Source of the DNA: Clostridiaceae bacterium
GTDB lineage: Bacteria > Bacillota > Clostridia > Lachnospirales > Lachnospiraceae
Reading direction: 5' to 3'
DNA length: 64,000 bases
NCBI GenBank assembly: GCA_910574345.1
Contig: CAJSZV010000005.1
Coordinates: forward strand, 124,001-188,000
The translations under genes were made by a program, and so were the position numbers. The stretch's first letter is position 1; the number at the start of each line of letters is the position of its first letter. A model generated the notes under the pieces. That model did no database searches, was not told the DNA's origin, and worked only from the letters and a program-made list of their open reading frames with translations. Positions 1 through 64,000 of this stretch are shown here, in pieces.

Positions 1-1
1 G

Positions 2-112
2 ATCGCTGTTGTCATGGCGAAGGGAATCTGCAGAGGCGTCAGACGGGAGGAGGTTCACCAGCTGGTAGACGAGATGTATGAATTGTTTGCCAACTGGGAG
101 GAATCTGTGTAA
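2..112 (+). CDS. C-terminal end of an unidentified protein (gene starts before the window)
   Basis: An open frame enters from the left edge and ends with TAA at 110-112, leaving 36 residues rich in charged and hydrophobic helix-forming positions (ends ...ELFANWEESV). By synteny with other Firmicutes one would expect ctsR upstream of mcsA, but these residues do not resemble the CtsR C-terminus as I know it, so I do not name it. The next gene, mcsA, starts about 100 bases downstream. Confidence 0.5.
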   Translation: MAVVMAKGICRGVRREEVHQLVDEMYELFANWEESV

Positions 113-130
113 CAGCACAGTTGGGGTTAC

Positions 131-151
131 GTTCACAGAGTGGCTGTGAAC
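131..151 (+). promoter_or_regulatory. Short perfect hairpin in the mcsA leader
   Basis: GTTCACAG at 131-138 pairs with CTGTGAAC at 144-151 across a 5-base loop. No U-tract follows, so it is not a plain terminator. I see no CtsR heptamer repeat and no CIRCE element in 113-213, so the usual heat-shock control of this operon is not evident here. Confidence 0.3.
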
Positions 152-213
152 AGCTGCAGTTTCAGCGCGGCGCCCGGAAGAGAGAATCTGTTGAAGAGAG
201 ATGGAGGATTGTC

Positions 214-786
214 ATGCTATGTGAGAGATGTAAGATCCGTGAAGCGAATATACAATATACGGAAGTGATCAACGGAGTGAGGACGGAGCATAATTTCTGT
301 GCTCAGTGCGCAAAAGAGATGGATTTCGGGCAGTATTCGGCTATATTTGACGGGGAATTCCCTTTGGCGCAGCTCTTATCAGGGCTTTTAGGCGGTGAGA
401 TGCCGACTCAGAAGAAGGGCAGGTTACAGCAGGTTACATGTCCGACCTGCGGTACTACCTATGAGGAATTTGTAAATAACAGCTGTTTTGGATGCACTGA
501 CTGCTATGGAGTCTTTGATCTGCTGATTCATGATAACATCAAGCAGCTTCAGGGCAGTGACTGCCATAAAGGCAAGCGTCCCGTTTATCAGGGGAATCAG
601 GGCGGAGAGGTGCTGCAGGAACATGCTGAGAGGGAGACAGAGGCGGGAAAGGATAACCGGGAAGAGCAGATACGCGCCTGGAACCGGAAACTGAAAGAGG
701 CTCTCAGGATGGAAGAGTATGAGACGGCTGCAGTGTGCCGGGATAAGATACGGGAACTGAAAGAAGGGAAGGAAGCCGATGCTTAA
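214..786 (+). CDS. mcsA: McsA, zinc-binding activator of the McsB arginine kinase
   Basis: 190 residues. McsA binds zinc, activates McsB and helps deliver substrates to ClpC. Four CxxC pairs are visible (Cys3/6, Cys29/32, Cys76/79, Cys91/94). The C-terminus (about 150-185) is a UVR motif with the alternating R/K-E pattern that contacts Clp ATPases. I chose the ATG at 214 because a GGAGG (203-207) sits six bases upstream and McsA proteins begin MLCxxC; the open frame runs back to 121 but that extension is unlike the family. The gene overlaps mcsB by eight bases, so the two are translationally coupled, and clpC follows: the standard class III stress operon. Confidence 0.93.
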   Translation: MLCERCKIREANIQYTEVINGVRTEHNFCAQCAKEMDFGQYSAIFDGEFPLAQLLSGLLGGEMPTQKKGRLQQVTCPTCGTTYEEFVNNSCFGCTDCYGVFDLLIHDNIKQLQGSDCHKGKRPVYQGNQGGEVLQEHAERETEAGKDNREEQIRAWNRKLKEALRMEEYETAAVCRDKIRELKEGKEADA

Positions 787-1813
787 GTGGTTTGAACAGG
801 TGGAACAGGAAAATACCAACATTATATGCAGCAAGGTTCGTCTGGCCCGCAACTGGGCGGAGTATGTGTTTCCGTCAAAGCTTTCTATAGATGAGAGCAG
901 GGAGATGCTTGCCAGGCTTAATGAAGGCCTTAAGGATCTGGGGGAACTGGATGGCCGGGATTACGAATCTGCTTATCTGGATGATCTGACCGATTTGGAC
1001 CGCCGTGCCTTAAAGGAAAGAAGGATACTCAATTCATCTATTCTGGCAAGAAAAGCGCCTGTGTCCATTCTTCTCACCAGGGAGGAAGACATCAGCCTGG
1101 TTCTCAACGGAACGGACCATATTCGGATTCAGGTATTGTCGCCGGGGCTCCATGTAGAGGAAGCCTTAAAGACAGCCAATCAGATCGACGATTATGTCAA
1201 TGCCAGATTTTCCTACGCATTTGACGAGAAGTACGGATATCTCACTTCATTTCCCACCAATATGGGAACGGGACTGAGGGCCACGGCTATTGTGCATCTG
1301 CCCACTCTTTCCATGGGAAAGAAGTTTCCCTCCATGCTTAATGATATGGGAAGGTTCGGCGTATGCATCCGCGGAGTGTATGGAGAAGGCCGGGAGAATT
1401 ACGGCTCTCTCTATGAGATATCCAATCAGAAGACCATGGGGCGCACGGAAGAGGAACTGACCGCTCTGGTGACAAAGGTAGCGCTTCAGCTGAACGACCA
1501 GGAGAATCAGATCAGAGAGATGAGTCTTAAGGGACACCGTCTGGAGAGAGAGGATGAAGTCTATAAGTCCTACGGCGTGTTAAAATATGCCAGAAGGCTG
1601 ACTATGAAAGATGCTATGACATTCTTATCCCAGCTTATGATGGGAGTTTCTGACGGATTTATAAAAACTCAGGAACCATGCCCGGTGTTCCGGCTGATGC
1701 TGGGAATCCAGACAGCGAATCTTCAGAAGCTGTCAGAACGTCCCTTGGATAAAGGAGAACTGGATGTGGCCAGGGCCGCATATCTCAGAAGCGAGCTTCC
1801 GGAATTAAGATAA
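779..1813 (+). CDS. mcsB: McsB protein arginine kinase
   Basis: 344 residues, the normal length for McsB. The enzyme is a guanido-phosphotransferase homologue that phosphorylates arginines in damaged proteins and marks them for ClpCP. Family features seen are the early SSxxLARN-like stretch (SKVRLARNW near residue 20), the central GTDHIRIQ motif (about 112-119) corresponding to the NEEDHxRI signature of phosphagen kinases, and a C-terminal allosteric region. The start overlaps mcsA by eight bases and clpC begins 33 bases after the stop. The alternative of a creatine/arginine kinase is excluded by the mcsA-clpC context. Confidence 0.95.
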   Translation: MLKWFEQVEQENTNIICSKVRLARNWAEYVFPSKLSIDESREMLARLNEGLKDLGELDGRDYESAYLDDLTDLDRRALKERRILNSSILARKAPVSILLTREEDISLVLNGTDHIRIQVLSPGLHVEEALKTANQIDDYVNARFSYAFDEKYGYLTSFPTNMGTGLRATAIVHLPTLSMGKKFPSMLNDMGRFGVCIRGVYGEGRENYGSLYEISNQKTMGRTEEELTALVTKVALQLNDQENQIREMSLKGHRLEREDEVYKSYGVLKYARRLTMKDAMTFLSQLMMGVSDGFIKTQEPCPVFRLMLGIQTANLQKLSERPLDKGELDVARAAYLRSELPELR

Positions 1814-1846
1814 AACAAAGCTGCTTTCATTACAAGGAGGAAAAGT

Positions 1847-4291
1847 ATGATAGATCGTTTTACTGCAAAAGCCAGAGAGGCCATTGGCCTGGCGGTAGAT
1901 GCGGCGGAGACTTTGGGCCATACCTATGTGGGAACCGAACACTTGCTTATCGGTCTTTTGCAGGAAGGAACAGGAGTTGCCGCCAGAGTGCTGGATGAAT
2001 GCGGAGTAAAGGTAGAAAAAGTGACGGAACTGGTAAGCCAGCTGATTACGCCTAATCAGACGGTACAGCTGGCGGAGCAGAGCACATATACGCCCAGCGC
2101 CAGAAAGGTGATTGAGAACAGCTACAAGGAGGCAGTAAGATTCAAAGCTCCTCTTATCGGCACAGAGCATATTCTGATCGCCATAATTCGTGAAAATGAC
2201 TGCGTGGCATCAAGACTTTTAAACACCATGGGAATCAGTATTCAAAGGCTCTATGTAGATCTTCTGGCTGCCATGGGTGAGGACGCGCCGGCAGGCAGGG
2301 AAGACCTGCAGACGGCAAGAACCACAAGAGGCAGGGTTAGCACGCAGACTCTGGATAATTACAGCCGGGATCTCACTGCTCTTGCCAAAGAGGGGAAATT
2401 AGACCCGGTTATCGGAAGGGAGACAGAGATCCAGAGGGTGATCCAGATCTTAAGCCGCCGGACCAAGAACAATCCCTGTCTCATAGGGGAGCCGGGAGTC
2501 GGAAAGACCGCAGTGGTGGAAGGCTTAGCCCAGATGATCGCCACAGGCGATGTGCCTGAGACCATTGCCGGAAAGCGCGTCATGACTCTGGACCTGTCAG
2601 GCATGGTAGCCGGTTCCAAATACCGCGGTGAATTTGAGGAACGAATCAAGAGGGTTCTGGCGGAGGTTATGGAAGATGGAGAGGTGCTGCTCTTCATTGA
2701 TGAGATTCATACCATTATCGGAGCGGGGAGCGCAGAAGGCGCCATTGATGCGTCCAATATTCTAAAGCCGTCCCTGGCCCGCGGAGAGCTTCAGCTCATT
2801 GGAGCCACTACCATTGAAGAATACCGCAAGTATATAGAGAAGGACTCCGCCTTAGAGCGCCGTTTCCAGCCGGTGACAGTGGAGGAGCCGTCAGAGGACG
2901 AGACTTATGAGATCTTAAAAGGGCTTCGGGGAAGATATGAGGAGCACCACAAGGTCCGGATCACGGATGAGGCGCTGAAGGCGGCAGTCAAGTTATCCGC
3001 CCGCTATATCAATGACCGTTTTCTGCCGGACAAAGCCATTGATCTCATTGATGAAGCCTCTTCCAAGCTGCGCCTGACCAATTTTGTGGAGCCGCCCCAG
3101 ATCAAAGAGCTGGAGCAGGAGATCACAGCTCTGGAGAAGCAGAAAGAGTCCGCCATCAAAGCGGAAGCTTACGAGAAGGCAGGGGATATCAAGAAGAAGC
3201 AGCAGAAAAAGCGTGAAAAGATCGAAAAGATCCGGGATAAGTGGCAGAAGGAGAAAGTCAGCCGCAAACTGGTAGTAGGGGATAATGAAATTGCTGACGT
3301 AGTATCCGGATGGACCAAGATACCGGTAAAGAAACTGGAGGAGGAAGAGTCGGAGCGCTTAAAGAAACTGGAGTCCATTCTCCATGAACGTGTAGTGGGA
3401 CAGGAAGAGGCAGTGACCGCCGTGGCCAAAGCCATTCGCCGTGGCCGGGTAGGCTTAAAGGACCCTAAGCGCCCTATCGGTTCCTTCTTATTCCTGGGCC
3501 CCACAGGCGTAGGCAAGACAGAACTGTGCAAAGCTCTGGCGGAGGCCATGTTCGGAACAGAGAACGCTTTGATTCGGGTTGATATGTCCGAGTATATGGA
3601 GAAGCACAGCGTATCCAAACTGATCGGATCCCCGCCAGGATATGTAGGCTATGACGAGGGCGGCCAGTTAAGCGAGAAAGTCCGCAGGAATCCCTATTCC
3701 GTGATCTTGTTTGACGAGATCGAGAAAGCCCATCCCGATGTTTTCAACATCCTGCTTCAGGTGCTGGATGACGGTCATATTACGGATGCCCAGGGAAGAA
3801 AGATCAACTTCAAGAATACTATTCTCATCATGACCTCCAACGCCGGAGCCGAGAACATAATATCCCCCAAGCGTTTAGGCTTTACGTCTGTGGATGATGA
3901 GAAAGAGAACTACAAATTCATGAAGGATCGGGTTATGGAGGAAGTAAAGAAGATCTTCAAGCCCGAATTCATCAACCGTATTGATGAAATTATGGTCTTC
4001 CATCCTCTGAACAAGGAGAACATGAAAGAGATCGTCACCATTATGCTCCGGGGCATTGACAAGCGTACCCGCCAGCAGATGGGAATATCGCTGACTGTAA
4101 CCGAAGGCGGCCGGGAATACCTGATCGAAAAAGGCTACGACCCCAAATACGGTGCCCGCCCCTTACGCCGCACGATCCAGAACCTGGTAGAAGACAAACT
4201 AGCCGAACAGATCCTAGACGGAGCTGTAAAAGAAGGCGACGCCGTAGAAGTAGCCAAAGGCGAAGAAGGCCTGTTATTCGCGGCAAAATAA
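1847..4291 (+). CDS. clpC: ClpC AAA+ unfoldase
   Basis: 814 residues, the usual ClpC size. This ATP-driven unfoldase feeds phospho-arginine-marked or adaptor-bound proteins to ClpP. In order: duplicated Clp-N repeats (1-145); first AAA+ module with Walker A GEPGVGKT (about 215) and Walker B LLFIDEIHT; a coiled-coil middle/UVR region rich in K and E (about 410-465); second AAA+ module with GPTGVGKT (about 550) and ILFDEIEKAHPD; and a C-terminal D2-small domain. The strong site AAGGAGG precedes the ATG. It is the last gene of the mcsA-mcsB-clpC operon. A possible -10 box (TATAAT, 4351-4356) and a dispersed repeat follow. Confidence 0.97.
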   Translation: MIDRFTAKAREAIGLAVDAAETLGHTYVGTEHLLIGLLQEGTGVAARVLDECGVKVEKVTELVSQLITPNQTVQLAEQSTYTPSARKVIENSYKEAVRFKAPLIGTEHILIAIIRENDCVASRLLNTMGISIQRLYVDLLAAMGEDAPAGREDLQTARTTRGRVSTQTLDNYSRDLTALAKEGKLDPVIGRETEIQRVIQILSRRTKNNPCLIGEPGVGKTAVVEGLAQMIATGDVPETIAGKRVMTLDLSGMVAGSKYRGEFEERIKRVLAEVMEDGEVLLFIDEIHTIIGAGSAEGAIDASNILKPSLARGELQLIGATTIEEYRKYIEKDSALERRFQPVTVEEPSEDETYEILKGLRGRYEEHHKVRITDEALKAAVKLSARYINDRFLPDKAIDLIDEASSKLRLTNFVEPPQIKELEQEITALEKQKESAIKAEAYEKAGDIKKKQQKKREKIEKIRDKWQKEKVSRKLVVGDNEIADVVSGWTKIPVKKLEEEESERLKKLESILHERVVGQEEAVTAVAKAIRRGRVGLKDPKRPIGSFLFLGPTGVGKTELCKALAEAMFGTENALIRVDMSEYMEKHSVSKLIGSPPGYVGYDEGGQLSEKVRRNPYSVILFDEIEKAHPDVFNILLQVLDDGHITDAQGRKINFKNTILIMTSNAGAENIISPKRLGFTSVDDEKENYKFMKDRVMEEVKKIFKPEFINRIDEIMVFHPLNKENMKEIVTIMLRGIDKRTRQQMGISLTVTEGGREYLIEKGYDPKYGARPLRRTIQNLVEDKLAEQILDGAVKEGDAVEVAKGEEGLLFAAK

Positions 4292-4373
4292 AATAAGAGA
4301 TTACACAGAAAAAAGAAAAAAATAAGCTGGTTATTTAGAAGAGAGGGGTGTATAATGTACACGTAAGCAATGA

Positions 4374-4500
4374 GCAGTGCGAAAAAAGGCAGACAAGAAG
4401 ATGCGTCGTGCTCGCACGTAAGCAGCTTATTGACTGACTTTTTTCATAGGGCGAAAGCCCGTGAGCGAGATGGAGCGAAGCGGAATCAAGCGTGCACTGC
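4374..4500 (+). repeat. Dispersed intergenic repeat, single copy downstream of clpC
   Basis: About 127 bases bounded by the inverted heptamers GCAGTGC (4374-4380) and GCACTGC (4494-4500). It contains GAAGATGCGTCGTGC, GTAAGCAGCTTATTG, the hairpin CATAGGGCGAAAGCCC and GGAGCGAAGCGGAATC. The same blocks occur in the same order on the minus strand at 59256-59565 downstream of adhE. In both places the repeat follows the 3' end of a gene on that gene's strand. The stem GGGC/GCCC is kept while its loop differs (GAAA here, GCCA there), which suggests that the structure matters. Confidence 0.75.
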
Positions 4501-4600
4501 GGACTCAAAAATCCAGTCTCCCGTTCCCCCAAAAGCGAAGGCCGCAATCCAAGCCTTCCCCCCAACACCCCCATTAAAAAACCACCAGGAGGAGAAAACC

Positions 4601-5014
4601 ATGCCGGTTATTGAAGAATTAATCCGTTCCGAAGCCGACGGAACCATTAGTTTCGGCAACTACAAATTACCAAAGAAGTCCAAATTAGACAATTTTGAGC
4701 ATAGAGGAGATTTATACAAGGTAAAGACCTTCAACGAGATAACCAAGCTAGAGCGCAACGGCATGTTCGTATACGAGTCAGTGCCCGGAACCACAGTATC
4801 CCGATTCACAGCAGAAGACTGGGGCGTAGAATTCCAGGTAGAAGGCGATAAAGACGTCCAGATCACCATCCAGTTAGAAGACGACACAGAATACGCAGTA
4901 ACCGTAGACGGCGTATCTGTAGGAGGCATGGTCACCAACATGAGCGGCAAGCTGAATGTCAGCGTAGAACTAAGCGAAGGCAGAAGCTCCCGCATACGCA
5001 TTCTAAAAAGATAA
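4601..5014 (+). CDS. Conserved Lachnospiraceae protein of unknown function (often labelled endosialidase-like)
   Basis: 137 residues, acidic, no signal peptide or membrane segment. The sequence reads as beta-rich, with alternating hydrophobic/charged strands and a run such as VQITIQLEDDTEYAVTVDG. From memory, close relatives sit between clpC and radA in many Lachnospiraceae and carry the uninformative name endosialidase; I see no sialidase motif and do not accept that function. The ATG at 4601 has AGGAGGAG eight bases upstream; the frame is open back to 4370 through the repeat, but that extension is repeat DNA. A strong terminator follows at 5022. The conserved context hints at a housekeeping role that cannot be stated. 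Confidence 0.75.
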   Translation: MPVIEELIRSEADGTISFGNYKLPKKSKLDNFEHRGDLYKVKTFNEITKLERNGMFVYESVPGTTVSRFTAEDWGVEFQVEGDKDVQITIQLEDDTEYAVTVDGVSVGGMVTNMSGKLNVSVELSEGRSSRIRILKR

Positions 5015-5021
5015 AGCAGAC

Positions 5022-5068
5022 AAGGTTCAGCATTTTTATTTTACCAAAATGCCGAACCTTGATTTTTA
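5022..5068 (+). terminator. Rho-independent terminator after the small conserved gene
   Basis: AAGGTTC-GCATTTT (5022 onward) pairs with AAAATGC-GAACCTT (ending 5060), with one internal mismatch, and is followed by GATTTTTAC. It separates the clpC-side transcript from radA. Confidence 0.8.
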
Positions 5069-5215
5069 CTTTATGGTTTTTATCCCTATGGAGTCCGAAT
5101 TTTTGCAGGCAATACCTCCTGCAAAGCAAGCCAAACAATACTTTAAATATATACAATATCACCATCCAAACTCTTCAGAACCCCGTCATAAACACGCTCT
5201 AAAGGAGGAGCCCAA

Positions 5216-6586
5216 ATGGCAAAAGCAAAAACCACAGCATTTTTCTGCAAAGAATGCGGCTACGAGTCTGCAAAGTGGACAGGCCAGTGTCCCGCCTGTA
5301 AAGAATGGAACACCATGGTAGAGGAGCCAATATCCCCCAGATCCACAGGAAAGCCCCAGGCAGTCCGCCGCACTCCCCTCATAAAATCCAAGCCCTCCCT
5401 GCTTTGTGAGATATCCGTCGAAGAAAAAGACAGAGTAACCACAGGCTATGACGAACTGGACCGGGTCCTGGGCGGAGGTGTGGTGTCCGGTTCCCTGGTG
5501 CTGGTAGGCGGCGACCCCGGCATCGGCAAATCCACCCTTCTTCTCCAGGTATGCAGAAACCTGGCGGCCATCAACCAAAAAGTACTCTACATCTCAGGAG
5601 AAGAATCCTTAAAGCAGATTAAACTGCGGGCCAACCGCATCGGTGAGATTACGGGAGAACTGAGATTTCTCTGCGAGACCAGTCTGGACCATATCCAGGA
5701 AACCATCACCCAGGAAAAGCCGGATATCGTCATCATCGACTCCATTCAGACCATGTACCGGGAAGAGATCGCCTCAGCTCCCGGCAGCGTCAGCCAGGTA
5801 AGAGAATCAACCAGCCTTCTCATGCAGATAGCCAAGGGAGAGGGGGTCACCATCTTTATCGTAGGTCATGTGACCAAAGAAGGAGTAGTGGCCGGTCCCA
5901 GAGTCTTAGAGCATATGGTAGACACGGTGCTTTACTTTGAAGGAGACCGCCACGCTTCCTATCGTATTCTCAGAGGCGTCAAGAACCGTTTTGGCTCAAC
6001 CAATGAAATCGGAGTCTTCGAGATGCGGGAACAAGGTCTGATCGAAGTGGAAAATCCTTCAGAATTTATGCTGGATGGAAGGCCAAAAGGTGCTTCCGGC
6101 GCTGTAGTAGCCTGTGCCATGGAAGGAACCAGGCCGATTTTGCTGGAGGTCCAGGCACTTGTTACCCAATCTAACTTAGGTATCCCCCGCCGGACCGCCG
6201 CCGGAACGGACTACAACCGCGTCAACCTTCTTATGGCAGTGTTGGAAAAACGGTGCCATTACGAGATGTGCCGCTACGATGCCTACGTAAATATTGCAGG
6301 CGGTATGAAGATGAACGAACCGGCTCTGGATCTTGCCATTATCCTTGCTTTAGTCTCCAGCTTGAAAGATCATGCTGTAGATGAGAAAACCATAGTCTTC
6401 GGCGAGGTGGGACTCTCCGGAGAAGTGCGGGCTGTATCCATGGCGGAACAAAGGGTAAATGAGGCTGTAAAATTAGGTTTCGACGCATGCATTCTTCCTC
6501 AGATTTGTCTGGATAAGATGAAAAATACCGGAAAGATCCGGCTTGTAGGAGTAAGCAATGTGAGAGAAGCTATTGGATATTTGTAG
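5216..6586 (+). CDS. radA: RadA/Sms DNA repair ATPase
   Basis: 456 residues, family length. RadA is a RecA-like helicase that promotes branch migration during recombinational repair. In order: N-terminal C4 zinc finger (CKEC...CPAC, about 11-28); RecA-type core with Walker A GGDPGIGKST (about 97-106); the diagnostic KNRFG motif (about 258-262) just before GSTNEIGVF; and a C-terminal Lon-protease-like domain without the protease serine. AGGAGGAG precedes the ATG. The upstream 150 bases hold no other gene. It stands alone, followed by the padR promoter. Confidence 0.97.
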   Translation: MAKAKTTAFFCKECGYESAKWTGQCPACKEWNTMVEEPISPRSTGKPQAVRRTPLIKSKPSLLCEISVEEKDRVTTGYDELDRVLGGGVVSGSLVLVGGDPGIGKSTLLLQVCRNLAAINQKVLYISGEESLKQIKLRANRIGEITGELRFLCETSLDHIQETITQEKPDIVIIDSIQTMYREEIASAPGSVSQVRESTSLLMQIAKGEGVTIFIVGHVTKEGVVAGPRVLEHMVDTVLYFEGDRHASYRILRGVKNRFGSTNEIGVFEMREQGLIEVENPSEFMLDGRPKGASGAVVACAMEGTRPILLEVQALVTQSNLGIPRRTAAGTDYNRVNLLMAVLEKRCHYEMCRYDAYVNIAGGMKMNEPALDLAIILALVSSLKDHAVDEKTIVFGEVGLSGEVRAVSMAEQRVNEAVKLGFDACILPQICLDKMKNTGKIRLVGVSNVREAIGYL

Positions 6587-6597
6587 CAGAAAGGGTA

Positions 6598-6626
6598 TTG
6601 ACATATATAGATTATCGATATATAAT
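6598..6626 (+). promoter_or_regulatory. Consensus promoter with an internal PadR-type operator
   Basis: TTGACA (6598-6603), a 17-base spacer, and TATAAT (6621-6626) make a perfect sigma-A promoter. The spacer is almost filled by an AT-rich dyad, TATATAGAT-T-ATCGATATA (6604-6622), with one mismatch between arms. A second, perfect copy lies at 6687-6707. A repressor bound here would block RNA polymerase directly, which fits PadR autorepression of the gene that follows. Confidence 0.8.
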
Positions 6627-6645
6627 AAAAAACATCAGACAGGCA

Positions 6646-6672
6646 GCTCCTGTCCTTGGAAAGGACAGGAGC
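6646..6672 (+). promoter_or_regulatory. Strong hairpin in the padR leader
   Basis: GCTCCTGTCCTT (6646-6657) and AAGGACAGGAGC (6661-6672) form a perfect 12-base stem with a GGA loop, between the promoter and the second operator. No clean U-tract follows on the plus strand (GTCCTTTCC). It may end radA readthrough, stabilise the padR message or act as an attenuator. Confidence 0.55.
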
Positions 6673-6686
6673 CGTCCTTTCCAATG

Positions 6687-6707
6687 ATATATAGATAATC
6701 TATATAT
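6687..6707 (+). promoter_or_regulatory. Second PadR-type operator (perfect palindrome)
   Basis: TATATAGAT-A-ATCTATATA (core 6688-6706) is a perfect dyad extended by one base each side. It is the same sequence family as the dyad inside the upstream promoter and lies about 20 bases before the padR start codon. PadR proteins bind AT-rich dyads of this kind; the assignment to this PadR is by position. Confidence 0.7.
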
Positions 6708-6727
6708 AAGAAAGGGGGTAGATCATA

Positions 6728-7114
6728 TTGGCATCAGACAAGAATCAGTTGTCAGGGAATACGGCCATGCTTCTTCTGCAGCTGCTCTCGGAGAAAGACA
6801 TGTACGGATATGAGATGATTGAGACTCTGCAGCAGAGATCCAACGATGTATTCGAACTGAAGGCAGGAACCCTTTATCCGCTGCTCCACGGCATGGAAGC
6901 CAGGAATCAGCTCATATCTTATGAGAAAGAAGCAGGCGGAAAAGTGCGCAGGTATTACCGCATAACGACGGAGGGCAGGAAAGAACTGAAACAGAAAAAA
7001 AAGGAGTGGGAGATATATCGGGAGGCAGTGGCCCAGGTGATCGCTGGCTGTGATATGGGATATGCCGGCGGTATATGTTCATGGATTGGAGGGGTAGGCT
7101 ATGGAATTGGATGA
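6728..7114 (+). CDS. PadR-family transcriptional regulator
   Basis: 128 residues with a winged helix of the PadR type: LLQLLSEKDMYGYEMI, then GTLYPLLHGMEARN and the wing YYRITTEGRKEL (about 10-85), plus a short dimerising helix. Start is TTG at 6728, behind AAAGGGGG. PadR proteins of this size usually repress themselves and a neighbouring membrane protein gene; two matching dyads lie upstream. The last 14 bases overlap the next gene, so the regulator and the SEDS-like protein are translated together. The ligand is unknown; drugs, cell-wall stress or phenolic acids are known inducers in the family. Confidence 0.88.
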   Translation: MASDKNQLSGNTAMLLLQLLSEKDMYGYEMIETLQQRSNDVFELKAGTLYPLLHGMEARNQLISYEKEAGGKVRRYYRITTEGRKELKQKKKEWEIYREAVAQVIAGCDMGYAGGICSWIGGVGYGIG

Positions 7115-8522
7115 ATTTCTTGACACCATGTCAGAGCAGATCAGGAACCCGAAAGTCGGAGTCATGGCAAGGAAGGAGATGGAGAACCATATAAGAGACC
7201 AGGCCCAGGCATATGAGGAAATGGGTATGGGCAGAGATGAGGCCATAAGTAAGGCCGTGGGCCAGATGGGGGATCCGGTGACAACAGGAGTAGAGCTGGA
7301 CAGGATACACCGCCCTAAGATGGAATGGGGGCTGTTTGTATGGATTGTTCTTTTCAGTATTCTGGGTCTGGTGATTCAGTATGTGTGTTTTTACGGTCTG
7401 GAAGAGATTCGTTCCCAGGAGGTTTGGGGAGGAGGCATGGAAAACTTCATAAGGCAGTGCGTCTATACGGCTGCGGGCCTGGCGGTTATGGCAGGAGTAT
7501 GTCTCCTGGATTACAGTGTCATAGGGAAATATGCAGGAATTGGAGGCTTTGCTTTTCTGGGGACCATAGGACTCCTCTGCAGCCTGGACATTCTGCCTCA
7601 TATAAACGGCGGACACCCTTACCTGAAAAGCCTGACTTATCTCTTTGTCCCCCTTTATGGGGGAATTCTCTATAAAAACAGAGGAAGAGGGTACAGAGGA
7701 GCGGGGGCGGGACTTCTGTGGCTGTGGGGTCTCTTCTTTGTGGGAGCAAGATGCATCGGCAGTGGATTGGGGGTTATTCTGAATGCAATCCTGGCCTGCC
7801 TATGTCTGCTTTTGCTGGCTGTGTGGAAGGAATGGTTTGGTTTTACCAGGAAAGCCGGATTGGGGGTTCTGGCCGTTTTAACGCTTGTGATGTGTATTCT
7901 TATGAGCAAAGGTCTGGCGCCTTATCAGCTGCGCAGAATTCAGGTATGGCTCCACCCGGAGGATTTTGCGAATACGGCGGGATATCAGATCCATACCATC
8001 CGCAATATCGTATCCAGCCTTTCCCTGAACAGAAGCAGCTATGGGCTTCTGGAACAGAGAGGGCTGGCAGAATTTTTAAGGAATCTGGGAGTTTACAGTG
8101 AATTTATGTTTCTTCAGACAGCGGTGACATTAGGAGTTATGAAAACCGTCTGCCTGTGCCTTTTATTTGCGGCGTTTCTTATGTATCTTCTGCGTATGGC
8201 AATGAGACAGAAAAATCAACTGGGGCAGATCATGGGGCTGGGCTGTACTCTGGTTCTGACAGCGGAGATTGTAGGGAATGTTCTGAGTAATTTTGGACTC
8301 GGCATTGTCTCTACAGAAGGAATTCCTTTTTTTTCCTATGGGAAATGGCACACACTGGTGGTCTATATCCTCTTTGGAATCCTTCTCGGCATTTATCGCT
8401 ATGAAAACCTGGTGTGGGATGTACCGGTGAGAGTCAGGAGGGAGAGAGGAGTGATTGCCAGAATCGGAGATTATGTGATACGGGTGGAAAAGAGACAGGG
8501 AGGATTAAGTGAAATCGAGTAG
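7101..8522 (+). CDS. SEDS (FtsW/RodA)-like membrane protein with an N-terminal permease-prefix domain
   Basis: 473 residues. Residues 1-70 are soluble and match the permease-prefix type (NHIRDQAQAYEEMGM...AVGQMGDP). The rest carries about ten hydrophobic segments. The C-terminal half aligns by eye with RodA/FtsW: QLRRIQVWLHPED...GYQ, then YSEFMFLQTAVTLG in the place of the TDFIF...EELG block, then IVSTEGIPFFSYG in the place of the VGVPLPxVSYGG block. The catalytic Asp of SEDS glycosyltransferases appears to be Glu334, and the GG after SYG is lost (SYGKW). This suggests an altered or non-catalytic SEDS paralogue under PadR control. Overlap with padR supports co-expression. It could bind lipid II or sense envelope stress; function not known. 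Confidence 0.75.
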   Translation: MELDEFLDTMSEQIRNPKVGVMARKEMENHIRDQAQAYEEMGMGRDEAISKAVGQMGDPVTTGVELDRIHRPKMEWGLFVWIVLFSILGLVIQYVCFYGLEEIRSQEVWGGGMENFIRQCVYTAAGLAVMAGVCLLDYSVIGKYAGIGGFAFLGTIGLLCSLDILPHINGGHPYLKSLTYLFVPLYGGILYKNRGRGYRGAGAGLLWLWGLFFVGARCIGSGLGVILNAILACLCLLLLAVWKEWFGFTRKAGLGVLAVLTLVMCILMSKGLAPYQLRRIQVWLHPEDFANTAGYQIHTIRNIVSSLSLNRSSYGLLEQRGLAEFLRNLGVYSEFMFLQTAVTLGVMKTVCLCLLFAAFLMYLLRMAMRQKNQLGQIMGLGCTLVLTAEIVGNVLSNFGLGIVSTEGIPFFSYGKWHTLVVYILFGILLGIYRYENLVWDVPVRVRRERGVIARIGDYVIRVEKRQGGLSEIE

Positions 8523-8602
8523 GGGAGGGATTTTCTTCCCTGCTCGCCGCAGAGGCCGGCAGGCTGCCCTGGCAGCAAATGTCCACATGCGGACCTGGGC
8601 AT

Positions 8603-8635
8603 AAAAAAACTTCCATTCTGAAATCAGAATGGAAG
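8603..8635 (-). terminator. Terminator of the tRNA-Trp transcript
   Basis: Read on the minus strand, CTTCCATTCTGA and TCAGAATGGAAG form a 12-base stem followed directly by seven T (the A-run at 8603-8609). It lies 13 bases past the tRNA 3' end. Confidence 0.85.
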
Positions 8636-8647
8636 CCTGATAAAAAC

Positions 8648-8718
8648 CAGGGGAAGAGGGGCTCGAACCCCCATCTACGGTTTTGGAGACCGCTGCTCTA
8701 CCATTGAACTATTCCCCT
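8648..8718 (-). tRNA. tRNA-Trp (anticodon CCA)
   Basis: A 71-base cloverleaf: acceptor AGGGGAA/TTCCCCT, D-arm with AATGGTA loop, anticodon stem GCGGT/ACCGT with loop CTCCAAA giving CCA, and a T-loop TTCGAAC. The 3' CCA is not encoded. It has its own promoter (8750-8778) and terminator (8603-8635). Confidence 0.95.
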
Positions 8719-8749
8719 TTATGTGACTTGTCCGCCACACACAAAATAT

Positions 8750-8778
8750 AATATACCATACAAGATTGCAGATGTCAA
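8750..8778 (-). promoter_or_regulatory. Promoter of tRNA-Trp
   Basis: On the minus strand TTGACA (8778-8773), 17 bases, TATATT (8755-8750), about 30 bases before the tRNA 5' end. Confidence 0.75.
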
Positions 8779-8836
8779 CCGAAAAATGTGGAAATTCCCG
8801 GAAATTCTAACATTGAAGGGAGGAGAAAAGAGAAAT

Positions 8837-9421
8837 TTGCAGATTACATCCAAAGCAGCTTTAAGAAAACAGATGTTAAGAATCCGGGCAGAGCTTTCCG
8901 GTCCATATTGTCAGGAGGCAGACCGGGCTATTCTGGAAAAGCTTATGAAACTCACGGTCTATAGACAGGCGGATACCCTGTTTCTATATGTGAGCATGGA
9001 AGATGAGGTAGATACTAGAAAACTTCTGGAACATGCTTTTTTTCAGGGGAAGACAGTGGCGGTTCCAAGATGCCTGGAAAAAGGCGTTATGGGTGCATAT
9101 CTTATAAGAAATACAGAAGAACTGCGTCCGGGGAAATACGGGATTCCGGAACCTCAGGAAGGGTGCAGAAAGATAAACCCAAAGGAAATCGCCCTTGCCG
9201 TAATCCCATGTCTTGCGTGCAGTGAACAGGGTGTTCGATTAGGCTATGGCGGAGGGTACTATGACCGTTATCTTCCGCAGACCGATGCCTGTAAGATTGT
9301 ACTGTGCAGAGAAAGGATGTTATGTGATCATATCCCCTCAGAGCCCCATGACTGTCCTGTGGATTTTATAATCACGGAAAAGAGAATTTTTACCAAAAAT
9401 CCAGAAATTCATTTGCTCTAA
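8837..9421 (+). CDS. 5-formyltetrahydrofolate cyclo-ligase
   Basis: 194 residues from TTG at 8837, the usual family size. The enzyme uses ATP to convert 5-formyl-THF to methenyl-THF and so recovers one-carbon folate. Seen are the N-terminal KAALRKQML...R helix and the C-terminal signature GVRLGYGGGYYDRYL (about 134-148), the folate/ATP site. A GGGAGGAG lies ten bases before the TTG. The frame is open back to 8723, but that stretch contains the tRNA promoter and is not family-like. Its 3' end carries a possible promoter (9413-9441). Confidence 0.93.
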   Translation: MQITSKAALRKQMLRIRAELSGPYCQEADRAILEKLMKLTVYRQADTLFLYVSMEDEVDTRKLLEHAFFQGKTVAVPRCLEKGVMGAYLIRNTEELRPGKYGIPEPQEGCRKINPKEIALAVIPCLACSEQGVRLGYGGGYYDRYLPQTDACKIVLCRERMLCDHIPSEPHDCPVDFIITEKRIFTKNPEIHLL

Positions 9422-9441
9422 TCCGGGAAAACAGGTATAAT
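9413..9441 (+). promoter_or_regulatory. Possible promoter at the end of the cyclo-ligase gene
   Basis: TTGCTC (9413-9418), 17 bases, TATAAT (9436-9441). The 150 bases downstream hold no ORF but do contain the small palindrome TGCAT-aaac-ATGCA (around 9490) and the stem ACAAGAAA/TTTCTTGT (around 9533-9558). It could produce a short RNA or feed the HPr-like gene. Confidence 0.4.
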
Positions 9442-9568
9442 GAACATAACAATTCCCAATATTTCAGAAAAATATAAGTGCTTTTTTGCATAAACATGCA
9501 GGGAACAGAAAAATAAAAAGCCGCCGATTTGCACAAGAAATGTTTGTTTTTTCTTGTAAAGCCAAAAT

Positions 9569-9597
9569 TTGACAACTTATTGGAAACATGTTATAAC
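9569..9597 (+). promoter_or_regulatory. Promoter of the HPr-like gene
   Basis: TTGACA (9569-9574), 17-base spacer, TATAAC (9592-9597), 57 bases before the start codon at 9654. Confidence 0.75.
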
Positions 9598-9653
9598 TCA
9601 CTTAACAGCAAAATTGTTTGCTGTGGCGTCATAACAATAAGGAGTCGAAAACT

Positions 9654-9896
9654 ATGAAACAGAAAAGAATCTTTTTAGCAACAATTGAAGATGCAAAGGA
9701 ATTTGTAGCTGCTGCCTCTAAATGTGATTTTGATATTGATATTTTCTATAACCGCATTATTATTGACGCAAAATCCATTTTAGGAGTGTTGAGTCTGGAT
9801 TTGACCCGTGTTCTCACTGTAGAATATTCCGGGGAAAATGAAGACTTTGAGAAACTTTTGGAAAAGAAGTCTGCAAGCAGGCGTACGGCTGCATAA
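9654..9896 (+). CDS. HPr-like phosphocarrier-fold protein lacking the active-site histidine
   Basis: 80 residues. The C-terminal two thirds follow the HPr pattern (IIIDAKSILGVLSLDL, then the final helix EDFEKLLEKK), including the serine in AKSIL that corresponds to the regulatory Ser46 area. The N-terminal GxHARPA loop with the phosphorylated His15 is missing: the segment reads TIEDAKEFVAAASK. It therefore cannot act as a normal PTS phosphate carrier. Small HPr-like proteins of this kind are common in Clostridia; a Crh-like regulatory role is conceivable. ATG at 9654 follows AAGGAG. It has its own promoter and terminator, so it is a single-gene unit. Confidence 0.75.
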   Translation: MKQKRIFLATIEDAKEFVAAASKCDFDIDIFYNRIIIDAKSILGVLSLDLTRVLTVEYSGENEDFEKLLEKKSASRRTAA

Positions 9897-9916
9897 GTGT
9901 AAATATTGTATCTGAG

Positions 9917-9969
9917 AAAAGAGAGGAATTGTGGACAGAAAGTCTGCAGTTCCTCTCTTTTCTTTTATA
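9917..9969 (+). terminator. Terminator of the HPr-like gene
   Basis: AAAAGAGAGGAA (9917-9928) pairs with TTCCTCTCTTTT (9950-9961), followed by CTTTTATA. It ends 15 bases before the helicase gene. Confidence 0.8.
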
Positions 9970-9983
9970 GAAAAGAGGCCTTT

Positions 9984-12368
9984 ATGGAAGAAGATGAGAA
10001 AAAGACCATAGGAATATCCGTGCGCAATCTGGTAGAGTTTGTTCTCCGAAGCGGTGACCTGGACAACCGCCGGACAGCCTCGGCACAGAAGAATGCCATG
10101 GAGGCCGGAGGCCGTATCCACCGGAAGATTCAGAAGTCCATGGGAGCTGATTACCGGGCGGAGGTGACGCTGAAACATATGGTGGACGAAGGAGAGTTTC
10201 AGATTGCCGTCGAGGGCCGCGCAGACGGAATCATAACCGGGCCTTTGGGAGCGGTTATTGATGAGATCAAGGGAATCTATATGGATCTCGGACGTCTGGA
10301 GGCGCCCATAGAGGTTCACCTGGCCCAGGCAAAGTGTTACGCCTATATCTACTGCCATGACCATAATCTGTCTGATATAGGGGTTCAGCTGACCTACTGT
10401 AATCTGGAGACAGAGGAGATCCGCAGATTTCGAGATGATTATTCCTTTCATGAACTTGAAGAGTGGTTTGGAGGACTGATCCACGAATATGTCAAATGGG
10501 CCAGATACCTGTATCGTCACGGTCTCCATAGAGACCAGTCCCTGAAAGACCTTTCTTTCCCCTACCCCTACCGGGATGGACAGAAGGAACTGGCAGTGTC
10601 TGTCTATCGGGCCGCGGCAAGGGGGTGCCGCCTGTTTATTCAGGCGCCTACAGGAGTGGGAAAAACACTGTCTACGGTGTATCCCGGGCTTAAGGCCATG
10701 GGGGAAGGACATACGGACAAGATTTTTTATCTGACAGCCAAGACCATTACCCGCAGTGTGGCGGAGGAAACCTTTAACGTCTTAAGAGAGCAGGGGATGC
10801 ATCTTAAGACCGTGACCATTACGGCCAAGGAAAAGATCTGTTTCCTTGATTCCCCCCAGTGCAACCCTGATGCCTGTCCCTATGCCAAAGGCCATTACAA
10901 TCGGGTCAATGATGCGGTTTACGAGATCATACACAGGGAGTTTGGAATTACCAGAGAAAAGGTAATTCAATACGCAGAAGAATATCAGGTATGTCCTTTT
11001 GAATTCTGCCTGGATATCAGCAATTGGGCAGATGGAATTATCTGTGACTATAATTACGTCTTTGACCCTAACGCCAGGCTGAAAAGATATTTTTCGGAGG
11101 GAATGAGGGGCAGGTATCTGTTTTTGATTGATGAGGCCCACAACCTGGTGTCCAGGGGGAGAGAGATGTACAGTGCCGTCCTGGTGAAGGAGGACGTGCT
11201 CACTGCCAAAAAGGTTCTGAAGGGGAAATCCCTGAAACTTACCAGACTTTTGGACCGATGCAACAAACAGCTGCTGGAGATGAAAAGGGAAAGGGAGGCC
11301 TGTGTGATTCATGAGAGCATCAATCATCTCGTGTCTACGGTCATGTCCCTGTTTGGGGAGTTGGAAACATTCATGGATGAGCACAGAGAGTTTGAGGACC
11401 GGGATCTGGTGCTTGATTTTTATTTTCAGATAAGGGATTTTCTCTATATCTTTGACACCATGGATGAGGCGTATCGGATCTACTCCGAGCTGCAGCCTGA
11501 CGGCAGATTTCTGGTGAAGCTGTTCTGTATGAGTCCGGCGTCTCACTTAAAGGCTTGTCTGGATCAGGGGCGGGCGGCTGTCTTCTTTTCCGCTACCCTT
11601 CTTCCGATTCTCTATTATAAAGAACTGCTCAGCGGAAATACGGAGGATTATGCAGTGTACGCCGATTCCCCTTTCCCCCGCGAGAACCGTCTTCTCATGG
11701 TATCCGGAGATGTAAGCAGCCGGTACAGCAGGAGAAATAAGAGGGAGTTTGAGAAAGTTCTGTGCTATATTTTGGAGGTGGCGGCTCAGAAGCAGGGGAA
11801 TTATATGGTGTTTTTCCCCTCTTATCAGTACATGAACCAGGTTTTGGAACTGTGGGAGAGCCGGGGGGAAGAGCTGGAGTATAAGGGCTTTTGTCTGTTA
11901 AGTCAGAATAACCGCATGAAGGAGCAGGAAAAAGAAGAATTTTTAAGGGAATTTCACAGGGAACGAAAGGATACCCTGGTAGCCTTCTGTGTTATGGGAG
12001 GCATCTTTTCCGAGGGAATTGATTTGAAAGCGGAACGTCTCATCGGAGTGATGGTGGTGGGAACGGGGATGCCTATGGTGTGCACGGAACAGGAGATTAT
12101 CAAAGGGTATTTTGATGAGAAGAACAGCCGCGGATTCGATTATGCATATCAGTATCCGGGGATGAACAAGGTGATGCAGGCCGCGGGCCGGGTTATCAGG
12201 ACCATGGAGGATAAGGGAGTGATCGTTCTTATGGATGACCGGTTTCTGCGGGATGAGTACCAGGCCCTGTTTCCAAAGGAGTGGTGGCCTTATGAGGTGG
12301 TAAATCGGGGAAATGTGGGAAGCGTGGTTAAGGGATTTTGGGAAAACTGTGCAGAAGCAGAATATTGA
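9984..12368 (+). CDS. Rad3/XPD-type (DinG-like) DNA helicase with N-terminal PD-(D/E)XK nuclease domain
   Basis: 794 residues. Residues about 1-190 form a Cas4/RecB-like nuclease: EGRADGI, then VIDEIKG (about 91-96, the D-ExK motif) and HLAQAKCYAYIY (the Q-x6-Y-type helix). The remainder is an XPD-family helicase: Walker A QAPTGVGKT (about 220), four iron-sulfur cysteines spread between CFLDSPQCNPDACPY and CPFEFC, DEAH box LIDEAHN (about 380), and the C-terminal motif QAAGRVIRT. Such fusions are expected to unwind damaged or flapped DNA and cut it. The ATG at 9984 follows AAAGAGG; 26 more codons upstream are open but overlap the terminator. It is transcribed alone. Confidence 0.88.
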   Translation: MEEDEKKTIGISVRNLVEFVLRSGDLDNRRTASAQKNAMEAGGRIHRKIQKSMGADYRAEVTLKHMVDEGEFQIAVEGRADGIITGPLGAVIDEIKGIYMDLGRLEAPIEVHLAQAKCYAYIYCHDHNLSDIGVQLTYCNLETEEIRRFRDDYSFHELEEWFGGLIHEYVKWARYLYRHGLHRDQSLKDLSFPYPYRDGQKELAVSVYRAAARGCRLFIQAPTGVGKTLSTVYPGLKAMGEGHTDKIFYLTAKTITRSVAEETFNVLREQGMHLKTVTITAKEKICFLDSPQCNPDACPYAKGHYNRVNDAVYEIIHREFGITREKVIQYAEEYQVCPFEFCLDISNWADGIICDYNYVFDPNARLKRYFSEGMRGRYLFLIDEAHNLVSRGREMYSAVLVKEDVLTAKKVLKGKSLKLTRLLDRCNKQLLEMKREREACVIHESINHLVSTVMSLFGELETFMDEHREFEDRDLVLDFYFQIRDFLYIFDTMDEAYRIYSELQPDGRFLVKLFCMSPASHLKACLDQGRAAVFFSATLLPILYYKELLSGNTEDYAVYADSPFPRENRLLMVSGDVSSRYSRRNKREFEKVLCYILEVAAQKQGNYMVFFPSYQYMNQVLELWESRGEELEYKGFCLLSQNNRMKEQEKEEFLREFHRERKDTLVAFCVMGGIFSEGIDLKAERLIGVMVVGTGMPMVCTEQEIIKGYFDEKNSRGFDYAYQYPGMNKVMQAAGRVIRTMEDKGVIVLMDDRFLRDEYQALFPKEWWPYEVVNRGNVGSVVKGFWENCAEAEY

Positions 12369-12369
12369 C

Positions 12370-12398
12370 TTGCATTTTTATTCATATTGATGTATAAT
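12370..12398 (+). promoter_or_regulatory. Promoter of the oligopeptide transport operon
   Basis: TTGCAT (12370-12375), 17 bases, TATAAT (12393-12398), 75 bases before the binding-protein gene. Confidence 0.65.
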
Positions 12399-12473
12399 GC
12401 CTTGGTACTTTACTATGATAATAAGATAAACCATTAATCTGAAAGAACAGGAAAACCGAGGAGGATGAAGATT

Positions 12474-14174
12474 ATGAAGAAAAAATGGATCTCGATTATG
12501 CTGGTTGCGGCTCTGTGTGCCGGCAGTCTGGCAGGCTGCGGCGGCGGACAGGAGGCAGGGGACACGGGCAGTACAGGTACAAAAGCCTCCGGCACCCAGG
12601 CAGGAGACGGCGGTGCGTCAGGGACAGAGGATGGGGAGCCGCTGACTGTAACCGTAGGCGTGGCACAGCAGTTTACCACATTGGATCCGGGACTTTCCAC
12701 GGAGACTGTGAACCGGTTTGCCATCGCCCATATGTACGCAGGACTTTACAAAAAGCTGGAGGACGGAAGTGTGGTTCCAGAGCTGGCAGCTGCAGAACCG
12801 GAGATCAGTGAGGACGGTCTTACCTACACCATTAAGCTGAAAGAGGGCCTGACCTGGAGTGACGGGGAGCCGGTAACAGCCGGTGATTTTGTGTTTGCAG
12901 TAAACAGAAACCTGACATACGGTGCAGAGAATGGTTTTGTAACCGATAAGATTGTACGTTATCTGGAGGGCGCAGAGGAATATCTGGCTGACACGGAGGT
13001 GGATCTGGATACCTTTTCCTTTGAGGGAGTGGAGGCGCCTGATGATCTGACCGTGGTATATCATCTGAAAACTCCCTGTGCATTTTTCACCGGCCTTCTG
13101 TGTGCAGGAGGATGGCTTCCTTTAAGAGCCGATGTGGCTGAGGCGGGCTTTAGCGAGTGGGCTCAGGAACCGGGATATCCCACGACAGGAGCTTACGTTC
13201 TTGACTACTGCAATGAGAATGAGAAAGTGGTTTTGACAAAGAACAACAATTACTATGATGCAGCCAATGTGACGACGGATGAGATTACCTTCCAGGTAAT
13301 GCCGGATATGGATGCCCAGGCCGCGGCCTTTAAGACAGGTGAACTGGATGCTGCTCTTGCCATCAACGCTTCCATCGTGGCTACATACGAGAATCCGGCG
13401 GAGCTGTGGAACCGTCCTCAGCAGTCTACCTATTCCATCAACTTAAACTCCGGTGAGAAGGGGCCGGAGGCTTTAAAGGATGTGAATGTGCGCCGCGCTC
13501 TGGCCATCTCCATCAACCGTGATGAGATCGTCAAGGCGATCAATGCCGGAGATTTCTATACGCCTCTTTACGGTTATGTGGCCCACGGCATGATGGGAGC
13601 CGAGAAGGAATTCAGAACCGAAGGCGACGAGAAGACGGCGTACCAGCAGTATGATCCTGACAAAGCGAAAGAGCTTTTAAAGGAAGCCGGTTATGACGAG
13701 TCTAATCCTCTTGTGCTGAAATATAAATATTCCAACAACTCCATCCATGCCGATGTGGCCCAGATGCTGGAGCAGATGTGGAAAGCCGTGGGAATCCAGG
13801 TGGAACTGGAAGTGGTTGAGTCCGGTGTGTTCTATGACCAGATTGACCAGGGAGATTTTGAGATGTCCCGTTACGGCCTTATGTGCTCCAACGATCCGTC
13901 GGAGTTTTTAAATCAGTGGACCAAAGCCATGCAGCCGGTTCCCGCCGTATCTGACGACCATTATGACCAGATGATGAACGACGTGACCAAGGTCGTGGAC
14001 AGAACCGAGTACATGAACGAGCTTCACAAGATTGAAGACTATCTGGTTGAGGAAAATGTATACGTGATTCCCCTGTTTGATTTCAATGAGCCGGCTTTAA
14101 AGAAAGAAAATCTGAAAAATGTATATATGGTTCCCGGAGACGTACCCATCTATTCCTATGCACAGTTTGAATAA
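12474..14174 (+). CDS. Peptide ABC transporter substrate-binding lipoprotein (OppA/DppA type)
   Basis: 566 residues. A lipoprotein signal peptide ends in SLAGC with Cys22 as the lipid site, then a Gly/Thr/Ser linker and a family 5 solute-binding fold: LDPGLSTETVNRFAIAHMYAGL, later the TWSDGEPVTAGDFVFA motif (about 125) typical of OppA-like proteins. It captures peptides outside the cell for the permease genes 16193 and 17127. I chose ATG 12474 over 12465 because GAGGAG then lies at normal distance. First gene of a six-gene operon. Confidence 0.92.
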   Translation: MKKKWISIMLVAALCAGSLAGCGGGQEAGDTGSTGTKASGTQAGDGGASGTEDGEPLTVTVGVAQQFTTLDPGLSTETVNRFAIAHMYAGLYKKLEDGSVVPELAAAEPEISEDGLTYTIKLKEGLTWSDGEPVTAGDFVFAVNRNLTYGAENGFVTDKIVRYLEGAEEYLADTEVDLDTFSFEGVEAPDDLTVVYHLKTPCAFFTGLLCAGGWLPLRADVAEAGFSEWAQEPGYPTTGAYVLDYCNENEKVVLTKNNNYYDAANVTTDEITFQVMPDMDAQAAAFKTGELDAALAINASIVATYENPAELWNRPQQSTYSINLNSGEKGPEALKDVNVRRALAISINRDEIVKAINAGDFYTPLYGYVAHGMMGAEKEFRTEGDEKTAYQQYDPDKAKELLKEAGYDESNPLVLKYKYSNNSIHADVAQMLEQMWKAVGIQVELEVVESGVFYDQIDQGDFEMSRYGLMCSNDPSEFLNQWTKAMQPVPAVSDDHYDQMMNDVTKVVDRTEYMNELHKIEDYLVEENVYVIPLFDFNEPALKKENLKNVYMVPGDVPIYSYAQFE

Positions 14175-14183
14175 GGAGACCAA

Positions 14184-16187
14184 ATGAAACAATTAAAAAT
14201 CGACGAACTGATGAATTATAAATTCCTTTCGGAGATCACATCATCTCCGTCGGGAAAGAAAGCGGCTTTTGTGGTAAAGCAGGCGGACAGGAACGGGAAC
14301 CGCTATGATTCATGGATCTATATCGTGGATTTTTGCACAGAGGAAGTCAGGCAACTGACTTCCTTTGGCGCTGAAAATCATATACTGTTTGACGATGAGG
14401 ATACCATTCTGTTTGCATCTGAGAGAACGAAGGAGGATAAGGCGGAGAAATTTGCCGAAAAAACCGTATTTTACCGGCTGTCCCTGAAAGGAGGCGAGGC
14501 GAAGCGGGCCTTTCAGGTTCCCTTTGCCGTGGAGCACATCAGGAAAGTGTCGGAAGGAGTCTACGGTTTTACGGCTGCAGTGGACTTAAACCGGCCGGTG
14601 GATGAGAAGGAACTGGAGGAATACCAGGATTATCATATTCTTGAGGAGCTTCCCTACTGGGAGAACGGCGCCTACTTTGCCTCCAGGTTCCGCCGCGGCC
14701 TGTTTCTCTTCGAGGAGGAGAAGGGGGAGTGCCGGAAAGTGACGGAGCCCCTTTTCGGGGTCAATGATTTTGCGGTTTGGGGAAAGAACCTGATCTTTAC
14801 CGGCGTATCCTATGACAGACTGCTTCCGAAGACCAGCGGGATGTACCGGTATAATATAGAAGAAGGGACTGCTGCAGAACTCATAGCAGGAGACTTCATG
14901 AGGATCGGTCTTTTTGGATGTGAAGGGGAGGGAAACGGGGAATCACTGCCCATCTTCTTTGCGGGAAGCACTATGGACCGGTACGGAAGCGGACAGAATC
15001 CGGACATTTATGTATGGGAAAAGGGAGAGATAAAAAAGGCTGCGGAATACGGCTATTCCATCGGTTCCGCGCCTACAGGGGATATCAGTCTGGGCGGCGG
15101 TCAGAAGTTCCTGGTAAAGGAAGGCAAAGCCTATTTCACATCCTGCCGGCGGACCAAGGGCCAGCTCTGTGTTCTGGAGGGAGAAAAGGCAGGAGAACTG
15201 TTTGACTTTGACGGTTCCGTGGACTGTTTTGACGCCGCAGAAGGCGGCTTTGTCATGGTGGGAAGAACACCGGGAAAACTTCAGGAGCTGTATCTCTATG
15301 AGGCGGATAAAAGGCAGTGCCGCCAGATCACCTTCCTCAATGAGGAAGTCCTGAGGGAGACCTACATAGGAGAGCTTCATGAAGCCGGCTTTACAGATTC
15401 GGACGGAGTGGATATCGACGGCTGGGTGATTCTCCCCAAAGACTATGACCCCGCCAAAAAATATCCTGCCATTCTGGACATGCACGGCGGCCCTAAGGTG
15501 GCATTCGGCAATACTCTGTTCCATGAGATGCAGGTGCTGGCAGGGGAAGGGTATATGGTACTTTTGTGCAATCCCAGAGGCAGCGACGGACGGGGGGACG
15601 AGTTTGCCGATCTAAGGGAAAAGTACGGAACCATTGATTTTAAGGACTTTATGGAATTTACGGACCATGTGTGCAGTCTCTATCCGGCTGTTGATAAAGA
15701 GCGGCTTGGAGTGACAGGGGGCAGCTATGGCGGGTGGATGACCAACTGGATCATCGGCCATACGGATCGTTTTGCCGCAGCCGTGAGCCAGAGAAGCTTT
15801 TCCAACTGGCTCAGTGATTTCGGGTGCAGTGAGATCGGCTTTTCCTTTGATGTGAGTGAAAACGGCGGGAAGACGCCATGGACAGCGCCAAAGGAGCTGT
15901 GGCAGCGGTCTCCCGCGGCTTATGCAGACCAGGTGAAGACCCCTACTTTATTCATCCATTCCCTGAAAGATTATAACTGCCCCTTATCTGAGGCCATGCA
16001 GATGTTCGCGGCTCTGAAATATTTCGGTGTTCCCTCCAAAGCCTTTCTTTTTGAGGGGGAGAACCATGAGCTGTCCAGAAGCGGAAAACCTATTCACAGA
16101 GTCCGCAGAATCAAGGAAATGCTAAAATGGTTTGACTGTTACTTAAAGCATGACGGGGCAGCCTGTCAGTCCGGGAATAAGGAGTGA
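14184..16187 (+). CDS. S9-family serine peptidase (acylaminoacyl-peptidase/DPP type)
   Basis: 667 residues, no signal peptide, so cytoplasmic. An N-terminal beta-propeller region (about 1-400) precedes an alpha/beta hydrolase domain with GGSYGGWMTNW (nucleophile Ser about 514), the oxyanion stretch DMHGGPKVAF, and the late Asp and His in HSLKDYNCP and GENHELSRSGKP. It cleaves short peptides or removes blocked N-terminal residues. It sits nine bases after the peptide-binding protein and overlaps the GTG-open region of the permease, so imported peptides probably meet this enzyme first. Start has AAGGAGA upstream. Confidence 0.9.
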   Translation: MKQLKIDELMNYKFLSEITSSPSGKKAAFVVKQADRNGNRYDSWIYIVDFCTEEVRQLTSFGAENHILFDDEDTILFASERTKEDKAEKFAEKTVFYRLSLKGGEAKRAFQVPFAVEHIRKVSEGVYGFTAAVDLNRPVDEKELEEYQDYHILEELPYWENGAYFASRFRRGLFLFEEEKGECRKVTEPLFGVNDFAVWGKNLIFTGVSYDRLLPKTSGMYRYNIEEGTAAELIAGDFMRIGLFGCEGEGNGESLPIFFAGSTMDRYGSGQNPDIYVWEKGEIKKAAEYGYSIGSAPTGDISLGGGQKFLVKEGKAYFTSCRRTKGQLCVLEGEKAGELFDFDGSVDCFDAAEGGFVMVGRTPGKLQELYLYEADKRQCRQITFLNEEVLRETYIGELHEAGFTDSDGVDIDGWVILPKDYDPAKKYPAILDMHGGPKVAFGNTLFHEMQVLAGEGYMVLLCNPRGSDGRGDEFADLREKYGTIDFKDFMEFTDHVCSLYPAVDKERLGVTGGSYGGWMTNWIIGHTDRFAAAVSQRSFSNWLSDFGCSEIGFSFDVSENGGKTPWTAPKELWQRSPAAYADQVKTPTLFIHSLKDYNCPLSEAMQMFAALKYFGVPSKAFLFEGENHELSRSGKPIHRVRRIKEMLKWFDCYLKHDGAACQSGNKE

Positions 16188-16192
16188 GGATT

Positions 16193-17116
16193 ATGGTGCG
16201 ATATACGATAAAACGTCTGGCAGTGGGAGCAGTGACTTTGTTCCTTCTGGCCACCATCACATTTTTCCTGATGCATATGATTCCCGGTTCTCCTTTCGCG
16301 GGTGAGACTACCAAACTTCCTGTAAAGGTCCTTGATAAGCTTTATGAAAAATACGGACTGGACAAACCTCTTCTGGAGCAGTATGTGATCTACATGAAAA
16401 ATGCAGTGAGAGGCGATTTCGGCGTTTCCATCTACAGAAAAGGAAAGAGCATTGAGAAGATCATCGCCGCAGGTCTGCCCTACACGGTCCGCTTAGGAGC
16501 GGTCAGCGTGTGCGTTGCTTTGCTTATGGGAATCTTTTTGGGAACCGTGGCGGCATTTACCAAAAAGAGATGGCTGTCTAATCTGGTGCTCATCGTGGCC
16601 ACAGCCGGTGTGAGTATGCCCGGATTCCTTTTGTCGGTTCTTCTGCTTCTGCTGTTCGGAGTGGTACTTAAGTGGCTGCCCTTTGTGGGTCTTAACAGTC
16701 CTCTTCACTATATCCTTCCGGCTACGGGAATGGCCTTTGCCCCTATCTCCATGATCGCCCGTCTGGTGCGGTCCAGTCTGCGGGAAGTGATGAAGCAGGA
16801 TTATATGGTCCTTGCCAGGGCCAAGGGAACGCCGGAGAAGCTGGTCATCTGGCGTCATGGATTAAAGAATGCCATGCTGCCGGTGATTACCTATGCAGGT
16901 CCCATGATCGCTACCCTTCTGACAGGCAGTTTTGTCATCGAAAGTTTGTATTCCATTCCGGGAATCGGAGCGGAATTCGTCACCAGCATTACTAACCGGG
17001 ATTATACCATGATCATGGCCCTGACCATTTTGTACGGCACATTTATCATTATCGCCAATATTATCACGGATATTGTCAATGCCATGATTGATCCCAGGAT
17101 CAAACTGGGAAAGTAG
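16193..17116 (+). CDS. Peptide ABC transporter permease (OppB/DppB type)
   Basis: 307 residues with six predicted membrane helices. The N-terminal helix IKRLAVGAVTLFLLATITFFL and the following PGSPF and YGLDKPLLEQY stretch are typical of OppB. The EAA loop, which touches the ATPases, is seen as ARAKGTPEKLVIWRHGLKNA (about 210-230). I use ATG 16193 (GGAG at 16181) rather than the in-frame GTG at 16184, which overlaps the peptidase stop. Partner of the next gene. Confidence 0.92.
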   Translation: MVRYTIKRLAVGAVTLFLLATITFFLMHMIPGSPFAGETTKLPVKVLDKLYEKYGLDKPLLEQYVIYMKNAVRGDFGVSIYRKGKSIEKIIAAGLPYTVRLGAVSVCVALLMGIFLGTVAAFTKKRWLSNLVLIVATAGVSMPGFLLSVLLLLLFGVVLKWLPFVGLNSPLHYILPATGMAFAPISMIARLVRSSLREVMKQDYMVLARAKGTPEKLVIWRHGLKNAMLPVITYAGPMIATLLTGSFVIESLYSIPGIGAEFVTSITNRDYTMIMALTILYGTFIIIANIITDIVNAMIDPRIKLGK

Positions 17117-17126
17117 GAGGTGAGAC

Positions 17127-18053
17127 ATGATGACATACACAGAGCAAATAGAAGACTCCATGTTTGACAAACTGGAGGAAAGCGAAAAGGATACGGAATT
17201 CATCGCCATGGAGAGCAAGACCTACTTAAAGGACGCCTGGGATTGTTTTAAAAAGAATAGGCTGGCCCTTGCGGGACTGATCTTTCTTCTCTTTATGGTA
17301 GTTCTGGCCGTCATGGTGCCGGTCCTGTCTCCCTACACCTATGATTCCCAGAATCTTGATGTGAGAAACGCCCTGCCTTCCATGGCGCATCCCTTGGGAA
17401 CAGACAAACTGGGACGGGATATTCTGGTCCGTCTCATGTTCGGCGCCAGAATAAGCCTTATGGTTGGTTTTGTGGCAGCGTTCTTAAATCTGATTATAGG
17501 AGTAGTGTACGGCGGAGTCTCCGGTTTTATGGGAGGAAAAACGGACATGGTGATGATGCGTATCATCGACTGCATCTATTCCATTCCTTCCATGTTATAC
17601 GTGATTCTGATTATGATGGTATTCGGTTCCAACATCGGTTCCGTCCTTCTGGGGATCTGCGTGTCTTCCTGGATCGGCATGGCAAGGCAGGTGAGAACCC
17701 AGGTTCAGACTTTGAAGCAGCAGGAATTTGCACTGGCTGCCTATGTCATTGGCGCCGGCAAACTGCGTATTTTGTTTAAGCATCTGATCATCAACTGTAT
17801 GGGTCCTATTATCGTATCCACCACACTGATGGTTCCCGAAGCGATCTTTACGGAGTCGTTTTTAGCTTTTATCGGAATCGGAATCTCCCTGCCCCAGGCC
17901 AGCTGGGGGACTCTGGCCAGCGAGGCCAGGTCCGTGATTCAGAGTTATCCTCTGCAGATCGTATGGCCCGTACTGGCAATCTGTCTTACGGTCCTGTCCC
18001 TCAACTTTATCGGAGATGGTTTGGGAGAGGCCCTTGATCCCAAGAACCGTTAG
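17127..18053 (+). CDS. Peptide ABC transporter permease (OppC/DppC type)
   Basis: 308 residues. An N-terminal cytoplasmic stretch of about 35 residues precedes the OppC-N helix (LALAGLIFLLFMVVLAVMV) and the conserved HPLGTDKLGRDILVRLMFGAR block (about 87-107), then five more helices with an EAA loop AYVIGAGKLRILFKHLIINC. AGGAGG lies seven bases upstream of ATG 17127. Forms the heterodimeric channel with OppB. Confidence 0.93.
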   Translation: MMTYTEQIEDSMFDKLEESEKDTEFIAMESKTYLKDAWDCFKKNRLALAGLIFLLFMVVLAVMVPVLSPYTYDSQNLDVRNALPSMAHPLGTDKLGRDILVRLMFGARISLMVGFVAAFLNLIIGVVYGGVSGFMGGKTDMVMMRIIDCIYSIPSMLYVILIMMVFGSNIGSVLLGICVSSWIGMARQVRTQVQTLKQQEFALAAYVIGAGKLRILFKHLIINCMGPIIVSTTLMVPEAIFTESFLAFIGIGISLPQASWGTLASEARSVIQSYPLQIVWPVLAICLTVLSLNFIGDGLGEALDPKNR

Positions 18054-18065
18054 GAGGTACAAGTT

Positions 18066-19073
18066 ATGGCATTGCTTGATGTGACAAATTTAAGTGTTGA
18101 CTTTCAGACGGACCAGGGAGTAGTCCATGCAGTCAGGGACATCTCTTTTCAGGTGGGCGAGTCGGAAGTGGTGGGAATCGTGGGCGAGTCGGGAAGCGGA
18201 AAGAGCGTGACCATGTACTCGGTCATGGGACTTTTGGCTTCCAACGGTGATATCAAAGAGGGAAGCGTAACCTTTGACGGGACGGAAATTACCAGAAAGG
18301 CATTTCCCAATCAAAAAGCCTATGAGGCGGCTATGAGCAGGATTCGGGGCAATGATATGTCCATGATTTTTCAGGATCCCATGACCTTCTTAAACCCGGT
18401 AATAAAGATCGGAAAACAGGTTACAGAGGTTATAAAAAATCATAATAAAATAAGCGACGCTCAGGCAAAGGAACAGGCTGTCAGCCTTATGGGACAGGTG
18501 GGAATTCCCTCTCCTGAACAGCGGTTTGGCCAGTATCCCCATGAGTTCTCCGGCGGCATGCGCCAGAGAATTATTATCGCCATGGCTTTGGCCAACAATC
18601 CAAAGCTGATCATCGCCGACGAGCCGACTACGGCGCTGGATGTGACCATTCAGGCCCAGGTGCTGGATCTGATTAAGGAGATGAAGGAGAAACTGAATTC
18701 TTCCGTTATCATGATCACCCATGATCTGGGCGTGGTGGCAAGTCTCTGCGACAGAATTATCATTATGTACGGAGGCAAGATCGTGGAGTCGGGAAGGGCC
18801 AGAGAGATATTTTATGAGCCCAGGCATCCCTATACTATGGGACTGCTTCGGTGTGTTCACAATCCGGAGAAGAAGGAAAAGCTTATGCCCATCCCCGGTT
18901 CTCCGCCGGATCTGTTAAAGCCGCCTGCGGGATGTCCCTTTGTAGACCGGTGCTCTAAGGCCATGAAGATCTGCAAGGTGCAGATGCCCAAAGAGACCGT
19001 ATATTCCGAGACCCATGTCTGCGCATGCTGGCTTGAGGAAGCCGAAAGAAGAAAGGGGGAGCGCCATGTCTGA
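18066..19073 (+). CDS. Peptide ABC transporter ATP-binding protein (OppD/DppD type)
   Basis: 335 residues. Walker A GESGSGKS (about 39-46), Q-loop MIFQDP, signature SGGMRQR, Walker B LIIADEPTTALD and H-loop ITHDLG are all present, followed by the C-terminal oligopeptide domain with GCPFVDRC. Starts 12 bases after the permease with a GGAGG site, and overlaps the next ATPase gene by eight bases. Confidence 0.94.
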   Translation: MALLDVTNLSVDFQTDQGVVHAVRDISFQVGESEVVGIVGESGSGKSVTMYSVMGLLASNGDIKEGSVTFDGTEITRKAFPNQKAYEAAMSRIRGNDMSMIFQDPMTFLNPVIKIGKQVTEVIKNHNKISDAQAKEQAVSLMGQVGIPSPEQRFGQYPHEFSGGMRQRIIIAMALANNPKLIIADEPTTALDVTIQAQVLDLIKEMKEKLNSSVIMITHDLGVVASLCDRIIIMYGGKIVESGRAREIFYEPRHPYTMGLLRCVHNPEKKEKLMPIPGSPPDLLKPPAGCPFVDRCSKAMKICKVQMPKETVYSETHVCACWLEEAERRKGERHV

Positions 19074-20043
19074 TAAAGTGCTGCTTTCCGTGGAACATGT
19101 AAAGACCTATTTTGACGTGACTAAGGGGCCTTTTTCCAGGAAGCAGATCGTGAAAGCAGTGGATGATGTAAGCTTTACTATAAAAGAGGGGGAGACTTAC
19201 GGTCTGGTAGGAGAATCAGGATGCGGTAAATCTACTCTGGGAAGAACCCTGGTTCAGATCTACCGGGCCACAGAAGGCCGGATCTGCTACAAAGGAAGGG
19301 ATATCAGTACTCTGACACAGAATGACCGGAAAGAATTCACCAGAGAAGTTCAGATGATCTTTCAGGATCCATATGCTTCCCTGAACCCCCGCATGACTGT
19401 GGGAGAGATCATCAAAGAGCCCATGGAGATTCACAAGATCCTGAGTACCTCCAGGGAGAGGGAGGAGAGAGCGGCAGAACTTTTAAAGACTGTGGGCCTA
19501 AAGCCGGATCATATCCGCCGTTATCCCCATGAGTTTTCCGGCGGACAGAGACAGAGGATATCCATCGCCAGAACTCTGGCCCTGAACCCGAAGTTCATCA
19601 TATGCGACGAACCCATCTCCGCCCTGGACGTGTCCATTCAAGCCCAGATCATCAATCTGTTAAAAGAGATTCAGGAGAACATGGGGATCTCCTACCTTTT
19701 TGTGGCCCATGATCTGAGCATGGTAAACTACATCTCACACCGTATCGGCGTCATGTACCTGGGTCATCTGGTGGAAGAGGGAGATGCTGACGAGGTTTAT
19801 GAAAATCCCATCCACCCCTACACAAAGGCTCTGCTCTCTGCGGTTCCCATTCCGGATCCGGATAAGGCCAGGGAGAAAAAGAGAATCCAGCTGAAAGGAG
19901 AACTCCCCACTCCCCTGAATCCGCCTTCCGGCTGTCCCTTTAAGGGGCGCTGCCCCATAGCGACAGAGGCCTGCGAGGAAACCCGCCCGGAGCTGAAAGA
20001 CTATAAGGGCCACAAAGCCGCTTGTTTCCGTATTCAGACATAA
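19066..20043 (+). CDS. Peptide ABC transporter ATP-binding protein (OppF/DppF type)
   Basis: 325 residues. Walker A GESGCGKS, Q-loop MIFQDPYASLNPRM (the OppF-typical extension), signature SGGQRQR, Walker B FIICDEPISALD, and the C-terminal GCPFKGRCP zinc-knuckle-like motif. The true start is ATG 19066 behind GGGGGAG; the frame stays open back to 19015 inside oppD. Last gene of the operon; its stop lies one base from the stop of the convergent lysR gene. Confidence 0.93.
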   Translation: MSDKVLLSVEHVKTYFDVTKGPFSRKQIVKAVDDVSFTIKEGETYGLVGESGCGKSTLGRTLVQIYRATEGRICYKGRDISTLTQNDRKEFTREVQMIFQDPYASLNPRMTVGEIIKEPMEIHKILSTSREREERAAELLKTVGLKPDHIRRYPHEFSGGQRQRISIARTLALNPKFIICDEPISALDVSIQAQIINLLKEIQENMGISYLFVAHDLSMVNYISHRIGVMYLGHLVEEGDADEVYENPIHPYTKALLSAVPIPDPDKAREKKRIQLKGELPTPLNPPSGCPFKGRCPIATEACEETRPELKDYKGHKAACFRIQT

Positions 20044-20044
20044 A

Positions 20045-20920
20045 CTAAAGAATATCCATGAACTGCCTGGCAGCCTGGGATATGGGAAGGCTTTCGTTGT
20101 AAGCCACTACCATATGGCGGGCAGGCAGTTCTTCTTTTAGCTGGAGAACAAACAGATTCTTGTCATCCTCCGGTATGCAGAAATCCGGCACAAAGGCGAT
20201 TCCCAGTCCGATCCGTGCCAGCTCAATGAGAAGGTCATTGCTGCTCAGTTCAATCTCAGGAACCAGATCCAGATGAGAGCGGTAAAACAGGGAGTGCAGA
20301 AATTCACTGGTGGTACTCTTCCGGTCCAGCATCAGAATGGGATATTCCTGGAGCTGCCTTAAGGAAAGCATCCTTCCCTCCAGCGCAAAGAATTCCCTGC
20401 TGGCCACGAACACGTCATGAAATTCATTAATTATCCGGGGGGTATGGGTGCCGGACAGGGCGGAATTCGGATAATTGATCACCACAAAATCCACCTGCCC
20501 CTGTTCCAGCAGCCCTGCGCACTGAATGGAAGTCTGGTTTGTGACTTTAATGTGTACATGGGGATACTCTTTGTGGAACCGGCTCAGATAAGGCACCAGA
20601 TAGTAGCGGAAAATCGTATCGCTGGCGCCGATGCGCAGCTGGCCGCCGTTTAAGGTATTGGCTTCCAGAAGCTGGTTCTCCCCCTGTTTAATCAGATTCA
20701 TGGCAGGTTCGATATGGCGGAAAAGAAGTTCCCCCTCCGGTGTCAGCTGGACTTTTTTCGTACTGCGGACAAAAAGAGTCTGGGCCAGTTTTTTTTCCAA
20801 TACCTTAATGGACTGACTGACTGCGGACTGGGAGATGAAGAGGTGCTTGGAGGCTTCGGAGAAGCTTAAGGTGGTGGCTACATAGTAGAATACTTTATAT
20901 AATTCATAATTAATGTCCAT
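20045..20920 (-). CDS. LysR-family transcriptional regulator
   Basis: 291 residues. N-terminal winged HTH (YKVFYYVATTLSFSEASKHLFISQSAVSQSIKVLE, residues about 6-40, shown here only as family hallmark SQSAVSQSIK) and a C-terminal periplasmic-binding-type effector domain. ATG 20920 has AAAGGA upstream on the minus strand; the longer open frame from 21037 would run through a structured repeat. It converges on the peptide transporter with one base between stops, and is divergent from the ATP-grasp cassette at a distance of 420 bases. Target unknown; either neighbour is possible. Confidence 0.88.
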   Translation of the reverse strand: MDINYELYKVFYYVATTLSFSEASKHLFISQSAVSQSIKVLEKKLAQTLFVRSTKKVQLTPEGELLFRHIEPAMNLIKQGENQLLEANTLNGGQLRIGASDTIFRYYLVPYLSRFHKEYPHVHIKVTNQTSIQCAGLLEQGQVDFVVINYPNSALSGTHTPRIINEFHDVFVASREFFALEGRMLSLRQLQEYPILMLDRKSTTSEFLHSLFYRSHLDLVPEIELSSNDLLIELARIGLGIAFVPDFCIPEDDKNLFVLQLKEELPARHMVVAYNESLPISQAARQFMDIL

Positions 20921-20963
20921 GAGCGAAGTCCTTTCTTTGACTGTAAATGAATGGTATGATGTT

Positions 20964-21119
20964 GGGGTCAAAAGGGTTTTGACCCCTTTGATACCGGATT
21001 GCTCCGCATTTTGTGCTGCCGCAATCCTCAAAAACATTCAAAATCCGCCCTAATCGGGCTGCTTTTTCATGTTTTTGGCGGATCTCAAGTTCAAAAATAC
21101 TCTTGCAAGCAAGCTTGCA
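20964..21119. repeat. Highly structured intergenic element (four successive inverted repeats)
   Basis: GGGGTCAAAA-GGG-TTTTGACCCC (20964-20986), GGATTGC/GCAATCC (20996-21027), ATCCGCC/GGCGGAT (21043-21083) and TGCAAGC/GCTTGCA (21104-21119) follow one another without an ORF. It lies between lysR and the cassette at 21343. The density of stems suggests a mobile intergenic repeat or a structured RNA; only one copy is seen in this window. Confidence 0.5.
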
Positions 21120-21235
21120 TCGGATTTTAGACCTTATGACCCTGGTATCATGGTATTGGAATGATGGTATCACACATGGACGGGACTTGTAAAGATATGG
21201 GGGATGAGAGTTGCGGACGGGACCTGGATATCCCA

Positions 21236-21264
21236 TTGACAAATGAAAAAAGATAAGTTATATT
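21236..21264 (+). promoter_or_regulatory. Promoter of the ATP-grasp cassette
   Basis: TTGACA (21236-21241), 17 bases, TATATT (21259-21264). The predicted start of transcription is near 21271, immediately before a terminator-like hairpin (21275-21307). Confidence 0.78.
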
Positions 21265-21274
21265 TGTAACAAGT

Positions 21275-21307
21275 AAAGGCGCTCATAGTATGTTTGAGCG
21301 CCTTTTT
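21275..21307 (+). terminator. Terminator-like hairpin at the very 5' end of the cassette transcript (possible attenuator)
   Basis: AAAGGCGCTCA (21275-21285) pairs perfectly with TGAGCGCCTTT (21295-21305) and ends in five T. It sits only about ten bases after the -10 box and 36 bases before the first gene, so it cannot serve an upstream gene on this strand other than by readthrough. It would halt most transcripts unless bypassed. Confidence 0.75.
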
Positions 21308-21342
21308 GAAAATTTAACTTAAGGGAGAAAGGACTGAGGGGT

Positions 21343-22656
21343 ATGTTTGAACTGGTGGATCACACGGAGAATATCAACCGGCTGCTTGCAAGATACGGGG
21401 TAAAGTTTGGAATTTATAAAAATCACGAATTCCATGAACAGCTGTTTCCCTTTGACCCTCTGCCGCGGGTAATATCGGCGGAGGAATTCGATTTCTTAAA
21501 TCGGGGACTGTCTCAGCGGGTGAATGCCCTGAATTTGTTTCTGGCCGATGTTTATTCGGAGAAGAAGATCATTAAGGATGGGGTAATCCCGGCAGATTTT
21601 GTCTATTCATCTAAAGGGTATCTGCCTCAGTGCGAGAAAATCGTGCCTCCGGGAAAGATTTACAGCCATATTTCAGGCATTGATCTGGTTCAGGGAAAGG
21701 ATAAGAACTGGTACATTCTGGAGGATAATCTGCGGATTCCCTCCGGGGCTTCCTACCCTATGATCGCAAGGGAACTGACAAGAAGAGCGGCTCCGGCCAC
21801 CTTTTCCAGGACCCGCATTGCAGACAATCGAAACTATGCCGTCATGCTGAAAGAAACCCTGGATTACGTGAATACAGGGGGAATCAATGTGGTGCTGACG
21901 CCCGGACGGTATAATGCGGCGTTTTTTGAACATTCCTATCTGGCGGAACGATCGGGGGCAGTCCTTGCCATGCCTCAGGATCTTCTGGTGGAGAACAACA
22001 AACTATATTATCGTCAGTATGGCGGCAGGAATCTGCAGGTGGGAGCTGTGTACCGGCGCCTTTCCGACGAATATCTGGATCCTCTGTGCTTTCTTCCTGA
22101 GTCTCTCATCGGAGTTCCGGGTATTATGAATGTATATCGAAGCGGCAATGTAGCCATCGTCAATGCGCCCGGCAACGGCGTGGCGGACGATAAAGGTATT
22201 TACTACTTTGTTCCTCATATGATAAAATACTATCTGGGTGAAGAGGCGATTCTTAAGAATGCACCTACCTATCTGGCCTTTTATGAAAAGGACCGGGAAT
22301 TTATTCTGGAGCATTTAGAACGGCTTGTGGTGAAGGATGTGTCGGAAGCAGGCGGTTACGGCGTTATATTCGGAAGAGACCTTACAAAAGAAAAATTAAG
22401 GGAACTGGCGGAAGTGATAAAGGCGGAGCCGAGAAGGTTTATCGCCCAGGAAGTCATTGACTTTATTGATCTTGGAATTGTGGAGGGGGATCATGAGGTG
22501 CCGAGAAAAGCCGACTTAAGGGCTTTTGTGCTGGCGGGAAAGGACACCAGAGTGTGGCCCAGCGGGCTTACCAGATTCTCCAGGAATCCGAATTCATTTG
22601 TTGTCAATTCATCACAGGGAGGAGGATTTAAGGACACATGGGTATTATCTCGATAG
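21343..22656 (+). CDS. Circularly permuted type-2 ATP-grasp protein
   Basis: 437 residues. Recognised by LSQRVNALNLFLADVY (about 55-70), the DLVQGKDKNWYILEDNLRIPSG-type block (about 112-133) and a C-terminal AFVLAGKDTRVWPSGLTRFSRNPNSFVVNSSQGGG-type ending, here abbreviated by RVWPSGLTRF and NSSQGGG. These proteins are predicted to form peptide-like bonds (amidoligases) and nearly always sit beside alpha-E and transglutaminase genes. The start has GGGAGAAAGG upstream. The last 19 bases overlap the alpha-E gene. No substrate is known. Confidence 0.9.
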   Translation: MFELVDHTENINRLLARYGVKFGIYKNHEFHEQLFPFDPLPRVISAEEFDFLNRGLSQRVNALNLFLADVYSEKKIIKDGVIPADFVYSSKGYLPQCEKIVPPGKIYSHISGIDLVQGKDKNWYILEDNLRIPSGASYPMIARELTRRAAPATFSRTRIADNRNYAVMLKETLDYVNTGGINVVLTPGRYNAAFFEHSYLAERSGAVLAMPQDLLVENNKLYYRQYGGRNLQVGAVYRRLSDEYLDPLCFLPESLIGVPGIMNVYRSGNVAIVNAPGNGVADDKGIYYFVPHMIKYYLGEEAILKNAPTYLAFYEKDREFILEHLERLVVKDVSEAGGYGVIFGRDLTKEKLRELAEVIKAEPRRFIAQEVIDFIDLGIVEGDHEVPRKADLRAFVLAGKDTRVWPSGLTRFSRNPNSFVVNSSQGGGFKDTWVLSR

Positions 22657-23321
22657 AAAAGGCGGACCGGTTATTTTGGCTTGGACGTTATGCGGAAAGG
22701 GTTCTTACGACTCTGGTGGCTTTCTTTGATTTTTATGATGAGATGATCGACGGAGATGAAAAGGCATACAGGACCTACTGCAAAAAGATTGCCATTCCTG
22801 ACGTTTACAAAAGCAAAGAGGATTTTCAGCAGAAGTACCTCTTTGACGGGCAGAATCCCGATTCCGTGATCAGCAACATGGAGAGGGCTTTTGACAATGC
22901 GGTAGTCATAAGAGGGGAACTGGGAACTTATACTCTGTCCTATATCCAGATGGCTCTGGATGTGCTGAAAGGGGAAGGCGGAAAGGCGGATGCCCCTGCC
23001 TATGATCTTCAGCAGGTCATAGACTACCTCAATGCTTTTTGGGGCTGTATGGATGACCAGACAGAGGATGAGGAGTGCCGCAATATTATTAAGTGCGGCA
23101 AATATCTGGAACGTCTGGATCTGTATATGCGTCTTGGTTATTCTGCCAAGGCCATAGACAAGGAATTCAGCAAATTTGAAAACCGCCTTCATCGCGTAAG
23201 GCTTCCATACCGCAGGGAGAATGAGGACAGGCTGAGAGAGATTATCAGTCTGGGAGACGGATGGAGAGAATATGAGAAAGAGGCCCTGGAGGCTTTGTGG
23301 AATTTGTTTGAGGTGATATGA
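22638..23321 (+). CDS. Alpha-E domain protein (DUF403)
   Basis: 227 residues, almost all helical. It opens with ISIEKADRLFWLGRYAERV, the hallmark of alpha-E proteins, and has repeated helices rich in Glu. GGAGG lies 13 bases before the ATG, within the ATP-grasp gene. Alpha-E proteins accompany circularly permuted ATP-grasps across bacteria, but their biochemical role is not established; partner or scaffold of the ligase is the usual inference. Confidence 0.9.
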   Translation: MGIISIEKADRLFWLGRYAERVLTTLVAFFDFYDEMIDGDEKAYRTYCKKIAIPDVYKSKEDFQQKYLFDGQNPDSVISNMERAFDNAVVIRGELGTYTLSYIQMALDVLKGEGGKADAPAYDLQQVIDYLNAFWGCMDDQTEDEECRNIIKCGKYLERLDLYMRLGYSAKAIDKEFSKFENRLHRVRLPYRRENEDRLREIISLGDGWREYEKEALEALWNLFEVI

Positions 23322-23322
23322 C

Positions 23323-24099
23323 TTGAAAAGACTGAGGTTTCATTATGAGATGGAACTTACGTTTGATGCTCCTGTAGCGGAACATCATTTCGCGTTCCGC
23401 TGTCTTCCCATGACGGAAGGCGGGCAGACATGCTATGGCCTTCAGTACGGCATTGAACCGTCAGGACTGCTCTGTGAGATCACTGACGGGTTCGGCAACC
23501 GGATGTGTACAGGCGAGGCTCTTGACCCTCACGACAGTCTGAACCTGCGGGCGGAGGGAACGGTTTATGTGGACAGGTCCGAGGCAGTGAGGGAAGAGCT
23601 TCATCCTCTGTTTTTATTTCCGTCCGCCTACACCGCAGCGGATGAGTCTCTGAGAGAGTATCTGAGAGAGTGCCGGCTTTTGGAGGGGAAGGACGGGAGA
23701 AGGAATCTCCCTTTTTGTCTTATGGACTGCCTCTTCCGGGATTTCTCTTATGTACCGGGAAAGACCGATATTCATACCACGGCGGCTCAGGCATGGGCGG
23801 GAAGACAGGGCGTGTGTCAGGATTATGCTCATATTTTCGTGACTCTGTGCCGTCTGGCCGGGTATCCTGCCAGATATGTGGCAGGCATGATGGTAGGCGA
23901 GGGAGCCACCCATGCCTGGGCGGAGGTCTATATAGACGGAGCATGGATGGGATTTGACCCTACTCATAACCGTCTGACAGATGATACGTATATTAAGTTG
24001 TCCCATGGAAGGGATTTTGGCGACTGTACCATTGACAGAGGATGCTTTAAAGGGTTTGCTTCCCAAAGACAGAATATCTATGTAAAGGTAGAGGACTAG
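23323..24099 (+). CDS. Transglutaminase-like cysteine protease/ligase
   Basis: 258 residues from a TTG start behind GAGGTGA. N-terminal beta domain (1-110) and a transglutaminase-like core with a full catalytic triad: Cys165 in GVCQDYAH, His197 in THAWAEV, Asp212 in GFDPTHN. This is the third member of the ATP-grasp/alpha-E/transglutaminase set and probably hydrolyses or transfers the product of the ligase. No signal peptide, so cytoplasmic. One base separates it from the next gene. Confidence 0.9.
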   Translation: MKRLRFHYEMELTFDAPVAEHHFAFRCLPMTEGGQTCYGLQYGIEPSGLLCEITDGFGNRMCTGEALDPHDSLNLRAEGTVYVDRSEAVREELHPLFLFPSAYTAADESLREYLRECRLLEGKDGRRNLPFCLMDCLFRDFSYVPGKTDIHTTAAQAWAGRQGVCQDYAHIFVTLCRLAGYPARYVAGMMVGEGATHAWAEVYIDGAWMGFDPTHNRLTDDTYIKLSHGRDFGDCTIDRGCFKGFASQRQNIYVKVED

Positions 24100-24100
24100 T

Positions 24101-25039
24101 ATGATAAAAACAGTGGTTTCCGTAGGACTTCCAGTAGATGAGAAGCTTCGAATCCGCAAGCAGACCATGGAAGGGCCGGAGGCGAAGGGTGAGAAGAAGA
24201 GAATCTGTATTGTGACAGGAACGCACGGCGATGAACTGGAAGGACAGTATGTCTGTTATGAGCTTGGCCGGAGGCTGAAAGAACAAAAAGAACATTTAAA
24301 AGGGATTGTGGATATTTACCCGGCCCTGAATCCTTTGGGAGTGGACTCCATAACCAGGGGCATTCCCATGTTTGATCTGGATATGAACCGTATATTTCCG
24401 GGGAACGAAGACGGGCCTGTTCCGGAGTATGTGGCTTCCAGGATCATAGAAGATATAAAGGGGGCGGATCTGTGTATCGACATTCATGCCAGCAACATCT
24501 TTCTTCGGGAGATACCTCAGGTGCGCATAAGTGAGATGACGGCAAAAGCTCTCCTCCCCTATGCAAAGAAGCTGAATATTGATTATGTGTGGATTCATGG
24601 AGCGGCCACGGTTCTGGAAGCGACTCTGGCTCACAGCCTCAACATGATCGGGGTGCCGACCCTGGTGGTGGAGATGGGAGTAGGTATGAGAATTACCCTT
24701 GAGTACGGCAGGCAGCTGGCGGACGGAATCTTCTGCCTGATGAAGGAACTGGGAATCTGGGACGGAGATGTAATAAGGCCTAAGAAGCCCATTATCTCAA
24801 CGGATGGACAGGTAGGATTTGTCAATGCCAATCATTCCGGAATTTTTATTCCCCATGTGGATCACTGGGAGAGCATCAGGAAGGGCGAGACCATTGGCGA
24901 GATCTTAAATCCTCTGGAAGGAAAGGTGGAGGAGAACCTCTATTCTCCCTGTGACGGTATGGTGTTTACTCTGAGAGAGTATCCCATTGTCAACAGCGGT
25001 TCCCTTATTGCCAGGGTGCTGGGAGGTGAATTCCATTGA
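24101..25039 (+). CDS. M14/AstE-AspA-type zinc deacylase, metal site intact
   Basis: 312 residues. Zinc ligands of the succinylglutamate desuccinylase/aspartoacylase family are in place: His42 and Glu45 in GTHGDE, and His129 in DIHAS. DLDMNRIFPG (about 90) carries the substrate-binding Asn-Arg. A C-terminal barrel-like domain (about 230-312) resembles a lipoyl-like swivelling fold. These enzymes remove acyl or amino-acyl groups from N-acylated amino acids or peptides. Overlaps the next gene by four bases (TTGA). Confidence 0.87.
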   Translation: MIKTVVSVGLPVDEKLRIRKQTMEGPEAKGEKKRICIVTGTHGDELEGQYVCYELGRRLKEQKEHLKGIVDIYPALNPLGVDSITRGIPMFDLDMNRIFPGNEDGPVPEYVASRIIEDIKGADLCIDIHASNIFLREIPQVRISEMTAKALLPYAKKLNIDYVWIHGAATVLEATLAHSLNMIGVPTLVVEMGVGMRITLEYGRQLADGIFCLMKELGIWDGDVIRPKKPIISTDGQVGFVNANHSGIFIPHVDHWESIRKGETIGEILNPLEGKVEENLYSPCDGMVFTLREYPIVNSGSLIARVLGGEFH

Positions 25040-25971
25040 GAAAAGAAGTGATTTATCAGCTTGGCAATACATACCGGGACGATCTGAGGATCTACGGATA
25101 CCATTTTGGAAAAGGGGAGAAATCTGCATGCATCGTAGGCTCCATGCGGGGCAATGAGGTACAGCAGATGTATGTGTGCTCCCAGCTTGTAAAGGCTTTA
25201 AAGGAACTGGAAGGGCATGGAGGCTTTGTGCCGGGCAGCGAGATCTTAGTAATCCCTTCTGTGAATCATTTTTCCATGAACATCGGCAAAAGGTTCTGGG
25301 CAGTGGATAATACGGATATCAACCGCATGTTCCCCGGATATGACCAGGGAGAGACCACACAGCGAATCGCAGCCGGAGTGTTTGATGTGGTTCAGCATTA
25401 CAGCTGCGGCATCCAGTTTACCAGTTTCTATATGCCGGGAGATTTTATCCCTCATGTGCGCATGATGGAGACTGGATTCCAGAAACCCAGTCTGGCCAAT
25501 CTGTTCGGCCTTCCCTATGTGGTGATACGAAAGCCAAGACCAGTGGATACCACCACGCTTAACTATAACTGGCAGATCTGGGATACCAATGCTTTTTCTG
25601 TCTACACCAACGCCACGGACCGGATCGACCAGGTATCCGCAGGACAGGCGGTGGCTTCTGTGCTCCGGTTTCTGACGAGAATGGGATTTCTGCGCTACAC
25701 CAGTCACAGCGGCTATATTGCTACGGTGGTGAGGGAGGACGATTTGAAGAATGTAAAGTCCGACGCAGCGGGAATCTACAGGCGTCTTGTGGAGCCGGGC
25801 CAGGAAGTGAAGAAAGGGGAAGTGCTGGCCGAAGTTTTAGATCCTCATGAGGGGGATGTGGTGAGCCGTATCCTGTCGCCAGAGAGAGGAATTATATTCT
25901 TCGCTTACGCTCAGCCTCTGGTGATGGAGAGGGCCATTATCTTTAAGATCATAAAAAGGCTGCATCAATAG
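25036..25971 (+). CDS. M14/AstE-type paralogue with metal ligands lost (likely pseudoenzyme)
   Basis: 311 residues, same fold and layout as its neighbour, including DINRMFPG. The two histidine ligands are replaced: HGDE reads RGNE (Arg38, Glu41) and DIHAS reads GIQFTS (Gln127). It starts at TTG overlapping the stop of the active paralogue, so the pair are probably made in equal amounts and may form a heterodimer. Alternatively it may bind a ligand without cutting it. Confidence in the family is high, in inactivity moderate. Confidence 0.83.
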   Translation: MRKEVIYQLGNTYRDDLRIYGYHFGKGEKSACIVGSMRGNEVQQMYVCSQLVKALKELEGHGGFVPGSEILVIPSVNHFSMNIGKRFWAVDNTDINRMFPGYDQGETTQRIAAGVFDVVQHYSCGIQFTSFYMPGDFIPHVRMMETGFQKPSLANLFGLPYVVIRKPRPVDTTTLNYNWQIWDTNAFSVYTNATDRIDQVSAGQAVASVLRFLTRMGFLRYTSHSGYIATVVREDDLKNVKSDAAGIYRRLVEPGQEVKKGEVLAEVLDPHEGDVVSRILSPERGIIFFAYAQPLVMERAIIFKIIKRLHQ

Positions 25972-25983
25972 AAGGAGAAAGAA

Positions 25984-26502
25984 ATGCAGGAAGATGTATT
26001 TAAGATGTATCTTGACGAGGTTGAGGGTATAGAAAGTTTAAGCCCTGATGAGAACCGTATGCTGGCGGAGAAGCTGTCCGCGGGTCATGAGTCAGTAAAA
26101 GACCGGCTGATTGAGGGGAACCTTCGGACGGTTCTTTTGATGGTTCAGGATTATCTGGGAAGAGGCGTCCTGGCCGGTGATTTGGTTCAGGAAGCCAATA
26201 TGGCTCTGGTGGTGGCAGTCAGGGAGTACAGATCTGAACTTGGCGGTTTTGATGAGTTTTTAGAGGAACAGGTGAGAAAAGCCCTTCTGGCCGCCGTGGA
26301 GGAACAGTCCAGGGAAGAGAAGACTGCCGAAAAAATGGTTGACCGGGTCAACACATTAAAGGATCTTTCCAGAGACATGGCGGAAGAACTGGGGCGGGAA
26401 GCCACAGTGGAAGAATTGGCCCGGCGGATGGAACTGACTGCAGATGAGATCAGGGATATTATGAAGATGACCTTAGATGCCATGAGCGTCATGGGGGAAT
26501 AA
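25984..26502 (+). CDS. Sigma-70-like protein without region 4
   Basis: 172 residues. Region 1.2-like MYLDEVEGIESLSPDENRMLAEKL (start of the protein), region 2.1-2.2-like LIEGNLRTVLLMVQDYLGRGVLAGDLVQEANMALVVAV (about 43-80; core DLVQEANMAL) and a region 3-like ELGREATVEELARRM (about 137-151). The -10-recognition helix of region 2.4 is not recognisable and region 4 is absent; the protein ends after region 3. It may bind core RNA polymerase or an anti-sigma partner rather than act as a normal sigma factor. It lies 12 bases after the M14 pair, in the same operon. Confidence 0.75.
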   Translation: MQEDVFKMYLDEVEGIESLSPDENRMLAEKLSAGHESVKDRLIEGNLRTVLLMVQDYLGRGVLAGDLVQEANMALVVAVREYRSELGGFDEFLEEQVRKALLAAVEEQSREEKTAEKMVDRVNTLKDLSRDMAEELGREATVEELARRMELTADEIRDIMKMTLDAMSVMGE

Positions 26503-26515
26503 AAGAGGTGAACAG

Positions 26516-27139
26516 ATGAAACTATATTTAATACGCCATGGACAGACAGACTGGAATGTGGCGGGAAAAATTCAGGGAAGTACGGATATTCCCCTGAATG
26601 ATATGGGAAAGCGTCAGGCCGCCTGTCTGGCGGAGGGGATGGCAGGAAGGCCTGTGACAAAGGTTTTCAGCAGCTGTCTTTCAAGGGCATATGAGACGGC
26701 AAGAGCCATCGGCAGCAGCCAGCATGTGGAAGTGATTAAGGTTCATGGCCTGGAGGAAGTGGGATACGGGGTGTGGGAAGGCATGACCATGGAGGAGATC
26801 GAAAAAAAATATCCGGAAGAGCTGAACCAGTGGTACTGCAGTCCTGTAGATGTGGCTCCGCCGGAGGGCGAGAGTCAGGCTCAGATCTATGACAGGTGCA
26901 AAAAAGCGCTGGAGATCATTCTGTCCCAGGCGGAAAGCGGGGATGCGGCTGTGGTGTCTCACGGCGCCACCACAGTATTCTTGCTGGAGATTCTTCTGCA
27001 GGACGATTCCAGAGAGGAAGAAGACGACATTATTGTGGGCAATGCCAGCATCTCTACCGTTGAATATGATGAGAAGACGAGGAAGTTCACGTTGCTTGAA
27101 CTCAATGACAGGGAACATCTGAAAGGCCTTGAGCAGTGA
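26516..27139 (+). CDS. Histidine phosphatase (phosphoglycerate-mutase superfamily)
   Basis: 207 residues. The phospho-histidine motif LIRHGQTDWN is at residues 4-13, a second Arg in SSCLSRAYETA, an acid residue in EEVGYGVWEG and the second His in VSHGATT (about 146). Members dephosphorylate small metabolites such as alpha-ribazole phosphate or sugar phosphates; the substrate cannot be read from sequence. Last gene of the cassette. Its stop abuts the stop of the convergent kinase gene with no base between. Confidence 0.88.
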   Translation: MKLYLIRHGQTDWNVAGKIQGSTDIPLNDMGKRQAACLAEGMAGRPVTKVFSSCLSRAYETARAIGSSQHVEVIKVHGLEEVGYGVWEGMTMEEIEKKYPEELNQWYCSPVDVAPPEGESQAQIYDRCKKALEIILSQAESGDAAVVSHGATTVFLLEILLQDDSREEEDDIIVGNASISTVEYDEKTRKFTLLELNDREHLKGLEQ

Positions 27140-28729
27140 CTATGACAGAATGCGTCTCAGAGTCTTTACAAGCAGCTCCACATCAATGGGTTTTGTGATA
27201 AACCCGTCCATGCCGCATTCCATGGCCGCCTGTTCGTCCTCATGAAAGGCATTGGCAGTCATAGCCACGATGGCAATTCCGGCAAGAGAAGGATTGTCTA
27301 ATCTGCGGATTGCTTTTGTGGCTTCGTGGCCGTTCATAACAGGCATCTGGATATCCATAAGAATAAGGTCATAGTACCCGGGCAGGGAGCCGGACAGTTT
27401 ATCCACGGCAATCCGTCCGTTTTCTGCAAGCTCTACCTGGAAACCGCAGCCTCTGAGGATTTCCTCTGCAATCTCCCTGTTTAATTCATTGTCATCCACT
27501 ACCAGAATCCGGATGCCGGCAGACGAAAATTCCTCATCCTGCTTTTCCTTAAGTTCAAGGGCGGAGGGAGATTCGGCAAGGCGGAAGAAAAAGGTAACGG
27601 TGAATTCCGTCCCCTTGTCCTTCTCGCTTTTTACAGTGATCATGCCGCTCATGAGTTCAACGATAGCTTTTGTGATGGACATTCCAAGGCCTGTTCCGGG
27701 AATCCTATTGACTGTGGAGTTGATCTCTCTCTCAAAAGAGTCAAATACACGGGGAAGGAACTGAGGGCTCATGCCCATACCCGTATCCTTAACCCGGATC
27801 TCATAATTCCCCCAGCCTTCTAAGGTATGGCCTTCCTGGGACAGGGAAAGGGACACCTCTCCGCCGGCAGAAGTAAACTTCATGGCATTGCTGAGAAGAT
27901 TCATAAGAATCTGTTTTAAATGAGTGCCGTCACAGTATACATAAGGGTCTTTGATGTTGTCTGCGTCGATATGAAAATCCAGTCCCTTTTCCTCCATCTC
28001 ATCGGATACCAGGGTATATATATCACGGAAGAGCTCAGGAAGGCAGGTCTGCGCTTCTTCGATGACCATCTTGCCGCTCTCCAAAAGGCTCATCTCCAAA
28101 ACATCCTTCATAAGGCCAAGGAGAATATTGCCGGAGGAAAGTATCTTTTTCAGATAATCATGAACCTTCTCGTCATCTCCCAGACTTTTTTCCGCCAAAG
28201 CGGCAAAACCCATAATAGCATTCATGGGCGTGCGGATATCATGGGACATGTTGGAGAGAAAGCGGCTTTTGGCCGCGCTGGCCTGGGAGGCCGCATTGGC
28301 CGCTTCCGAGAGGGCTCTGCGGATTAAGCGCTCTTCCGTCAGATTGGAGAAGGAGAAGAGATATTTTTCTTCTTTGCCGAACATGACAGGACAGGAGGCC
28401 ACAGACAGCCACATGGTCTGTCCGAAAGCTTTATTGAAGCATTCGATTTCCCAGACCCTGCGCTCCGCCGGCCGCTCGCTGCGGAGGATTTCTCTGATCT
28501 TCCAGTAGAGTTCGTTGGTTTCGGCGGGATCGTTTTCGTAGAATTTTTCAGCAGGGATTCCCAGAAGTCTCTTTGTATTCTCAAAGACATAGTCAATCTG
28601 CCCGTCGGTTTTCCTTACGATGAATATGACCGTGTCCACGTTCTGGGAAATACACTGATAGAACATCCGGGGATAGTCCTGGTTTTCCTTTCCTTTTTCC
28701 ATATTCAAGTTTTTTTCCATTTCCTCCAT
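27140..28729 (-). CDS. Hybrid sensor histidine kinase/response regulator
   Basis: 529 residues, no membrane helix, so a cytoplasmic sensor. Order: PAS-like domain (about 15-130), HisKA with SHDIRTPMN (phospho-His about 168), HATPase with N-box LLSNAMKF and G-boxes DTGMGMS and GTGLGMS, then a receiver domain with VVDDNELNRE and phospho-Asp in LMDIQMPVMNG. I use the ATG at 28729, which has AGAGGAG six bases upstream; an upstream ATG at 28747 lacks a site. No output domain, so it must pass phosphate on or act through partners. Divergent from the rpiR-type gene. Confidence 0.9.
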   Translation of the reverse strand: MEEMEKNLNMEKGKENQDYPRMFYQCISQNVDTVIFIVRKTDGQIDYVFENTKRLLGIPAEKFYENDPAETNELYWKIREILRSERPAERRVWEIECFNKAFGQTMWLSVASCPVMFGKEEKYLFSFSNLTEERLIRRALSEAANAASQASAAKSRFLSNMSHDIRTPMNAIMGFAALAEKSLGDDEKVHDYLKKILSSGNILLGLMKDVLEMSLLESGKMVIEEAQTCLPELFRDIYTLVSDEMEEKGLDFHIDADNIKDPYVYCDGTHLKQILMNLLSNAMKFTSAGGEVSLSLSQEGHTLEGWGNYEIRVKDTGMGMSPQFLPRVFDSFEREINSTVNRIPGTGLGMSITKAIVELMSGMITVKSEKDKGTEFTVTFFFRLAESPSALELKEKQDEEFSSAGIRILVVDDNELNREIAEEILRGCGFQVELAENGRIAVDKLSGSLPGYYDLILMDIQMPVMNGHEATKAIRRLDNPSLAGIAIVAMTANAFHEDEQAAMECGMDGFITKPIDVELLVKTLRRILS

Positions 28730-28783
28730 GACGTTCTCCTCTGACATTGAATCATGTGTGAATGCTTAAGGTTTTCCATCCAT

Positions 28784-28812
28784 ATTATATGCGAAATCCC
28801 GGAGTATGGCAA
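28784..28812 (-). promoter_or_regulatory. Promoter of the hybrid kinase
   Basis: On the minus strand TTGCCA (28812-28807), 17 bases, TATAAT (28789-28784). Confidence 0.65.
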
Positions 28813-28828
28813 GATGGTTTGTGTTTGA

Positions 28829-28857
28829 TTGACAGAGAATGTGAAATGCAATATAGT
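28829..28857 (+). promoter_or_regulatory. Promoter of the RpiR-family gene
   Basis: TTGACA (28829-28834), 17 bases, TATAGT (28852-28857). It lies back to back with the kinase promoter. Confidence 0.7.
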
Positions 28858-28893
28858 TAGTTAAAACAGGAATAATAAGAGAAGGTGAGAGGG

Positions 28894-29787
28894 ATGCTGG
28901 TTAAAGAAAAACTTTTGGACAGGGAGCATTTTTCCGAAATAGACGAAAGAATTGCGGACTATATGCTGGAAAGGCAGGAGAAATTAAAGGAAGACAGTGT
29001 GCGCCGGATTGCAAAGAGACTTTATGTGGCTCCTTCCTCTGTCATCCGTTTCTGCCAGAAACTGGGGTATATGGGATTTAATGAATTGCGGGACGAGTAT
29101 TTGAAGGAGACGGCATACCTGTCTTCCCATTTTCAGTCCCTGGACCCTAACTTCCCTTTTGACAAAGAAGACAGGGATATTGCCGTGGCTAACAAGATCG
29201 GGACACTCTATGAAGAAATCTTAAGAGACTGTCAGTCCCTTGTGGAGCCGGAGGTCTTAAAACAGGCGGTGGACATGGCGGATACGGCGCCCTGCATCTA
29301 TGTCTGCGCATCAGGCGCCCAGCTTGGAGTCAGCCAGGTGTTCCGGGATAAGATGATGAAGATCGGAAAGATGGTTCATATCTGTGAACAGACGGATGAG
29401 GCTTACTATCAGGCATCCTACAGCAGCGAAGACAGTATGTTCATTCTGATCTCCTACACCGGGGAGACGAAGAGAGTAATCAAGGTGGGACTGAAGATCC
29501 GGGAGCGCCGTCTCCCTTCTGTGGCCATCACTTCCTACGGAAGCAATTCCCTGTCTTCCATGTGTACCTGCAGCCTTTATGTCTCTACCAGAGAAAAGCT
29601 TATAGGAAATCTGGGGACTTTCGGCATCAATGTGTCCGCCATGTATCTTCTGGATGTCATCTATGCAGGGTGCTTTAACCGGAATTATGACAACCATTAT
29701 GCCGATAAGCTGAAATATTCCAGAGAATGCGAAAATGTGGGAACCGACGAAGCCAGATATTCCAGCAATCCTATATTGGAAGGATAG
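28894..29787 (+). CDS. MurR/RpiR-family transcriptional regulator
   Basis: 297 residues. N-terminal HTH_6 domain with VRRIAKRLYVAPSSVIRFCQKLGY-like recognition region (core VAPSSVIRFC, about 45-54) and C-terminal SIS domain (about 125-250) that binds phosphosugars: YVCASGAQLG and ILISYTGETKRVI. Start ATG 28894 with GGTGAG upstream. RpiR proteins commonly control an adjacent phosphosugar enzyme, here the GH4 gene 205 bases downstream on the same strand. Confidence 0.9.
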   Translation: MLVKEKLLDREHFSEIDERIADYMLERQEKLKEDSVRRIAKRLYVAPSSVIRFCQKLGYMGFNELRDEYLKETAYLSSHFQSLDPNFPFDKEDRDIAVANKIGTLYEEILRDCQSLVEPEVLKQAVDMADTAPCIYVCASGAQLGVSQVFRDKMMKIGKMVHICEQTDEAYYQASYSSEDSMFILISYTGETKRVIKVGLKIRERRLPSVAITSYGSNSLSSMCTCSLYVSTREKLIGNLGTFGINVSAMYLLDVIYAGCFNRNYDNHYADKLKYSRECENVGTDEARYSSNPILEG

Positions 29788-29808
29788 AAAGCGGGAATAT
29801 TGGCTGCT

Positions 29809-29843
29809 GTTCATGGGGGCATCTTCTTGTCTGCCCCGTGAAC
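29809..29843 (+). terminator. Hairpin between rpiR-type gene and GH4 gene
   Basis: GTTCA-GGGGCA and TGCCCC-TGAAC form a near-perfect stem starting 22 bases after the regulator's stop. The following bases (GGTAACGG) are not a U-tract, so termination is likely partial. A weak promoter (TTGACA at 29923-29928, GAAAAT at 29946-29951) could restart transcription for the GH4 gene. Confidence 0.4.
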
Positions 29844-29991
29844 GGTAACGGAACATTGTTCTTATTTTCCTATGGAAAAGACGGGCAGAAAGAGAACACT
29901 GTACCTTTTGTACAAGGAACCATTGACAAACAGGGGAAAATCCGTGAAAATGGAGATATCAAAAAGCACAGTAACCAAGAGGAGGAAAATC

Positions 29992-31395
29992 ATGGAAAAG
30001 AAACCTGTAAAGATTGTAACCATCGGCGGCGGAAGCAGCTACACACCAGAGTTAATGGAAGGGTTTATTAAGCGTTACGAGGAACTTCCCATCAAAGAGA
30101 TCTGGCTGGTTGACATCGAGGATGGAAAAGAGAAGCTGGAGATCGTTGGCAAGATGGCTCAGCGTATGTGGGATGCTTCTCCTTACGATGTTAAGGTACA
30201 CCTGACTCTGGACAGAAGAGAGGCTCTTCCGGGGGCGGACTTTGTTACCACTCAGTTCCGTGTAGGCCTTTTGAATGCAAGAATCAAGGACGAGAGAATT
30301 CCGCTGTCTTACGGTATTCTGGGGCAGGAGACCAACGGCGCAGGCGGTATGTTCAAAGCCTTCAGAACCATTCCGGTAATCTTAAGCATTGTTGAGGACA
30401 TGAAGGAACTGTGTCCCGATGCATGGCTGGTGAACTTCACCAACCCAAGCGGTATGGTGACCGAGGCTGTGGTGCGTTACGGAAAGTGGGAGAAAGTCAT
30501 CGGTCTGTGCAACGTGCCTGTAGGCGCTATGATGAAAGAACCCAAGATGATCGGCAAGACCTTAGACGAGCTGATCTATAAGTTCGCAGGTCTGAATCAT
30601 TTCCATTGGCACAAAGTATTTGACTTAAACGGCAGGGATGTAACTCCTGAGATCATTGACAAGCTCTATGATCCTGAGACAGATGCAGGCATTCCGGCCA
30701 ATATCTTTGACGTGAAGTTCTTCAAGGAGCAGCTTGACGAGATGGGCATGATCCCATGCGGATACCACAGATATTACTACAGACAGGAAGAGATGCTTAA
30801 CCACATGATCGAGGAGTACAATGATCCTGAACTGGGAACCCGCGCACAGCAGGTGAAGAAGACAGAGGCGGAACTCTTTGAGCTGTACAGGGATCCCAAC
30901 TTGGATCACAAACCGGAGCAGCTTGCCAAGAGAGGCGGAGCTCACTACTCTGATGCAGCCTGCGAGACCATCGCTTCTATCTACGGCAACAAGAATGCCC
31001 ATATCGTTGTATCCACCAAGAACAATGGAGCGGTACCGGATCTTCCACCGGAGTGTGTTGTTGAAGTATCCGCCCATATCGGCGCCTGCGGCGCTCTGCC
31101 CATTGCCTTCGGACCTCTTCATCCGGCACAGAAGGGCTGGCTCCAGGTTATGAAGAACATGGAACTGTGTGTATGTGAAGCTGCCGTGACAGGCAATTAC
31201 GGAATGGCTCTTCAGGCATTTATCCTGAATCCCCAGGTTCCCTCCGGCACAACTGCCAAGAGAGTATTGGATGAACTGCTGATTGCCCATAAGAAATACC
31301 TTCCTCAGTTTGCCGAGAAGATCGCCGAGCTGGAGAAGGAAGGCGTTACCATCAAAGACGACGTGGCAAGGGAGCTGACAGAGCAGGGATTATAA
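29992..31395 (+). CDS. GH4 family 6-phospho-beta-glucosidase-type enzyme
   Basis: 467 residues. NAD-binding GGGSSYTPEL at the N-terminus, the metal/substrate Cys motif LCNVPVG (about 172) and GLNHFHW (about 202). In GH4 the CN(V/I)P form marks 6-phospho-glycosidases, as opposed to the CHEV form at 39948. The enzyme uses NAD+ and a divalent metal in an oxidation-elimination mechanism on phosphorylated disaccharides delivered by a PTS. The start at 29992 has GAGGAGG upstream; the open frame runs back to 29872 without a better site. Probably controlled by the preceding RpiR gene. No PTS genes are in the window. Confidence 0.88.
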   Translation: MEKKPVKIVTIGGGSSYTPELMEGFIKRYEELPIKEIWLVDIEDGKEKLEIVGKMAQRMWDASPYDVKVHLTLDRREALPGADFVTTQFRVGLLNARIKDERIPLSYGILGQETNGAGGMFKAFRTIPVILSIVEDMKELCPDAWLVNFTNPSGMVTEAVVRYGKWEKVIGLCNVPVGAMMKEPKMIGKTLDELIYKFAGLNHFHWHKVFDLNGRDVTPEIIDKLYDPETDAGIPANIFDVKFFKEQLDEMGMIPCGYHRYYYRQEEMLNHMIEEYNDPELGTRAQQVKKTEAELFELYRDPNLDHKPEQLAKRGGAHYSDAACETIASIYGNKNAHIVVSTKNNGAVPDLPPECVVEVSAHIGACGALPIAFGPLHPAQKGWLQVMKNMELCVCEAAVTGNYGMALQAFILNPQVPSGTTAKRVLDELLIAHKKYLPQFAEKIAELEKEGVTIKDDVARELTEQGL

Positions 31396-31439
31396 CGATT
31401 AGATCATCAAAACGAAAGCCTGGATATTTTTATAAATTA

Positions 31440-31475
31440 GGCCCTTAGGTGTTACAGCCTGGGGGCCGATTTTTA
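31440..31475 (+). terminator. Terminator after the GH4 gene
   Basis: GGCCC (31440-31444) pairs with GGGCC about 25 bases on, followed by GATTTTTAG. Confidence 0.6.
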
Positions 31476-31544
31476 GTATAAGCAGTCGAAAAAATAGTTT
31501 TACTTCCCGAAATAGATATACACCAAACATTTTCGCAAAATTTA

Positions 31545-31573
31545 TTGCGTAATAATGAAATGCGTGCTAAAAT
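31545..31573 (+). promoter_or_regulatory. Promoter of the AT-rich two-gene islet
   Basis: TTGCGT (31545-31550), 17 bases, TAAAAT (31568-31573), about 70 bases before the first small gene. Confidence 0.55.
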
Positions 31574-31644
31574 ATGGATACCATAAGATTTTTCATCTAT
31601 AGCCCACAACTATTGGTGCATTTATGAATAAAGAGGAAATAAAA

Positions 31645-31854
31645 ATGTATGAAATTATACTAAAGAACAAAAAGGCGTACAATCCATATCCGGATAATAA
31701 AAATTCGTTTTTTTATACTCCCCCCAAAATAGAAAAGGAATCGATATCTTTAGTTATATCTTGTAAAATTGTTAATAATTTAAGCAGAGACATGGAAAAG
31801 ATGACAAATCTCATGGTGAAATCTATTTTTGAGGGAATATCCAATGGCAAATGA
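31645..31854 (+). CDS. Small hypothetical protein (69 residues)
   Basis: Not recognised. A short soluble protein with two halves: a polar N-terminus with NPYPDNKN and an amphipathic C-terminal helix (NNLSRDMEKMTNLMVKSIFEG). I use ATG 31645, with GAGGA seven bases upstream, rather than 31624. The last 11 bases overlap the next gene, so the two are coupled. Base composition is clearly more AT-rich than the flanking GH4 and yesN genes, which suggests acquisition from outside. Confidence 0.55.
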   Translation: MYEIILKNKKAYNPYPDNKNSFFYTPPKIEKESISLVISCKIVNNLSRDMEKMTNLMVKSIFEGISNGK

Positions 31855-32287
31855 TGAAGTAAAGAAAATGAATGAAAAAGTTAAACAAGAAGATGAATTT
31901 GAAGAATTACCTGAAGAAATGAAGGATGTGCTGGAGAGTATTCCACAAGAAGCTAGGCGCACGGTGAAGCAAATGGTCGGAATGTCCATGCAAATGGGAG
32001 GAGTGATTTCGCCACAACTAGAATTAATGAAGAAAATGACAACAGAAAATGTAACTGAATTTTTACAAGGTCAAAGAGAAGCTGCGAATAATCAGTTTAG
32101 AGAGAGCAGAGATAATAAAATATTTCTTGCTTTTATAGTAGTAGTGGTTCTCATTTTTGTGACGGTGTTAGTCATTTTACTAAAGGAAAAACCAGATATA
32201 TTAGAGAATGTTTTATATACATTAGGTGGATTGGTTGCCGGCTTATTAGGTGGTTATGGATATGGAAAGACAAAGAGAGAGGATTAG
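31844..32287 (+). CDS. Hypothetical membrane protein with two C-terminal helices
   Basis: 147 residues. Not recognised. An acidic, charged helical N-terminal region (about 1-85; EEFEELPEEMKDVLES-like) is followed by two hydrophobic segments, IFLAFIVVVVLIFVTVLVIL (about 92-111) and ENVLYTLGGLVAGLLGGYGYG, then a basic tail KTKRED. The second segment is Gly-rich, as in small membrane-disrupting or scaffold proteins. The layout (soluble helix plus hairpin) recalls small membrane partners of two-component phage-defence or toxin modules, but that is speculation. Coupled to the preceding small gene; AT-rich. Confidence 0.6.
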   Translation: MANDEVKKMNEKVKQEDEFEELPEEMKDVLESIPQEARRTVKQMVGMSMQMGGVISPQLELMKKMTTENVTEFLQGQREAANNQFRESRDNKIFLAFIVVVVLIFVTVLVILLKEKPDILENVLYTLGGLVAGLLGGYGYGKTKRED

Positions 32288-32343
32288 GGGCTGCTGCAAA
32301 AGTAGAAGAAAATTCTACTGGAGCAACAGCTCCGCTTTTATTT
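32287..32343 (+). terminator. Terminator between convergent genes
   Basis: GGGGCTGCTGC (32287-32297) and GCAACAGCTCC (32323-32333) pair with two mismatches around an inner TAGAA/TTCTA stem, followed by GCTTTTATTT. Confidence 0.65.
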
Positions 32344-33855
32344 ACCGGCCTTCCCGCCTATCTGTGCCACATAGGAGCTGGGAGTCATACCAGTCTTTTT
32401 CTTAAAGAGCTGGGAGAAGTACTGGGGATTGTTGCCAAGCCCCACTTCCCCCGCCACTTCCTGAATGGTATCAGGGCCCTTGGAGACCAGAAGCTCCTTG
32501 GCTTTTTTAATCCGCACATCGGCAAGGTAGGTGGAGAATTTGATTCCTGTTTCCTTGAGGAATTTTTTGCTCACATAGTCCACGTTCATGTAGAGAAAAT
32601 TTTTGGCAATGTATTTGAGAGTCAGATTGTCATCCTGAAGATTCTCATTTACATAATCAAAGATCTGCCGGGTCATGGCGCTGACAGAGGCCTCCGGTTC
32701 CGGCTCTCTTAAAAAATCCCCGGCTTTTTCCACAGTCAGGTTTTTCAGTTCCACAAGGTTCTGGCTGTTTTCGATTCTTAGAAGCCATTCCGTCAGTTCA
32801 ACGGAGGAACGCTCCGGGTTGTTTAAAGTAAGCTTTAAAAACAGGTTGGAGACGATCTGTTTAAAAAAGGTAATATCCGTAATATTCCCAATCAGTTCCG
32901 AAAGACTGTCAAGGGCTCCGGGCCGGCGTTCCATAATGGAGCGGCAGAGCAGTTCCATCTCTTGGATATGGGTATTGTAGTTGCAGGTGTAAAGAAGACG
33001 GAAATCATTAATGTAGTAGATCATGCCGAAACGGCGCACTTTTTCAAGCACCACGCAAAGAAGCTCCTCCAGGCTTGGAAAGAGGATGGATTCCGTCTCT
33101 AAAGAGACCGTCTGGCTGCGGTAGTGGCGCTTTGTGATAAAAAGTTCCAGCTCAGGAAAGCGGAAGGTAAAATCCTTGAAAAACAGAATCAGGGTGTTGT
33201 TCACATAGATTCCGTGAAGGGTCACCATGGACAGATTTTCCCGGCAGAAAAGCCTTAGGTCTCCCAGGAATTCCTCCAGATATTCAAAGGGAAGAAAATA
33301 CACATAGTACAGCCGGTAAGCCGTGAATTTAAAATCTATGTAGGATTCATAGGACTTTATGATATCGGGAAAGCTGCGGTTCTGGCAGATACTGTCGTTG
33401 ATGATGCTGAAGATCACATTATGGTTCATGCTGTTGATGGCAGTAAACTGGCCGGACACAATGCGCTCCATGTTTTTTCTGCGGTAACAGTCCTCGGTGC
33501 ACTGACGGATACACTCAATGATCTGGGCCTCATTGCAGGGTTTAAGAAGGTAATGCTTTACCCCGCTTTTCATGGCTTCCTTGGCGTACTCAAATTCCCC
33601 GTAGCCTGAGAGTATAATAAACTGGACGTTGATATCCGTTCCCGAAATCCGCCGAATCAGTTCCAGCCCGTCCATACCGGGCATGCGGATATCCGTAAGT
33701 ACAATGTCAGGGGTTTCATCCAGAATCATATCATAGGTCTCGATTCCGTTTCTGCAAAGTCCCACCACCTCAATCCCGTAATCTTTCCAGTTGATAATGG
33801 TGGAAATGGTCTCCCTGATGATGCGTTCATCATCTGCAATAATTAATTTCAGCAT
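32338..33855 (-). CDS. YesN-type response regulator with AraC HTH output
   Basis: 505 residues. N-terminal receiver with IADDERIIRE and phospho-Asp in VLTDIRMPGMDG (about 55), a long middle region (about 130-390) of the kind found in YesN proteins, and a C-terminal AraC double HTH (KYIAKNFLYMNVDYVSKKF, then EVAGEVGLGNNPQYFSQLFKK; core QYFSQLFKK). Lies two bases after its kinase gene. Expected to activate the divergent sugar transport operon at 35810. Confidence 0.92.
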   Translation of the reverse strand: MLKLIIADDERIIRETISTIINWKDYGIEVVGLCRNGIETYDMILDETPDIVLTDIRMPGMDGLELIRRISGTDINVQFIILSGYGEFEYAKEAMKSGVKHYLLKPCNEAQIIECIRQCTEDCYRRKNMERIVSGQFTAINSMNHNVIFSIINDSICQNRSFPDIIKSYESYIDFKFTAYRLYYVYFLPFEYLEEFLGDLRLFCRENLSMVTLHGIYVNNTLILFFKDFTFRFPELELFITKRHYRSQTVSLETESILFPSLEELLCVVLEKVRRFGMIYYINDFRLLYTCNYNTHIQEMELLCRSIMERRPGALDSLSELIGNITDITFFKQIVSNLFLKLTLNNPERSSVELTEWLLRIENSQNLVELKNLTVEKAGDFLREPEPEASVSAMTRQIFDYVNENLQDDNLTLKYIAKNFLYMNVDYVSKKFLKETGIKFSTYLADVRIKKAKELLVSKGPDTIQEVAGEVGLGNNPQYFSQLFKKKTGMTPSSYVAQIGGKAGK

Positions 33856-33857
33856 AA

Positions 33858-35618
33858 TTATTCCTCAATTCTGTAGGGTACACGAATCACTGCCACGGCT
33901 TTTTCTCCCTGATTTTTAAAGGAGAGCCCGTATTCCTCGCCAAAAAACATCTGGATTCGCTGGTGAATGTTCACAAGTCCGATGCCGAAGCCGTGGGCAG
34001 TCTTGGTTCCGTCCTTAAGCTTCCCAAGAAGATCTTCCTCGAAAAAAGAACCCTCATTGGAGACTTCCACGATCAAAAGGCTGTCATGTCTTGAGACCGA
34101 CAGCCCGATCTCACAGGTATCGGTCATCTCCTCCATGCCGTAGCGCACCGCATTCTCCAAAAGAGGCTGAATGGTAAGAGGAAGGATGAGAGCGCTGTGA
34201 AGAGCCTCATCACATGCAGTCTGAAAAATCAGCCGGTCCTCAAACCGGATTTTTTGTATGGTCATATAGCTTCTGGCCAGATCCATCTCGTATTCCATGG
34301 TGACAAGAGGTTTTTTGTTGCTTAGGGTGGCCCGAAGGAGGCTTCCTAAGGATTCCACCATAGACGATATCTGCTGGTCCCTCAGAGCCTTGGCCCGCCA
34401 GTTAATGGTCTCCAGAGTATTGTACAGAAAGTGAGGATTGATCTGGGATTCCAGGGCCTTTAGGCGGGCCTCGCGGCTGAGAATCTCGTTAATGTAATTC
34501 TTCCGTACCAGTTCCTGTATCCGTCTGGCCATGGTGTCAAAATGCTGATGGAGACGTCCGATCTCATCACGGCGTCCGCTGTAGTCCACTCCGGTTTTGG
34601 AGAGCTGGAGCTGGGTGCTGCTGAAAAATTCCATCTTCTGGATCAGCAGATCAAAGTCTTTTAAAATGTACCGTGTCAGGCCCTTGAAAAATGTCATGGC
34701 CATCATGAGGGCAGCCACAAGCATGGCAAGAATCAGGTAATAGGTCATGGTAGTGGACCTGGCAATCTCGTCAAAGGGAATGAAATTGATGTAGGTCCAG
34801 TTATAATGGGGGATGGTATTTCTAACGGCAAAATAAGTGTGTCCCTCATGGCGGATAATGTTGTAAGCCTCGCCGGTGTTCTCCTTAAAGACTATGGCAG
34901 TCCCAGGGTCAATCCCTTTTGACGTATAGATCAGGCGGTCCTGATCAAAAAGAATGTAGCCGCAGTCGTCATAGGTGGTGACCGCCTTGTTGGCATCGGT
35001 GACAATCCTGTCCAGATCCACAAAGATGAGAAGGTCGCCTAAGTGGCTCAGCTCCAGGTTGTTGGCTTTGCGGATTCTTCTTGCCAGGATGTAGAGATTA
35101 TGGCTGTAGTCCGTAACCCAGGCCACGGCTCCGTCCTTTAGGCGGGCCTGGTTCACGGCATCCTTTCGTACCTCCTCGTCCGCGTTGTTTACCACGGTAA
35201 AATTGGTGATATTGTAAAAGTGAAGGTTGTACAGGGCGATGGCGGAGACTCCGTCTGCTTTATAAGCCTGCTGGTAACTGCTGATAAAAAGGCTGATCTC
35301 CCGGTTGGCATTGGACCATATAATGGCATCTTCGGAAGTGTCAATGCGGTTTAAGGCATTCTGGATGGTGGAGGAGGAGATGATAATGGAGGATAAAGTC
35401 TCAACGTTTTTTAAGGTGCCGGCAATGGTCTGGGAAGAAAAGGACAGGTTGCCGGAAACCGCTTTGTAGAGCTGCTGGTTGTAAGCGTTTGACGATACCT
35501 TTAAACTTACCAGAACAATAAACAGGATCATCATCACATTGGAGGACACTACGATAATCAGCTTATTCATGAGAGAAAGATTGTCAAACCGTTTTTTCAA
35601 CTGTACAATATGCTCCAT
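33858..35618 (-). CDS. YesM-type sensor histidine kinase
   Basis: 586 residues. One N-terminal helix (LIIVVSSNVMMILFIVLVSL), an extracellular sensor of about 250 residues (double Cache type), a second helix (about 290), HAMP linker, His_kinase domain with the phospho-His in NPHFLYNTLETINW (about 400) and HATPase ending. The start is ATG 35618 with AAAGGAGAG upstream; the open frame reaches 35711 but has no site. Partner of the following yesN gene. Such pairs sense extracellular oligosaccharides or the loaded binding protein. Confidence 0.92.
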   Translation of the reverse strand: MEHIVQLKKRFDNLSLMNKLIIVVSSNVMMILFIVLVSLKVSSNAYNQQLYKAVSGNLSFSSQTIAGTLKNVETLSSIIISSSTIQNALNRIDTSEDAIIWSNANREISLFISSYQQAYKADGVSAIALYNLHFYNITNFTVVNNADEEVRKDAVNQARLKDGAVAWVTDYSHNLYILARRIRKANNLELSHLGDLLIFVDLDRIVTDANKAVTTYDDCGYILFDQDRLIYTSKGIDPGTAIVFKENTGEAYNIIRHEGHTYFAVRNTIPHYNWTYINFIPFDEIARSTTMTYYLILAMLVAALMMAMTFFKGLTRYILKDFDLLIQKMEFFSSTQLQLSKTGVDYSGRRDEIGRLHQHFDTMARRIQELVRKNYINEILSREARLKALESQINPHFLYNTLETINWRAKALRDQQISSMVESLGSLLRATLSNKKPLVTMEYEMDLARSYMTIQKIRFEDRLIFQTACDEALHSALILPLTIQPLLENAVRYGMEEMTDTCEIGLSVSRHDSLLIVEVSNEGSFFEEDLLGKLKDGTKTAHGFGIGLVNIHQRIQMFFGEEYGLSFKNQGEKAVAVIRVPYRIEE

Positions 35619-35652
35619 GGATTCTCTCCTTTTTCCGGAAAAACTTTCTTTT

Positions 35653-35681
35653 ACTATAAACCATAATCTCTCAGGGGGCAA
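35653..35681 (-). promoter_or_regulatory. Promoter of the YesMN pair
   Basis: On the minus strand TTGCCC (35681-35676), 17 bases, TATAGT (35658-35653). Confidence 0.55.
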
Positions 35682-35749
35682 GAAAAACTTGTCTTTGTCT
35701 AATGTGCACAAAAAGTCGGATTTTTAACGGTGGATATCGGTTTTATTGA

Positions 35750-35778
35750 TTGGTTACGGGGAAAAAAGGGGCTATAAT
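35750..35778 (+). promoter_or_regulatory. Promoter of the sugar transport operon
   Basis: TTGGTT (35750-35755), 17 bases, TATAAT (35773-35778), 32 bases before the binding-protein gene. The poor -35 box suits an activator-dependent promoter. Confidence 0.6.
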
Positions 35779-35809
35779 AGCCTCATCGAATACGAGGGAG
35801 GTAATTAAC

Positions 35810-37198
35810 ATGAAGAAACCAATCGCATTACTGCTGGCAGCGGCCATGACGGCAGGACTGAGTGCCTGCGGCGGTTCCTCGGAACCGGCAGGAACCCAGG
35901 CCCCTGCATCATCTGCAGCCGGAGGTGAGACCAAGGAGGCACAGGCTCCGGCAGCGGAAGGAGAAACCCAGGCTTCCCAGACTCCGGGTGAAGGCGCCGA
36001 GCTGGTAGTCGCCTGGTGGGGCAATCAGGTGAGGAACGAGAGAACCCAGGCGGCTCTTGACCTTTACTCTGAACAGAATCCGGGTGTGACCTTTGACGGA
36101 CAGTTCTCCGAGTGGGCCGACTACTGGAACAAGCTGGCCACGGCGGCGGCAGGTCACAGCATGCCGGACATTATCCAGCAGGACTACAAGTACATTCAGC
36201 AGTATGTGAGCAATGATCTGTTAGTGGATCTGACGCCCTATATTGAGGACGGAACTATTGATGTGTCCAACTGCAATGAAGATATCTTAAATTCAGGCAG
36301 GATTGGCGACGGCATCTATGCCATCTGCAACGGCATCAACACACCGGCTCTTCTGTACAACAAGACGGCTCTTGACGCGGCAGGCATTACGGTGAAGGAC
36401 AACATGACTCTGGATGAATTTGTTGCTCTTTCCAAGGAAATCCAGGAAAAGACCGGTTATAAGACGAACCTGGCTTACGGCAACAACGAGATTTTGGCCG
36501 AGTATCTTTTGAGGGCCGACGATATCGTTATGTTTGAAGAGGATAAGCTGGGCGGAACCGCCGAGGACTATGTGGCCTACATGAAGCTTTATGAAGACGG
36601 CATCAAAGAGGGATGGGTGATTGACGCCGCAGTCTTTGCGGAGACCACCATCGGTTCTGTGGAGCAGAATCCTCTTGTATACGGCACAAGCCCGGAGACC
36701 ATGTCCTGGTGTATGTGCGCCTATACCAATCAGCTGACGGCTTTCCGCAACGCGGCTCCTGAGGGAGTGGAGATCGGAATGACCACATGGCCTTCCAAGG
36801 ACCCGGCAAAATCCGACTATTTAAAGCCGAGCCAGTTCTTCTCCATCACCAAGGACAGCGCAAACCCGGATGAGGCGGCAAAGGTTCTGAACTTTATTAC
36901 CAACTCCGTGGACTGCAACAATATCCTTCTGGGCGAGAGAGGCATTCCCCTTTCTTCAGCAGTAGCCGAGGCCATCGCTCCCAATATGGACGAGACCAGC
37001 CAGGAAGTCATTAAGTTCATCAATGAAGTGGTGTCCCCCAACTCTTCTCAGATCAATCCTCCGGCGCCGGACAGCGCCAGCGAGGTAAACAACCTGATCA
37101 ACAAGCTGGAAGAACAGGTTTGTTATGGCCAGATGAGCGCGGAAGAAGCAGGAAAGCAGCTCTTTGAAGAGGGCAATGCCATTATGGGTTCCAAATAA
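35810..37198 (+). CDS. Sugar ABC transporter substrate-binding lipoprotein (family 1)
   Basis: 462 residues. Signal peptide ending GLSAC with Cys20 as lipid site, a Ser/Ala/Glu linker, then the family 1 fold opening with LVVAWWGNQ and GVTFDGQFSEWADYWNKLAT. The QDYKYIQQYVSNDLLVDLTPYI region is typical of oligosaccharide-binding proteins. First gene of an operon with two permeases, an amidohydrolase and a GH4 enzyme; no ATPase gene is present, as is usual when a shared MsmK/UgpC-type ATPase serves several importers. A terminator-like hairpin follows the stop, so the binding protein is probably made in excess. Confidence 0.92.
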   Translation: MKKPIALLLAAAMTAGLSACGGSSEPAGTQAPASSAAGGETKEAQAPAAEGETQASQTPGEGAELVVAWWGNQVRNERTQAALDLYSEQNPGVTFDGQFSEWADYWNKLATAAAGHSMPDIIQQDYKYIQQYVSNDLLVDLTPYIEDGTIDVSNCNEDILNSGRIGDGIYAICNGINTPALLYNKTALDAAGITVKDNMTLDEFVALSKEIQEKTGYKTNLAYGNNEILAEYLLRADDIVMFEEDKLGGTAEDYVAYMKLYEDGIKEGWVIDAAVFAETTIGSVEQNPLVYGTSPETMSWCMCAYTNQLTAFRNAAPEGVEIGMTTWPSKDPAKSDYLKPSQFFSITKDSANPDEAAKVLNFITNSVDCNNILLGERGIPLSSAVAEAIAPNMDETSQEVIKFINEVVSPNSSQINPPAPDSASEVNNLINKLEEQVCYGQMSAEEAGKQLFEEGNAIMGSK

Positions 37199-37204
37199 AA
37201 CGCG

Positions 37205-37236
37205 AAAAAGGGCGGCTTACCCAGTCGCCCTTTTTT
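37205..37236 (+). terminator. Partial terminator between binding protein and permeases
   Basis: AAAAAGGGCG (37205-37214) and CGCCCTTTTTT (37226-37236) form a clean stem with a U-tract inside the operon. The permease gene follows 21 bases later with no promoter of its own that I can see. It likely sets binding protein above permease levels. Confidence 0.75.
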
Positions 37237-37257
37237 AAAGAAGAAGGAGGAAAAGCC

Positions 37258-38151
37258 ATGAAATCTTTGAGGCAAAAGCTGGGCAGGGAAAGTGTGGCAG
37301 GAGTTCTGTTTACACTGCCCTTTACCGTTGGATTTCTGCTGTTTATGATTGTCCCTATGGGGATTTCCCTGTACTATTCCTTTTGTGATTATAATATTTT
37401 GTCTCCGCCGGTCTTTACAGGAATGAAAAATTTTATTACTATGTTTAAGGACGCCACGTTTTTTAAGGCTCTTCGGGTAACCTTTTTCTTTGCCTTTGTG
37501 TCCGTGCCCTTAAAGCTTGTGTTTGCCCTGATCGTGGCCATGCTGCTCCTTGAAAATTCCAGGATGTCCGGCTTTTACAGGGCGGCCTACTATCTGCCCT
37601 CCATTATCGGCGGTTCCGTGGCAGTGTCCATTCTGTGGAAGAGAATGTTTGCCATGGACGGCGTGATCAACAAGCTCCTTGGCGCCATAGGGATTCAGAC
37701 CAGTTTTTCCTGGCTGGGGAGCACAAAGACGGCCATCTGGGTGCTGATTCTTCTGGTAGTATGGCAGTTTGGCTCTTCCATGCTGATCTTTCTGTCATCC
37801 TTAAAGCAGGTTCCCCAGTCTCTCTATGAGGCGGCGGAAGTGGACGGAGCCAGCGGGCCGGCCAAATTTTTCAGAATCACCCTGCCTTTGCTTACACCCA
37901 CCATATTTTTTAACCTGGTTATGCAGACCATCAACGGGTTTTTGGCATTTACCCAGTGCTACATCATTACCCAGGGAAAGCCTATGGATTCCACGCTGCT
38001 TTACACCGTGTACATGTATCAGCAGTCCTTCGAATTCCACAACACAGGATACGGCGCGGCTCTGGCATGGATGATGCTGGCGGTTATCGGCCTGATTACC
38101 TTGTTTCTGTTTGCAACCAAGAAATTTTGGGTATATGACGGAGGGCTTTGA
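37258..38151 (+). CDS. Sugar ABC transporter permease (MalF/UgpA type)
   Basis: 297 residues, six membrane helices, with the EAA loop EAAEVDGASGPAKFFRITLPLL (core EAAEVDGASG, about 196-205). AGGAGG precedes the ATG by eight bases. Pairs with the next permease. Confidence 0.92.
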   Translation: MKSLRQKLGRESVAGVLFTLPFTVGFLLFMIVPMGISLYYSFCDYNILSPPVFTGMKNFITMFKDATFFKALRVTFFFAFVSVPLKLVFALIVAMLLLENSRMSGFYRAAYYLPSIIGGSVAVSILWKRMFAMDGVINKLLGAIGIQTSFSWLGSTKTAIWVLILLVVWQFGSSMLIFLSSLKQVPQSLYEAAEVDGASGPAKFFRITLPLLTPTIFFNLVMQTINGFLAFTQCYIITQGKPMDSTLLYTVYMYQQSFEFHNTGYGAALAWMMLAVIGLITLFLFATKKFWVYDGGL

Positions 38152-38153
38152 TC

Positions 38154-38999
38154 ATGAGAGAAAAGAGAATGGTGAAAAAGGTTATCTATCATATCATTGT
38201 GTTCCTTATAGGAATCATCATGATCTATCCTTTGATCTGGATGGTCATGAGTTCCTTTAAGGAAAAAAGCACGATTTTTACTACGGCAGGCAGCCTGATT
38301 CCGGAGAAGTTCATCTTTGACAATTACGTCACCGGATGGAAAGGCTTTGCCAAGGTGAGTTTTGCCACATTTTTTCAGAATTCCCTGTTTATCGCCGTAG
38401 TGGCGACTGTGGGTACGGTGGCATCCTCGGCCCTGGTGGCATACGGGTTTGCCAGATTTAAGTTTAAAGGGAGAAATATATTGTTTGCGGCCATGCTGCT
38501 TTCCATGATGCTGCCGGCCCAGGTCCTTATGATTCCTCAGTATCTGTGGTATCAGAAGCTTGGATGGGTAGGCTCCTATATCCCCCTGACCGTTCCTTAC
38601 TTTTTTGCAATCCAGGGATTTTTTGTGTATCTGATCTCCAATTTTATAGAAGGAATCCCTGCGGAACTGGATGAGGCGGCCAAGATCGACGGCTGTTCTT
38701 ACATGGGAATTTTCAGCCGCATTATGCTTCCTCTCATTAAACCGGCTCTGGTGACGGCATGCATCTTCTCCTTTATGTGGAGATGGGACGATTTTCTCTC
38801 CGCCCTTTTGTATGTGAGCAAGTCCAGCATGTATCCCGTAAGCCTTGCCCTTAAGCTTTTCTGCGATCCGGGCTCCTCCTCGGATTACGGCGCAATGTTT
38901 GCCATGGCAACTCTCTCAATTATGCCTTCTGTCCTTATTTTCCTGTTTTTCCAGAAATATCTGGTGGAGGGCATCAGCACTTCCGGTTTGAAAGGATAA
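38154..38999 (+). CDS. Sugar ABC transporter permease (MalG/UgpE type)
   Basis: 281 residues, six membrane helices; EAA loop DEAAKIDGCSYMGIFSRIMLP (core DEAAKIDGCS, about 176-185) and the typical C-terminal FFQKYLVEGISTSGLKG (core LVEGISTSGLKG). ATG 38154 is used, with GGAGGG upstream; it begins two bases after the partner's stop. Confidence 0.92.
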   Translation: MREKRMVKKVIYHIIVFLIGIIMIYPLIWMVMSSFKEKSTIFTTAGSLIPEKFIFDNYVTGWKGFAKVSFATFFQNSLFIAVVATVGTVASSALVAYGFARFKFKGRNILFAAMLLSMMLPAQVLMIPQYLWYQKLGWVGSYIPLTVPYFFAIQGFFVYLISNFIEGIPAELDEAAKIDGCSYMGIFSRIMLPLIKPALVTACIFSFMWRWDDFLSALLYVSKSSMYPVSLALKLFCDPGSSSDYGAMFAMATLSIMPSVLIFLFFQKYLVEGISTSGLKG

Positions 39000-39010
39000 G
39001 GAACAATCAT

Positions 39011-39919
39011 ATGAAGATCATTGACGCACATGTACATCTGGTACAATACATAGCAGGCACAGGAGCAGGAGGGGAACTGCGCTTTGTGGGAAAGGGCATG
39101 GCGGAGTATGCTTCGGGGGAGCGCTTTCGTATGCTTCCCGAAGAATTTGACAGCGGAGTGGTGACGGCGGAGGATATGATCCGTAAGATGGATGAAAACC
39201 ATGTGGAGAAGGCCGTGATTCTCCAGGGCAATTATTTTGGCTTCCAGAATCTCTATGCCGTGGAGGCGGCGAAAAAATATCCGGACCGCTTTCGTCCCGC
39301 GGCTTCCTATGATCCCTTCTGCCGCGGAAAAGACAGGATCAGAAAGCATCTTTTTGAAGAACTGGGGGTTGGCATCGTAAAGTTCGAGGTCAGCACCGGT
39401 TCCGGCCTTATGAGCAACCACTTTACCCTGGCTTTGGACGGGGAACTTATGAAGGCGGAGTACGATTATGCAGACGAGCACGGCCTTGTGTTTGTCATAG
39501 ACATCGGCAAATGCGGCAGCGAGAGCTGGCAGGTGGACGCCCTCAGAAGGGTAATCTTAGCCCATCCCTCCATGAAGTTTGTGGTGTGCCATCTTCTGGC
39601 CGCTTCCATGATGGACGAGGCCAAACTGGCAGAGGGTTTAAAGAAGCTGGCTCTTCCCAATGTGTGGTTTGATCTGGCGGCCCTTCCCCACAACTGCCGT
39701 CCCGATGCCTACCCTTATCCCAACGCCCTTCGCTACATAAGACTGGGCATTGACATTGCAGGGGCCCACAGGCTGATCTTCGGTTCGGATATTCCCTCAA
39801 CTTTGAAGGAGGACAGCTATGGCCATCTGATTCGCTATATTACGGACAGCCAGGGGCTGACCAGAGAAGAAAAGGAAAGCATGATGTACCGCAATGCGGA
39901 GCAAGTATATTTTTCATGA
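39011..39919 (+). CDS. TIM-barrel amidohydrolase (Amidohydro_2)
   Basis: 302 residues. N-terminal metal motif IDAHVH (4-9), an internal His (VVCHLLAA, about 195) and C-terminal FGSDIPS (about 256) with the catalytic Asp. The family contains decarboxylases and lactonases acting on sugar acids and aromatic acids. Placed between a sugar importer and a CHEV-type GH4 enzyme, lactone or uronate processing is a fair guess; the true substrate is unknown. No signal peptide. Confidence 0.8.
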   Translation: MKIIDAHVHLVQYIAGTGAGGELRFVGKGMAEYASGERFRMLPEEFDSGVVTAEDMIRKMDENHVEKAVILQGNYFGFQNLYAVEAAKKYPDRFRPAASYDPFCRGKDRIRKHLFEELGVGIVKFEVSTGSGLMSNHFTLALDGELMKAEYDYADEHGLVFVIDIGKCGSESWQVDALRRVILAHPSMKFVVCHLLAASMMDEAKLAEGLKKLALPNVWFDLAALPHNCRPDAYPYPNALRYIRLGIDIAGAHRLIFGSDIPSTLKEDSYGHLIRYITDSQGLTREEKESMMYRNAEQVYFS

Positions 39920-39947
39920 GATTAGAAAACAGGAGGACTCTTGCGTT

Positions 39948-41348
39948 ATGAAATATGCAGACAACAAAGTATCAGATATCCAGATTGCCTATATCGGCGG
40001 CGGTTCCAGAGGCTGGGCCTGGACCTTCATGACCGATCTTGCCCTGGAAGATCAGATAAGCGGAACCATCCGCCTTTATGACATAGACGAGGAAGCTGCC
40101 AGGAACAATGAAATCATCGGCAACCGCCTGATGAAGAGGGAGGAGGCAAAGGGGGACTGGAAGTTTGAGACCAGGACTTCTTTAAAAGATGTCCTCACAG
40201 GCTGCGACTTTGTGGTGATCTCCATTCTGCCCGGAACTTTTGATGAGATGGAATCCGACGTCCATCTTCCGGAACGTCTGGGCATCTATCAGTCTGTGGG
40301 AGACACGGCAGGTCCGGGAGGAATGATCCGCGCTCTGCGCACCATCCCCATGTTTGTGGAGATTGCGGAGGCAGTGAAGGAATATGCTCCCCATGCCTGG
40401 GTGATCAATTACACTAATCCCATGTCCCTGTGTGTAAAGACATTGTATCACACCTTCCCTCAGATCAAGGCCTTCGGCTGCTGCCACGAAGTATTCGGAA
40501 CCCAGAAGGTATTAAAGGGCATCTGTGAAGCCGCCTGCGGCGAGAAGGACATTGACTGGCATGACATATATGTCAATGTAGTGGGAATCAACCATTTTAC
40601 CTGGTTTAAGAGCGCTTCCTACAAGGGAATCGACTTATTCCCGGTTTACAGAGACTACATAGAGAATCATTTTGACGAAGGCTATAAAGTGGAAGGGGAA
40701 AACTGGCTCAACGCTTCCTTCCAGTGTTTAAACCGGGTAAAGATGGATCTGTTCAGCCGTTACGGCCTGATCGCCGCGGCGGGAGACCGCCATCTGGCGG
40801 AGTTCATGCCAGGTAATGAGTATTTAAACAATCCGGACACCGTGGCTTCCTGGGATTTTGGCCTGACCACCGTAGCATGGAGAAAAGAAGACTTAAAAGC
40901 CAGGCTGGCAAGAAGCCGCCGCCTGGCAGCAGGAGAGGAAGATGTAGTGCTGGAGCCCACAGGCGAAGAAGGGATCCTTCTCATCAAGGCCCTCTGCGGC
41001 CTGACCAGAGTGGTGAGCAACGTAAACATTCCCAACACAGCCCTTCAGATCTCCAATCTTCCCGCAGACGCCCTGGTGGAGACCAACGCCGTCTTCGAGA
41101 AAGACCACATCTATCCTGTGGCGGCAGGGGATGTGCCGGAGGAAGTAAAAGCCCTTCTTATGCCTCACCTGGAGAACCATAAGCTGATTCTGGAAGCGGC
41201 TCTCACACCGGATAAGGAGAAGGTAGTCAAAGCATTCATGAACGATCCTTTGGTAAAGGGCAAAAACTGCAGTGAGAAAGACATAAGAGCTCTTGTGGAC
41301 GATATGATCGGGAACACGAAAGAATATCTTCCCGCGGGATGGAGATAG
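39948..41348 (+). CDS. lplD: GH4 enzyme of the CHEV subgroup, probable alpha-galacturonidase (LplD-like)
   Basis: 466 residues. NAD-binding YIGGGSRGWAWTF at the N-terminus, INYTNPM (about 161), the Cys motif GCCHEVFG (about 180) and GINHFTWF (about 205). Among GH4 enzymes the CHEV motif marks the alpha-galacturonidases characterised as LplD in Bacillus subtilis, which sits in an operon with a binding protein and two permeases, as here. It would cleave galacturonic acid from pectin-derived oligomers using NAD+ and Mn2+. ATG 39948 is used (AGGAGG 11 bases upstream). Substrate assignment is by motif and context only. Confidence 0.75.
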   Translation: MKYADNKVSDIQIAYIGGGSRGWAWTFMTDLALEDQISGTIRLYDIDEEAARNNEIIGNRLMKREEAKGDWKFETRTSLKDVLTGCDFVVISILPGTFDEMESDVHLPERLGIYQSVGDTAGPGGMIRALRTIPMFVEIAEAVKEYAPHAWVINYTNPMSLCVKTLYHTFPQIKAFGCCHEVFGTQKVLKGICEAACGEKDIDWHDIYVNVVGINHFTWFKSASYKGIDLFPVYRDYIENHFDEGYKVEGENWLNASFQCLNRVKMDLFSRYGLIAAAGDRHLAEFMPGNEYLNNPDTVASWDFGLTTVAWRKEDLKARLARSRRLAAGEEDVVLEPTGEEGILLIKALCGLTRVVSNVNIPNTALQISNLPADALVETNAVFEKDHIYPVAAGDVPEEVKALLMPHLENHKLILEAALTPDKEKVVKAFMNDPLVKGKNCSEKDIRALVDDMIGNTKEYLPAGWR

Positions 41349-41394
41349 ACAAGCTTATGTGCTGACCGGGAAGAGATAACAGAGGTTTAAGCCG

Positions 41395-41421
41395 GGGAGG
41401 GAATGCGTGGCATTCCCTCCC
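41395..41421. repeat. Perfect inverted repeat after the GH4 gene
   Basis: GGGAGGGAATGC (41395-41406) and GCATTCCCTCCC (41410-41421), three-base loop. No U-tract on either side. It lies between convergent genes and may stop or protect transcripts from both. Confidence 0.5.
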
Positions 41422-41438
41422 TGAAAGGTTATGGGAAC

Positions 41439-41630
41439 TTATTCCTTGATTTCATCAATGTCCGTAAGATTGACACCAAGAGAAGCCAGAATTGCTTTTA
41501 AGGATTTGTAATCTTTTTTCAGACCATTGTATGTTTTGGTGGCATTCTCTTCCCTGGCGTTTTTCATGTGTGCCTGTATTTTTTGAAATTCATTTACGGT
41601 ATCTTTGATAATTTCCGCGTCGTTTGGCAT
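41439..41630 (-). CDS. Small hypothetical protein (63 residues)
   Basis: Not recognised. Helical, charged: a predicted two-helix protein with EIIKDTVNEFQKIQ and GLKKDYKSLKAILASLG. I use the ATG at 41630 because AGGTGA lies four bases upstream; an in-frame ATG at 41654 has no site. A run of promoter-like AT sequence lies upstream. Converges on the GH4 gene. Confidence 0.6.
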   Translation of the reverse strand: MPNDAEIIKDTVNEFQKIQAHMKNAREENATKTYNGLKKDYKSLKAILASLGVNLTDIDEIKE

Positions 41631-41814
41631 CTGGTCACCTGCTTCCTGAAACATGTTTATCTGATTCTTTTATTATAGCAGATAAGCGGGTCAGGAGCAA
41701 AGTTTTTTGGATTTTTGAAAAACATTCGCAGGGTGCAGATAATTTTTCTGAGTTATTGTCAGATATTTCGGGCCCATAGATAGGAAGACCATTATTAGAC
41801 AGCTGATAAAAGCG

Positions 41815-42480
41815 CTATAGAAGTTTTTGACTCCAACATTTTAACTTTTTTATATCATATAGTATAAAGAATAGCAATAAGGCCACAGCCAAATATGACA
41901 TACCATAAAGCATTAACCTTCTAGTAATCTCTCCATTATCCATGATCATCTGGTCATAATCAAATTGGGGGAACATTGGAGGTATTAGATACAAAAGGAA
42001 ATACCATCCGATATTCCAGATTGTACATAATAAAATAATCACTTTATCTTTTATAAGAATACCATAAAAATTTAGGGATACAAAAAAAATCGGAAATGAA
42101 TAAGATTGGATTACAGTATAGTTAAAAACAAGGGCTGTTAAATTTATAGAAATACATTTCGACATAAAAATCATTCCCAATACAGGAAGAAAGATATACT
42201 GAAACAACACATCAAAAAACGGAAGAAGAAGACAAAGTAAACATCCTTGCCACAGTCGTAGTTGAAGACTCATAATTAATCCGGCGAATCCAGCAGCCAT
42301 CCCCGGAATTAAAGAGTTTCGCATCTTATTTCCCATACTCATCAGAAGAGTACCAAAGCCATTGTCCAAGAACACTTCCGATGTTTCTAAATCTAACAAT
42401 ATCGGTATTAATCGCAAATTAACAAGAAATCCACCGAATATACATAGGTAGATGCACCTTCTAAATAACTTATTTTTCAT
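41815..42480 (-). CDS. Hypothetical polytopic membrane protein
   Basis: 221 residues with about six hydrophobic segments, for example CIYLCIFGGFLVNLRLIPIL, GLIMSLQLRLWQGCLLCLLLPF, NLTALVFNYTVIQSYSFPIFF and MSYLAVALLLFFILYDI. No family recognised; the overall pattern resembles ABC-2-type or lantibiotic-immunity permease subunits, without an ATPase partner here. GGAGG lies eight bases before ATG 42480. Strongly AT-rich relative to the genes at 29-41 kb. Shares an island with two secreted paralogues. Confidence 0.65.
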   Translation of the reverse strand: MKNKLFRRCIYLCIFGGFLVNLRLIPILLDLETSEVFLDNGFGTLLMSMGNKMRNSLIPGMAAGFAGLIMSLQLRLWQGCLLCLLLPFFDVLFQYIFLPVLGMIFMSKCISINLTALVFNYTVIQSYSFPIFFVSLNFYGILIKDKVIILLCTIWNIGWYFLLYLIPPMFPQFDYDQMIMDNGEITRRLMLYGMSYLAVALLLFFILYDIKKLKCWSQKLL

Positions 42481-42500
42481 AAATTTTCCTCCAAATAATA

Positions 42501-42673
42501 TTATGAACACTCTCAGGGAACTACCTTTCACCCATCTTTGTGACTGATTTTCCGCTAGAAGCATCCAAATTTAATTTATGTATATTCCCATATACATCTC
42601 ATAAATTTGTGCACTTCTGATAAAAAATCATCTCACAAATCTGAACACAAAGAGTTTCTGAGAGTGCTCATTA
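42501..42673. mobile_element. Possible miniature inverted-repeat element
   Basis: TGAACACTCTCAG (42504-42516) and CTGAGAGTGCTCA (42658-42670) are inverted with one mismatch; including flanks the match is 14 of 16. The 140 bases between hold no ORF. Size and shape fit a MITE, but no target duplication is clear and no parent element is in the window. Confidence 0.35.
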
Positions 42674-42724
42674 GACAAGTCCTAATACTACCACTCTATA
42701 CCCAGCATTAAGATCAAACGATTC

Positions 42725-43402
42725 TTATTCAACATTTATGGAAAATGAACAGTGAGTTTTCCCAAAATCGATATTTCCATAATCAGATGTCATATAAACA
42801 GTAAATTCATAGTAAAAATCTGCAGATAATTTATTTGAGGCGATCGTAGCTTCACTATAGTCTAATTTTGTCTTTACGGAATACGCTGTTGAACTTGGCG
42901 TCAATCTTCTTTTGACAATTACTGGTTTAGTAGCACTCGATATTCTATATGTATTAGGGTCATAAGTAATGGATGCTCGGGCAGTATAATCAACTGTGCA
43001 TGTTAAACCTTTATTATTTTTATCGTATAAAATTTCTACTACACGCTCATCTACGGTTTTGCTTAAATCACTCCGGGTAATACTTTCTTGCACTTCTGTC
43101 ATCACAACTACTTTTTTAATATTATTTTTGCAATATTGTTGTAGAGCGCTTATCTTACCTGAGGTATATAATGGATAGGCAATACTTTTAAAATTAGAGG
43201 TAATATCTTGATTGTTGTAATCATATATTACATATTGCCCGCTTGTTCGCTCTTCTTCCACTTCAAGCGCGTCTCCAACAATTTCAAATAGCGAATTATT
43301 TATCTCGACATCAGAAGGGGTCGCCGCATATGAAATATTTGTATTTATGAGCATTATAGTAACTACTATAAAAGCAAGTAAACATCTTTGAATTTTTTTC
43401 AT
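42725..43402 (-). CDS. Secreted hypothetical protein, paralogue A
   Basis: 225 residues. Signal peptide with LLAFIVVTIMLINT and a likely cut after SYA-A (about 27). No anchor, so released or associated with the wall. It shares with the protein at 43760 the blocks DITSNF, ITRSDLSKTVDERV, ASITYDPNTYRISSATKP and a C-terminal beta-strand region. No family recognised; the end region looks like an immunoglobulin-like or jelly-roll beta domain. I use ATG 43402 (AAAGGA upstream). AT-rich. Confidence 0.7.
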   Translation of the reverse strand: MKKIQRCLLAFIVVTIMLINTNISYAATPSDVEINNSLFEIVGDALEVEEERTSGQYVIYDYNNQDITSNFKSIAYPLYTSGKISALQQYCKNNIKKVVVMTEVQESITRSDLSKTVDERVVEILYDKNNKGLTCTVDYTARASITYDPNTYRISSATKPVIVKRRLTPSSTAYSVKTKLDYSEATIASNKLSADFYYEFTVYMTSDYGNIDFGKTHCSFSINVE

Positions 43403-43759
43403 ATTGTTTACCATTCCTTTCAGTTCTCTTTGAGAATAAATAAGTTTTAAAATATCTGTTGCATTCCTTTTCTAATTTATTTATAATAGTTTAAACAACA
43501 ATACATTAAAGAACACCAGAGAAGGTGTGATAAATCTATTTATTCTTGATTCCGTATTTACATATGTATTTTCAAGCGCAGATGAACTATACCTTAAGCC
43601 TGAATTCTTATCATTAGCACAAACCATGGTTTATTTAGTCACAAAAGAACAAACAATATTACTATTTCTAATCTTGCTGTCTTTCAAGAACTGCCTAACC
43701 CCTAATTTGTATTTACCGAAATGGTACTTTTCTTTTGATTTATTTTCACTATTATCTCT

Positions 43760-44500
43760 CTAATCTGCAGATATTTTAAAACTGTCTGAATATGAACCAT
43801 AACCAAGTGAGACATAATCCATATCCCCGCCACCCAAATTAGCAAATACATTTAATTGATACTTAAATGTAGCAGAATAGCCATTTGCCGCAATAACTGG
43901 AGAAGGACTATATTCATTCTTAGTATATGGGCGTACATCTGGATCCCAATCAACCCAATCAATATTTACTCTTAGTACGGGAGTAGCCGAAGTAATCTTA
44001 TATGTATTAGGATTATATGTAATTGAACCTCTTAAGCGATAATAGACCTTGCCTTCCAACGCTGAACTCGGTACTTGATTCCAACTTGCTCCAGTGATTG
44101 TAACAGCCCGACATTTATGATATACTTCCTCTTCAACAGTTTTCGATAAATCACCAGACCTTGTTATAATTTCAGTACGTTTTATAGCACATGAAACATT
44201 TTGCTCAAATAATTCATATTGCTCTTTAAGTGACATATTTGTTATATCAGTAATAAATTCATTAGTTATATCGTTACCTTCATTATCTATAAATTTATAA
44301 ATTATGGTTCGATTTCCTTCTGATTTATTATGCAAAGTACTCCGCTCATGATTTGGTAAATCCGTAATAAATACACTAAATTTAGTAAGCGACTCTGTTG
44401 ATACTTGAGATTCCGCCATCTCCGATTCGGCAGCAAGTGACGAAAAGGATAAAGTAATGATCATAGATATAGATAACAATACCATCAATATTTTTTTCAT
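43760..44500 (-). CDS. Secreted hypothetical protein, paralogue B
   Basis: 246 residues. Signal peptide (IITLSFSSLAAE; cut about residue 24). Homologous to the protein at 42725 over nearly the whole length: DITNEF, ITRSGDLSKTVEEEV, GSITYNPNTYKITSATP and AANGYSATFKYQLNVF line up with the partner's blocks in the same order. Identity outside these is low, so the duplication is old or the proteins evolve fast. Faces the same way as paralogue A with a 357-base gap. Function unknown. Confidence 0.7.
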   Translation of the reverse strand: MKKILMVLLSISMIITLSFSSLAAESEMAESQVSTESLTKFSVFITDLPNHERSTLHNKSEGNRTIIYKFIDNEGNDITNEFITDITNMSLKEQYELFEQNVSCAIKRTEIITRSGDLSKTVEEEVYHKCRAVTITGASWNQVPSSALEGKVYYRLRGSITYNPNTYKITSATPVLRVNIDWVDWDPDVRPYTKNEYSPSPVIAANGYSATFKYQLNVFANLGGGDMDYVSLGYGSYSDSFKISAD

Positions 44501-45309
44501 ACAACTACACCCCTATTATTTTTTAGATTGTTTAAAAAGTTACATATACCATTTGACACTTCTAAGGTTACATACAAACTGTTTCCATGACTTTCCCTCC
44601 CTCACACTAAAACTTTTTTGTATTCTCTAAATCCTATTATATAGATCCCTTATATTTTAAAAAATATTGAGTTCAGACTATATATGCCCCATTCTAAGAA
44701 AGACAATTTTACAATCACCGTTTAAAGGCTATCCATCTGTAAATAAAACTTAAATGCTATTAAAACCGACTTTATCGATAGCCTCCCTCTTCTAATCGCA
44801 AAAGTCAATACTCTGTTGCCATGCACGAAAGAACTACATACTCATAAGTGATTACCCGCAATTTTCTAACAATTCTCTACATAGCTATAAAAATACCCAT
44901 AATTCGTCTGTTTGTTACAAGTGAAAGCATGTACAAATATACATTTAGAAAGTGAATAAATGTGCAAAACAATATGAACATATAAGTATTATTGTATAAT
45001 TTTACATTGTCTCGTATTTAAGTGATTAGTAGGCACAAATAAATGAACTGGGAGTAAAATAAGAGTTGGATTTTGATACAAGGGTCCTCACGGAACACTG
45101 TAAGTAAAAATAAACATAGACTACATTATTATAGTTGATGAATTCGGGACAATAGTTACTTTTTAATGTTTAACCAGCTATCGAACTCAAGATTCTGAGG
45201 ACTTATCTTCAAGATAATTATATTATATCATACTAAATTATATTTTATTTTATCATGTATTTATAATTATGTCAACATATCGTTCAAAATATTCGGCAAA
45301 TATTCCCGT
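44501..45309. other. AT-rich gene-free stretch
   Basis: About 800 bases with stops in all frames. I see no gene, tRNA or clear repeat. It may carry decayed remnants between the secreted-protein pair and the insertion sequence. The upstream promoter for 44500 must lie at its left end. Confidence 0.5.
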
Positions 45310-45490
45310 CCCGTCTTCCGTCGAAGTACTAGGAATGTTCCGGAGTTTTTGCTCCGCCCCTTTCAGCATTGTTCCCCTCAATACCTTAAAAACGCCTATA
45401 CCCGTCTTCCGTCGAAGTACTAGGAATGTTCCGGAGTTTTTGCTCCGCCCCTTTCAGCATTGTTCCCCTCAATACTTTAAAAACGCCTAT
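45310..45490 (+). repeat. 91-base direct repeat, two copies, at the left end of the insertion sequence
   Basis: Copy one 45310-45400, copy two 45401-45490; they differ by one base (ACCTTAAA versus ACTTTAAA). Each begins CCCGTCTTCCGTCG, which matches the inverted right end of the element. So the element has two left ends in tandem. Confidence 0.85.
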
Positions 45491-47388
45491 ATTTACAAGA
45501 AAAATCTTTGCCCTTTCAGGGCCTTTTTTTATTGAAAAAATTTTTGGGATATGTTATAATAATAGTACTTTATAGCACTCTGTCAGGGGGGCGATTATGG
45601 CATACTATTTAAGAAGAGAAAAGAAGAAAAAAGGAACTTATTTACAGATGTACGAATCCCACTGGGATAAAGAAAAGAAACAGCCTCGTTCTAAAAGTGT
45701 CATGGCTTTTGGTTATGTGAACGATCTCATCTCCGACGAGATCCCAGATCCTATCGCTTATTACACAGACTTTGTGAACAGAAAAAATGAAGAGCGTACG
45801 GCTGCTCTCGCAGAGGAAACCCGTCCGCGCGCTTTTGCTTCTCCTGTAGAATACAATCTTGGGCACTTCCTCCTCCACACGCTTATGGAAGAATTAAACG
45901 TCAAGGAAGTCATTGATATCCTGGCTTCTCAAATGCGGTTTCAATTCAAGGTCTACGATATGATGGCACAGCTCATCTTTGCCAGGGTTATTTTCCCCTG
46001 CTCCAAAGCCAAAACGGTTTCCTCTGTTTTTCCGCACCTTTACAACAGTTTTCCTATTTCGGAAGATCAGGTTTATGACGGCCTTTCCTTCATCGGAGCT
46101 TCCTACAAAAAATACATAGAACTCTTTAACCACTGCTATGAACAACACTACAAAAGAGACTTTAGCAAGGTATTTTTTGATTGCACGAATTATTACTTTG
46201 AAATCGACCTTCCCTGTGGGGACAAGCAAAAAGGTCCCTCCAAGGAAAATAAGCACGACCCGATTATCGGGCAGGCTCTTCTCCTGGATGCAGACCTTGT
46301 GCCTCTGGCTATGCAGATGTATCCGGGAAATCAATCCGAAAAACCCTACATCCGAAAGATCATTGAGGAAATGAAAAACCGGTATCAGATTTCCGGCAAG
46401 ACCATCCAGGTCGCAGATAAAGGGCTCAATTGTGCCAGAAATATCTATGCTGCCGTAAAAGAAGCGAAGGACGGGTATATTTTTTCAAAATCCATACATG
46501 GCAGGAACCTAAGTGAGAAGGAGAAGCTATGGGTGGTATTAGAAAATGATAAAAATACATGGAAGAATTATACGGATAAAGAGGGAAAACTCTTATACCG
46601 CCTCAAATCCTGTGTGGATACCTTTTCCTATCAGTTCAAAGAAACAGATCCTGAAACCGGAGAAGAACTTGTAACGGCTTTCTCAGTACGTGAAAAAAGG
46701 ATCGTCTCTTACAATCCAGCGCTGGCAAAAAAGCAAAAAGCTGAGATTTTGAAAATGGCAGACAAGGCTTCTAATTATACAACTTATAAAGCGATGACCC
46801 GGGAAGAATTAGGGGATTGTGCAAAATATGTAAAAATAATCAACAAGGATCAAAATGGAAAGAAGATCAAACCTGTTATCGAAATTGACCAGAAAAAGCT
46901 AAATGAAGATTTAAAATATGCGGGATATAACCTTATGGTTACATCAGAATTGGACATGGAGCCGCTTCAGGTTTACCAAACCTATCACAGTTTATGGAAG
47001 ATCGAAGAATCCTTCCGAATTACAAAGTCCTATCTGGATGCACGTCCGGTTTATGTGCAAAAAAAAGAAACAATCTACGGGCATTTTTTAATCTGCTACC
47101 TTAGCTTGTTTCTTTTAAGGGTAATAGAAATCAAAGTTTTCAAAAACAAAATCAATTCCTATGATCTGATCAACTTTATCCGCGACTTCCGGGGTGTAAG
47201 AGGGGGAGATGGTGTCTACATCAATATATCCAGAAACCAGGCTGTCAATGAAAAGGTCAAAGAACTGACTGGATTGGCAAATCTGGATGCACTGTATTTA
47301 TCTGAAAAAGAAGTAGACAATCTCTTCAAAAACCGTATACTACTTGACTCCTGAGTACTAGGTTTTGAGAGAAACGACGGAAGTCAGG
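45401..47388 (+). mobile_element. IS1634-family insertion sequence
   Basis: One long transposase gene between imperfect terminal inverted repeats: left CCCGTCTTCCGTCG (45401-45414; also at 45310) and right, read inwards, CCTGACTTCCGTCG (47388-47375). Internal left-end features are a short terminator (GCCCT-TTC-AGGGC plus T-run, 45510-45530), which would shield the transposase from outside transcription, and the promoter TTGAAA-17-TATAAT (45532-45560). No target-site duplication is obvious, whichever left end is used. Lies just outside tRNA-Lys. Confidence 0.8.
45597..47354 (+). CDS. IS1634-family DDE transposase
   Basis: 585 residues, full length and uninterrupted. DDE residues are probably Asp in VFFDCTNYYFE (about 196), Asp in IQVADKGLN (about 278) and Glu in WKIEESFRITKSYL (about 470), followed by the family's LLRVIE helix. 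GGGGGGCG precedes ATG 45597 and the promoter has a 17-base spacer, so the copy may be active. Confidence 0.92.
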   Translation: MAYYLRREKKKKGTYLQMYESHWDKEKKQPRSKSVMAFGYVNDLISDEIPDPIAYYTDFVNRKNEERTAALAEETRPRAFASPVEYNLGHFLLHTLMEELNVKEVIDILASQMRFQFKVYDMMAQLIFARVIFPCSKAKTVSSVFPHLYNSFPISEDQVYDGLSFIGASYKKYIELFNHCYEQHYKRDFSKVFFDCTNYYFEIDLPCGDKQKGPSKENKHDPIIGQALLLDADLVPLAMQMYPGNQSEKPYIRKIIEEMKNRYQISGKTIQVADKGLNCARNIYAAVKEAKDGYIFSKSIHGRNLSEKEKLWVVLENDKNTWKNYTDKEGKLLYRLKSCVDTFSYQFKETDPETGEELVTAFSVREKRIVSYNPALAKKQKAEILKMADKASNYTTYKAMTREELGDCAKYVKIINKDQNGKKIKPVIEIDQKKLNEDLKYAGYNLMVTSELDMEPLQVYQTYHSLWKIEESFRITKSYLDARPVYVQKKETIYGHFLICYLSLFLLRVIEIKVFKNKINSYDLINFIRDFRGVRGGDGVYINISRNQAVNEKVKELTGLANLDALYLSEKEVDNLFKNRILLDS

Positions 47389-47487
47389 TAACATTATAAG
47401 GCCGATCATTAAAATTGTCAAGACCTGAATGAAAAAAAGCACCGGCCCCGATGCTTCGCTTCATTCCATCAAAACCAGTACTTTCAC

Positions 47488-47560
47488 TGCGCCTTCAGGG
47501 ACTCGAACCCTGGACAAATAGATTAAGAGTCTACTGCTCTACCAACTGAGCTAAAGGCGC
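47488..47560 (-). tRNA. tRNA-Lys (anticodon CTT)
   Basis: 73-base cloverleaf: acceptor GCGCCTT/AAGGCGC, D-loop AGTTGGTA, anticodon loop CTCTTAA giving CTT, T-loop GTTCGAGTC. The 3' CCA is not encoded. Confidence 0.95.
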
Positions 47561-47597
47561 TTTTCTGTAATATATAATGCTTTAAACGACACGCACT

Positions 47598-47626
47598 ATT
47601 CTATCCTATCTATTTGCACTTGTCAA
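47598..47626 (-). promoter_or_regulatory. Promoter of tRNA-Lys
   Basis: On the minus strand TTGACA (47626-47621), 17 bases, TAGAAT (47603-47598), 38 bases before the tRNA. Confidence 0.7.
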
Positions 47627-47654
47627 CCCTTTTTTACAAAATTTTCTATGGTTC

Positions 47655-47705
47655 GCGGAGGGCATCTTCCTGGCCGGCACAGCCGGGCTGGAAGATGCCC
47701 TCCGC
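47655..47705 (-). terminator. Very strong hairpin after trxA
   Basis: A perfect 16-base stem (47655-47670 with 47690-47705) topped by a GC-rich inner stem (GCCGGC/GCCGGG). The minus-strand sequence after it (GAACCATAGAAAATTTTG) lacks an immediate U-tract. It probably protects or ends the trxA message. Confidence 0.6.
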
Positions 47706-47736
47706 AAACCGCAGCACACTGACAGAACATCCCCTC

Positions 47737-48054
47737 TTACAGGGTCTCTTCTATAGCTGCCACAAGATTTCTTTTGTCCTGCATGCCGACCATCTTTTTC
47801 ACTGCTTTTCCGCCTTTGAATACAATAAACGTAGGAATGGACATTACGCCGTATTCCATTGCAATATCCTGATTATCATCCGTGTTGATCTTTCCAACCT
47901 TTACTTTTCCCTCATATTCCTGCGCCAGCGCTTCCACCACCGGTCCCATGGCTTTGCATGGACCGCACCAGTCCGCATAAAAATCCACCAATACCGGAAC
48001 ATCCGCCTGATATACCTCGGTTTCAAAATTACTGCCTGTAAACTGCATTGCCAT
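47737..48054 (-). CDS. trxA: Thioredoxin
   Basis: 105 residues with DFYADWCGPCKAMGP (active-site Cys about 32 and 35) and the cis-Pro loop MSIPTF. A cytoplasmic disulfide reductase. Downstream of a 48-residue protein and trmB on the same strand. GGAGGGG lies upstream of the ATG. Confidence 0.95.
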   Translation of the reverse strand: MAMQFTGSNFETEVYQADVPVLVDFYADWCGPCKAMGPVVEALAQEYEGKVKVGKINTDDNQDIAMEYGVMSIPTFIVFKGGKAVKKMVGMQDKRNLVAAIEETL

Positions 48055-48072
48055 ATTTACCCCTCCTGGTAT

Positions 48073-48219
48073 TTATTTATTTTTTTTCTTCCCGCCGTCT
48101 TTTAATACTTTCTCGGCTTCTTTCAATGATTTCTGCCACCTGATCACCTGCCTGTTCAGCTCTGTCTTATCACAGGTAGCCTGCTGCAGTTTCTTTATTA
48201 TGGTATCTTTCATTGCCAT
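48073..48219 (-). CDS. Small basic helical protein (48 residues)
   Basis: Begins MAMKDTIIKKLQQ and ends in a lysine-rich tail (GGKKKNK). GGTGAG lies upstream of the ATG. Predicted to be one long amphipathic helix. It lies 18 bases before trxA on the same strand and 50 bases after trmB. Not recognised; coding is supported by the start site and close packing only. Confidence 0.55.
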   Translation of the reverse strand: MAMKDTIIKKLQQATCDKTELNRQVIRWQKSLKEAEKVLKDGGKKKNK

Positions 48220-48269
48220 GGGTCTCACCCCATATCCGCTTTCTATTAAGATACGCAGCTTTTGCGCTT

Positions 48270-48929
48270 CTATTCCGCTGTCCGCTTTTTTTCTCTACCT
48301 GCAATAAGCTTGCAGATGGGTTTGCCCTCTGATGAAAACTTTGTCTCATACTCAGTCATTATATTGCCCTCTGCCCATGGGCTGTGATGGAGATCAAAGG
48401 TGTGCATCTTTACTGTCCATCCGGCTTTTGGTATGGATTCCAAGGAATACTCAAATAAATCCCTGTTGTCAGTCTTAAACTCCATGACACCGCCGCTTTT
48501 TAGAATCTTTTCGTAAACCGCCAGAAACTGCGGTGAAGTCAGCCGTCTTTTGGCGTGGCGGTCTTTTGGCCATGGATCAGAAAAATTCAGATAGATCCTG
48601 TCCGCCTCACCTGTTCCAAAAATATCCGCCAGGATCCTGGCGTCTTCCCGCATAAACCACAGGTTAGAGAGTTCTCTCATACCCTCCCTTTTCTGAATCG
48701 CCTTCAAAAGCACGCTGGAATACATCTCGATGCCCACATAATTAATACCAGGGTTCAATGCCGCAAGTTCCATAATGAATTTCCCTTTTCCCATACCAAT
48801 TTCTATATGGATAGGATTTTCATTGCCAAACTTGTCCGACCAGTGTCCTTTATAAGCCTGCGGGGTCTGAACTACCCATGGGCTTTCTGCAATCTGTTCT
48901 TCTGCTCCGGGAATATGACGCAATCTCAT
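48270..48929 (-). CDS. trmB: tRNA (guanine-N7-)-methyltransferase
   Basis: 219 residues. SAM-binding IEIGMGKGKFI (about 46-56), NFSDPWPKDRHAKRR (about 117-131) and the late TDNRDLFEYS (about 153-162) are TrmB signatures. It makes m7G46 in tRNA. I use ATG 48929 because family members begin MRLR and GGAGG is upstream; the frame starts at 48953. Confidence 0.95.
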   Translation of the reverse strand: MRLRHIPGAEEQIAESPWVVQTPQAYKGHWSDKFGNENPIHIEIGMGKGKFIMELAALNPGINYVGIEMYSSVLLKAIQKREGMRELSNLWFMREDARILADIFGTGEADRIYLNFSDPWPKDRHAKRRLTSPQFLAVYEKILKSGGVMEFKTDNRDLFEYSLESIPKAGWTVKMHTFDLHHSPWAEGNIMTEYETKFSSEGKPICKLIAGREKKRTAE

Positions 48930-49110
48930 AGATGTTCTTCCTCCGAAAATCATTGTCCTTTCATTCTATCACCCAAATACCGGCATTTCAAGTTTTTTGG
49001 CGCTGTAGGACTCATTCTTTTTATTTTTTTCTTACAATGTAAAATTTTAGGTGCATTAATTGTCGAAAACTAGTATAATGAGATTAATCGAACTGACAAA
49101 GGAGGATTTT

Positions 49111-50058
49111 ATGGCAATGTCAGATATTACCAGCACATGGGAGAATATACGTCGGGGTGTCAAAGATGCGGAACTGCTGATCGGCGAAAAAAAGTACAAT
49201 ATGTCCATGATAAAGTCCCGGCAGGTTTTGGAGCTCATGATTCATTATCTGTGTGATAACGCATCCATTTCCGAAAGTGACCTGGCCTCTTCCATTGATG
49301 TGCTTTACGAAGAGGAGTGGATCAGCAAAACCACCTGCGAGCATTACCATAAGATTCGTATGCTTGGCAACAAAGCTGTCCATGAAGGCAATGATAACGG
49401 TTATGACGCCAATCAGGCCTACCATCTGCTTTCCCAGGAGGTGTACATCTTTGCCAATGACTATAAGTCAAAGCGAAGCCGTTCATCCGGCGGGAATGCA
49501 GGAAGCCGCTCAGGCAGCCGGCCTTCTGCCGCAAGGTCCTCTAATTCAAGAGATTCCGGACGCCGGACACCTTCCGGCAGGTCCTCAGGCTCCAGAAATT
49601 CAAGCAGGCGCACATCAGCCAGCCGCAGTGCCAAAAGCAGACGCCGCCAGCCGGCCAGCGGCTTTTCCGTCTCTCCCACAGACCTGATTCGCCTTGGCCT
49701 TATTTTGGCAGTCCTCGTTGTTATTATTTTTGCCGTCCGTCTGCTTAAGCCTAAGGAGACGGAACAGGAGACGGAAACCTCCAGCACACCTGCGGCCACC
49801 ACCATGGTTCCGGAGACCTTTCCTACCACCCAGGCCCCTCCTGTGGAGACTATGGCAGAGACTACGCCCGCCCCTGTATATAAGACTTCCGATACGCTGA
49901 ATGTCCGTTCCGAACCCTCTACGGCCGGAACCAAATTAGGACTTTTGGAAGCAGGAACCATCGTCGATTATGTGGAAGACTATGATGATGAGTGGACGAT
50001 TATCAATTACAATGGGGCTGAAGCCTATGTATCCAGTCAATATCTTGTCCATGATTAA
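49111..50058 (+). CDS. DUF4145 protein with membrane helix and C-terminal SH3 domain
   Basis: 315 residues. Residues 1-115 form a helical DUF4145-like domain (KSRQVLELMIHYLC, HKIRMLGNKAVHEG). Then a long Ser/Arg-rich basic linker (about 125-205), a membrane helix (LGLILAVLVVIIFAV, about 210), a Thr/Pro-rich extracellular stretch and a bacterial SH3 domain (SDTLNVRSEPSTAGTKLG-like; core LNVRSEPS). The SH3 would bind peptidoglycan outside while DUF4145 works inside. DUF4145 often accompanies restriction or toxin proteins, but none is near. AAGGAGG precedes ATG 49111. Single gene with a terminator. Confidence 0.8.
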   Translation: MAMSDITSTWENIRRGVKDAELLIGEKKYNMSMIKSRQVLELMIHYLCDNASISESDLASSIDVLYEEEWISKTTCEHYHKIRMLGNKAVHEGNDNGYDANQAYHLLSQEVYIFANDYKSKRSRSSGGNAGSRSGSRPSAARSSNSRDSGRRTPSGRSSGSRNSSRRTSASRSAKSRRRQPASGFSVSPTDLIRLGLILAVLVVIIFAVRLLKPKETEQETETSSTPAATTMVPETFPTTQAPPVETMAETTPAPVYKTSDTLNVRSEPSTAGTKLGLLEAGTIVDYVEDYDDEWTIINYNGAEAYVSSQYLVHD

Positions 50059-50072
50059 TCTTTTTTGACCCT

Positions 50073-50106
50073 AAAACGCAGGAAATCTGAATCTTTCCTG
50101 CGTTTT
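50073..50106 (+). terminator. Terminator after the SH3 protein gene
   Basis: AAAACGCAGGAAA (50073-50085) and TTTCCTGCGTTTT (50094-50106) form a 13-base stem ending in T. Confidence 0.85.
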
Positions 50107-50205
50107 ATGCTGTATTTTACCATCTTACCTCTTGTTTCCCGCCTCACATTATAATATAATTCCAGTACAGTCTTTCATCATGAAACTTGAAATGGGGTGT
50201 TCTCT

Positions 50206-50907
50206 ATGAAATATATTCATTATATCCTTGGTATTTTATTTGCCTTTTGCCTCATAACCTCCCTTCTTATCACTTCCGTGGAGGCTGTGGCTTACTGGAC
50301 GCCGGGATATTACGAAAAAGAATACACAAAATATAATGTAACAGCCGATGTTCATATGGAGATGGATGAGCTTCTCAAGGTAACCCATGAGATGATGGCT
50401 TATTTAAGAGGCAGCCGGGAAGACCTTCATGTTCCTGCCATTGTCAGCGGTCAGTCCAGAGAATTTTTTAATGAGAGGGAAATCGCCCATATGGAAGATG
50501 TGAGGAAGCTTTTCATAGGAGGCCTGATGGTTCGCCGCATCTGCATTGCTGCTGCCTGTCTCTGTCTGCTCCTTCTGGTTTTTATGAAGGCCGAAGTGGG
50601 AAAAATCCTCCCCCGATCCATCTGTGCAGGCACAGCTTTGTTTTTCGCCCTTGTCTGCGGCCTGGCCGGATTGATATCCACAAACTTTACGAAGTATTTC
50701 GTGATTTTCCACCATATATTCTTTGACAATGACCTTTGGATTTTAAATCCCGAAACCGATCTGCTGATCAATATTGTGCCGGAGCCCTTTTTCATGGATA
50801 CCGCTGCACGGATTGCTCTGGTATTTGCCGGTTCTGTATTAATCATATTTATCCTGTGCCTTTTCCTGCTTTACCGCAGCCGCACAGCCAGACATAAGGG
50901 AGATTAA
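50206..50907 (+). CDS. DUF1461 / TIGR01906 integral membrane protein
   Basis: 233 residues, four membrane helices with a large extracellular loop after the first (Tyr-rich, TPGYYEKEYTKYNV then a HMEMDELLKVTHEMMAYL motif and the HMEDVRKLF block). This matches the TIGR01906 family, of unknown function, frequent in Firmicutes. Six bases before the carboxypeptidase gene. Confidence 0.82.
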   Translation: MKYIHYILGILFAFCLITSLLITSVEAVAYWTPGYYEKEYTKYNVTADVHMEMDELLKVTHEMMAYLRGSREDLHVPAIVSGQSREFFNEREIAHMEDVRKLFIGGLMVRRICIAAACLCLLLLVFMKAEVGKILPRSICAGTALFFALVCGLAGLISTNFTKYFVIFHHIFFDNDLWILNPETDLLINIVPEPFFMDTAARIALVFAGSVLIIFILCLFLLYRSRTARHKGD

Positions 50908-50913
50908 AAACCC

Positions 50914-52521
50914 ATGAAACGTTTTCTAACCGTTATTTTATGTTCCGCCCTCATAGCAGGACTTGTCCCAATACGCGCAGACGCCGCTCCGGCCTGGCCC
51001 GATAACGTATCCATACAGGCGGAAGGCGGCATCGTCATAGATGCGGATACAGGCACGGTACTGTATGGAAAAAATATTCATTCGGCCTATTATCCTGCCA
51101 GCATCACCAAGATTCTCACGGCTCTTATCGTCATTGAACGGTGTGATCTGGATGAGATGGTCACTTTTTCTCATAATGCGGTCTATAATGTGGAACCGGG
51201 AAGCACCAGCGCCGGTTTGGATGAAGGGGATGTTCTGACTGTCCGGGACTGCCTCTATGCTCTCCTTTTAAAATCCGCGAACGAAGCCGCCAATGCTCTG
51301 GCGGAACATGTGGCCGGAACCACGGAAAGTTTTGCTGAACTGATGAATGTCCGGGCCGCTTCTTTAGGCTGCCAGGATTCTCATTTCGCCAATCCCAGCG
51401 GCCTTAACGATCCCAATCACTATACATCCGCTTATGACATGGCTCTGATCGGTCAGGCGGCCCTTAATAATGAGACTTTCATGGAGATTGATTCTACTCT
51501 CTACTATGATCTTCCCGTCACACGCAACAATAAAGAGGGACTGCGGATTTATCCCGGACACAAGATGATCAAGAAAAACATGCCTGAATATTACAGCGGT
51601 GCACTGGGCGGCAAGACCGGATATACCTCCCTGGCCGGCAACACTTTGGTAACTTTTGCAAGGCGTGACGGATTGACTTTGGTGGCGGTGGTTCTCAACG
51701 GTCACTCTACCCATTACTCCGACACCAAGGCTTTGCTTAATTTTGGTTTTCGGAATTTTCTTTCCGTATCCGCCGCTGATTTTGATACAGACTTTACTTC
51801 TATTGAAAACGATATGACCATAGCCGGCCTGTCTCCTACAGGACTGTCAGGACTGGAACTGGATCCTTCCATGAAGATAACCATTCCCAAAGATGCCGTA
51901 TTCAGTTCCGTTACTTCCCACCTGACCTATGATCTGACGGATCAGGATCCTCCCGGCTCCATTGCCAGAGTCCGATATTACTGGGATGACAGAGCCATCG
52001 GTTTTACTTATCTCATTATCAAGGCTATGTCTCCTGACCAGGTGATGATGCCTGCCGCTGTCTCTTCTCTGGCCGAATCATCCGCGCAGGAGACGGAAGA
52101 ACAAGGAGAAGGGGAAGGAGGAGAAGAAGAAGACATTCAGGCACAGAATATGGATGAGGCTCCCTTAGGCCCTTCGTTGCCAAAACCGGATAAAGAGTCG
52201 GACACAGAAACCATCCCTGATGACTCATCTCCTGAATTATCCCGCATCGCTGCAGGAATTCCTGCTGCTTTTTGGTTTGCGGCAGGGGGCATAGTCATCT
52301 TTGCCGTTCTCGCTGCTGCCGGAATTGTTCTCAGAATCCATTCGCGCAGGAAAGAGGACGAAGCCCGTCTTATGCGCCGCCAGAGACGCTTAGAACGCCT
52401 GGAACAGTCCGGTATCTCCTCAGAACAGTTTGAGTCTCTTGTAAAGCAATGGCGTTCGGGATCTGGCAAACGGCATAATTCACACTCTTCAAACCGCAAT
52501 GACACAGATGAATACTTTTAA
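50914..52521 (+). CDS. D-alanyl-D-alanine carboxypeptidase (DacF-like PBP)
   Basis: 535 residues. Signal peptide (VILCSALIAGLVPIRADAA), catalytic SxxK in YPASITKILT (about 66-69), SxN in KSANEAANAL (about 124) and KTG in LGGKTGYTS (about 231). A further beta domain to about 370, an acidic Glu-rich stretch, a membrane helix (WFAAGGIVIFAVLAAAGIVL) and a charged cytoplasmic tail of about 70 residues. It trims the terminal D-Ala of peptidoglycan stems. Overlaps the kinase gene by 23 bases, linking wall trimming with the two-component system. Confidence 0.92.
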   Translation: MKRFLTVILCSALIAGLVPIRADAAPAWPDNVSIQAEGGIVIDADTGTVLYGKNIHSAYYPASITKILTALIVIERCDLDEMVTFSHNAVYNVEPGSTSAGLDEGDVLTVRDCLYALLLKSANEAANALAEHVAGTTESFAELMNVRAASLGCQDSHFANPSGLNDPNHYTSAYDMALIGQAALNNETFMEIDSTLYYDLPVTRNNKEGLRIYPGHKMIKKNMPEYYSGALGGKTGYTSLAGNTLVTFARRDGLTLVAVVLNGHSTHYSDTKALLNFGFRNFLSVSAADFDTDFTSIENDMTIAGLSPTGLSGLELDPSMKITIPKDAVFSSVTSHLTYDLTDQDPPGSIARVRYYWDDRAIGFTYLIIKAMSPDQVMMPAAVSSLAESSAQETEEQGEGEGGEEEDIQAQNMDEAPLGPSLPKPDKESDTETIPDDSSPELSRIAAGIPAAFWFAAGGIVIFAVLAAAGIVLRIHSRRKEDEARLMRRQRRLERLEQSGISSEQFESLVKQWRSGSGKRHNSHSSNRNDTDEYF

Positions 52522-53653
52522 AAAGATGCTGCAAAATAAGAAAAAAAGTCCGGCTATGACTAAGCCTGTCCTTCTGCGCAATGTGAAGGTCACTTTTATA
52601 TGCCTGGCCACAGCCACCCTTTCTTCCTCAGTCTTTTTCCTTTTATCTCACAATACTGCCAATGCCGCCATTATCTATGTCCTTGCCACAGTTCTGGTTG
52701 CCCGAAACACGGAAGGATATGTACCGGGTATTGTCGCTTCCCTGTTCAGCGTTGCATTTATTAACTATATTTTTACCTATCCTTATATGGCCCTTAATTT
52801 TACTTTGGACGGATATCCTATAACCTTTGTAGGTATGACGATCATTTCGTCTGTTACAAGTACTCTGACTACTCATCTGAAGGATCAGACCCAGACTCTC
52901 AATGAGAGAGAACATATGCTGATGGAAGCGGAAAAAGAAAAGATGCGGGCCAATTTGCTGCGGGCCATTTCTCATGACCTGCGCACCCCTTTGACCAGCA
53001 TCATCGGTTCTGCTTCCTCCTATCTGGAACAAGGGGCCTTTTTGACGGATTCTGACAAGTCTCATCTGGTGGAGACCATATCCGATGATGCACAATGGCT
53101 TCTTCATATGGTGGAGAATCTTTTGTCTGTCACCAGAATCAATGATCAGACTGCCAGTGTGAAGACCATTCCCGAACCTTTGGAGGAGGTTGTTTCCTCA
53201 GCCTTACAGCGCTTTCACAAGCGGCTGCCTGATGCCAGAGTTCATGTACAGATTCCCGCTGATTTTATTATGATTCCCATGGATGCCACCTTGATCGAGC
53301 AGGTACTGATCAACCTTTTGGAAAATGCTGTCTATCACAGCGGTTCCAGCCTTCCTATTGATTTATCCGTGGATTTGGACCAGTCACAAGCTTATTTTCA
53401 TGTTCGGGATTATGGCCTGGGTATCCAACCGAACACCTTAGATACCTTGTTTGACGGATATACCTCCACTCAAAATCGCAGCAGCGACTCCCACAAAGGT
53501 ATGGGAATCGGACTTTCCATCTGCAGAACCATTATCAATGCTCATCATGGCCAGATATTTGCTGCCAATCACTCAGATGGAGCAGAACTTACTTTCACAT
53601 TACCATTGGGGGAAAATACTTATGAATCAGAAATTGAAAGCAGTGATTATTGA
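52499..53653 (+). CDS. KdpD-like sensor histidine kinase lacking the N-terminal Kdp domain
   Basis: 384 residues. Four short membrane helices of the DUF4118 type (about 28-120), HisKA with ISHDLRTPLTSIIGSASSYLE-like region (core SHDLRTPLTS, His about 159), HATPase with LLENAVYH, DYGLGI and GMGIGLS. The KdpD K+ sensing and universal-stress domains are missing, so its signal is not necessarily potassium. An alternative start is ATG 52508. Overlaps both neighbours. Confidence 0.88.
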   Translation: MTQMNTFKKMLQNKKKSPAMTKPVLLRNVKVTFICLATATLSSSVFFLLSHNTANAAIIYVLATVLVARNTEGYVPGIVASLFSVAFINYIFTYPYMALNFTLDGYPITFVGMTIISSVTSTLTTHLKDQTQTLNEREHMLMEAEKEKMRANLLRAISHDLRTPLTSIIGSASSYLEQGAFLTDSDKSHLVETISDDAQWLLHMVENLLSVTRINDQTASVKTIPEPLEEVVSSALQRFHKRLPDARVHVQIPADFIMIPMDATLIEQVLINLLENAVYHSGSSLPIDLSVDLDQSQAYFHVRDYGLGIQPNTLDTLFDGYTSTQNRSSDSHKGMGIGLSICRTIINAHHGQIFAANHSDGAELTFTLPLGENTYESEIESSDY

Positions 53654-54311
53654 AGATGAGAAGAACATATGCCATTTCATAGAAAGGGTGCTGAGCGCTG
53701 AAGCCTATAGAACATTTACCGCTTCCACGGCGGCTGACGGCCTCTCGGTTATTGCATCCCAGTGTCCCGATATTATTCTTCTGGACTTAGGACTTCCTGA
53801 TATGGACGGCATGGAAGTGATCCGGAGAGTACGTGAGTTCAGCCACACTCCAATTATCGTCATCTCCGCACGCATTCAGGAGGATGAGAAAGTCGCCGCT
53901 TTGGATGCAGGCGCTGATGATTACATCACCAAGCCCTTCGGCACCTCGGAACTCATGGCCCGCATCCGTACGGCGCTCCGTCACAGCCGTCAGACCACTG
54001 CTTCTGCTGCCGTATACTGCTGCCACGGCCTTGTGATTGATTTTGAGAAACGGCTTATCACCCTTAACGGGAACGAGATTCACCTTACCCAGATCGAATA
54101 TAAGCTGGTATCCTTCCTTGCCAAAAACGCAGGCAAAGTTCTTACTTATGATTATCTGATCAAGCAGATCTGGGGCCCTTACAGCGACAACAACAATCAG
54201 ATCCTTCGGGTAAATATGGCCCATATTCGAAGAAAGCTGGAAAAAAATCCTGCTGAGCCGGAATACATCTTTACGGAAACCGGAGTCGGTTATCGAATGA
54301 GGGAAGAGTAG
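53622..54311 (+). CDS. OmpR/KdpE-like response regulator
   Basis: 229 residues. Receiver with VIIEDEKNICHFI and phospho-Asp in ILLDLGLPDMDG (about 53), then a winged helix ending YIFTETGVGYRMRE (KdpE-like). GGGGG lies nine bases before ATG 53622; the frame is open far upstream inside the kinase gene. Translationally coupled to the kinase. No kdpABC genes are in the window. Confidence 0.9.
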   Translation: MNQKLKAVIIEDEKNICHFIERVLSAEAYRTFTASTAADGLSVIASQCPDIILLDLGLPDMDGMEVIRRVREFSHTPIIVISARIQEDEKVAALDAGADDYITKPFGTSELMARIRTALRHSRQTTASAAVYCCHGLVIDFEKRLITLNGNEIHLTQIEYKLVSFLAKNAGKVLTYDYLIKQIWGPYSDNNNQILRVNMAHIRRKLEKNPAEPEYIFTETGVGYRMREE

Positions 54312-54315
54312 CGGT

Positions 54316-55290
54316 CTACTCTCCCCTCTTTATTTTCTTAAATTCACTTCGTATATGCCGTTTCTTTCGCTGTTCCTCCCTCTTTCGGAATATGTTTTCA
54401 ACGCCCTCTCCATCCGCTGCCTTTAAGGTCTTAACGGCGTAAAATTCCCCGTTCTCCGCCTTTTTCATACGGATCTTGCCTCTGACATATCCGTGTTCCG
54501 GACATATTCCAAGGCTGAAGTATTGTTTCTGGTTGATAGAAAACCAACGGATCTTTTTTCGCAGCATCCGCCTGCACTGGGGACAGATGATATGGGTCAC
54601 CGTCTTATCCTCCAGGGCTTCTTCTTTGGCGTGAAAGGTGCGGGATACGTATTTTATATATGTGGGAAAATTAAGTGTAAACTCTTCTTCCTTTTTTTCA
54701 GGCACCCAGTAGTAATCAACGGAAATATAAGGTTCCCATACCTGCAAATCCATGTTCTGCAGCACTTTTCCCGTGTAAAAAGCGTCATCAAGAGCCCGAT
54801 GAAAAGGCCGGGCAGTATGGAGTCCCAACTCTTCCACAGCCTTATCGAGAGATGTCTTTTCCCGCATATTCCCCCGGACAAGGGCATAGAGTTTCTGTAC
54901 ATCATAATAGTACAGAGGCCTTTCAAATGGAATCTCTATGTGGTAATACTCCATATTTCTTTGTAATTCTGTCAAATCCATGGAACCCCATGTACAAAAC
55001 CGATAATCTCTGCCGCACCATTCCAGAAACTTCCTAATCACATCTGTGAAAGGTTCCCCCTCCTGCTCCAGTTCCCGAATATCCATATGGGTCACTTCTG
55101 AAATCTTATAGTGAAGCTGGGTATATACTTTAGGGGTGATCAGATGGTGAAATTCTGACATTATGCGGAATTCGCCGTCTAATTTTACTGCACCGATCTC
55201 TATGATCTCAAAAGGCATGCGCTCTATGGAGTTTTCTTTGCCTTCAGGGCTCTGGTTCCATTCCAAGTCAAATATAATATAATTCTTCAT
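54316..55290 (-). CDS. DEDDh 3'-5' exonuclease (RNase T/DnaQ-like)
   Basis: 324 residues. Exo I motif IIFDLEWN (about 5-12), Exo II TWGSMDLTELQRN (about 97), Exo III HRALDDAFYTGKV (about 178), then a C-terminal zinc-ribbon-like region with CPQCRRML. It degrades single-stranded DNA or RNA from the 3' end. The ATG at 55290 has no Shine-Dalgarno and follows a TATAAT by nine bases (see 55300), so translation is probably leaderless. Stop lies four bases from the convergent response-regulator gene. Confidence 0.87.
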   Translation of the reverse strand: MKNYIIFDLEWNQSPEGKENSIERMPFEIIEIGAVKLDGEFRIMSEFHHLITPKVYTQLHYKISEVTHMDIRELEQEGEPFTDVIRKFLEWCGRDYRFCTWGSMDLTELQRNMEYYHIEIPFERPLYYYDVQKLYALVRGNMREKTSLDKAVEELGLHTARPFHRALDDAFYTGKVLQNMDLQVWEPYISVDYYWVPEKKEEEFTLNFPTYIKYVSRTFHAKEEALEDKTVTHIICPQCRRMLRKKIRWFSINQKQYFSLGICPEHGYVRGKIRMKKAENGEFYAVKTLKAADGEGVENIFRKREEQRKKRHIRSEFKKIKRGE

Positions 55291-55299
55291 AATGGACAC

Positions 55300-55328
55300 A
55301 TTATAGCATACCTTATAAGAGACTGCAA
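55300..55328 (-). promoter_or_regulatory. Promoter giving a probably leaderless exonuclease transcript
   Basis: On the minus strand TTGCAG (55328-55323), 17 bases, TATAAT (55305-55300), then GTGTCCATT and the ATG. Transcription would begin within two or three bases of the start codon. Confidence 0.7.
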
Positions 55329-55381
55329 GGCAGGGGAGAAGGCAGTTCCGAATTGCCTTGTCAATCTGTGCTGTTCACAGG

Positions 55382-56088
55382 TCAGTCTTTCCTGGCTATG
55401 GGAAACCAAGCCTCGTCCCACCGGATTTTTCCCGTTCCGCCTCCGGTTACCAAAAGCATGGAAGTAAAAGGATTGCCGGTCAATTGCAGACCGTTCTTTT
55501 CTATATAGTCAAGAGCCGGCTGCAGCCACCTTCGTTTATAGATTTCCTCCCCGCTGCCAGTCAGAATCGTATGGAGACAGGTTGTTGGAGGGAGATGTTC
55601 CACTCTGCCCGTAATGGGATAGCCGAATCTCTGAAAATCGATTCTTCATCATTAGATATATGAGCCTCCCAATACGTCCTCACATACAGCCTGTAAAATT
55701 CCGGGCTTTCCCTTATTTCAAAAAAACCTCCCGCCTCCGCCTGTTTCAGCGTTCTTATAATTCTTTCCCCATGATACAGAATACGTTCTTTCAGCCAAAT
55801 CTCCTTCTGAACTTCATTTAACTTGATCTTCATATTGGATATCACATTGGAAATATCACTGTGCTGCAGTATCTCCGCTGTCTCTGACAGGGAAAAGCTG
55901 CAGTTGGCATACAGTTTCGTCAGATACATATTATAACAATCAGACAGGGAAAAGATCCGATACTTATGGTTTTCTGTCCGGTCCGGAGACAGAATTCCCT
56001 TCTCTTCATAAAATGCCAGCCCCTTCCTTGTCAGCCCGTAATATCTGGCTAGCTCAGCGGAAGAATATAAATAATATTTATTTCCCAT
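55382..56088 (-). pseudogene. MerR-family regulator with GyrI-like effector domain, frameshifted
   Basis: The first frame (56088 to about 55652) has the MerR HTH (YSSAELARYYGLTRKGLAFYEEKG, core GLTRKGLAFYEEKG), coiled coil and the start of an effector domain. After SNDEE it would continue ESIFRDSAIP to a stop at 55561. The other frame continues the domain correctly: IDFQRFGYPITGRVEHLPPT and on to WFPIARKD, ending 55382. Inserting one A into the GAAGAATCG at about 55648 restores a continuous GyrI-like domain. So it is a one-base loss, a sequencing error or a programmed shift. It lies downstream of the flavoprotein gene on the same strand. Confidence 0.75.
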
Positions 56089-56117
56089 ATGCCCCTCCCA
56101 TACCCGTTATTGCCAAA

Positions 56118-56145
56118 GAAGGCGCTTCTGTTAAGAAGCACCTTC
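56118..56145 (-). terminator. Hairpin between flavoprotein and merR genes
   Basis: GAAGG-GCTTCT and AGAAGC-CCTTC pair with a four-base loop. The minus-strand flank CTTTGG is a weak U-tract, so termination would be partial. Confidence 0.4.
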
Positions 56146-56153
56146 CGGAATTG

Positions 56154-58319
56154 TTACTGCTTTATCTGGTTTACGGCATCCTTAGCGGCCTCGCGCCCAA
56201 ATACACCGCAGGTTAACAGAGATGTACCGCATCCAAAATAATTTACAGAGACGGTCTGGCTCACTGCACAGGAACCTGCTGCATAAAGTCCCCTGATCGG
56301 ATTTCCTTCTTTGTCTAAAACCTGGGCCTTTTCATTTACCTTGGCCCCTGAATAGCCGTCAGTAGTAATCTGCGGGAGACGAATGATATAATAGGGAGCC
56401 TCCAGTTTGTTCATGTACCGGGAATCTTTTCCAAAATCTTCATCTGCACCTTTATCGCACAACTCATTATATCGCTCTACCGTAGCTTTCAGCACCTGAG
56501 GATCCAGTCCTGCATCCTCCGCCAATTTTTCTATAGTCTCTTCTTTATATGCAAAGGGAAGACCGGAACCTGGAACCTGATTATTCAGTACATTGTCCAT
56601 GAGAATGGGGTACTGATCGGCGAATTCCTGGTCTACCACTGCATATCCTTCATTATATCCACGATTCCAGTTTTCTTTCGTAAATTCAAAACAGAAATTA
56701 TCCTCGGCTGTCACACGCTCTGCGCCTCCTGTTACCAGCAAAATATCATACACAGGATTATCCGGCGAGTTGGGGATTACCTCCGGGAACTGTACGAAGC
56801 TGGGTGCATAGCTATAGTACATAAACTGAGTATAGGGGATATTGATCATCTGGGCTCCTGCGGCCTCAAACCAGTTGTACGCGTCTCCGTCACCGCATCC
56901 GCAGGCATAGGCAATATTATTGATCCCCGGATTCAGGCGTTCAAACAATTCCTGATTATTTGTATAGGACCCTGCACACACAATAGTCGCCCCGGCATGG
57001 ATCGCAATCTCATCACCATTTTCATTGACCGCCAAAGCCCCGCTGACAGAACCGTCATCCTCCTGAATCAGAGACACTGCCGGTGTTCCCATGAGAATCT
57101 CCACGCCTGCCTTTTCTGCTGCTTCCACCAGGGCAGAAGTCAGGGACGAACCTCCGGCGGTAGTGTGAATGCGCTCCGTAGCCCGCTGTCCTTTTTCGCT
57201 CTTGTGGATAACACCGGTGAATTCAACTCCATGATCTGCAAGCCACTGGTTAAGTTCGCTGGAATTATCCGCCATTACTTTCAGCAGATTCACATCCAGT
57301 TCCGGTTCTCCTTCATACAAAGATGTTATATCCTTGTAAAATGCCTCTTCCGTATCTTCTATCCCGGCTGCTTTCTGCGTCTCTGTATCCGCCCCTACTA
57401 CATAGCCCAGAGATCTTGTGGTGGAGGAACTGTACACCTGATTCTTTTCAAGAAGTATTACCTTCGTCCCCTGTTCTGCAGCTTCGATGGCAGCGCTGAG
57501 ACCGGCCATTCCCGCGCCGATTACCAGAATGTCTGTCTCTTTCTCCTGCACTGTCTTCTCCGGCGTCTCTACCGGCACTGCCTTCCAGGCTGCCGCATCT
57601 CCGCCTGCCTGCTCAATACAATCGGACAACGCTGCAAAGAACCCGTTAGAAGATACGGTTGCTCCCGACACGGCATCCACATTCAGAGACTGGCTGTCAA
57701 TAACTTTCTGAGCCAAAATCGGAAATGCCATGCCGCCGATTATGTCGGTATCCGTGTATTCCGTCACTTCAATTTCACTGATCTTCTTATGGGCAACGGT
57801 CAATTTCAAAGTCATGGAACCTGTGGTAGCCAGGCCGTACATCTCCGCATAGGACGGCGCCTGGGCCGTGTAGGTTCCGTCGGTCAATGGGGCGGCAGTC
57901 TCTTTTATACCCATTGCTTCATTCAATGCCGACTGCACAGCCCCGCGGACCGCATCGGAAGTAACCGTAGCCCCTGCCACTCCGTCTACTTCTGCACTCT
58001 GCGCGCTCATAATCTGCTCCGGCATCTCTTCTATGGCCTTGCCGCCAAAATCAGGAGTCTCACCGTCGCCTTTGATCTCAACCTCCGTTATGCTGCTGCC
58101 GTCTACGGTTACGGTTACTTCCACGTCTCCGCCGAACCCTTTTCCCACGGCAGTGTATGTGCCCGGCGTATATGTTCCTTTCTCCTCTGCAGTTGTCTCT
58201 GCCGCGGCAGCTGCCTTTGCGGCTTCTGTTGTCTCCGGCGCCGATGCCTGATTCCCGCCGCAGGCGGTTAAAGATAACATCAACACACCGCTTAAGAGAA
58301 TACTGACCTTTCTTTTCAT
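56154..58319 (-). CDS. Surface lipoprotein flavoprotein: two FMN-binding domains and a fumarate-reductase-type FAD domain
   Basis: 721 residues. Signal peptide ending SLTAC with Cys20 as lipid site and an Ala/Thr/Glu linker. Two FMN-binding domains follow, each with a covalent-FMN motif GATVTS (about 118) and GATVSS (about 220). Then a GxGxxG FAD site VIGAGMAGLSAAIEAA (about 268) and a fumarate reductase/urocanate reductase type flavoprotein to the end. ApbE would attach FMN to the threonines outside the membrane. The natural acceptor could be fumarate, urocanate or another enoate. Electrons would arrive from a membrane donor not seen here. Controlled by the MerR-type promoter upstream. Confidence 0.88.
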   Translation of the reverse strand: MKRKVSILLSGVLMLSLTACGGNQASAPETTEAAKAAAAAETTAEEKGTYTPGTYTAVGKGFGGDVEVTVTVDGSSITEVEIKGDGETPDFGGKAIEEMPEQIMSAQSAEVDGVAGATVTSDAVRGAVQSALNEAMGIKETAAPLTDGTYTAQAPSYAEMYGLATTGSMTLKLTVAHKKISEIEVTEYTDTDIIGGMAFPILAQKVIDSQSLNVDAVSGATVSSNGFFAALSDCIEQAGGDAAAWKAVPVETPEKTVQEKETDILVIGAGMAGLSAAIEAAEQGTKVILLEKNQVYSSSTTRSLGYVVGADTETQKAAGIEDTEEAFYKDITSLYEGEPELDVNLLKVMADNSSELNQWLADHGVEFTGVIHKSEKGQRATERIHTTAGGSSLTSALVEAAEKAGVEILMGTPAVSLIQEDDGSVSGALAVNENGDEIAIHAGATIVCAGSYTNNQELFERLNPGINNIAYACGCGDGDAYNWFEAAGAQMINIPYTQFMYYSYAPSFVQFPEVIPNSPDNPVYDILLVTGGAERVTAEDNFCFEFTKENWNRGYNEGYAVVDQEFADQYPILMDNVLNNQVPGSGLPFAYKEETIEKLAEDAGLDPQVLKATVERYNELCDKGADEDFGKDSRYMNKLEAPYYIIRLPQITTDGYSGAKVNEKAQVLDKEGNPIRGLYAAGSCAVSQTVSVNYFGCGTSLLTCGVFGREAAKDAVNQIKQ

Positions 58320-58361
58320 CTTTCCCTCTCCTTTCGATATTTCCTTAACAAAGATATTGTC

Positions 58362-58392
58362 AGTATAAGGCCGGAAGTTACTTCCAAGTCAA
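58362..58392 (-). promoter_or_regulatory. MerR-type promoter with 19-base spacer and internal dyad
   Basis: On the minus strand TTGACT (58392-58387), a 19-base spacer, TATACT (58367-58362). The spacer contains a perfect 13-base palindrome, GGAAGT-A-ACTTCC (58385-58373). A long spacer with a central dyad is the hallmark of MerR-regulated promoters. It drives the flavoprotein gene; the MerR gene lies just downstream of that gene. Confidence 0.82.
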
Positions 58393-58393
58393 G

Positions 58394-58432
58394 ATAAAAA
58401 TACCGCAGACCCGTTATCCGGAGTCTGCGGTA
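58394..58432 (-). terminator. Terminator of the APH-like gene
   Basis: TACCGCAGAC and GTCTGCGGTA form a 10-base stem, and the minus strand continues with TTTTTATC. It stands immediately before the flavoprotein promoter. Confidence 0.85.
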
Positions 58433-58467
58433 TTTTGCTTATCGCTTTTTGTGCACTCAATCGTCTT

Positions 58468-59220
58468 TTATTCGTACTCTACTACGTCAAGCCAGCTCTC
58501 CAGCAGTTCCCTCTCTCCCGGAAGCTTCTTATTCAGTCTGGAAGCCGCGGTGATGGGCATCCATCTCTGAACATACTGCTTGGCAGTGTCGCTCATCTCA
58601 CAGAAGGTATCCAGATACAGTTCCGCCAGTTTCTGATCTTTCAGTGAGAACAGAAGATACGTCGTTGCGGCGTCGGCGGATGCGTTGCCCTGAGTAGCAT
58701 GGGACCAGTCAAGAATATAGTAGCGGCCTCTGGCGTCTACCATGATGTTGCTGGGGTTAAAGTCGCCGTGAAGCACCTTATTGTGCTTGGGCATACTGGA
58801 GAGACGGGTGTGCAGCTCATAGCGGGTGGTGGCATTTAACTCTTTGGACTCGGAGATCTTGCCGTTCCATTTGTCTTTCAGTTTGTTTAGCTTGGGACAT
58901 TTCTTGCTGTGAACTTCCAGCTGAAGAGCTACAAAGTCTCTCATGTATTTCTCAACATTGGCCGGATCTTCCGCCATAATCTCTTCCAGGGTCTTTCCTT
59001 CGATGTAATCGGTAACAATACACCAGTTGCCGTCCTCGGTTACATTTACGCCGTGAACATTAGGAATAGGCAGGCCGGTTTCTTCCACTCTGGCCTGGTT
59101 TAAGGCTTCGTTAAGAACGTCTGCCTTGGGGTAATTCTTATCAAATACTTTAACGGCAGTGTCTCCTACCTGATAGATGATTTTATGGGTACGTGTGGAC
59201 AAAATCTTATCTGTCTTCAT
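58468..59220 (-). CDS. APH/choline-kinase-like phosphotransferase
   Basis: 250 residues of the aminoglycoside-phosphotransferase fold: VLHGDFNPSNIMVD (catalytic loop with Asp about 152) and YILDWSHATQGN (metal-binding DxD-type, about 168-179). The N-lobe has an ATP-binding Lys in TAVKVFDKN. Substrate unknown; resistance is not implied, since many such proteins act on sugars, amino alcohols or protein. AAGGGAG lies upstream of the ATG. Read in the same direction as adhE, across the repeat array. Confidence 0.85.
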   Translation of the reverse strand: MKTDKILSTRTHKIIYQVGDTAVKVFDKNYPKADVLNEALNQARVEETGLPIPNVHGVNVTEDGNWCIVTDYIEGKTLEEIMAEDPANVEKYMRDFVALQLEVHSKKCPKLNKLKDKWNGKISESKELNATTRYELHTRLSSMPKHNKVLHGDFNPSNIMVDARGRYYILDWSHATQGNASADAATTYLLFSLKDQKLAELYLDTFCEMSDTAKQYVQRWMPITAASRLNKKLPGERELLESWLDVVEYE

Positions 59221-59255
59221 ATTTTTCTCCCTTCCTTAATACATTACATTTTGGG

Positions 59256-59565
59256 GTGCAGGCACAACGCATCTCCTTATTCGTCCTGCTTTGGCCTAGG
59301 CCGCAGTGCTGCCACTTCGATTCCGCTTCGCTACATCTCAGTGGAGGGCTGGCGCCCTATGAATCAGGCCCAATAAGAAGCTGCTTATGTGCAGGCACAA
59401 CGCATCTCCTTATTCGTCCTGCTTCGGCCTAGGCCGCAGTGCTGCCACTTCGATTCCGCTTCGCTACATCTCAGTGGAGGGCTGGCGCCCTATGAATCAG
59501 GCCCAATAAGAAGCTGCTTATGTGCAGGCACAACGCATCTCCTTATTCGTCCTGCTTCGCACTGC
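59256..59565 (-). repeat. Tandem array of the dispersed repeat, 133-base unit, two full copies plus a partial one
   Basis: The phrase GTGCAGGCACAACGC recurs at 59256, 59389 and 59522, an exact period of 133 bases. The minus-strand unit is the same repeat family as 4374-4500, with the inverted heptamers GCAGTGC (59565-59559) and GCACTGC (59442-59436). The palindrome GGCCTAGGCC joins successive copies. The third copy runs into adhE: the last codons (KQDE and stop) are part of the repeat sequence CGAAGCAGGACGAATAAGG, which also occurs in the other copies. Confidence 0.85.
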
Positions 59566-62182
59566 TTGTAGCGTCGCCATAGTACGCTCTCAAATACATC
59601 TCTTTGATCTCGCTCATGAGAGGATATCTTGGGTTGGCGCCGGTACACTGGTCGTCAAATGCCTGCTCTACCATCTCATCAAGAGTATCCAGGAAATACT
59701 TCTCATCTACGCCATAGTCTGCGATGGTCTTCTTAACGCCTACGGCTGCCTTCAGCTCTTCGATCTTCTCGATCAGTTTCTTAACTGCTTCTTCATCGTC
59801 CTTTGCCTGAATGCCTACGAACCGGGCGCACTCTGCGTATCTTGCGCGGGTGTGCGGATACTGGTACTGGGAGAAGGTTCCCATCTTGGCCGGGCACTCT
59901 TCTGCGTTAAACTCCACTACTAAGGAGATCAGCAGGGCGTTGGCAATACCGTGAGGCAGATGATGGAATGCGCCCAGCTTGTGGGCCATGGAGTGGCATA
60001 CTCCCAGGAATGCATTGGCAAATGCCATACCGGCCAGGCAGGAAGCGTCTGCCATCTTCTGACGTGCATCTACGTTGCTGCCTTCATTATAACATGTGGG
60101 AAGGTATTCGAAAACATTTTTCATTGCCTTTAATGCAAGACCGTCTGTATAGTCTGTGGCCATAACGGATGCATAGGCCTCCAGTGCATGGGTCAGAACG
60201 TCAACGCCGGAAGCGCTGGTCAGTCCCTTAGGCTGGCTCATCATATTGTCCGTATCCACGATAGCCATGTTGGGCAGAAGCTGATAGTCTGCAAGCGGAT
60301 ACTTCACGCCGGTCTCCTGATCTGTGATAACGGCAAATGGCGTTACCTCGGAACCTGTACCGGAGGAAGTGGGGATTGCCACAAAGTAAGCCTTCTCGCC
60401 CATCTTGGGGAAGGTGTAAACTCTCTTGCGGATGTCGATAAAGCGCATGGCCATATCCTGGAAGTCTACTTCCGGATGCTCGTACATTACCCACATGATC
60501 TTGCCGGCATCCATAGCGGAACCGCCGCCCAGTGCGATGATCACATCCGGCTGGAATGCAGTCATGGCCTTGGCGCCTTCCTGTGCATTGGCCAGAGTTG
60601 GATCGGGCTGAACGTTGGAGAAGCACTGATATACAATGCCCATCTCATCTAATTTGTCGGTAATCGGCTTGGTATAGCCGTTCATGTATAAGAAGGAGTC
60701 GGTCACGATGAAGGCTCTCTTCTTGCCTAATACATATTTTAACTCTTCTAATGCAACAGGCATACAGCCTTTCTTAAAGTATACTTTTTCGGGTGCACGG
60801 AACCAAAGCATATTCTCTCTCCTCTCGGCTACGGTCTTGATATTCAGCAGGTGCTTCACACCTACGTTCTCGGATACGGAGTTGCCGCCCCAGCTGCCGC
60901 AGCCCAGTGTCAGGGAAGGAGTCAGCTTAAAGTTATACAGATCACCGATTCCGCCGTGGGAAGAAGGAGTATTGATAACGATACGGCAGGTCTTCATGGC
61001 AGCTGCATGCTTTGCCATCTTCTCCTGCTCTCTCACGTCAATGTACAGGGAAGCGGTATGGCCGTAGCCGCCGTCCGCCACCAGTCTCTCGGCCTTGGCG
61101 ACAGCCTCGTCAAAGGTCTTTGCCTTGTACATGGCCAGTACCGGAGAAAGCTTCTCATGAGCAAATTCCTCGGAGATATCCACGGACTCCACCTCGCCGA
61201 TAAGGATCTTGGCGCTCTTTGGAACTTCCACACCTGCCAGCTGTGCGATCCTGTACGCGCTCTGGCCAACGATCTTGGCATTTAAGGCGCCGTTAATGAG
61301 GATGGTCTTGCGGACTTTGTTCAGCTCGTCTCCCTTTAAGAAATAGCATCCTCTCACTTCAAACTCTTTCCTAACCTGGTCATATACAGGCTCCAGAACC
61401 GTCACGGACTGCTCGGAAGCACAGATCATACCATTGTCAAAGGTCTTGGAATGGATGATAGAACTTACCGCCATCTTCACATCGGCGGTATCATCAATAA
61501 TAACCGGTGTGTTGCCGGCGCCTACGCCCAGTGCCGGTTTGCCGGAAGAGTATGCTGCCATTACCATGCCCGGACCGCCGGTGGCCAGGATCGTATCAGA
61601 ATTCTTCATAACTTCCTGGGTCAGTTCCAGTGAAGGCACGTCAATCCAGCCGATGATTCCTTCGGGAGCTCCGGCTTTTACGGCAGCATCCAGAACAATC
61701 TTTGCTGCTGCAATAGTACAGTTTTTAGCACGTGGATGTGGGGAAATAATAATTGCGTTTCTTGTCTTTAATGCAATTAATGTCTTGAAGATAGCTGTAG
61801 ATGTCGGATTGGTAGTCGGAATAACCGCTGCAATGAGACCGATAGGCTCTGCAACTTTTTTGATGCCGTAGGCCTTGTCTTCTTCCACAACGCCGCAGGT
61901 CTTTGTATTCTTATAAGCATTATAGATATACTCTGCCGCATAATTGTTCTTGATTACCTTGTCCTCGACAACCCCCATGCCTGTCTCGGAAACGGCCATC
62001 TTTGCAAGAGGAATTCTCTGCATGTTTGCTGCCTTTGCTGCTTCAAAGAAGATCTTGTCTACCTGCTCCTGGGTGTAGGTAGCAAATACCTTCTGTGCTT
62101 CGCGCATTGCCTTCATCTTAGCGGTCAATGCTTCCACACTGTCGATGATTTCTGGTACGGTGTTCCTTTCAGTTTTTGCCAT
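59543..62182 (-). CDS. adhE: Bifunctional acetaldehyde-CoA/alcohol dehydrogenase
   Basis: 879 residues, full AdhE length. The N-terminal acetylating aldehyde dehydrogenase half has the catalytic Cys in SKTFDNGMICASEQS-type motif (core GMICASEQS, about 256) and NAD site VGAGNTPV. The C-terminal iron alcohol dehydrogenase half has GGGSAMDAGK, and the metal histidines in CHSMAHKLGAFHHLPHGIAN (core HKLGAFHHLPHG). It turns acetyl-CoA to ethanol with two NADH. GGAGGTCC precedes the ATG. Its 3' end lies in the repeat array. Confidence 0.97.
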   Translation of the reverse strand: MAKTERNTVPEIIDSVEALTAKMKAMREAQKVFATYTQEQVDKIFFEAAKAANMQRIPLAKMAVSETGMGVVEDKVIKNNYAAEYIYNAYKNTKTCGVVEEDKAYGIKKVAEPIGLIAAVIPTTNPTSTAIFKTLIALKTRNAIIISPHPRAKNCTIAAAKIVLDAAVKAGAPEGIIGWIDVPSLELTQEVMKNSDTILATGGPGMVMAAYSSGKPALGVGAGNTPVIIDDTADVKMAVSSIIHSKTFDNGMICASEQSVTVLEPVYDQVRKEFEVRGCYFLKGDELNKVRKTILINGALNAKIVGQSAYRIAQLAGVEVPKSAKILIGEVESVDISEEFAHEKLSPVLAMYKAKTFDEAVAKAERLVADGGYGHTASLYIDVREQEKMAKHAAAMKTCRIVINTPSSHGGIGDLYNFKLTPSLTLGCGSWGGNSVSENVGVKHLLNIKTVAERRENMLWFRAPEKVYFKKGCMPVALEELKYVLGKKRAFIVTDSFLYMNGYTKPITDKLDEMGIVYQCFSNVQPDPTLANAQEGAKAMTAFQPDVIIALGGGSAMDAGKIMWVMYEHPEVDFQDMAMRFIDIRKRVYTFPKMGEKAYFVAIPTSSGTGSEVTPFAVITDQETGVKYPLADYQLLPNMAIVDTDNMMSQPKGLTSASGVDVLTHALEAYASVMATDYTDGLALKAMKNVFEYLPTCYNEGSNVDARQKMADASCLAGMAFANAFLGVCHSMAHKLGAFHHLPHGIANALLISLVVEFNAEECPAKMGTFSQYQYPHTRARYAECARFVGIQAKDDEEAVKKLIEKIEELKAAVGVKKTIADYGVDEKYFLDTLDEMVEQAFDDQCTGANPRYPLMSEIKEMYLRAYYGDATSSAKQDE

Positions 62183-62233
62183 ACTGGACCTCCATAATGA
62201 AATTTTGTTTCTTGGTTAATGGGTTGCATATCA

Positions 62234-62295
62234 TTGATATTTTTTTAACATATCTCACGGTTTTTATTGTACTATTTCGTTAAAAAAATATCAAT
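62234..62295 (-). promoter_or_regulatory. adhE promoter flanked by two Rex-like operators
   Basis: Promoter on the minus strand: TTGATA (62294-62289), 17 bases, TACAAT (62271-62266). A perfect 17-base inverted pair, ATTGATATTTTTTTAAC (62233-62249) and its complement (62279-62295), covers the -35 and the early transcribed region. Each copy matches the Rex consensus TTGTTAA-N4-TTAACAA in most positions (TTGATAT-TTTT-TTAACAT). Rex, an NADH sensor, commonly represses adhE. Confidence 0.65.
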
Positions 62296-62356
62296 ACGTA
62301 TTTTTCACAAATATATACGATATTTTTAGTGGGTTTTGTGTATATTTTAAAAGGTA

Positions 62357-62396
62357 TCAGAACAGGCCGGAAATCCTTTTTTCCAGCCTGTTCTGA
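62357..62396 (-). terminator. Terminator of the surface-protein gene
   Basis: TCAGAACAGGC and GCCTGTTCTGA form an 11-base stem; the minus strand continues ATACCTTTTAAAA. Confidence 0.7.
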
Positions 62397-62404
62397 ATAT
62401 CCTT

Positions 62405-64000
62405 TTACTGCTTTTCTTTATCTCTGATATGCAGTGCCTTGACTGTACATGCACCTCCGAAAGCACCTGCAAACAGCAATGCCCACAAGGCAGAAGTTAT
62501 GCCATCGCCAACCTTAGGAAGACCATACATAGGAATCTCATTCTCCAATATGTACATCCACTGCTTTGTCACCGAATTCCACACCTTTACATAAGTCAGG
62601 GGAACTCCATCTTTCATAATAGTGATTCTCTCCGGGCTGTCAGGGTCATTGGGGTCAGGCAGCTCTGTGGGATATTCGGGGGTATTGGGTTCTGGCGGCT
62701 TTGGAGGATCCTTGGGTTCCTTAGGCGGAACTCTCGGATCTTTTGGCGGATCTCCTGGGTCATCAGAGGAGCCGCCTGGATTGTCAGGAGGATCTACGGG
62801 TTTTTCAGGGGGGTTTTCCGGTTTCCCAGGAGGATTCTCCGTGATCTCCCGGCAGTATCGCAGGATGATCGTCTCATCCCCTGCCTCCGTGGAGACAGCC
62901 CACTGCTTGTCCGGATCGCAGTTGTAGCTGCTGTGATCCGTGGCAGTGCCATAACCTGCATTGATGTACTCATACAGCTGATTCTTATACTCCGGCTTAT
63001 GATCCTCATCCCTTGCGGTATGGGTAGAAGCCAGAGGGGCATAGACTGTTTCTATTTCTGTTCTTCCCACAAAAGTGTAGACAAAGCCGTCATTGTGTTC
63101 CAAAGTACCGGTAAATACATGGGAACTGTCCTCATCCGGAGATGAAGCATTTTCCTCGTCCTCAGAACTGCTATCGGACCCGTTGGCGTCTCCCAGAGTT
63201 TCCGCCTCACCGCCCAGGTTCGCTCCTGGTTTCCGGAAGTAGTATTCATGGACAATATTGTAGCTTCCTTCCAGTTCCCGATAGTAACGCAGGATAATGA
63301 TCTGATTCCCTTCCTCCGTACCTTCCGCTGATGTCCAGTCGTTATTAGGCCGGTAGACCCAGCCGTCACCGGCATATTCATCCTTACCCGGGTCATATCC
63401 ATTCCCATTGCCGGTTTCCTCTATGATTCCGTATTGGGGCCGACCGTCATAGGTATATGTATATTTCCTCCCATTCACTTCAAAATTGGTTGGGCTTGTC
63501 ACTTTCTCAACACCTTCACCCATGTACTTTACACCCAATTCTCCATCCTGAGGCAGGATGCCGCTGGTGCCCTCCCAGTGATCACCGTCTTTATCCCGGA
63601 AATAGTATACATGGATTACATTATAGCTTCCCTTCGGCTGTCTGTCCCGATAGTAGCGGAGGATAATAATCTGGCTGGCATCTTTGGTGACGTCAATGTA
63701 ATCCTTATCAGGCTCAACACCATAATTCAGGAGTTCGTCAGCTGAGCCCTGTCCATTGCCCTCTATGACAATACCGTTGTCATCCAATGCAATATCCCTA
63801 TAAGCTTTGTCATTACAGGACGCCGCATCAAAGGCTTCCCGGAAATCTCGAACTTCACTGCCGTCGGTCTTTTTATCAGAGGATTTGTCTGCATCTTTAT
63901 CCTGGACAGCTTCTTCTTTCGGTTTTTCCTCTTCTCCCCTGTCAGCAGCACTGCCGGTTTCCTCTTTTGAAGATTCCTCCTCGCCTTTGCCGGCGGCACT
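62405..64000 (-). CDS. Cell-wall-anchored repeat protein (5' part beyond the window)
   Basis: 532 codons visible, open to the right edge. From that edge: an acidic low-complexity stretch (Glu/Lys/Ser), then three modules each with an IIILRYYR-like strand and, in the first two, SYN(V/I)(I/V)H-YYFR (about 110 residues each), a proline-rich PP-K-P stalk of about 80 residues, a short beta segment, and a C-terminal sorting signal: LPKVGD, hydrophobic SALWALLFAGAFGGACTV, basic KALHIRDKEKQ. The LPKVGD form departs from LPKTGD at the residue where sortase cuts. Surface adhesin or stalk protein is likely. The signal peptide is outside the window. Confidence 0.78.
   Translation of the reverse strand, partial: SAAGKGEEESSKEETGSAADRGEEEKPKEEAVQDKDADKSSDKKTDGSEVRDFREAFDAASCNDKAYRDIALDDNGIVIEGNGQGSADELLNYGVEPDKDYIDVTKDASQIIILRYYRDRQPKGSYNVIHVYYFRDKDGDHWEGTSGILPQDGELGVKYMGEGVEKVTSPTNFEVNGRKYTYTYDGRPQYGIIEETGNGNGYDPGKDEYAGDGWVYRPNNDWTSAEGTEEGNQIIILRYYRELEGSYNIVHEYYFRKPGANLGGEAETLGDANGSDSSSEDEENASSPDEDSSHVFTGTLEHNDGFVYTFVGRTEIETVYAPLASTHTARDEDHKPEYKNQLYEYINAGYGTATDHSSYNCDPDKQWAVSTEAGDETIILRYCREITENPPGKPENPPEKPVDPPDNPGGSSDDPGDPPKDPRVPPKEPKDPPKPPEPNTPEYPTELPDPNDPDSPERITIMKDGVPLTYVKVWNSVTKQWMYILENEIPMYGLPKVGDGITSALWALLFAGAFGGACTVKALHIRDKEKQ

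What the first reader, a model, noticed from the sequence alone, without database searches (positions are those of the whole stretch)
21236..27139. Seven-gene cassette combining ATP-grasp, alpha-E, transglutaminase, paired M14 deacylases, a sigma-like fragment and a phosphatase
Seen: seven genes on one strand with gaps of 13 bases or less or overlaps. Established: circularly permuted ATP-grasp, alpha-E and transglutaminase genes co-occur and are predicted peptide-bond systems of unknown product. New here is the addition of an M14 pair (one apparently dead), a sigma-70-like protein without region 4 and a histidine phosphatase. Inference: a small peptide or amide conjugate is built by the ligase, trimmed by the transglutaminase-like and M14 proteins, and perhaps sensed by the sigma-like protein. 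I know of no description of this exact set.
Basis: partly seen in the sequence, partly recalled or inferred. Interest (0 to 1): 0.75.

Follow-up and report, generated by a model that had tools for sequence, protein, structure and literature searches.

The report
Peptide-ligase operon with pseudoenzyme pair
In gut Clostridia a set of genes predicted to join small molecules by amide bonds travels with a matched pair of metal hydrolases, one intact and one stripped of its metal-binding residues yet strongly conserved, which suggests a make-and-break cycle whose product is still unknown.

Summary
Genes 1-5 (circularly permuted ATP-grasp, alpha-E, transglutaminase-like, M14 hydrolase, M14-like) are a conserved operon: all five, intact and in order, at 38 of 43 alpha-E loci from other Lachnospiraceae genera; two more are cut by contig ends, two have broken genes, one lacks the M14 pair. 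It also occurs in other families. The sigma-like gene and phosphatase follow in 0 of the 43 (33 had 600 nt or more to look at). They recur together without the operon, near purL.

M14a keeps its zinc and catalytic residues in every informative row. M14b has lost both zinc histidines and the catalytic glutamate, yet is strongly conserved: a conserved pseudoenzyme. Proteasome-family proteins (these include Anbu, the fourth gene of the Proteobacterial operon) are missing from 55 of 57 genomes tested. The M14 pair also lives without the ligase genes, often beside purL.

The product is unknown.

The parts
21236..21264 (+). promoter-like site TTGACA-17-TATATT
   Evidence: 11 of 12 consensus matches; same arrangement in front of most operons
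21275..21310 (+). promoter-proximal terminator-like hairpin (11 pairs, loop 9) with T-run
   Evidence: fold, comparison with controls, pair counts, best match of its model in G000
21343..22656 (+). gene 1, circularly permuted ATP-grasp ligase (ATPg)
   Evidence: PF14403 453.9 bits; related solved structure 3n6x
22638..23321 (+). gene 2, short alpha-E protein (aE)
   Evidence: PF04168 65.5 bits; overlaps gene 1 by 19 nt as in 48 of 51 loci
23323..24099 (+). gene 3, transglutaminase-like cysteine enzyme (TG)
   Evidence: PF01841 69.3 bits; Cys165, His197, Asp212 in 56 of 56 rows
24101..25039 (+). gene 4, M14 AspA/AstE-type hydrolase, active site intact (M14a)
   Evidence: PF24827 77.8 bits; H42, E45, H129, E191
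25036..25971 (+). gene 5, M14 pseudoenzyme (M14b)
   Evidence: PF24827 36.0 bits; zinc ligands and catalytic Glu replaced but 63 invariant columns in 23 rows
25984..26502 (+). gene 6, sigma-70-like protein without region 4: neighbour, not a member
26516..27139 (+). gene 7, histidine phosphatase: neighbour, not a member
20045..20923 (-). divergent LysR-type regulator; possible regulator, present in only some related loci
   Evidence: PF03466 123.3 bits; neighbours

Best explanation
Genes 1-5 are one operon. Shown: the five genes are conserved in order across many Clostridia; gene 4 keeps an intact M14 active site; gene 5 is a conserved M14 pseudoenzyme nearly always next to gene 4; a terminator-like hairpin sits right behind the promoter of most such operons. 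Inferred: ATPg with alpha-E activates a carboxylate with ATP and makes a small peptide or N-acyl amino acid amide. The transglutaminase-like cysteine enzyme transfers or cleaves it. M14a and M14b form a heteromer in which M14a hydrolyses the amide and M14b holds or senses the substrate. The pair takes the place that the Ntn-hydrolase Anbu has in Proteobacteria. The hairpin keeps the operon low until an unknown factor lets polymerase through; nitrogen supply is a plausible signal because a related Burkholderia gene cluster depends on NtrC. The sigma-like gene and phosphatase are neighbours that belong to a purL locus.
For: ATPg-aE-TG-M14a-M14b intact at 38 of 43 family loci, complete at 4 of 5 loci from other families of the class (the fifth, L203, leaves its contig early in M14a, and that genome has an M14 pair on another contig), and all five also at L222, L223 and L225. 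alpha-E and TG share one frame in L203 and, by coordinates, in L224. By genome in the family sample: 44 with alpha-E and strong M14b, 1 alpha-E only, 36 M14b only, 267 neither. Motifs. M14a next to M14b in 34 of 35 stand-alone loci. PF00227 matched in 2 of 57 genomes, neither on the operon's contig. Leader: 38 of 55 operons, 14 of 303 control genes, 0-1 of 55 in each of five shuffles. Burkholderia I35_5080-83 fall 6.0- to 9.4-fold in an ntrC mutant (PMC5491218, passages).
Against: 36 of 80 family genomes with strong M14b lack alpha-E, so the pair has a use without the ligase in the same cell. L150 has ATPg-aE-TG without M14 genes, and so have the Bacillota loci L220, L221, L224 and L226. No neighbour names a substrate. 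No heteromer was modelled (structure tool unavailable) or measured. In Yersinia no specific interaction among the Anbu-operon proteins was detected (PMC6376114, passages). 17 of 55 operon leaders do not meet the promoter-hairpin rule, 7 of them showing no such hairpin at all.
Confidence: 0.45

Rival explanations
1. The M14 pair acts on a compound unrelated to the ligase product (perhaps one linked to purine or glutamine metabolism); the five genes share a promoter because they answer the same nutrient signal, not because they act on one molecule.
For: The pair stands alone in 36 of 80 family genomes with it and lies within 200 nt upstream of purL in 16 of 35 stand-alone loci.
Against: Fixed five-gene order across families. 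H42 or R97 of M14a is changed in 14 of 33 stand-alone rows but 0 of 56 operon rows, though too few independent pairs exist for a test.
Confidence: 0.25
2. A protein-tagging system: the ligase attaches a residue or small peptide to proteins and the M14 pair removes it, as a deconjugase would.
For: A tagging role has been proposed for the Anbu operon (PMC6376114, passages).
Against: No tag protein or conjugation target was found here; AspA/AstE-type M14 enzymes with known function act on small N-acyl amino acids (recalled).
Confidence: 0.12
3. The first reader's seven-gene cassette, with the sigma-like protein sensing the product and the phosphatase taking part.
For: Tight spacing in the window and in four close relatives; the M14 pair of G301 (L180) is also followed by a sigma-like gene.
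Against: 0 of 43 family loci (33 with enough sequence); sigma and phosphatase occur together without the operon.
Confidence: 0.06
4. The leader hairpin is not an attenuator but a 5' mRNA stabiliser, or the end of a separate small RNA.
For: It begins about 10 nt after the -10 box, which leaves little RNA for an antiterminator in front of it.
Against: A T-run follows the stem as in intrinsic terminators, but the search required one, so this is weak.
Confidence: 0.3

Closest known systems
Anbu operon (ATP-grasp, alpha-E, transglutaminase, Anbu); Iyer et al. 2009, known here only through PMC6376114 and PMC5666114
   Same: First three kinds of gene; an amide hydrolase accompanies them
   Different: Anbu absent; an M14 hydrolase and an M14 pseudoenzyme follow TG; alpha-E is short (219-233 aa at 42 family loci, against 323 aa in L222); promoter-proximal hairpin; 19-nt overlap of genes 1 and 2 in 48 of 51 loci
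AspA/AstE-type M14 deacylases (PF24827), such as DoeB (6twl) and Mlr6093 (2qj8)
   Same: M14a has the HxxE, H and E residues and the NRxFPG motif; both M14 proteins match these structures by sequence
   Different: 57.0 bits against the DoeB cut-off of 402.7; encoded with a degenerate partner
Protease pairs of an active and a pseudo-subunit, such as mitochondrial processing peptidase (recalled, not tested)
   Same: Intact and degenerate paralogues act together
   Different: Other enzyme family; a complex is not shown here
Bacillus subtilis pyrG attenuation, with a terminator at the very 5' end of the RNA (recalled)
   Same: Terminator-like hairpin close to the transcription start
   Different: Signal and mechanism unknown here

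Membership tests
ATP-grasp/alpha-E/transglutaminase amidoligase system | circularly permuted ATP-grasp protein | tested here: met
   453.9 bits, cut-off 32
ATP-grasp/alpha-E/transglutaminase amidoligase system | alpha-E protein | tested here: met
   65.5 bits, cut-off 20.8, but only positions 6-165 of 294
ATP-grasp/alpha-E/transglutaminase amidoligase system | transglutaminase-like protein with Cys-His-Asp | tested here: met
   69.3 bits; triad in 56 of 56 rows
ATP-grasp/alpha-E/transglutaminase amidoligase system | amide ligase activity | not testable with these tools
   needs biochemistry
Anbu operon | Anbu (proteasome-family Ntn-hydrolase) in the operon | tested here: not met
   PF00227 in 2 of 57 genomes, one over the cut-off, neither on the operon's contig
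AspA/AstE M14 deacylase (M14a) | zinc ligands H, E, H and catalytic E | tested here: met
   present in every informative row: 57, 57, 56 and 56 of 60, the rest gaps; 57 of 57 informative operon rows
AspA/AstE M14 deacylase (M14b) | zinc ligands H, E, H and catalytic E | tested here: not met
   first His is R in 58 of 59 informative rows; second His position is A, T, P, S, G or V in 59; catalytic Glu position is Y in 57 of 58 operon rows; the domain itself matches, 36.0 bits, cut-off 25
DoeB (TIGR02994) | equivalog cut-off | tested here: not met
   57.0 bits against 402.7
sigma-70 factor (gene 6) | both region 2 and region 4 | tested here: not met
   region 2 29.1 bits, cut-off 24; region 4 13.4 bits, cut-off 24.1
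alpha-ribazole phosphatase CobC (gene 7) | TIGR03162 cut-off | tested here: not met
   135.8 bits against 162.9

The most novel reading that the evidence does not exclude
A clostridial counterpart of the Anbu system: a reversible amide-conjugation cycle in which a ligase (ATPg with short alpha-E) is balanced by a heteromeric M14 hydrolase whose pseudo-subunit lost first its catalytic glutamate and later its zinc ligands, while the whole operon is gated by a terminator within about 50 nt of the transcription start, which calls for an unknown antitermination factor. Lineages that lost the ligase kept the hydrolase, perhaps as consumers of a compound made by their neighbours.
Probability: 0.25. 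Interest if true: 0.8.

Novelty: new variant of a known kind. Interest (0 to 1): 0.62.

Why it matters
The ATP-grasp/alpha-E/transglutaminase system was described in 2009 (cited in PMC6376114 and PMC5666114), and the passages I read name neither a product nor a proven Anbu substrate. A lineage in which an unrelated amide hydrolase of a mechanistically well-understood class stands where Anbu stood gives an independent handle: what M14a cuts should show what the ligase makes. The pair is also a clean case of a pseudoenzyme kept across a large bacterial group, with relatives (L222, L223) that look part-way to degeneration. The promoter-proximal hairpin makes a direct prediction, testable by RNA-seq, that expression is set at termination.

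Tried and rejected
Seven-gene unit: rejected for genes 6 and 7. M14b as a copy decaying in one genome: rejected, since the same losses and strong conservation hold across the rows examined. M14 pair tied only to the ligase: rejected. Defence system: PADLOC gave only one weak match (gene 6 to MzaA) and nothing for the other six. Clostridiales-1 RNA as part of the system: at none of the eight other loci scanned. LysR as an obligate partner: found near the M14 pair in only some loci. Changed M14a residues as proof of dependence on the ligase: 14 of 33 against 0 of 56, but only 3 independent pairs on well-supported branches, no significance. Plasmid search with alpha-E: one Paenibacillus record, without M14 genes nearby. 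Structure prediction of M14b and alpha-E never ran. Iyer et al. 2009, the founding paper, is not held, so an M14 link could be mentioned there.

Limits of the leader test: hairpins were sought by energy and T-run, so the pair counts lean towards the structure. The independent evidence is position behind the promoter compared with controls. 14 of the 55 leaders are from the window's own genus (11 of these 14 positive); 24 of 36 other family leaders and 3 of 5 class leaders are positive. Start codons were chosen by script. Of 49 hairpins found I put 39 into alignment A4 and left out ten by eye, before the count: genus near-duplicates and hairpins of odd shape or with a mismatch. That choice favours clean pairing.
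Full report
OBSERVATION. The genome is G000, 5.6 Mb in 106 contigs. Four close loci come from records named Hungatella, a Lachnospiraceae genus.

WHAT BELONGS TOGETHER: GENUS. A search with the alpha-E protein matched 17 of 61 genomes (G000 and 16 others, all in the window's genus). The 16 other neighbourhoods were fetched and compared. Eleven hold genes 1-5 in order (L019-L026, L028, L032, L034); in L020 ATPg is split by a frameshift and in L026 its start lies beyond the contig. Four are cut by contig ends (L027, where ATPg is also split, L029, L030, L031). L033 keeps only alpha-E, M14b, sigma and phosphatase. L023, L027, L028 and L029 carry an extra P-loop protein between genes 3 and 4 (Pfam AAA_18 below its cut-off).

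WHAT BELONGS TOGETHER: FAMILY AND BEYOND. With the Pfam alpha-E model 45 of 348 family genomes match, in 44 of 333 genera. I fetched 43 of the 45 loci (all but G000 and G014). 38 hold the five genes intact and in order; L138 and L140 are cut by contig ends; L169 and L176 hold all five with one or more broken; L150 has ATPg-aE-TG and no M14 gene. In the class sample 7 of 291 genomes have alpha-E, five of them from other families: four loci are complete, and L203 leaves its contig early in M14a and has alpha-E and TG in one frame. In the phylum sample 9 of 348 match, six of them not seen before: L225 has short alpha-E and all five genes; L222 and L223 have long alpha-E and two M14 genes; L220, L221 and L224 have no M14 gene in the stretch fetched. 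In L224 the 634-aa frame that matches alpha-E also matches TG, a second fusion.

SIGMA AND PHOSPHATASE. They follow M14b in the window, L019-L022 and L033, that is 6 of 17 genus loci (13 with 600 nt or more beyond M14b), and in 0 of 43 family loci (33 with 600 nt or more). The short sigma-like protein is found in 25 of 26 genus genomes, 18 as one piece and 7 as two pieces; G008 shows only longer sigma factors. In G009, G010 and G024, which showed no alpha-E or M14b, sigma and phosphatase are adjacent. purL (TIGR01857, 1801 and 1789 bits for two examples) lies just downstream of the phosphatase in L019, L020, L022, L033, L077, L079 and L081, and directly after sigma in L083, L084, L085 and L088. 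In the window itself purL is not present. In G301 (L180) sigma follows an M14 pair that has no ligase genes. I therefore take genes 6 and 7 as neighbours.

THE M14 PAIR. M14a has H42, E45, H129 and E191 in every informative row of 60 (56-57 rows, the rest gaps). M14b has R for the first histidine in 58 of 59, keeps the glutamate in 59 of 59, never has the second histidine (A, T, P, S, G or V in 59), and has Y at the catalytic glutamate in 57 of 58 operon rows; 23 diverse M14b rows share 63 invariant columns. The second M14 protein of L222 and L223 shares the M14b signature (RMFPGYDxGETTQRIAD), still has H, E and H, but not the catalytic glutamate. I read this as stepwise loss; it rests on two loci. 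M14b (profile A1) matches 91 of 348 family genomes, 80 strongly (E below 1e-100): 44 with alpha-E and 36 without; G317 (L150) is the one alpha-E genome without a strong match. In the class sample 15 of 291 match, 10 strongly, among them all 7 alpha-E genomes. I fetched 35 stand-alone loci: 26 of the 36 genomes without alpha-E, and 9 second copies. M14a and M14b are adjacent in 34; L219 shows M14b alone; L181 has an 81-aa alpha-E remnant in front. purL lies within 4 kb downstream in 22 of 35 and within 200 nt in 16. A LysR gene related to the window's is divergent next to M14a in four (L180, L188, L189, L208), and a DEAD_2-type helicase lies upstream in six.

HISTORY. A tree of side-by-side M14a and M14b alignments (93 rows) puts 36 operon rows, those of other families among them, on one side, and on the other the stand-alone clades and a second operon group that holds the window; the operon/stand-alone label needs 5 changes. 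L180, L184, L185 and L187 (stand-alone) and L181 (alpha-E remnant) lie in or beside operon groups, some on branches of only 82-84% support. L182, L183 (weakly) and L187 still have a promoter-hairpin leader. Loss of the ligase genes with the pair retained is the simplest reading; the tree is unrooted and does not exclude gains. H42 or R97 of M14a is changed in 14 of 33 stand-alone rows and 0 of 56 operon rows, but independent contrasts are too few for a test.

LEADER. In the window a promoter-like site (TTGACA-17-TATATT, 21236-21264) is followed 10 nt on by an 11-pair hairpin with a T-run, which ends 37 nt before gene 1. One rule was applied to all: promoter at least 9 of 12, hairpin of -9 kcal/mol or better with T-run, within 32 nt of the -10 box, at least 25 nt before the start codon. 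Positive are 38 of 55 operons (37 at -14 kcal/mol or better), 14 of 303 other genes of the same loci with at least 150 nt upstream (10 at that level), 0-1 of 55 in each of five shuffles, and 3 of 34 stand-alone M14a genes. 48 of 55 operons have such a hairpin whether or not a promoter was recognised, against 132 of 303 controls and 13-22 of 55 in shuffles. In 39 of 49 aligned hairpins (ten left out by eye) the stem AAAGGCGYTC...GARCGCCTTT is paired in 95.8% of cells, with double changes in 8 of 11 pairs; as hairpins were chosen by folding, this adds less than it seems. The model's best match in G000 (34.4 bits) and in G022 is the operon leader; seven weaker matches in G000 look like ordinary hairpins and were not examined. 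Rfam gave no match there.

OTHER TRAITS. Genes 1 and 2 overlap by exactly 19 nt in 48 of 51 measured loci. ATPg is highly conserved (192 of 437 positions at least 97% the same in 53 rows), alpha-E is not (26 of 227 in 59 rows). Proteasome-family proteins were not found in 55 of 57 genomes; G396 has one over the cut-off and G532 a weak match, both on other contigs.

LITERATURE. The Anbu operon is given as ATP-grasp, alphaE, transglutaminase and Anbu, with no peptidase or amidase activity detected for Anbu (PMC6376114; passages; also PMC5666114, passages). A related Burkholderia cluster depends on NtrC (PMC5491218; passages), and the domains track urea metabolism in marine metagenomes (PMC3597751; passages). 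Searches for the five-gene set or for an aspartoacylase link found no description (listings only, of open-licence papers). Iyer et al. 2009 is not held.

VERDICT. A new variant of a known, uncharacterised system, with a clear route to a test. Which bond is made and cut remains inference.

Noticed in passing
window 20989-21150, - strand: Clostridiales-1 RNA (RF01699, 123.3 bits, gathering 48) between the LysR gene and the operon; at none of the eight other loci scanned.
   Followed up: partly
window 25984-26502; L069-L095: A sigma-70-like protein with regions 2 and 3 but no region 4, found in 25 of 26 genus genomes, in several next to purL.
   Followed up: partly
L186, L190, L193-L195, L197, L199, L207, L209, L212-L218: M14 pair within 200 nt upstream of purL in 16 of 35 stand-alone loci: an unexplained link of an amidohydrolase pair to purine synthesis.
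   Followed up: partly
L033 / L096 (G013): Reduced locus: alpha-E and a diverged M14b kept between LysR and sigma-phosphatase-purL, while TG and M14a are missing there and no ATPg was found in the genome.
   Followed up: partly
L023, L027-L029: A P-loop kinase-like protein of 214-235 aa between TG and M14a in one subclade of the genus (in L028 it reads as two frames).
   Followed up: no
window 22638-22656: Exactly 19-nt overlap of the ATPg and alpha-E reading frames, the same in 48 of 51 loci.
   Followed up: partly
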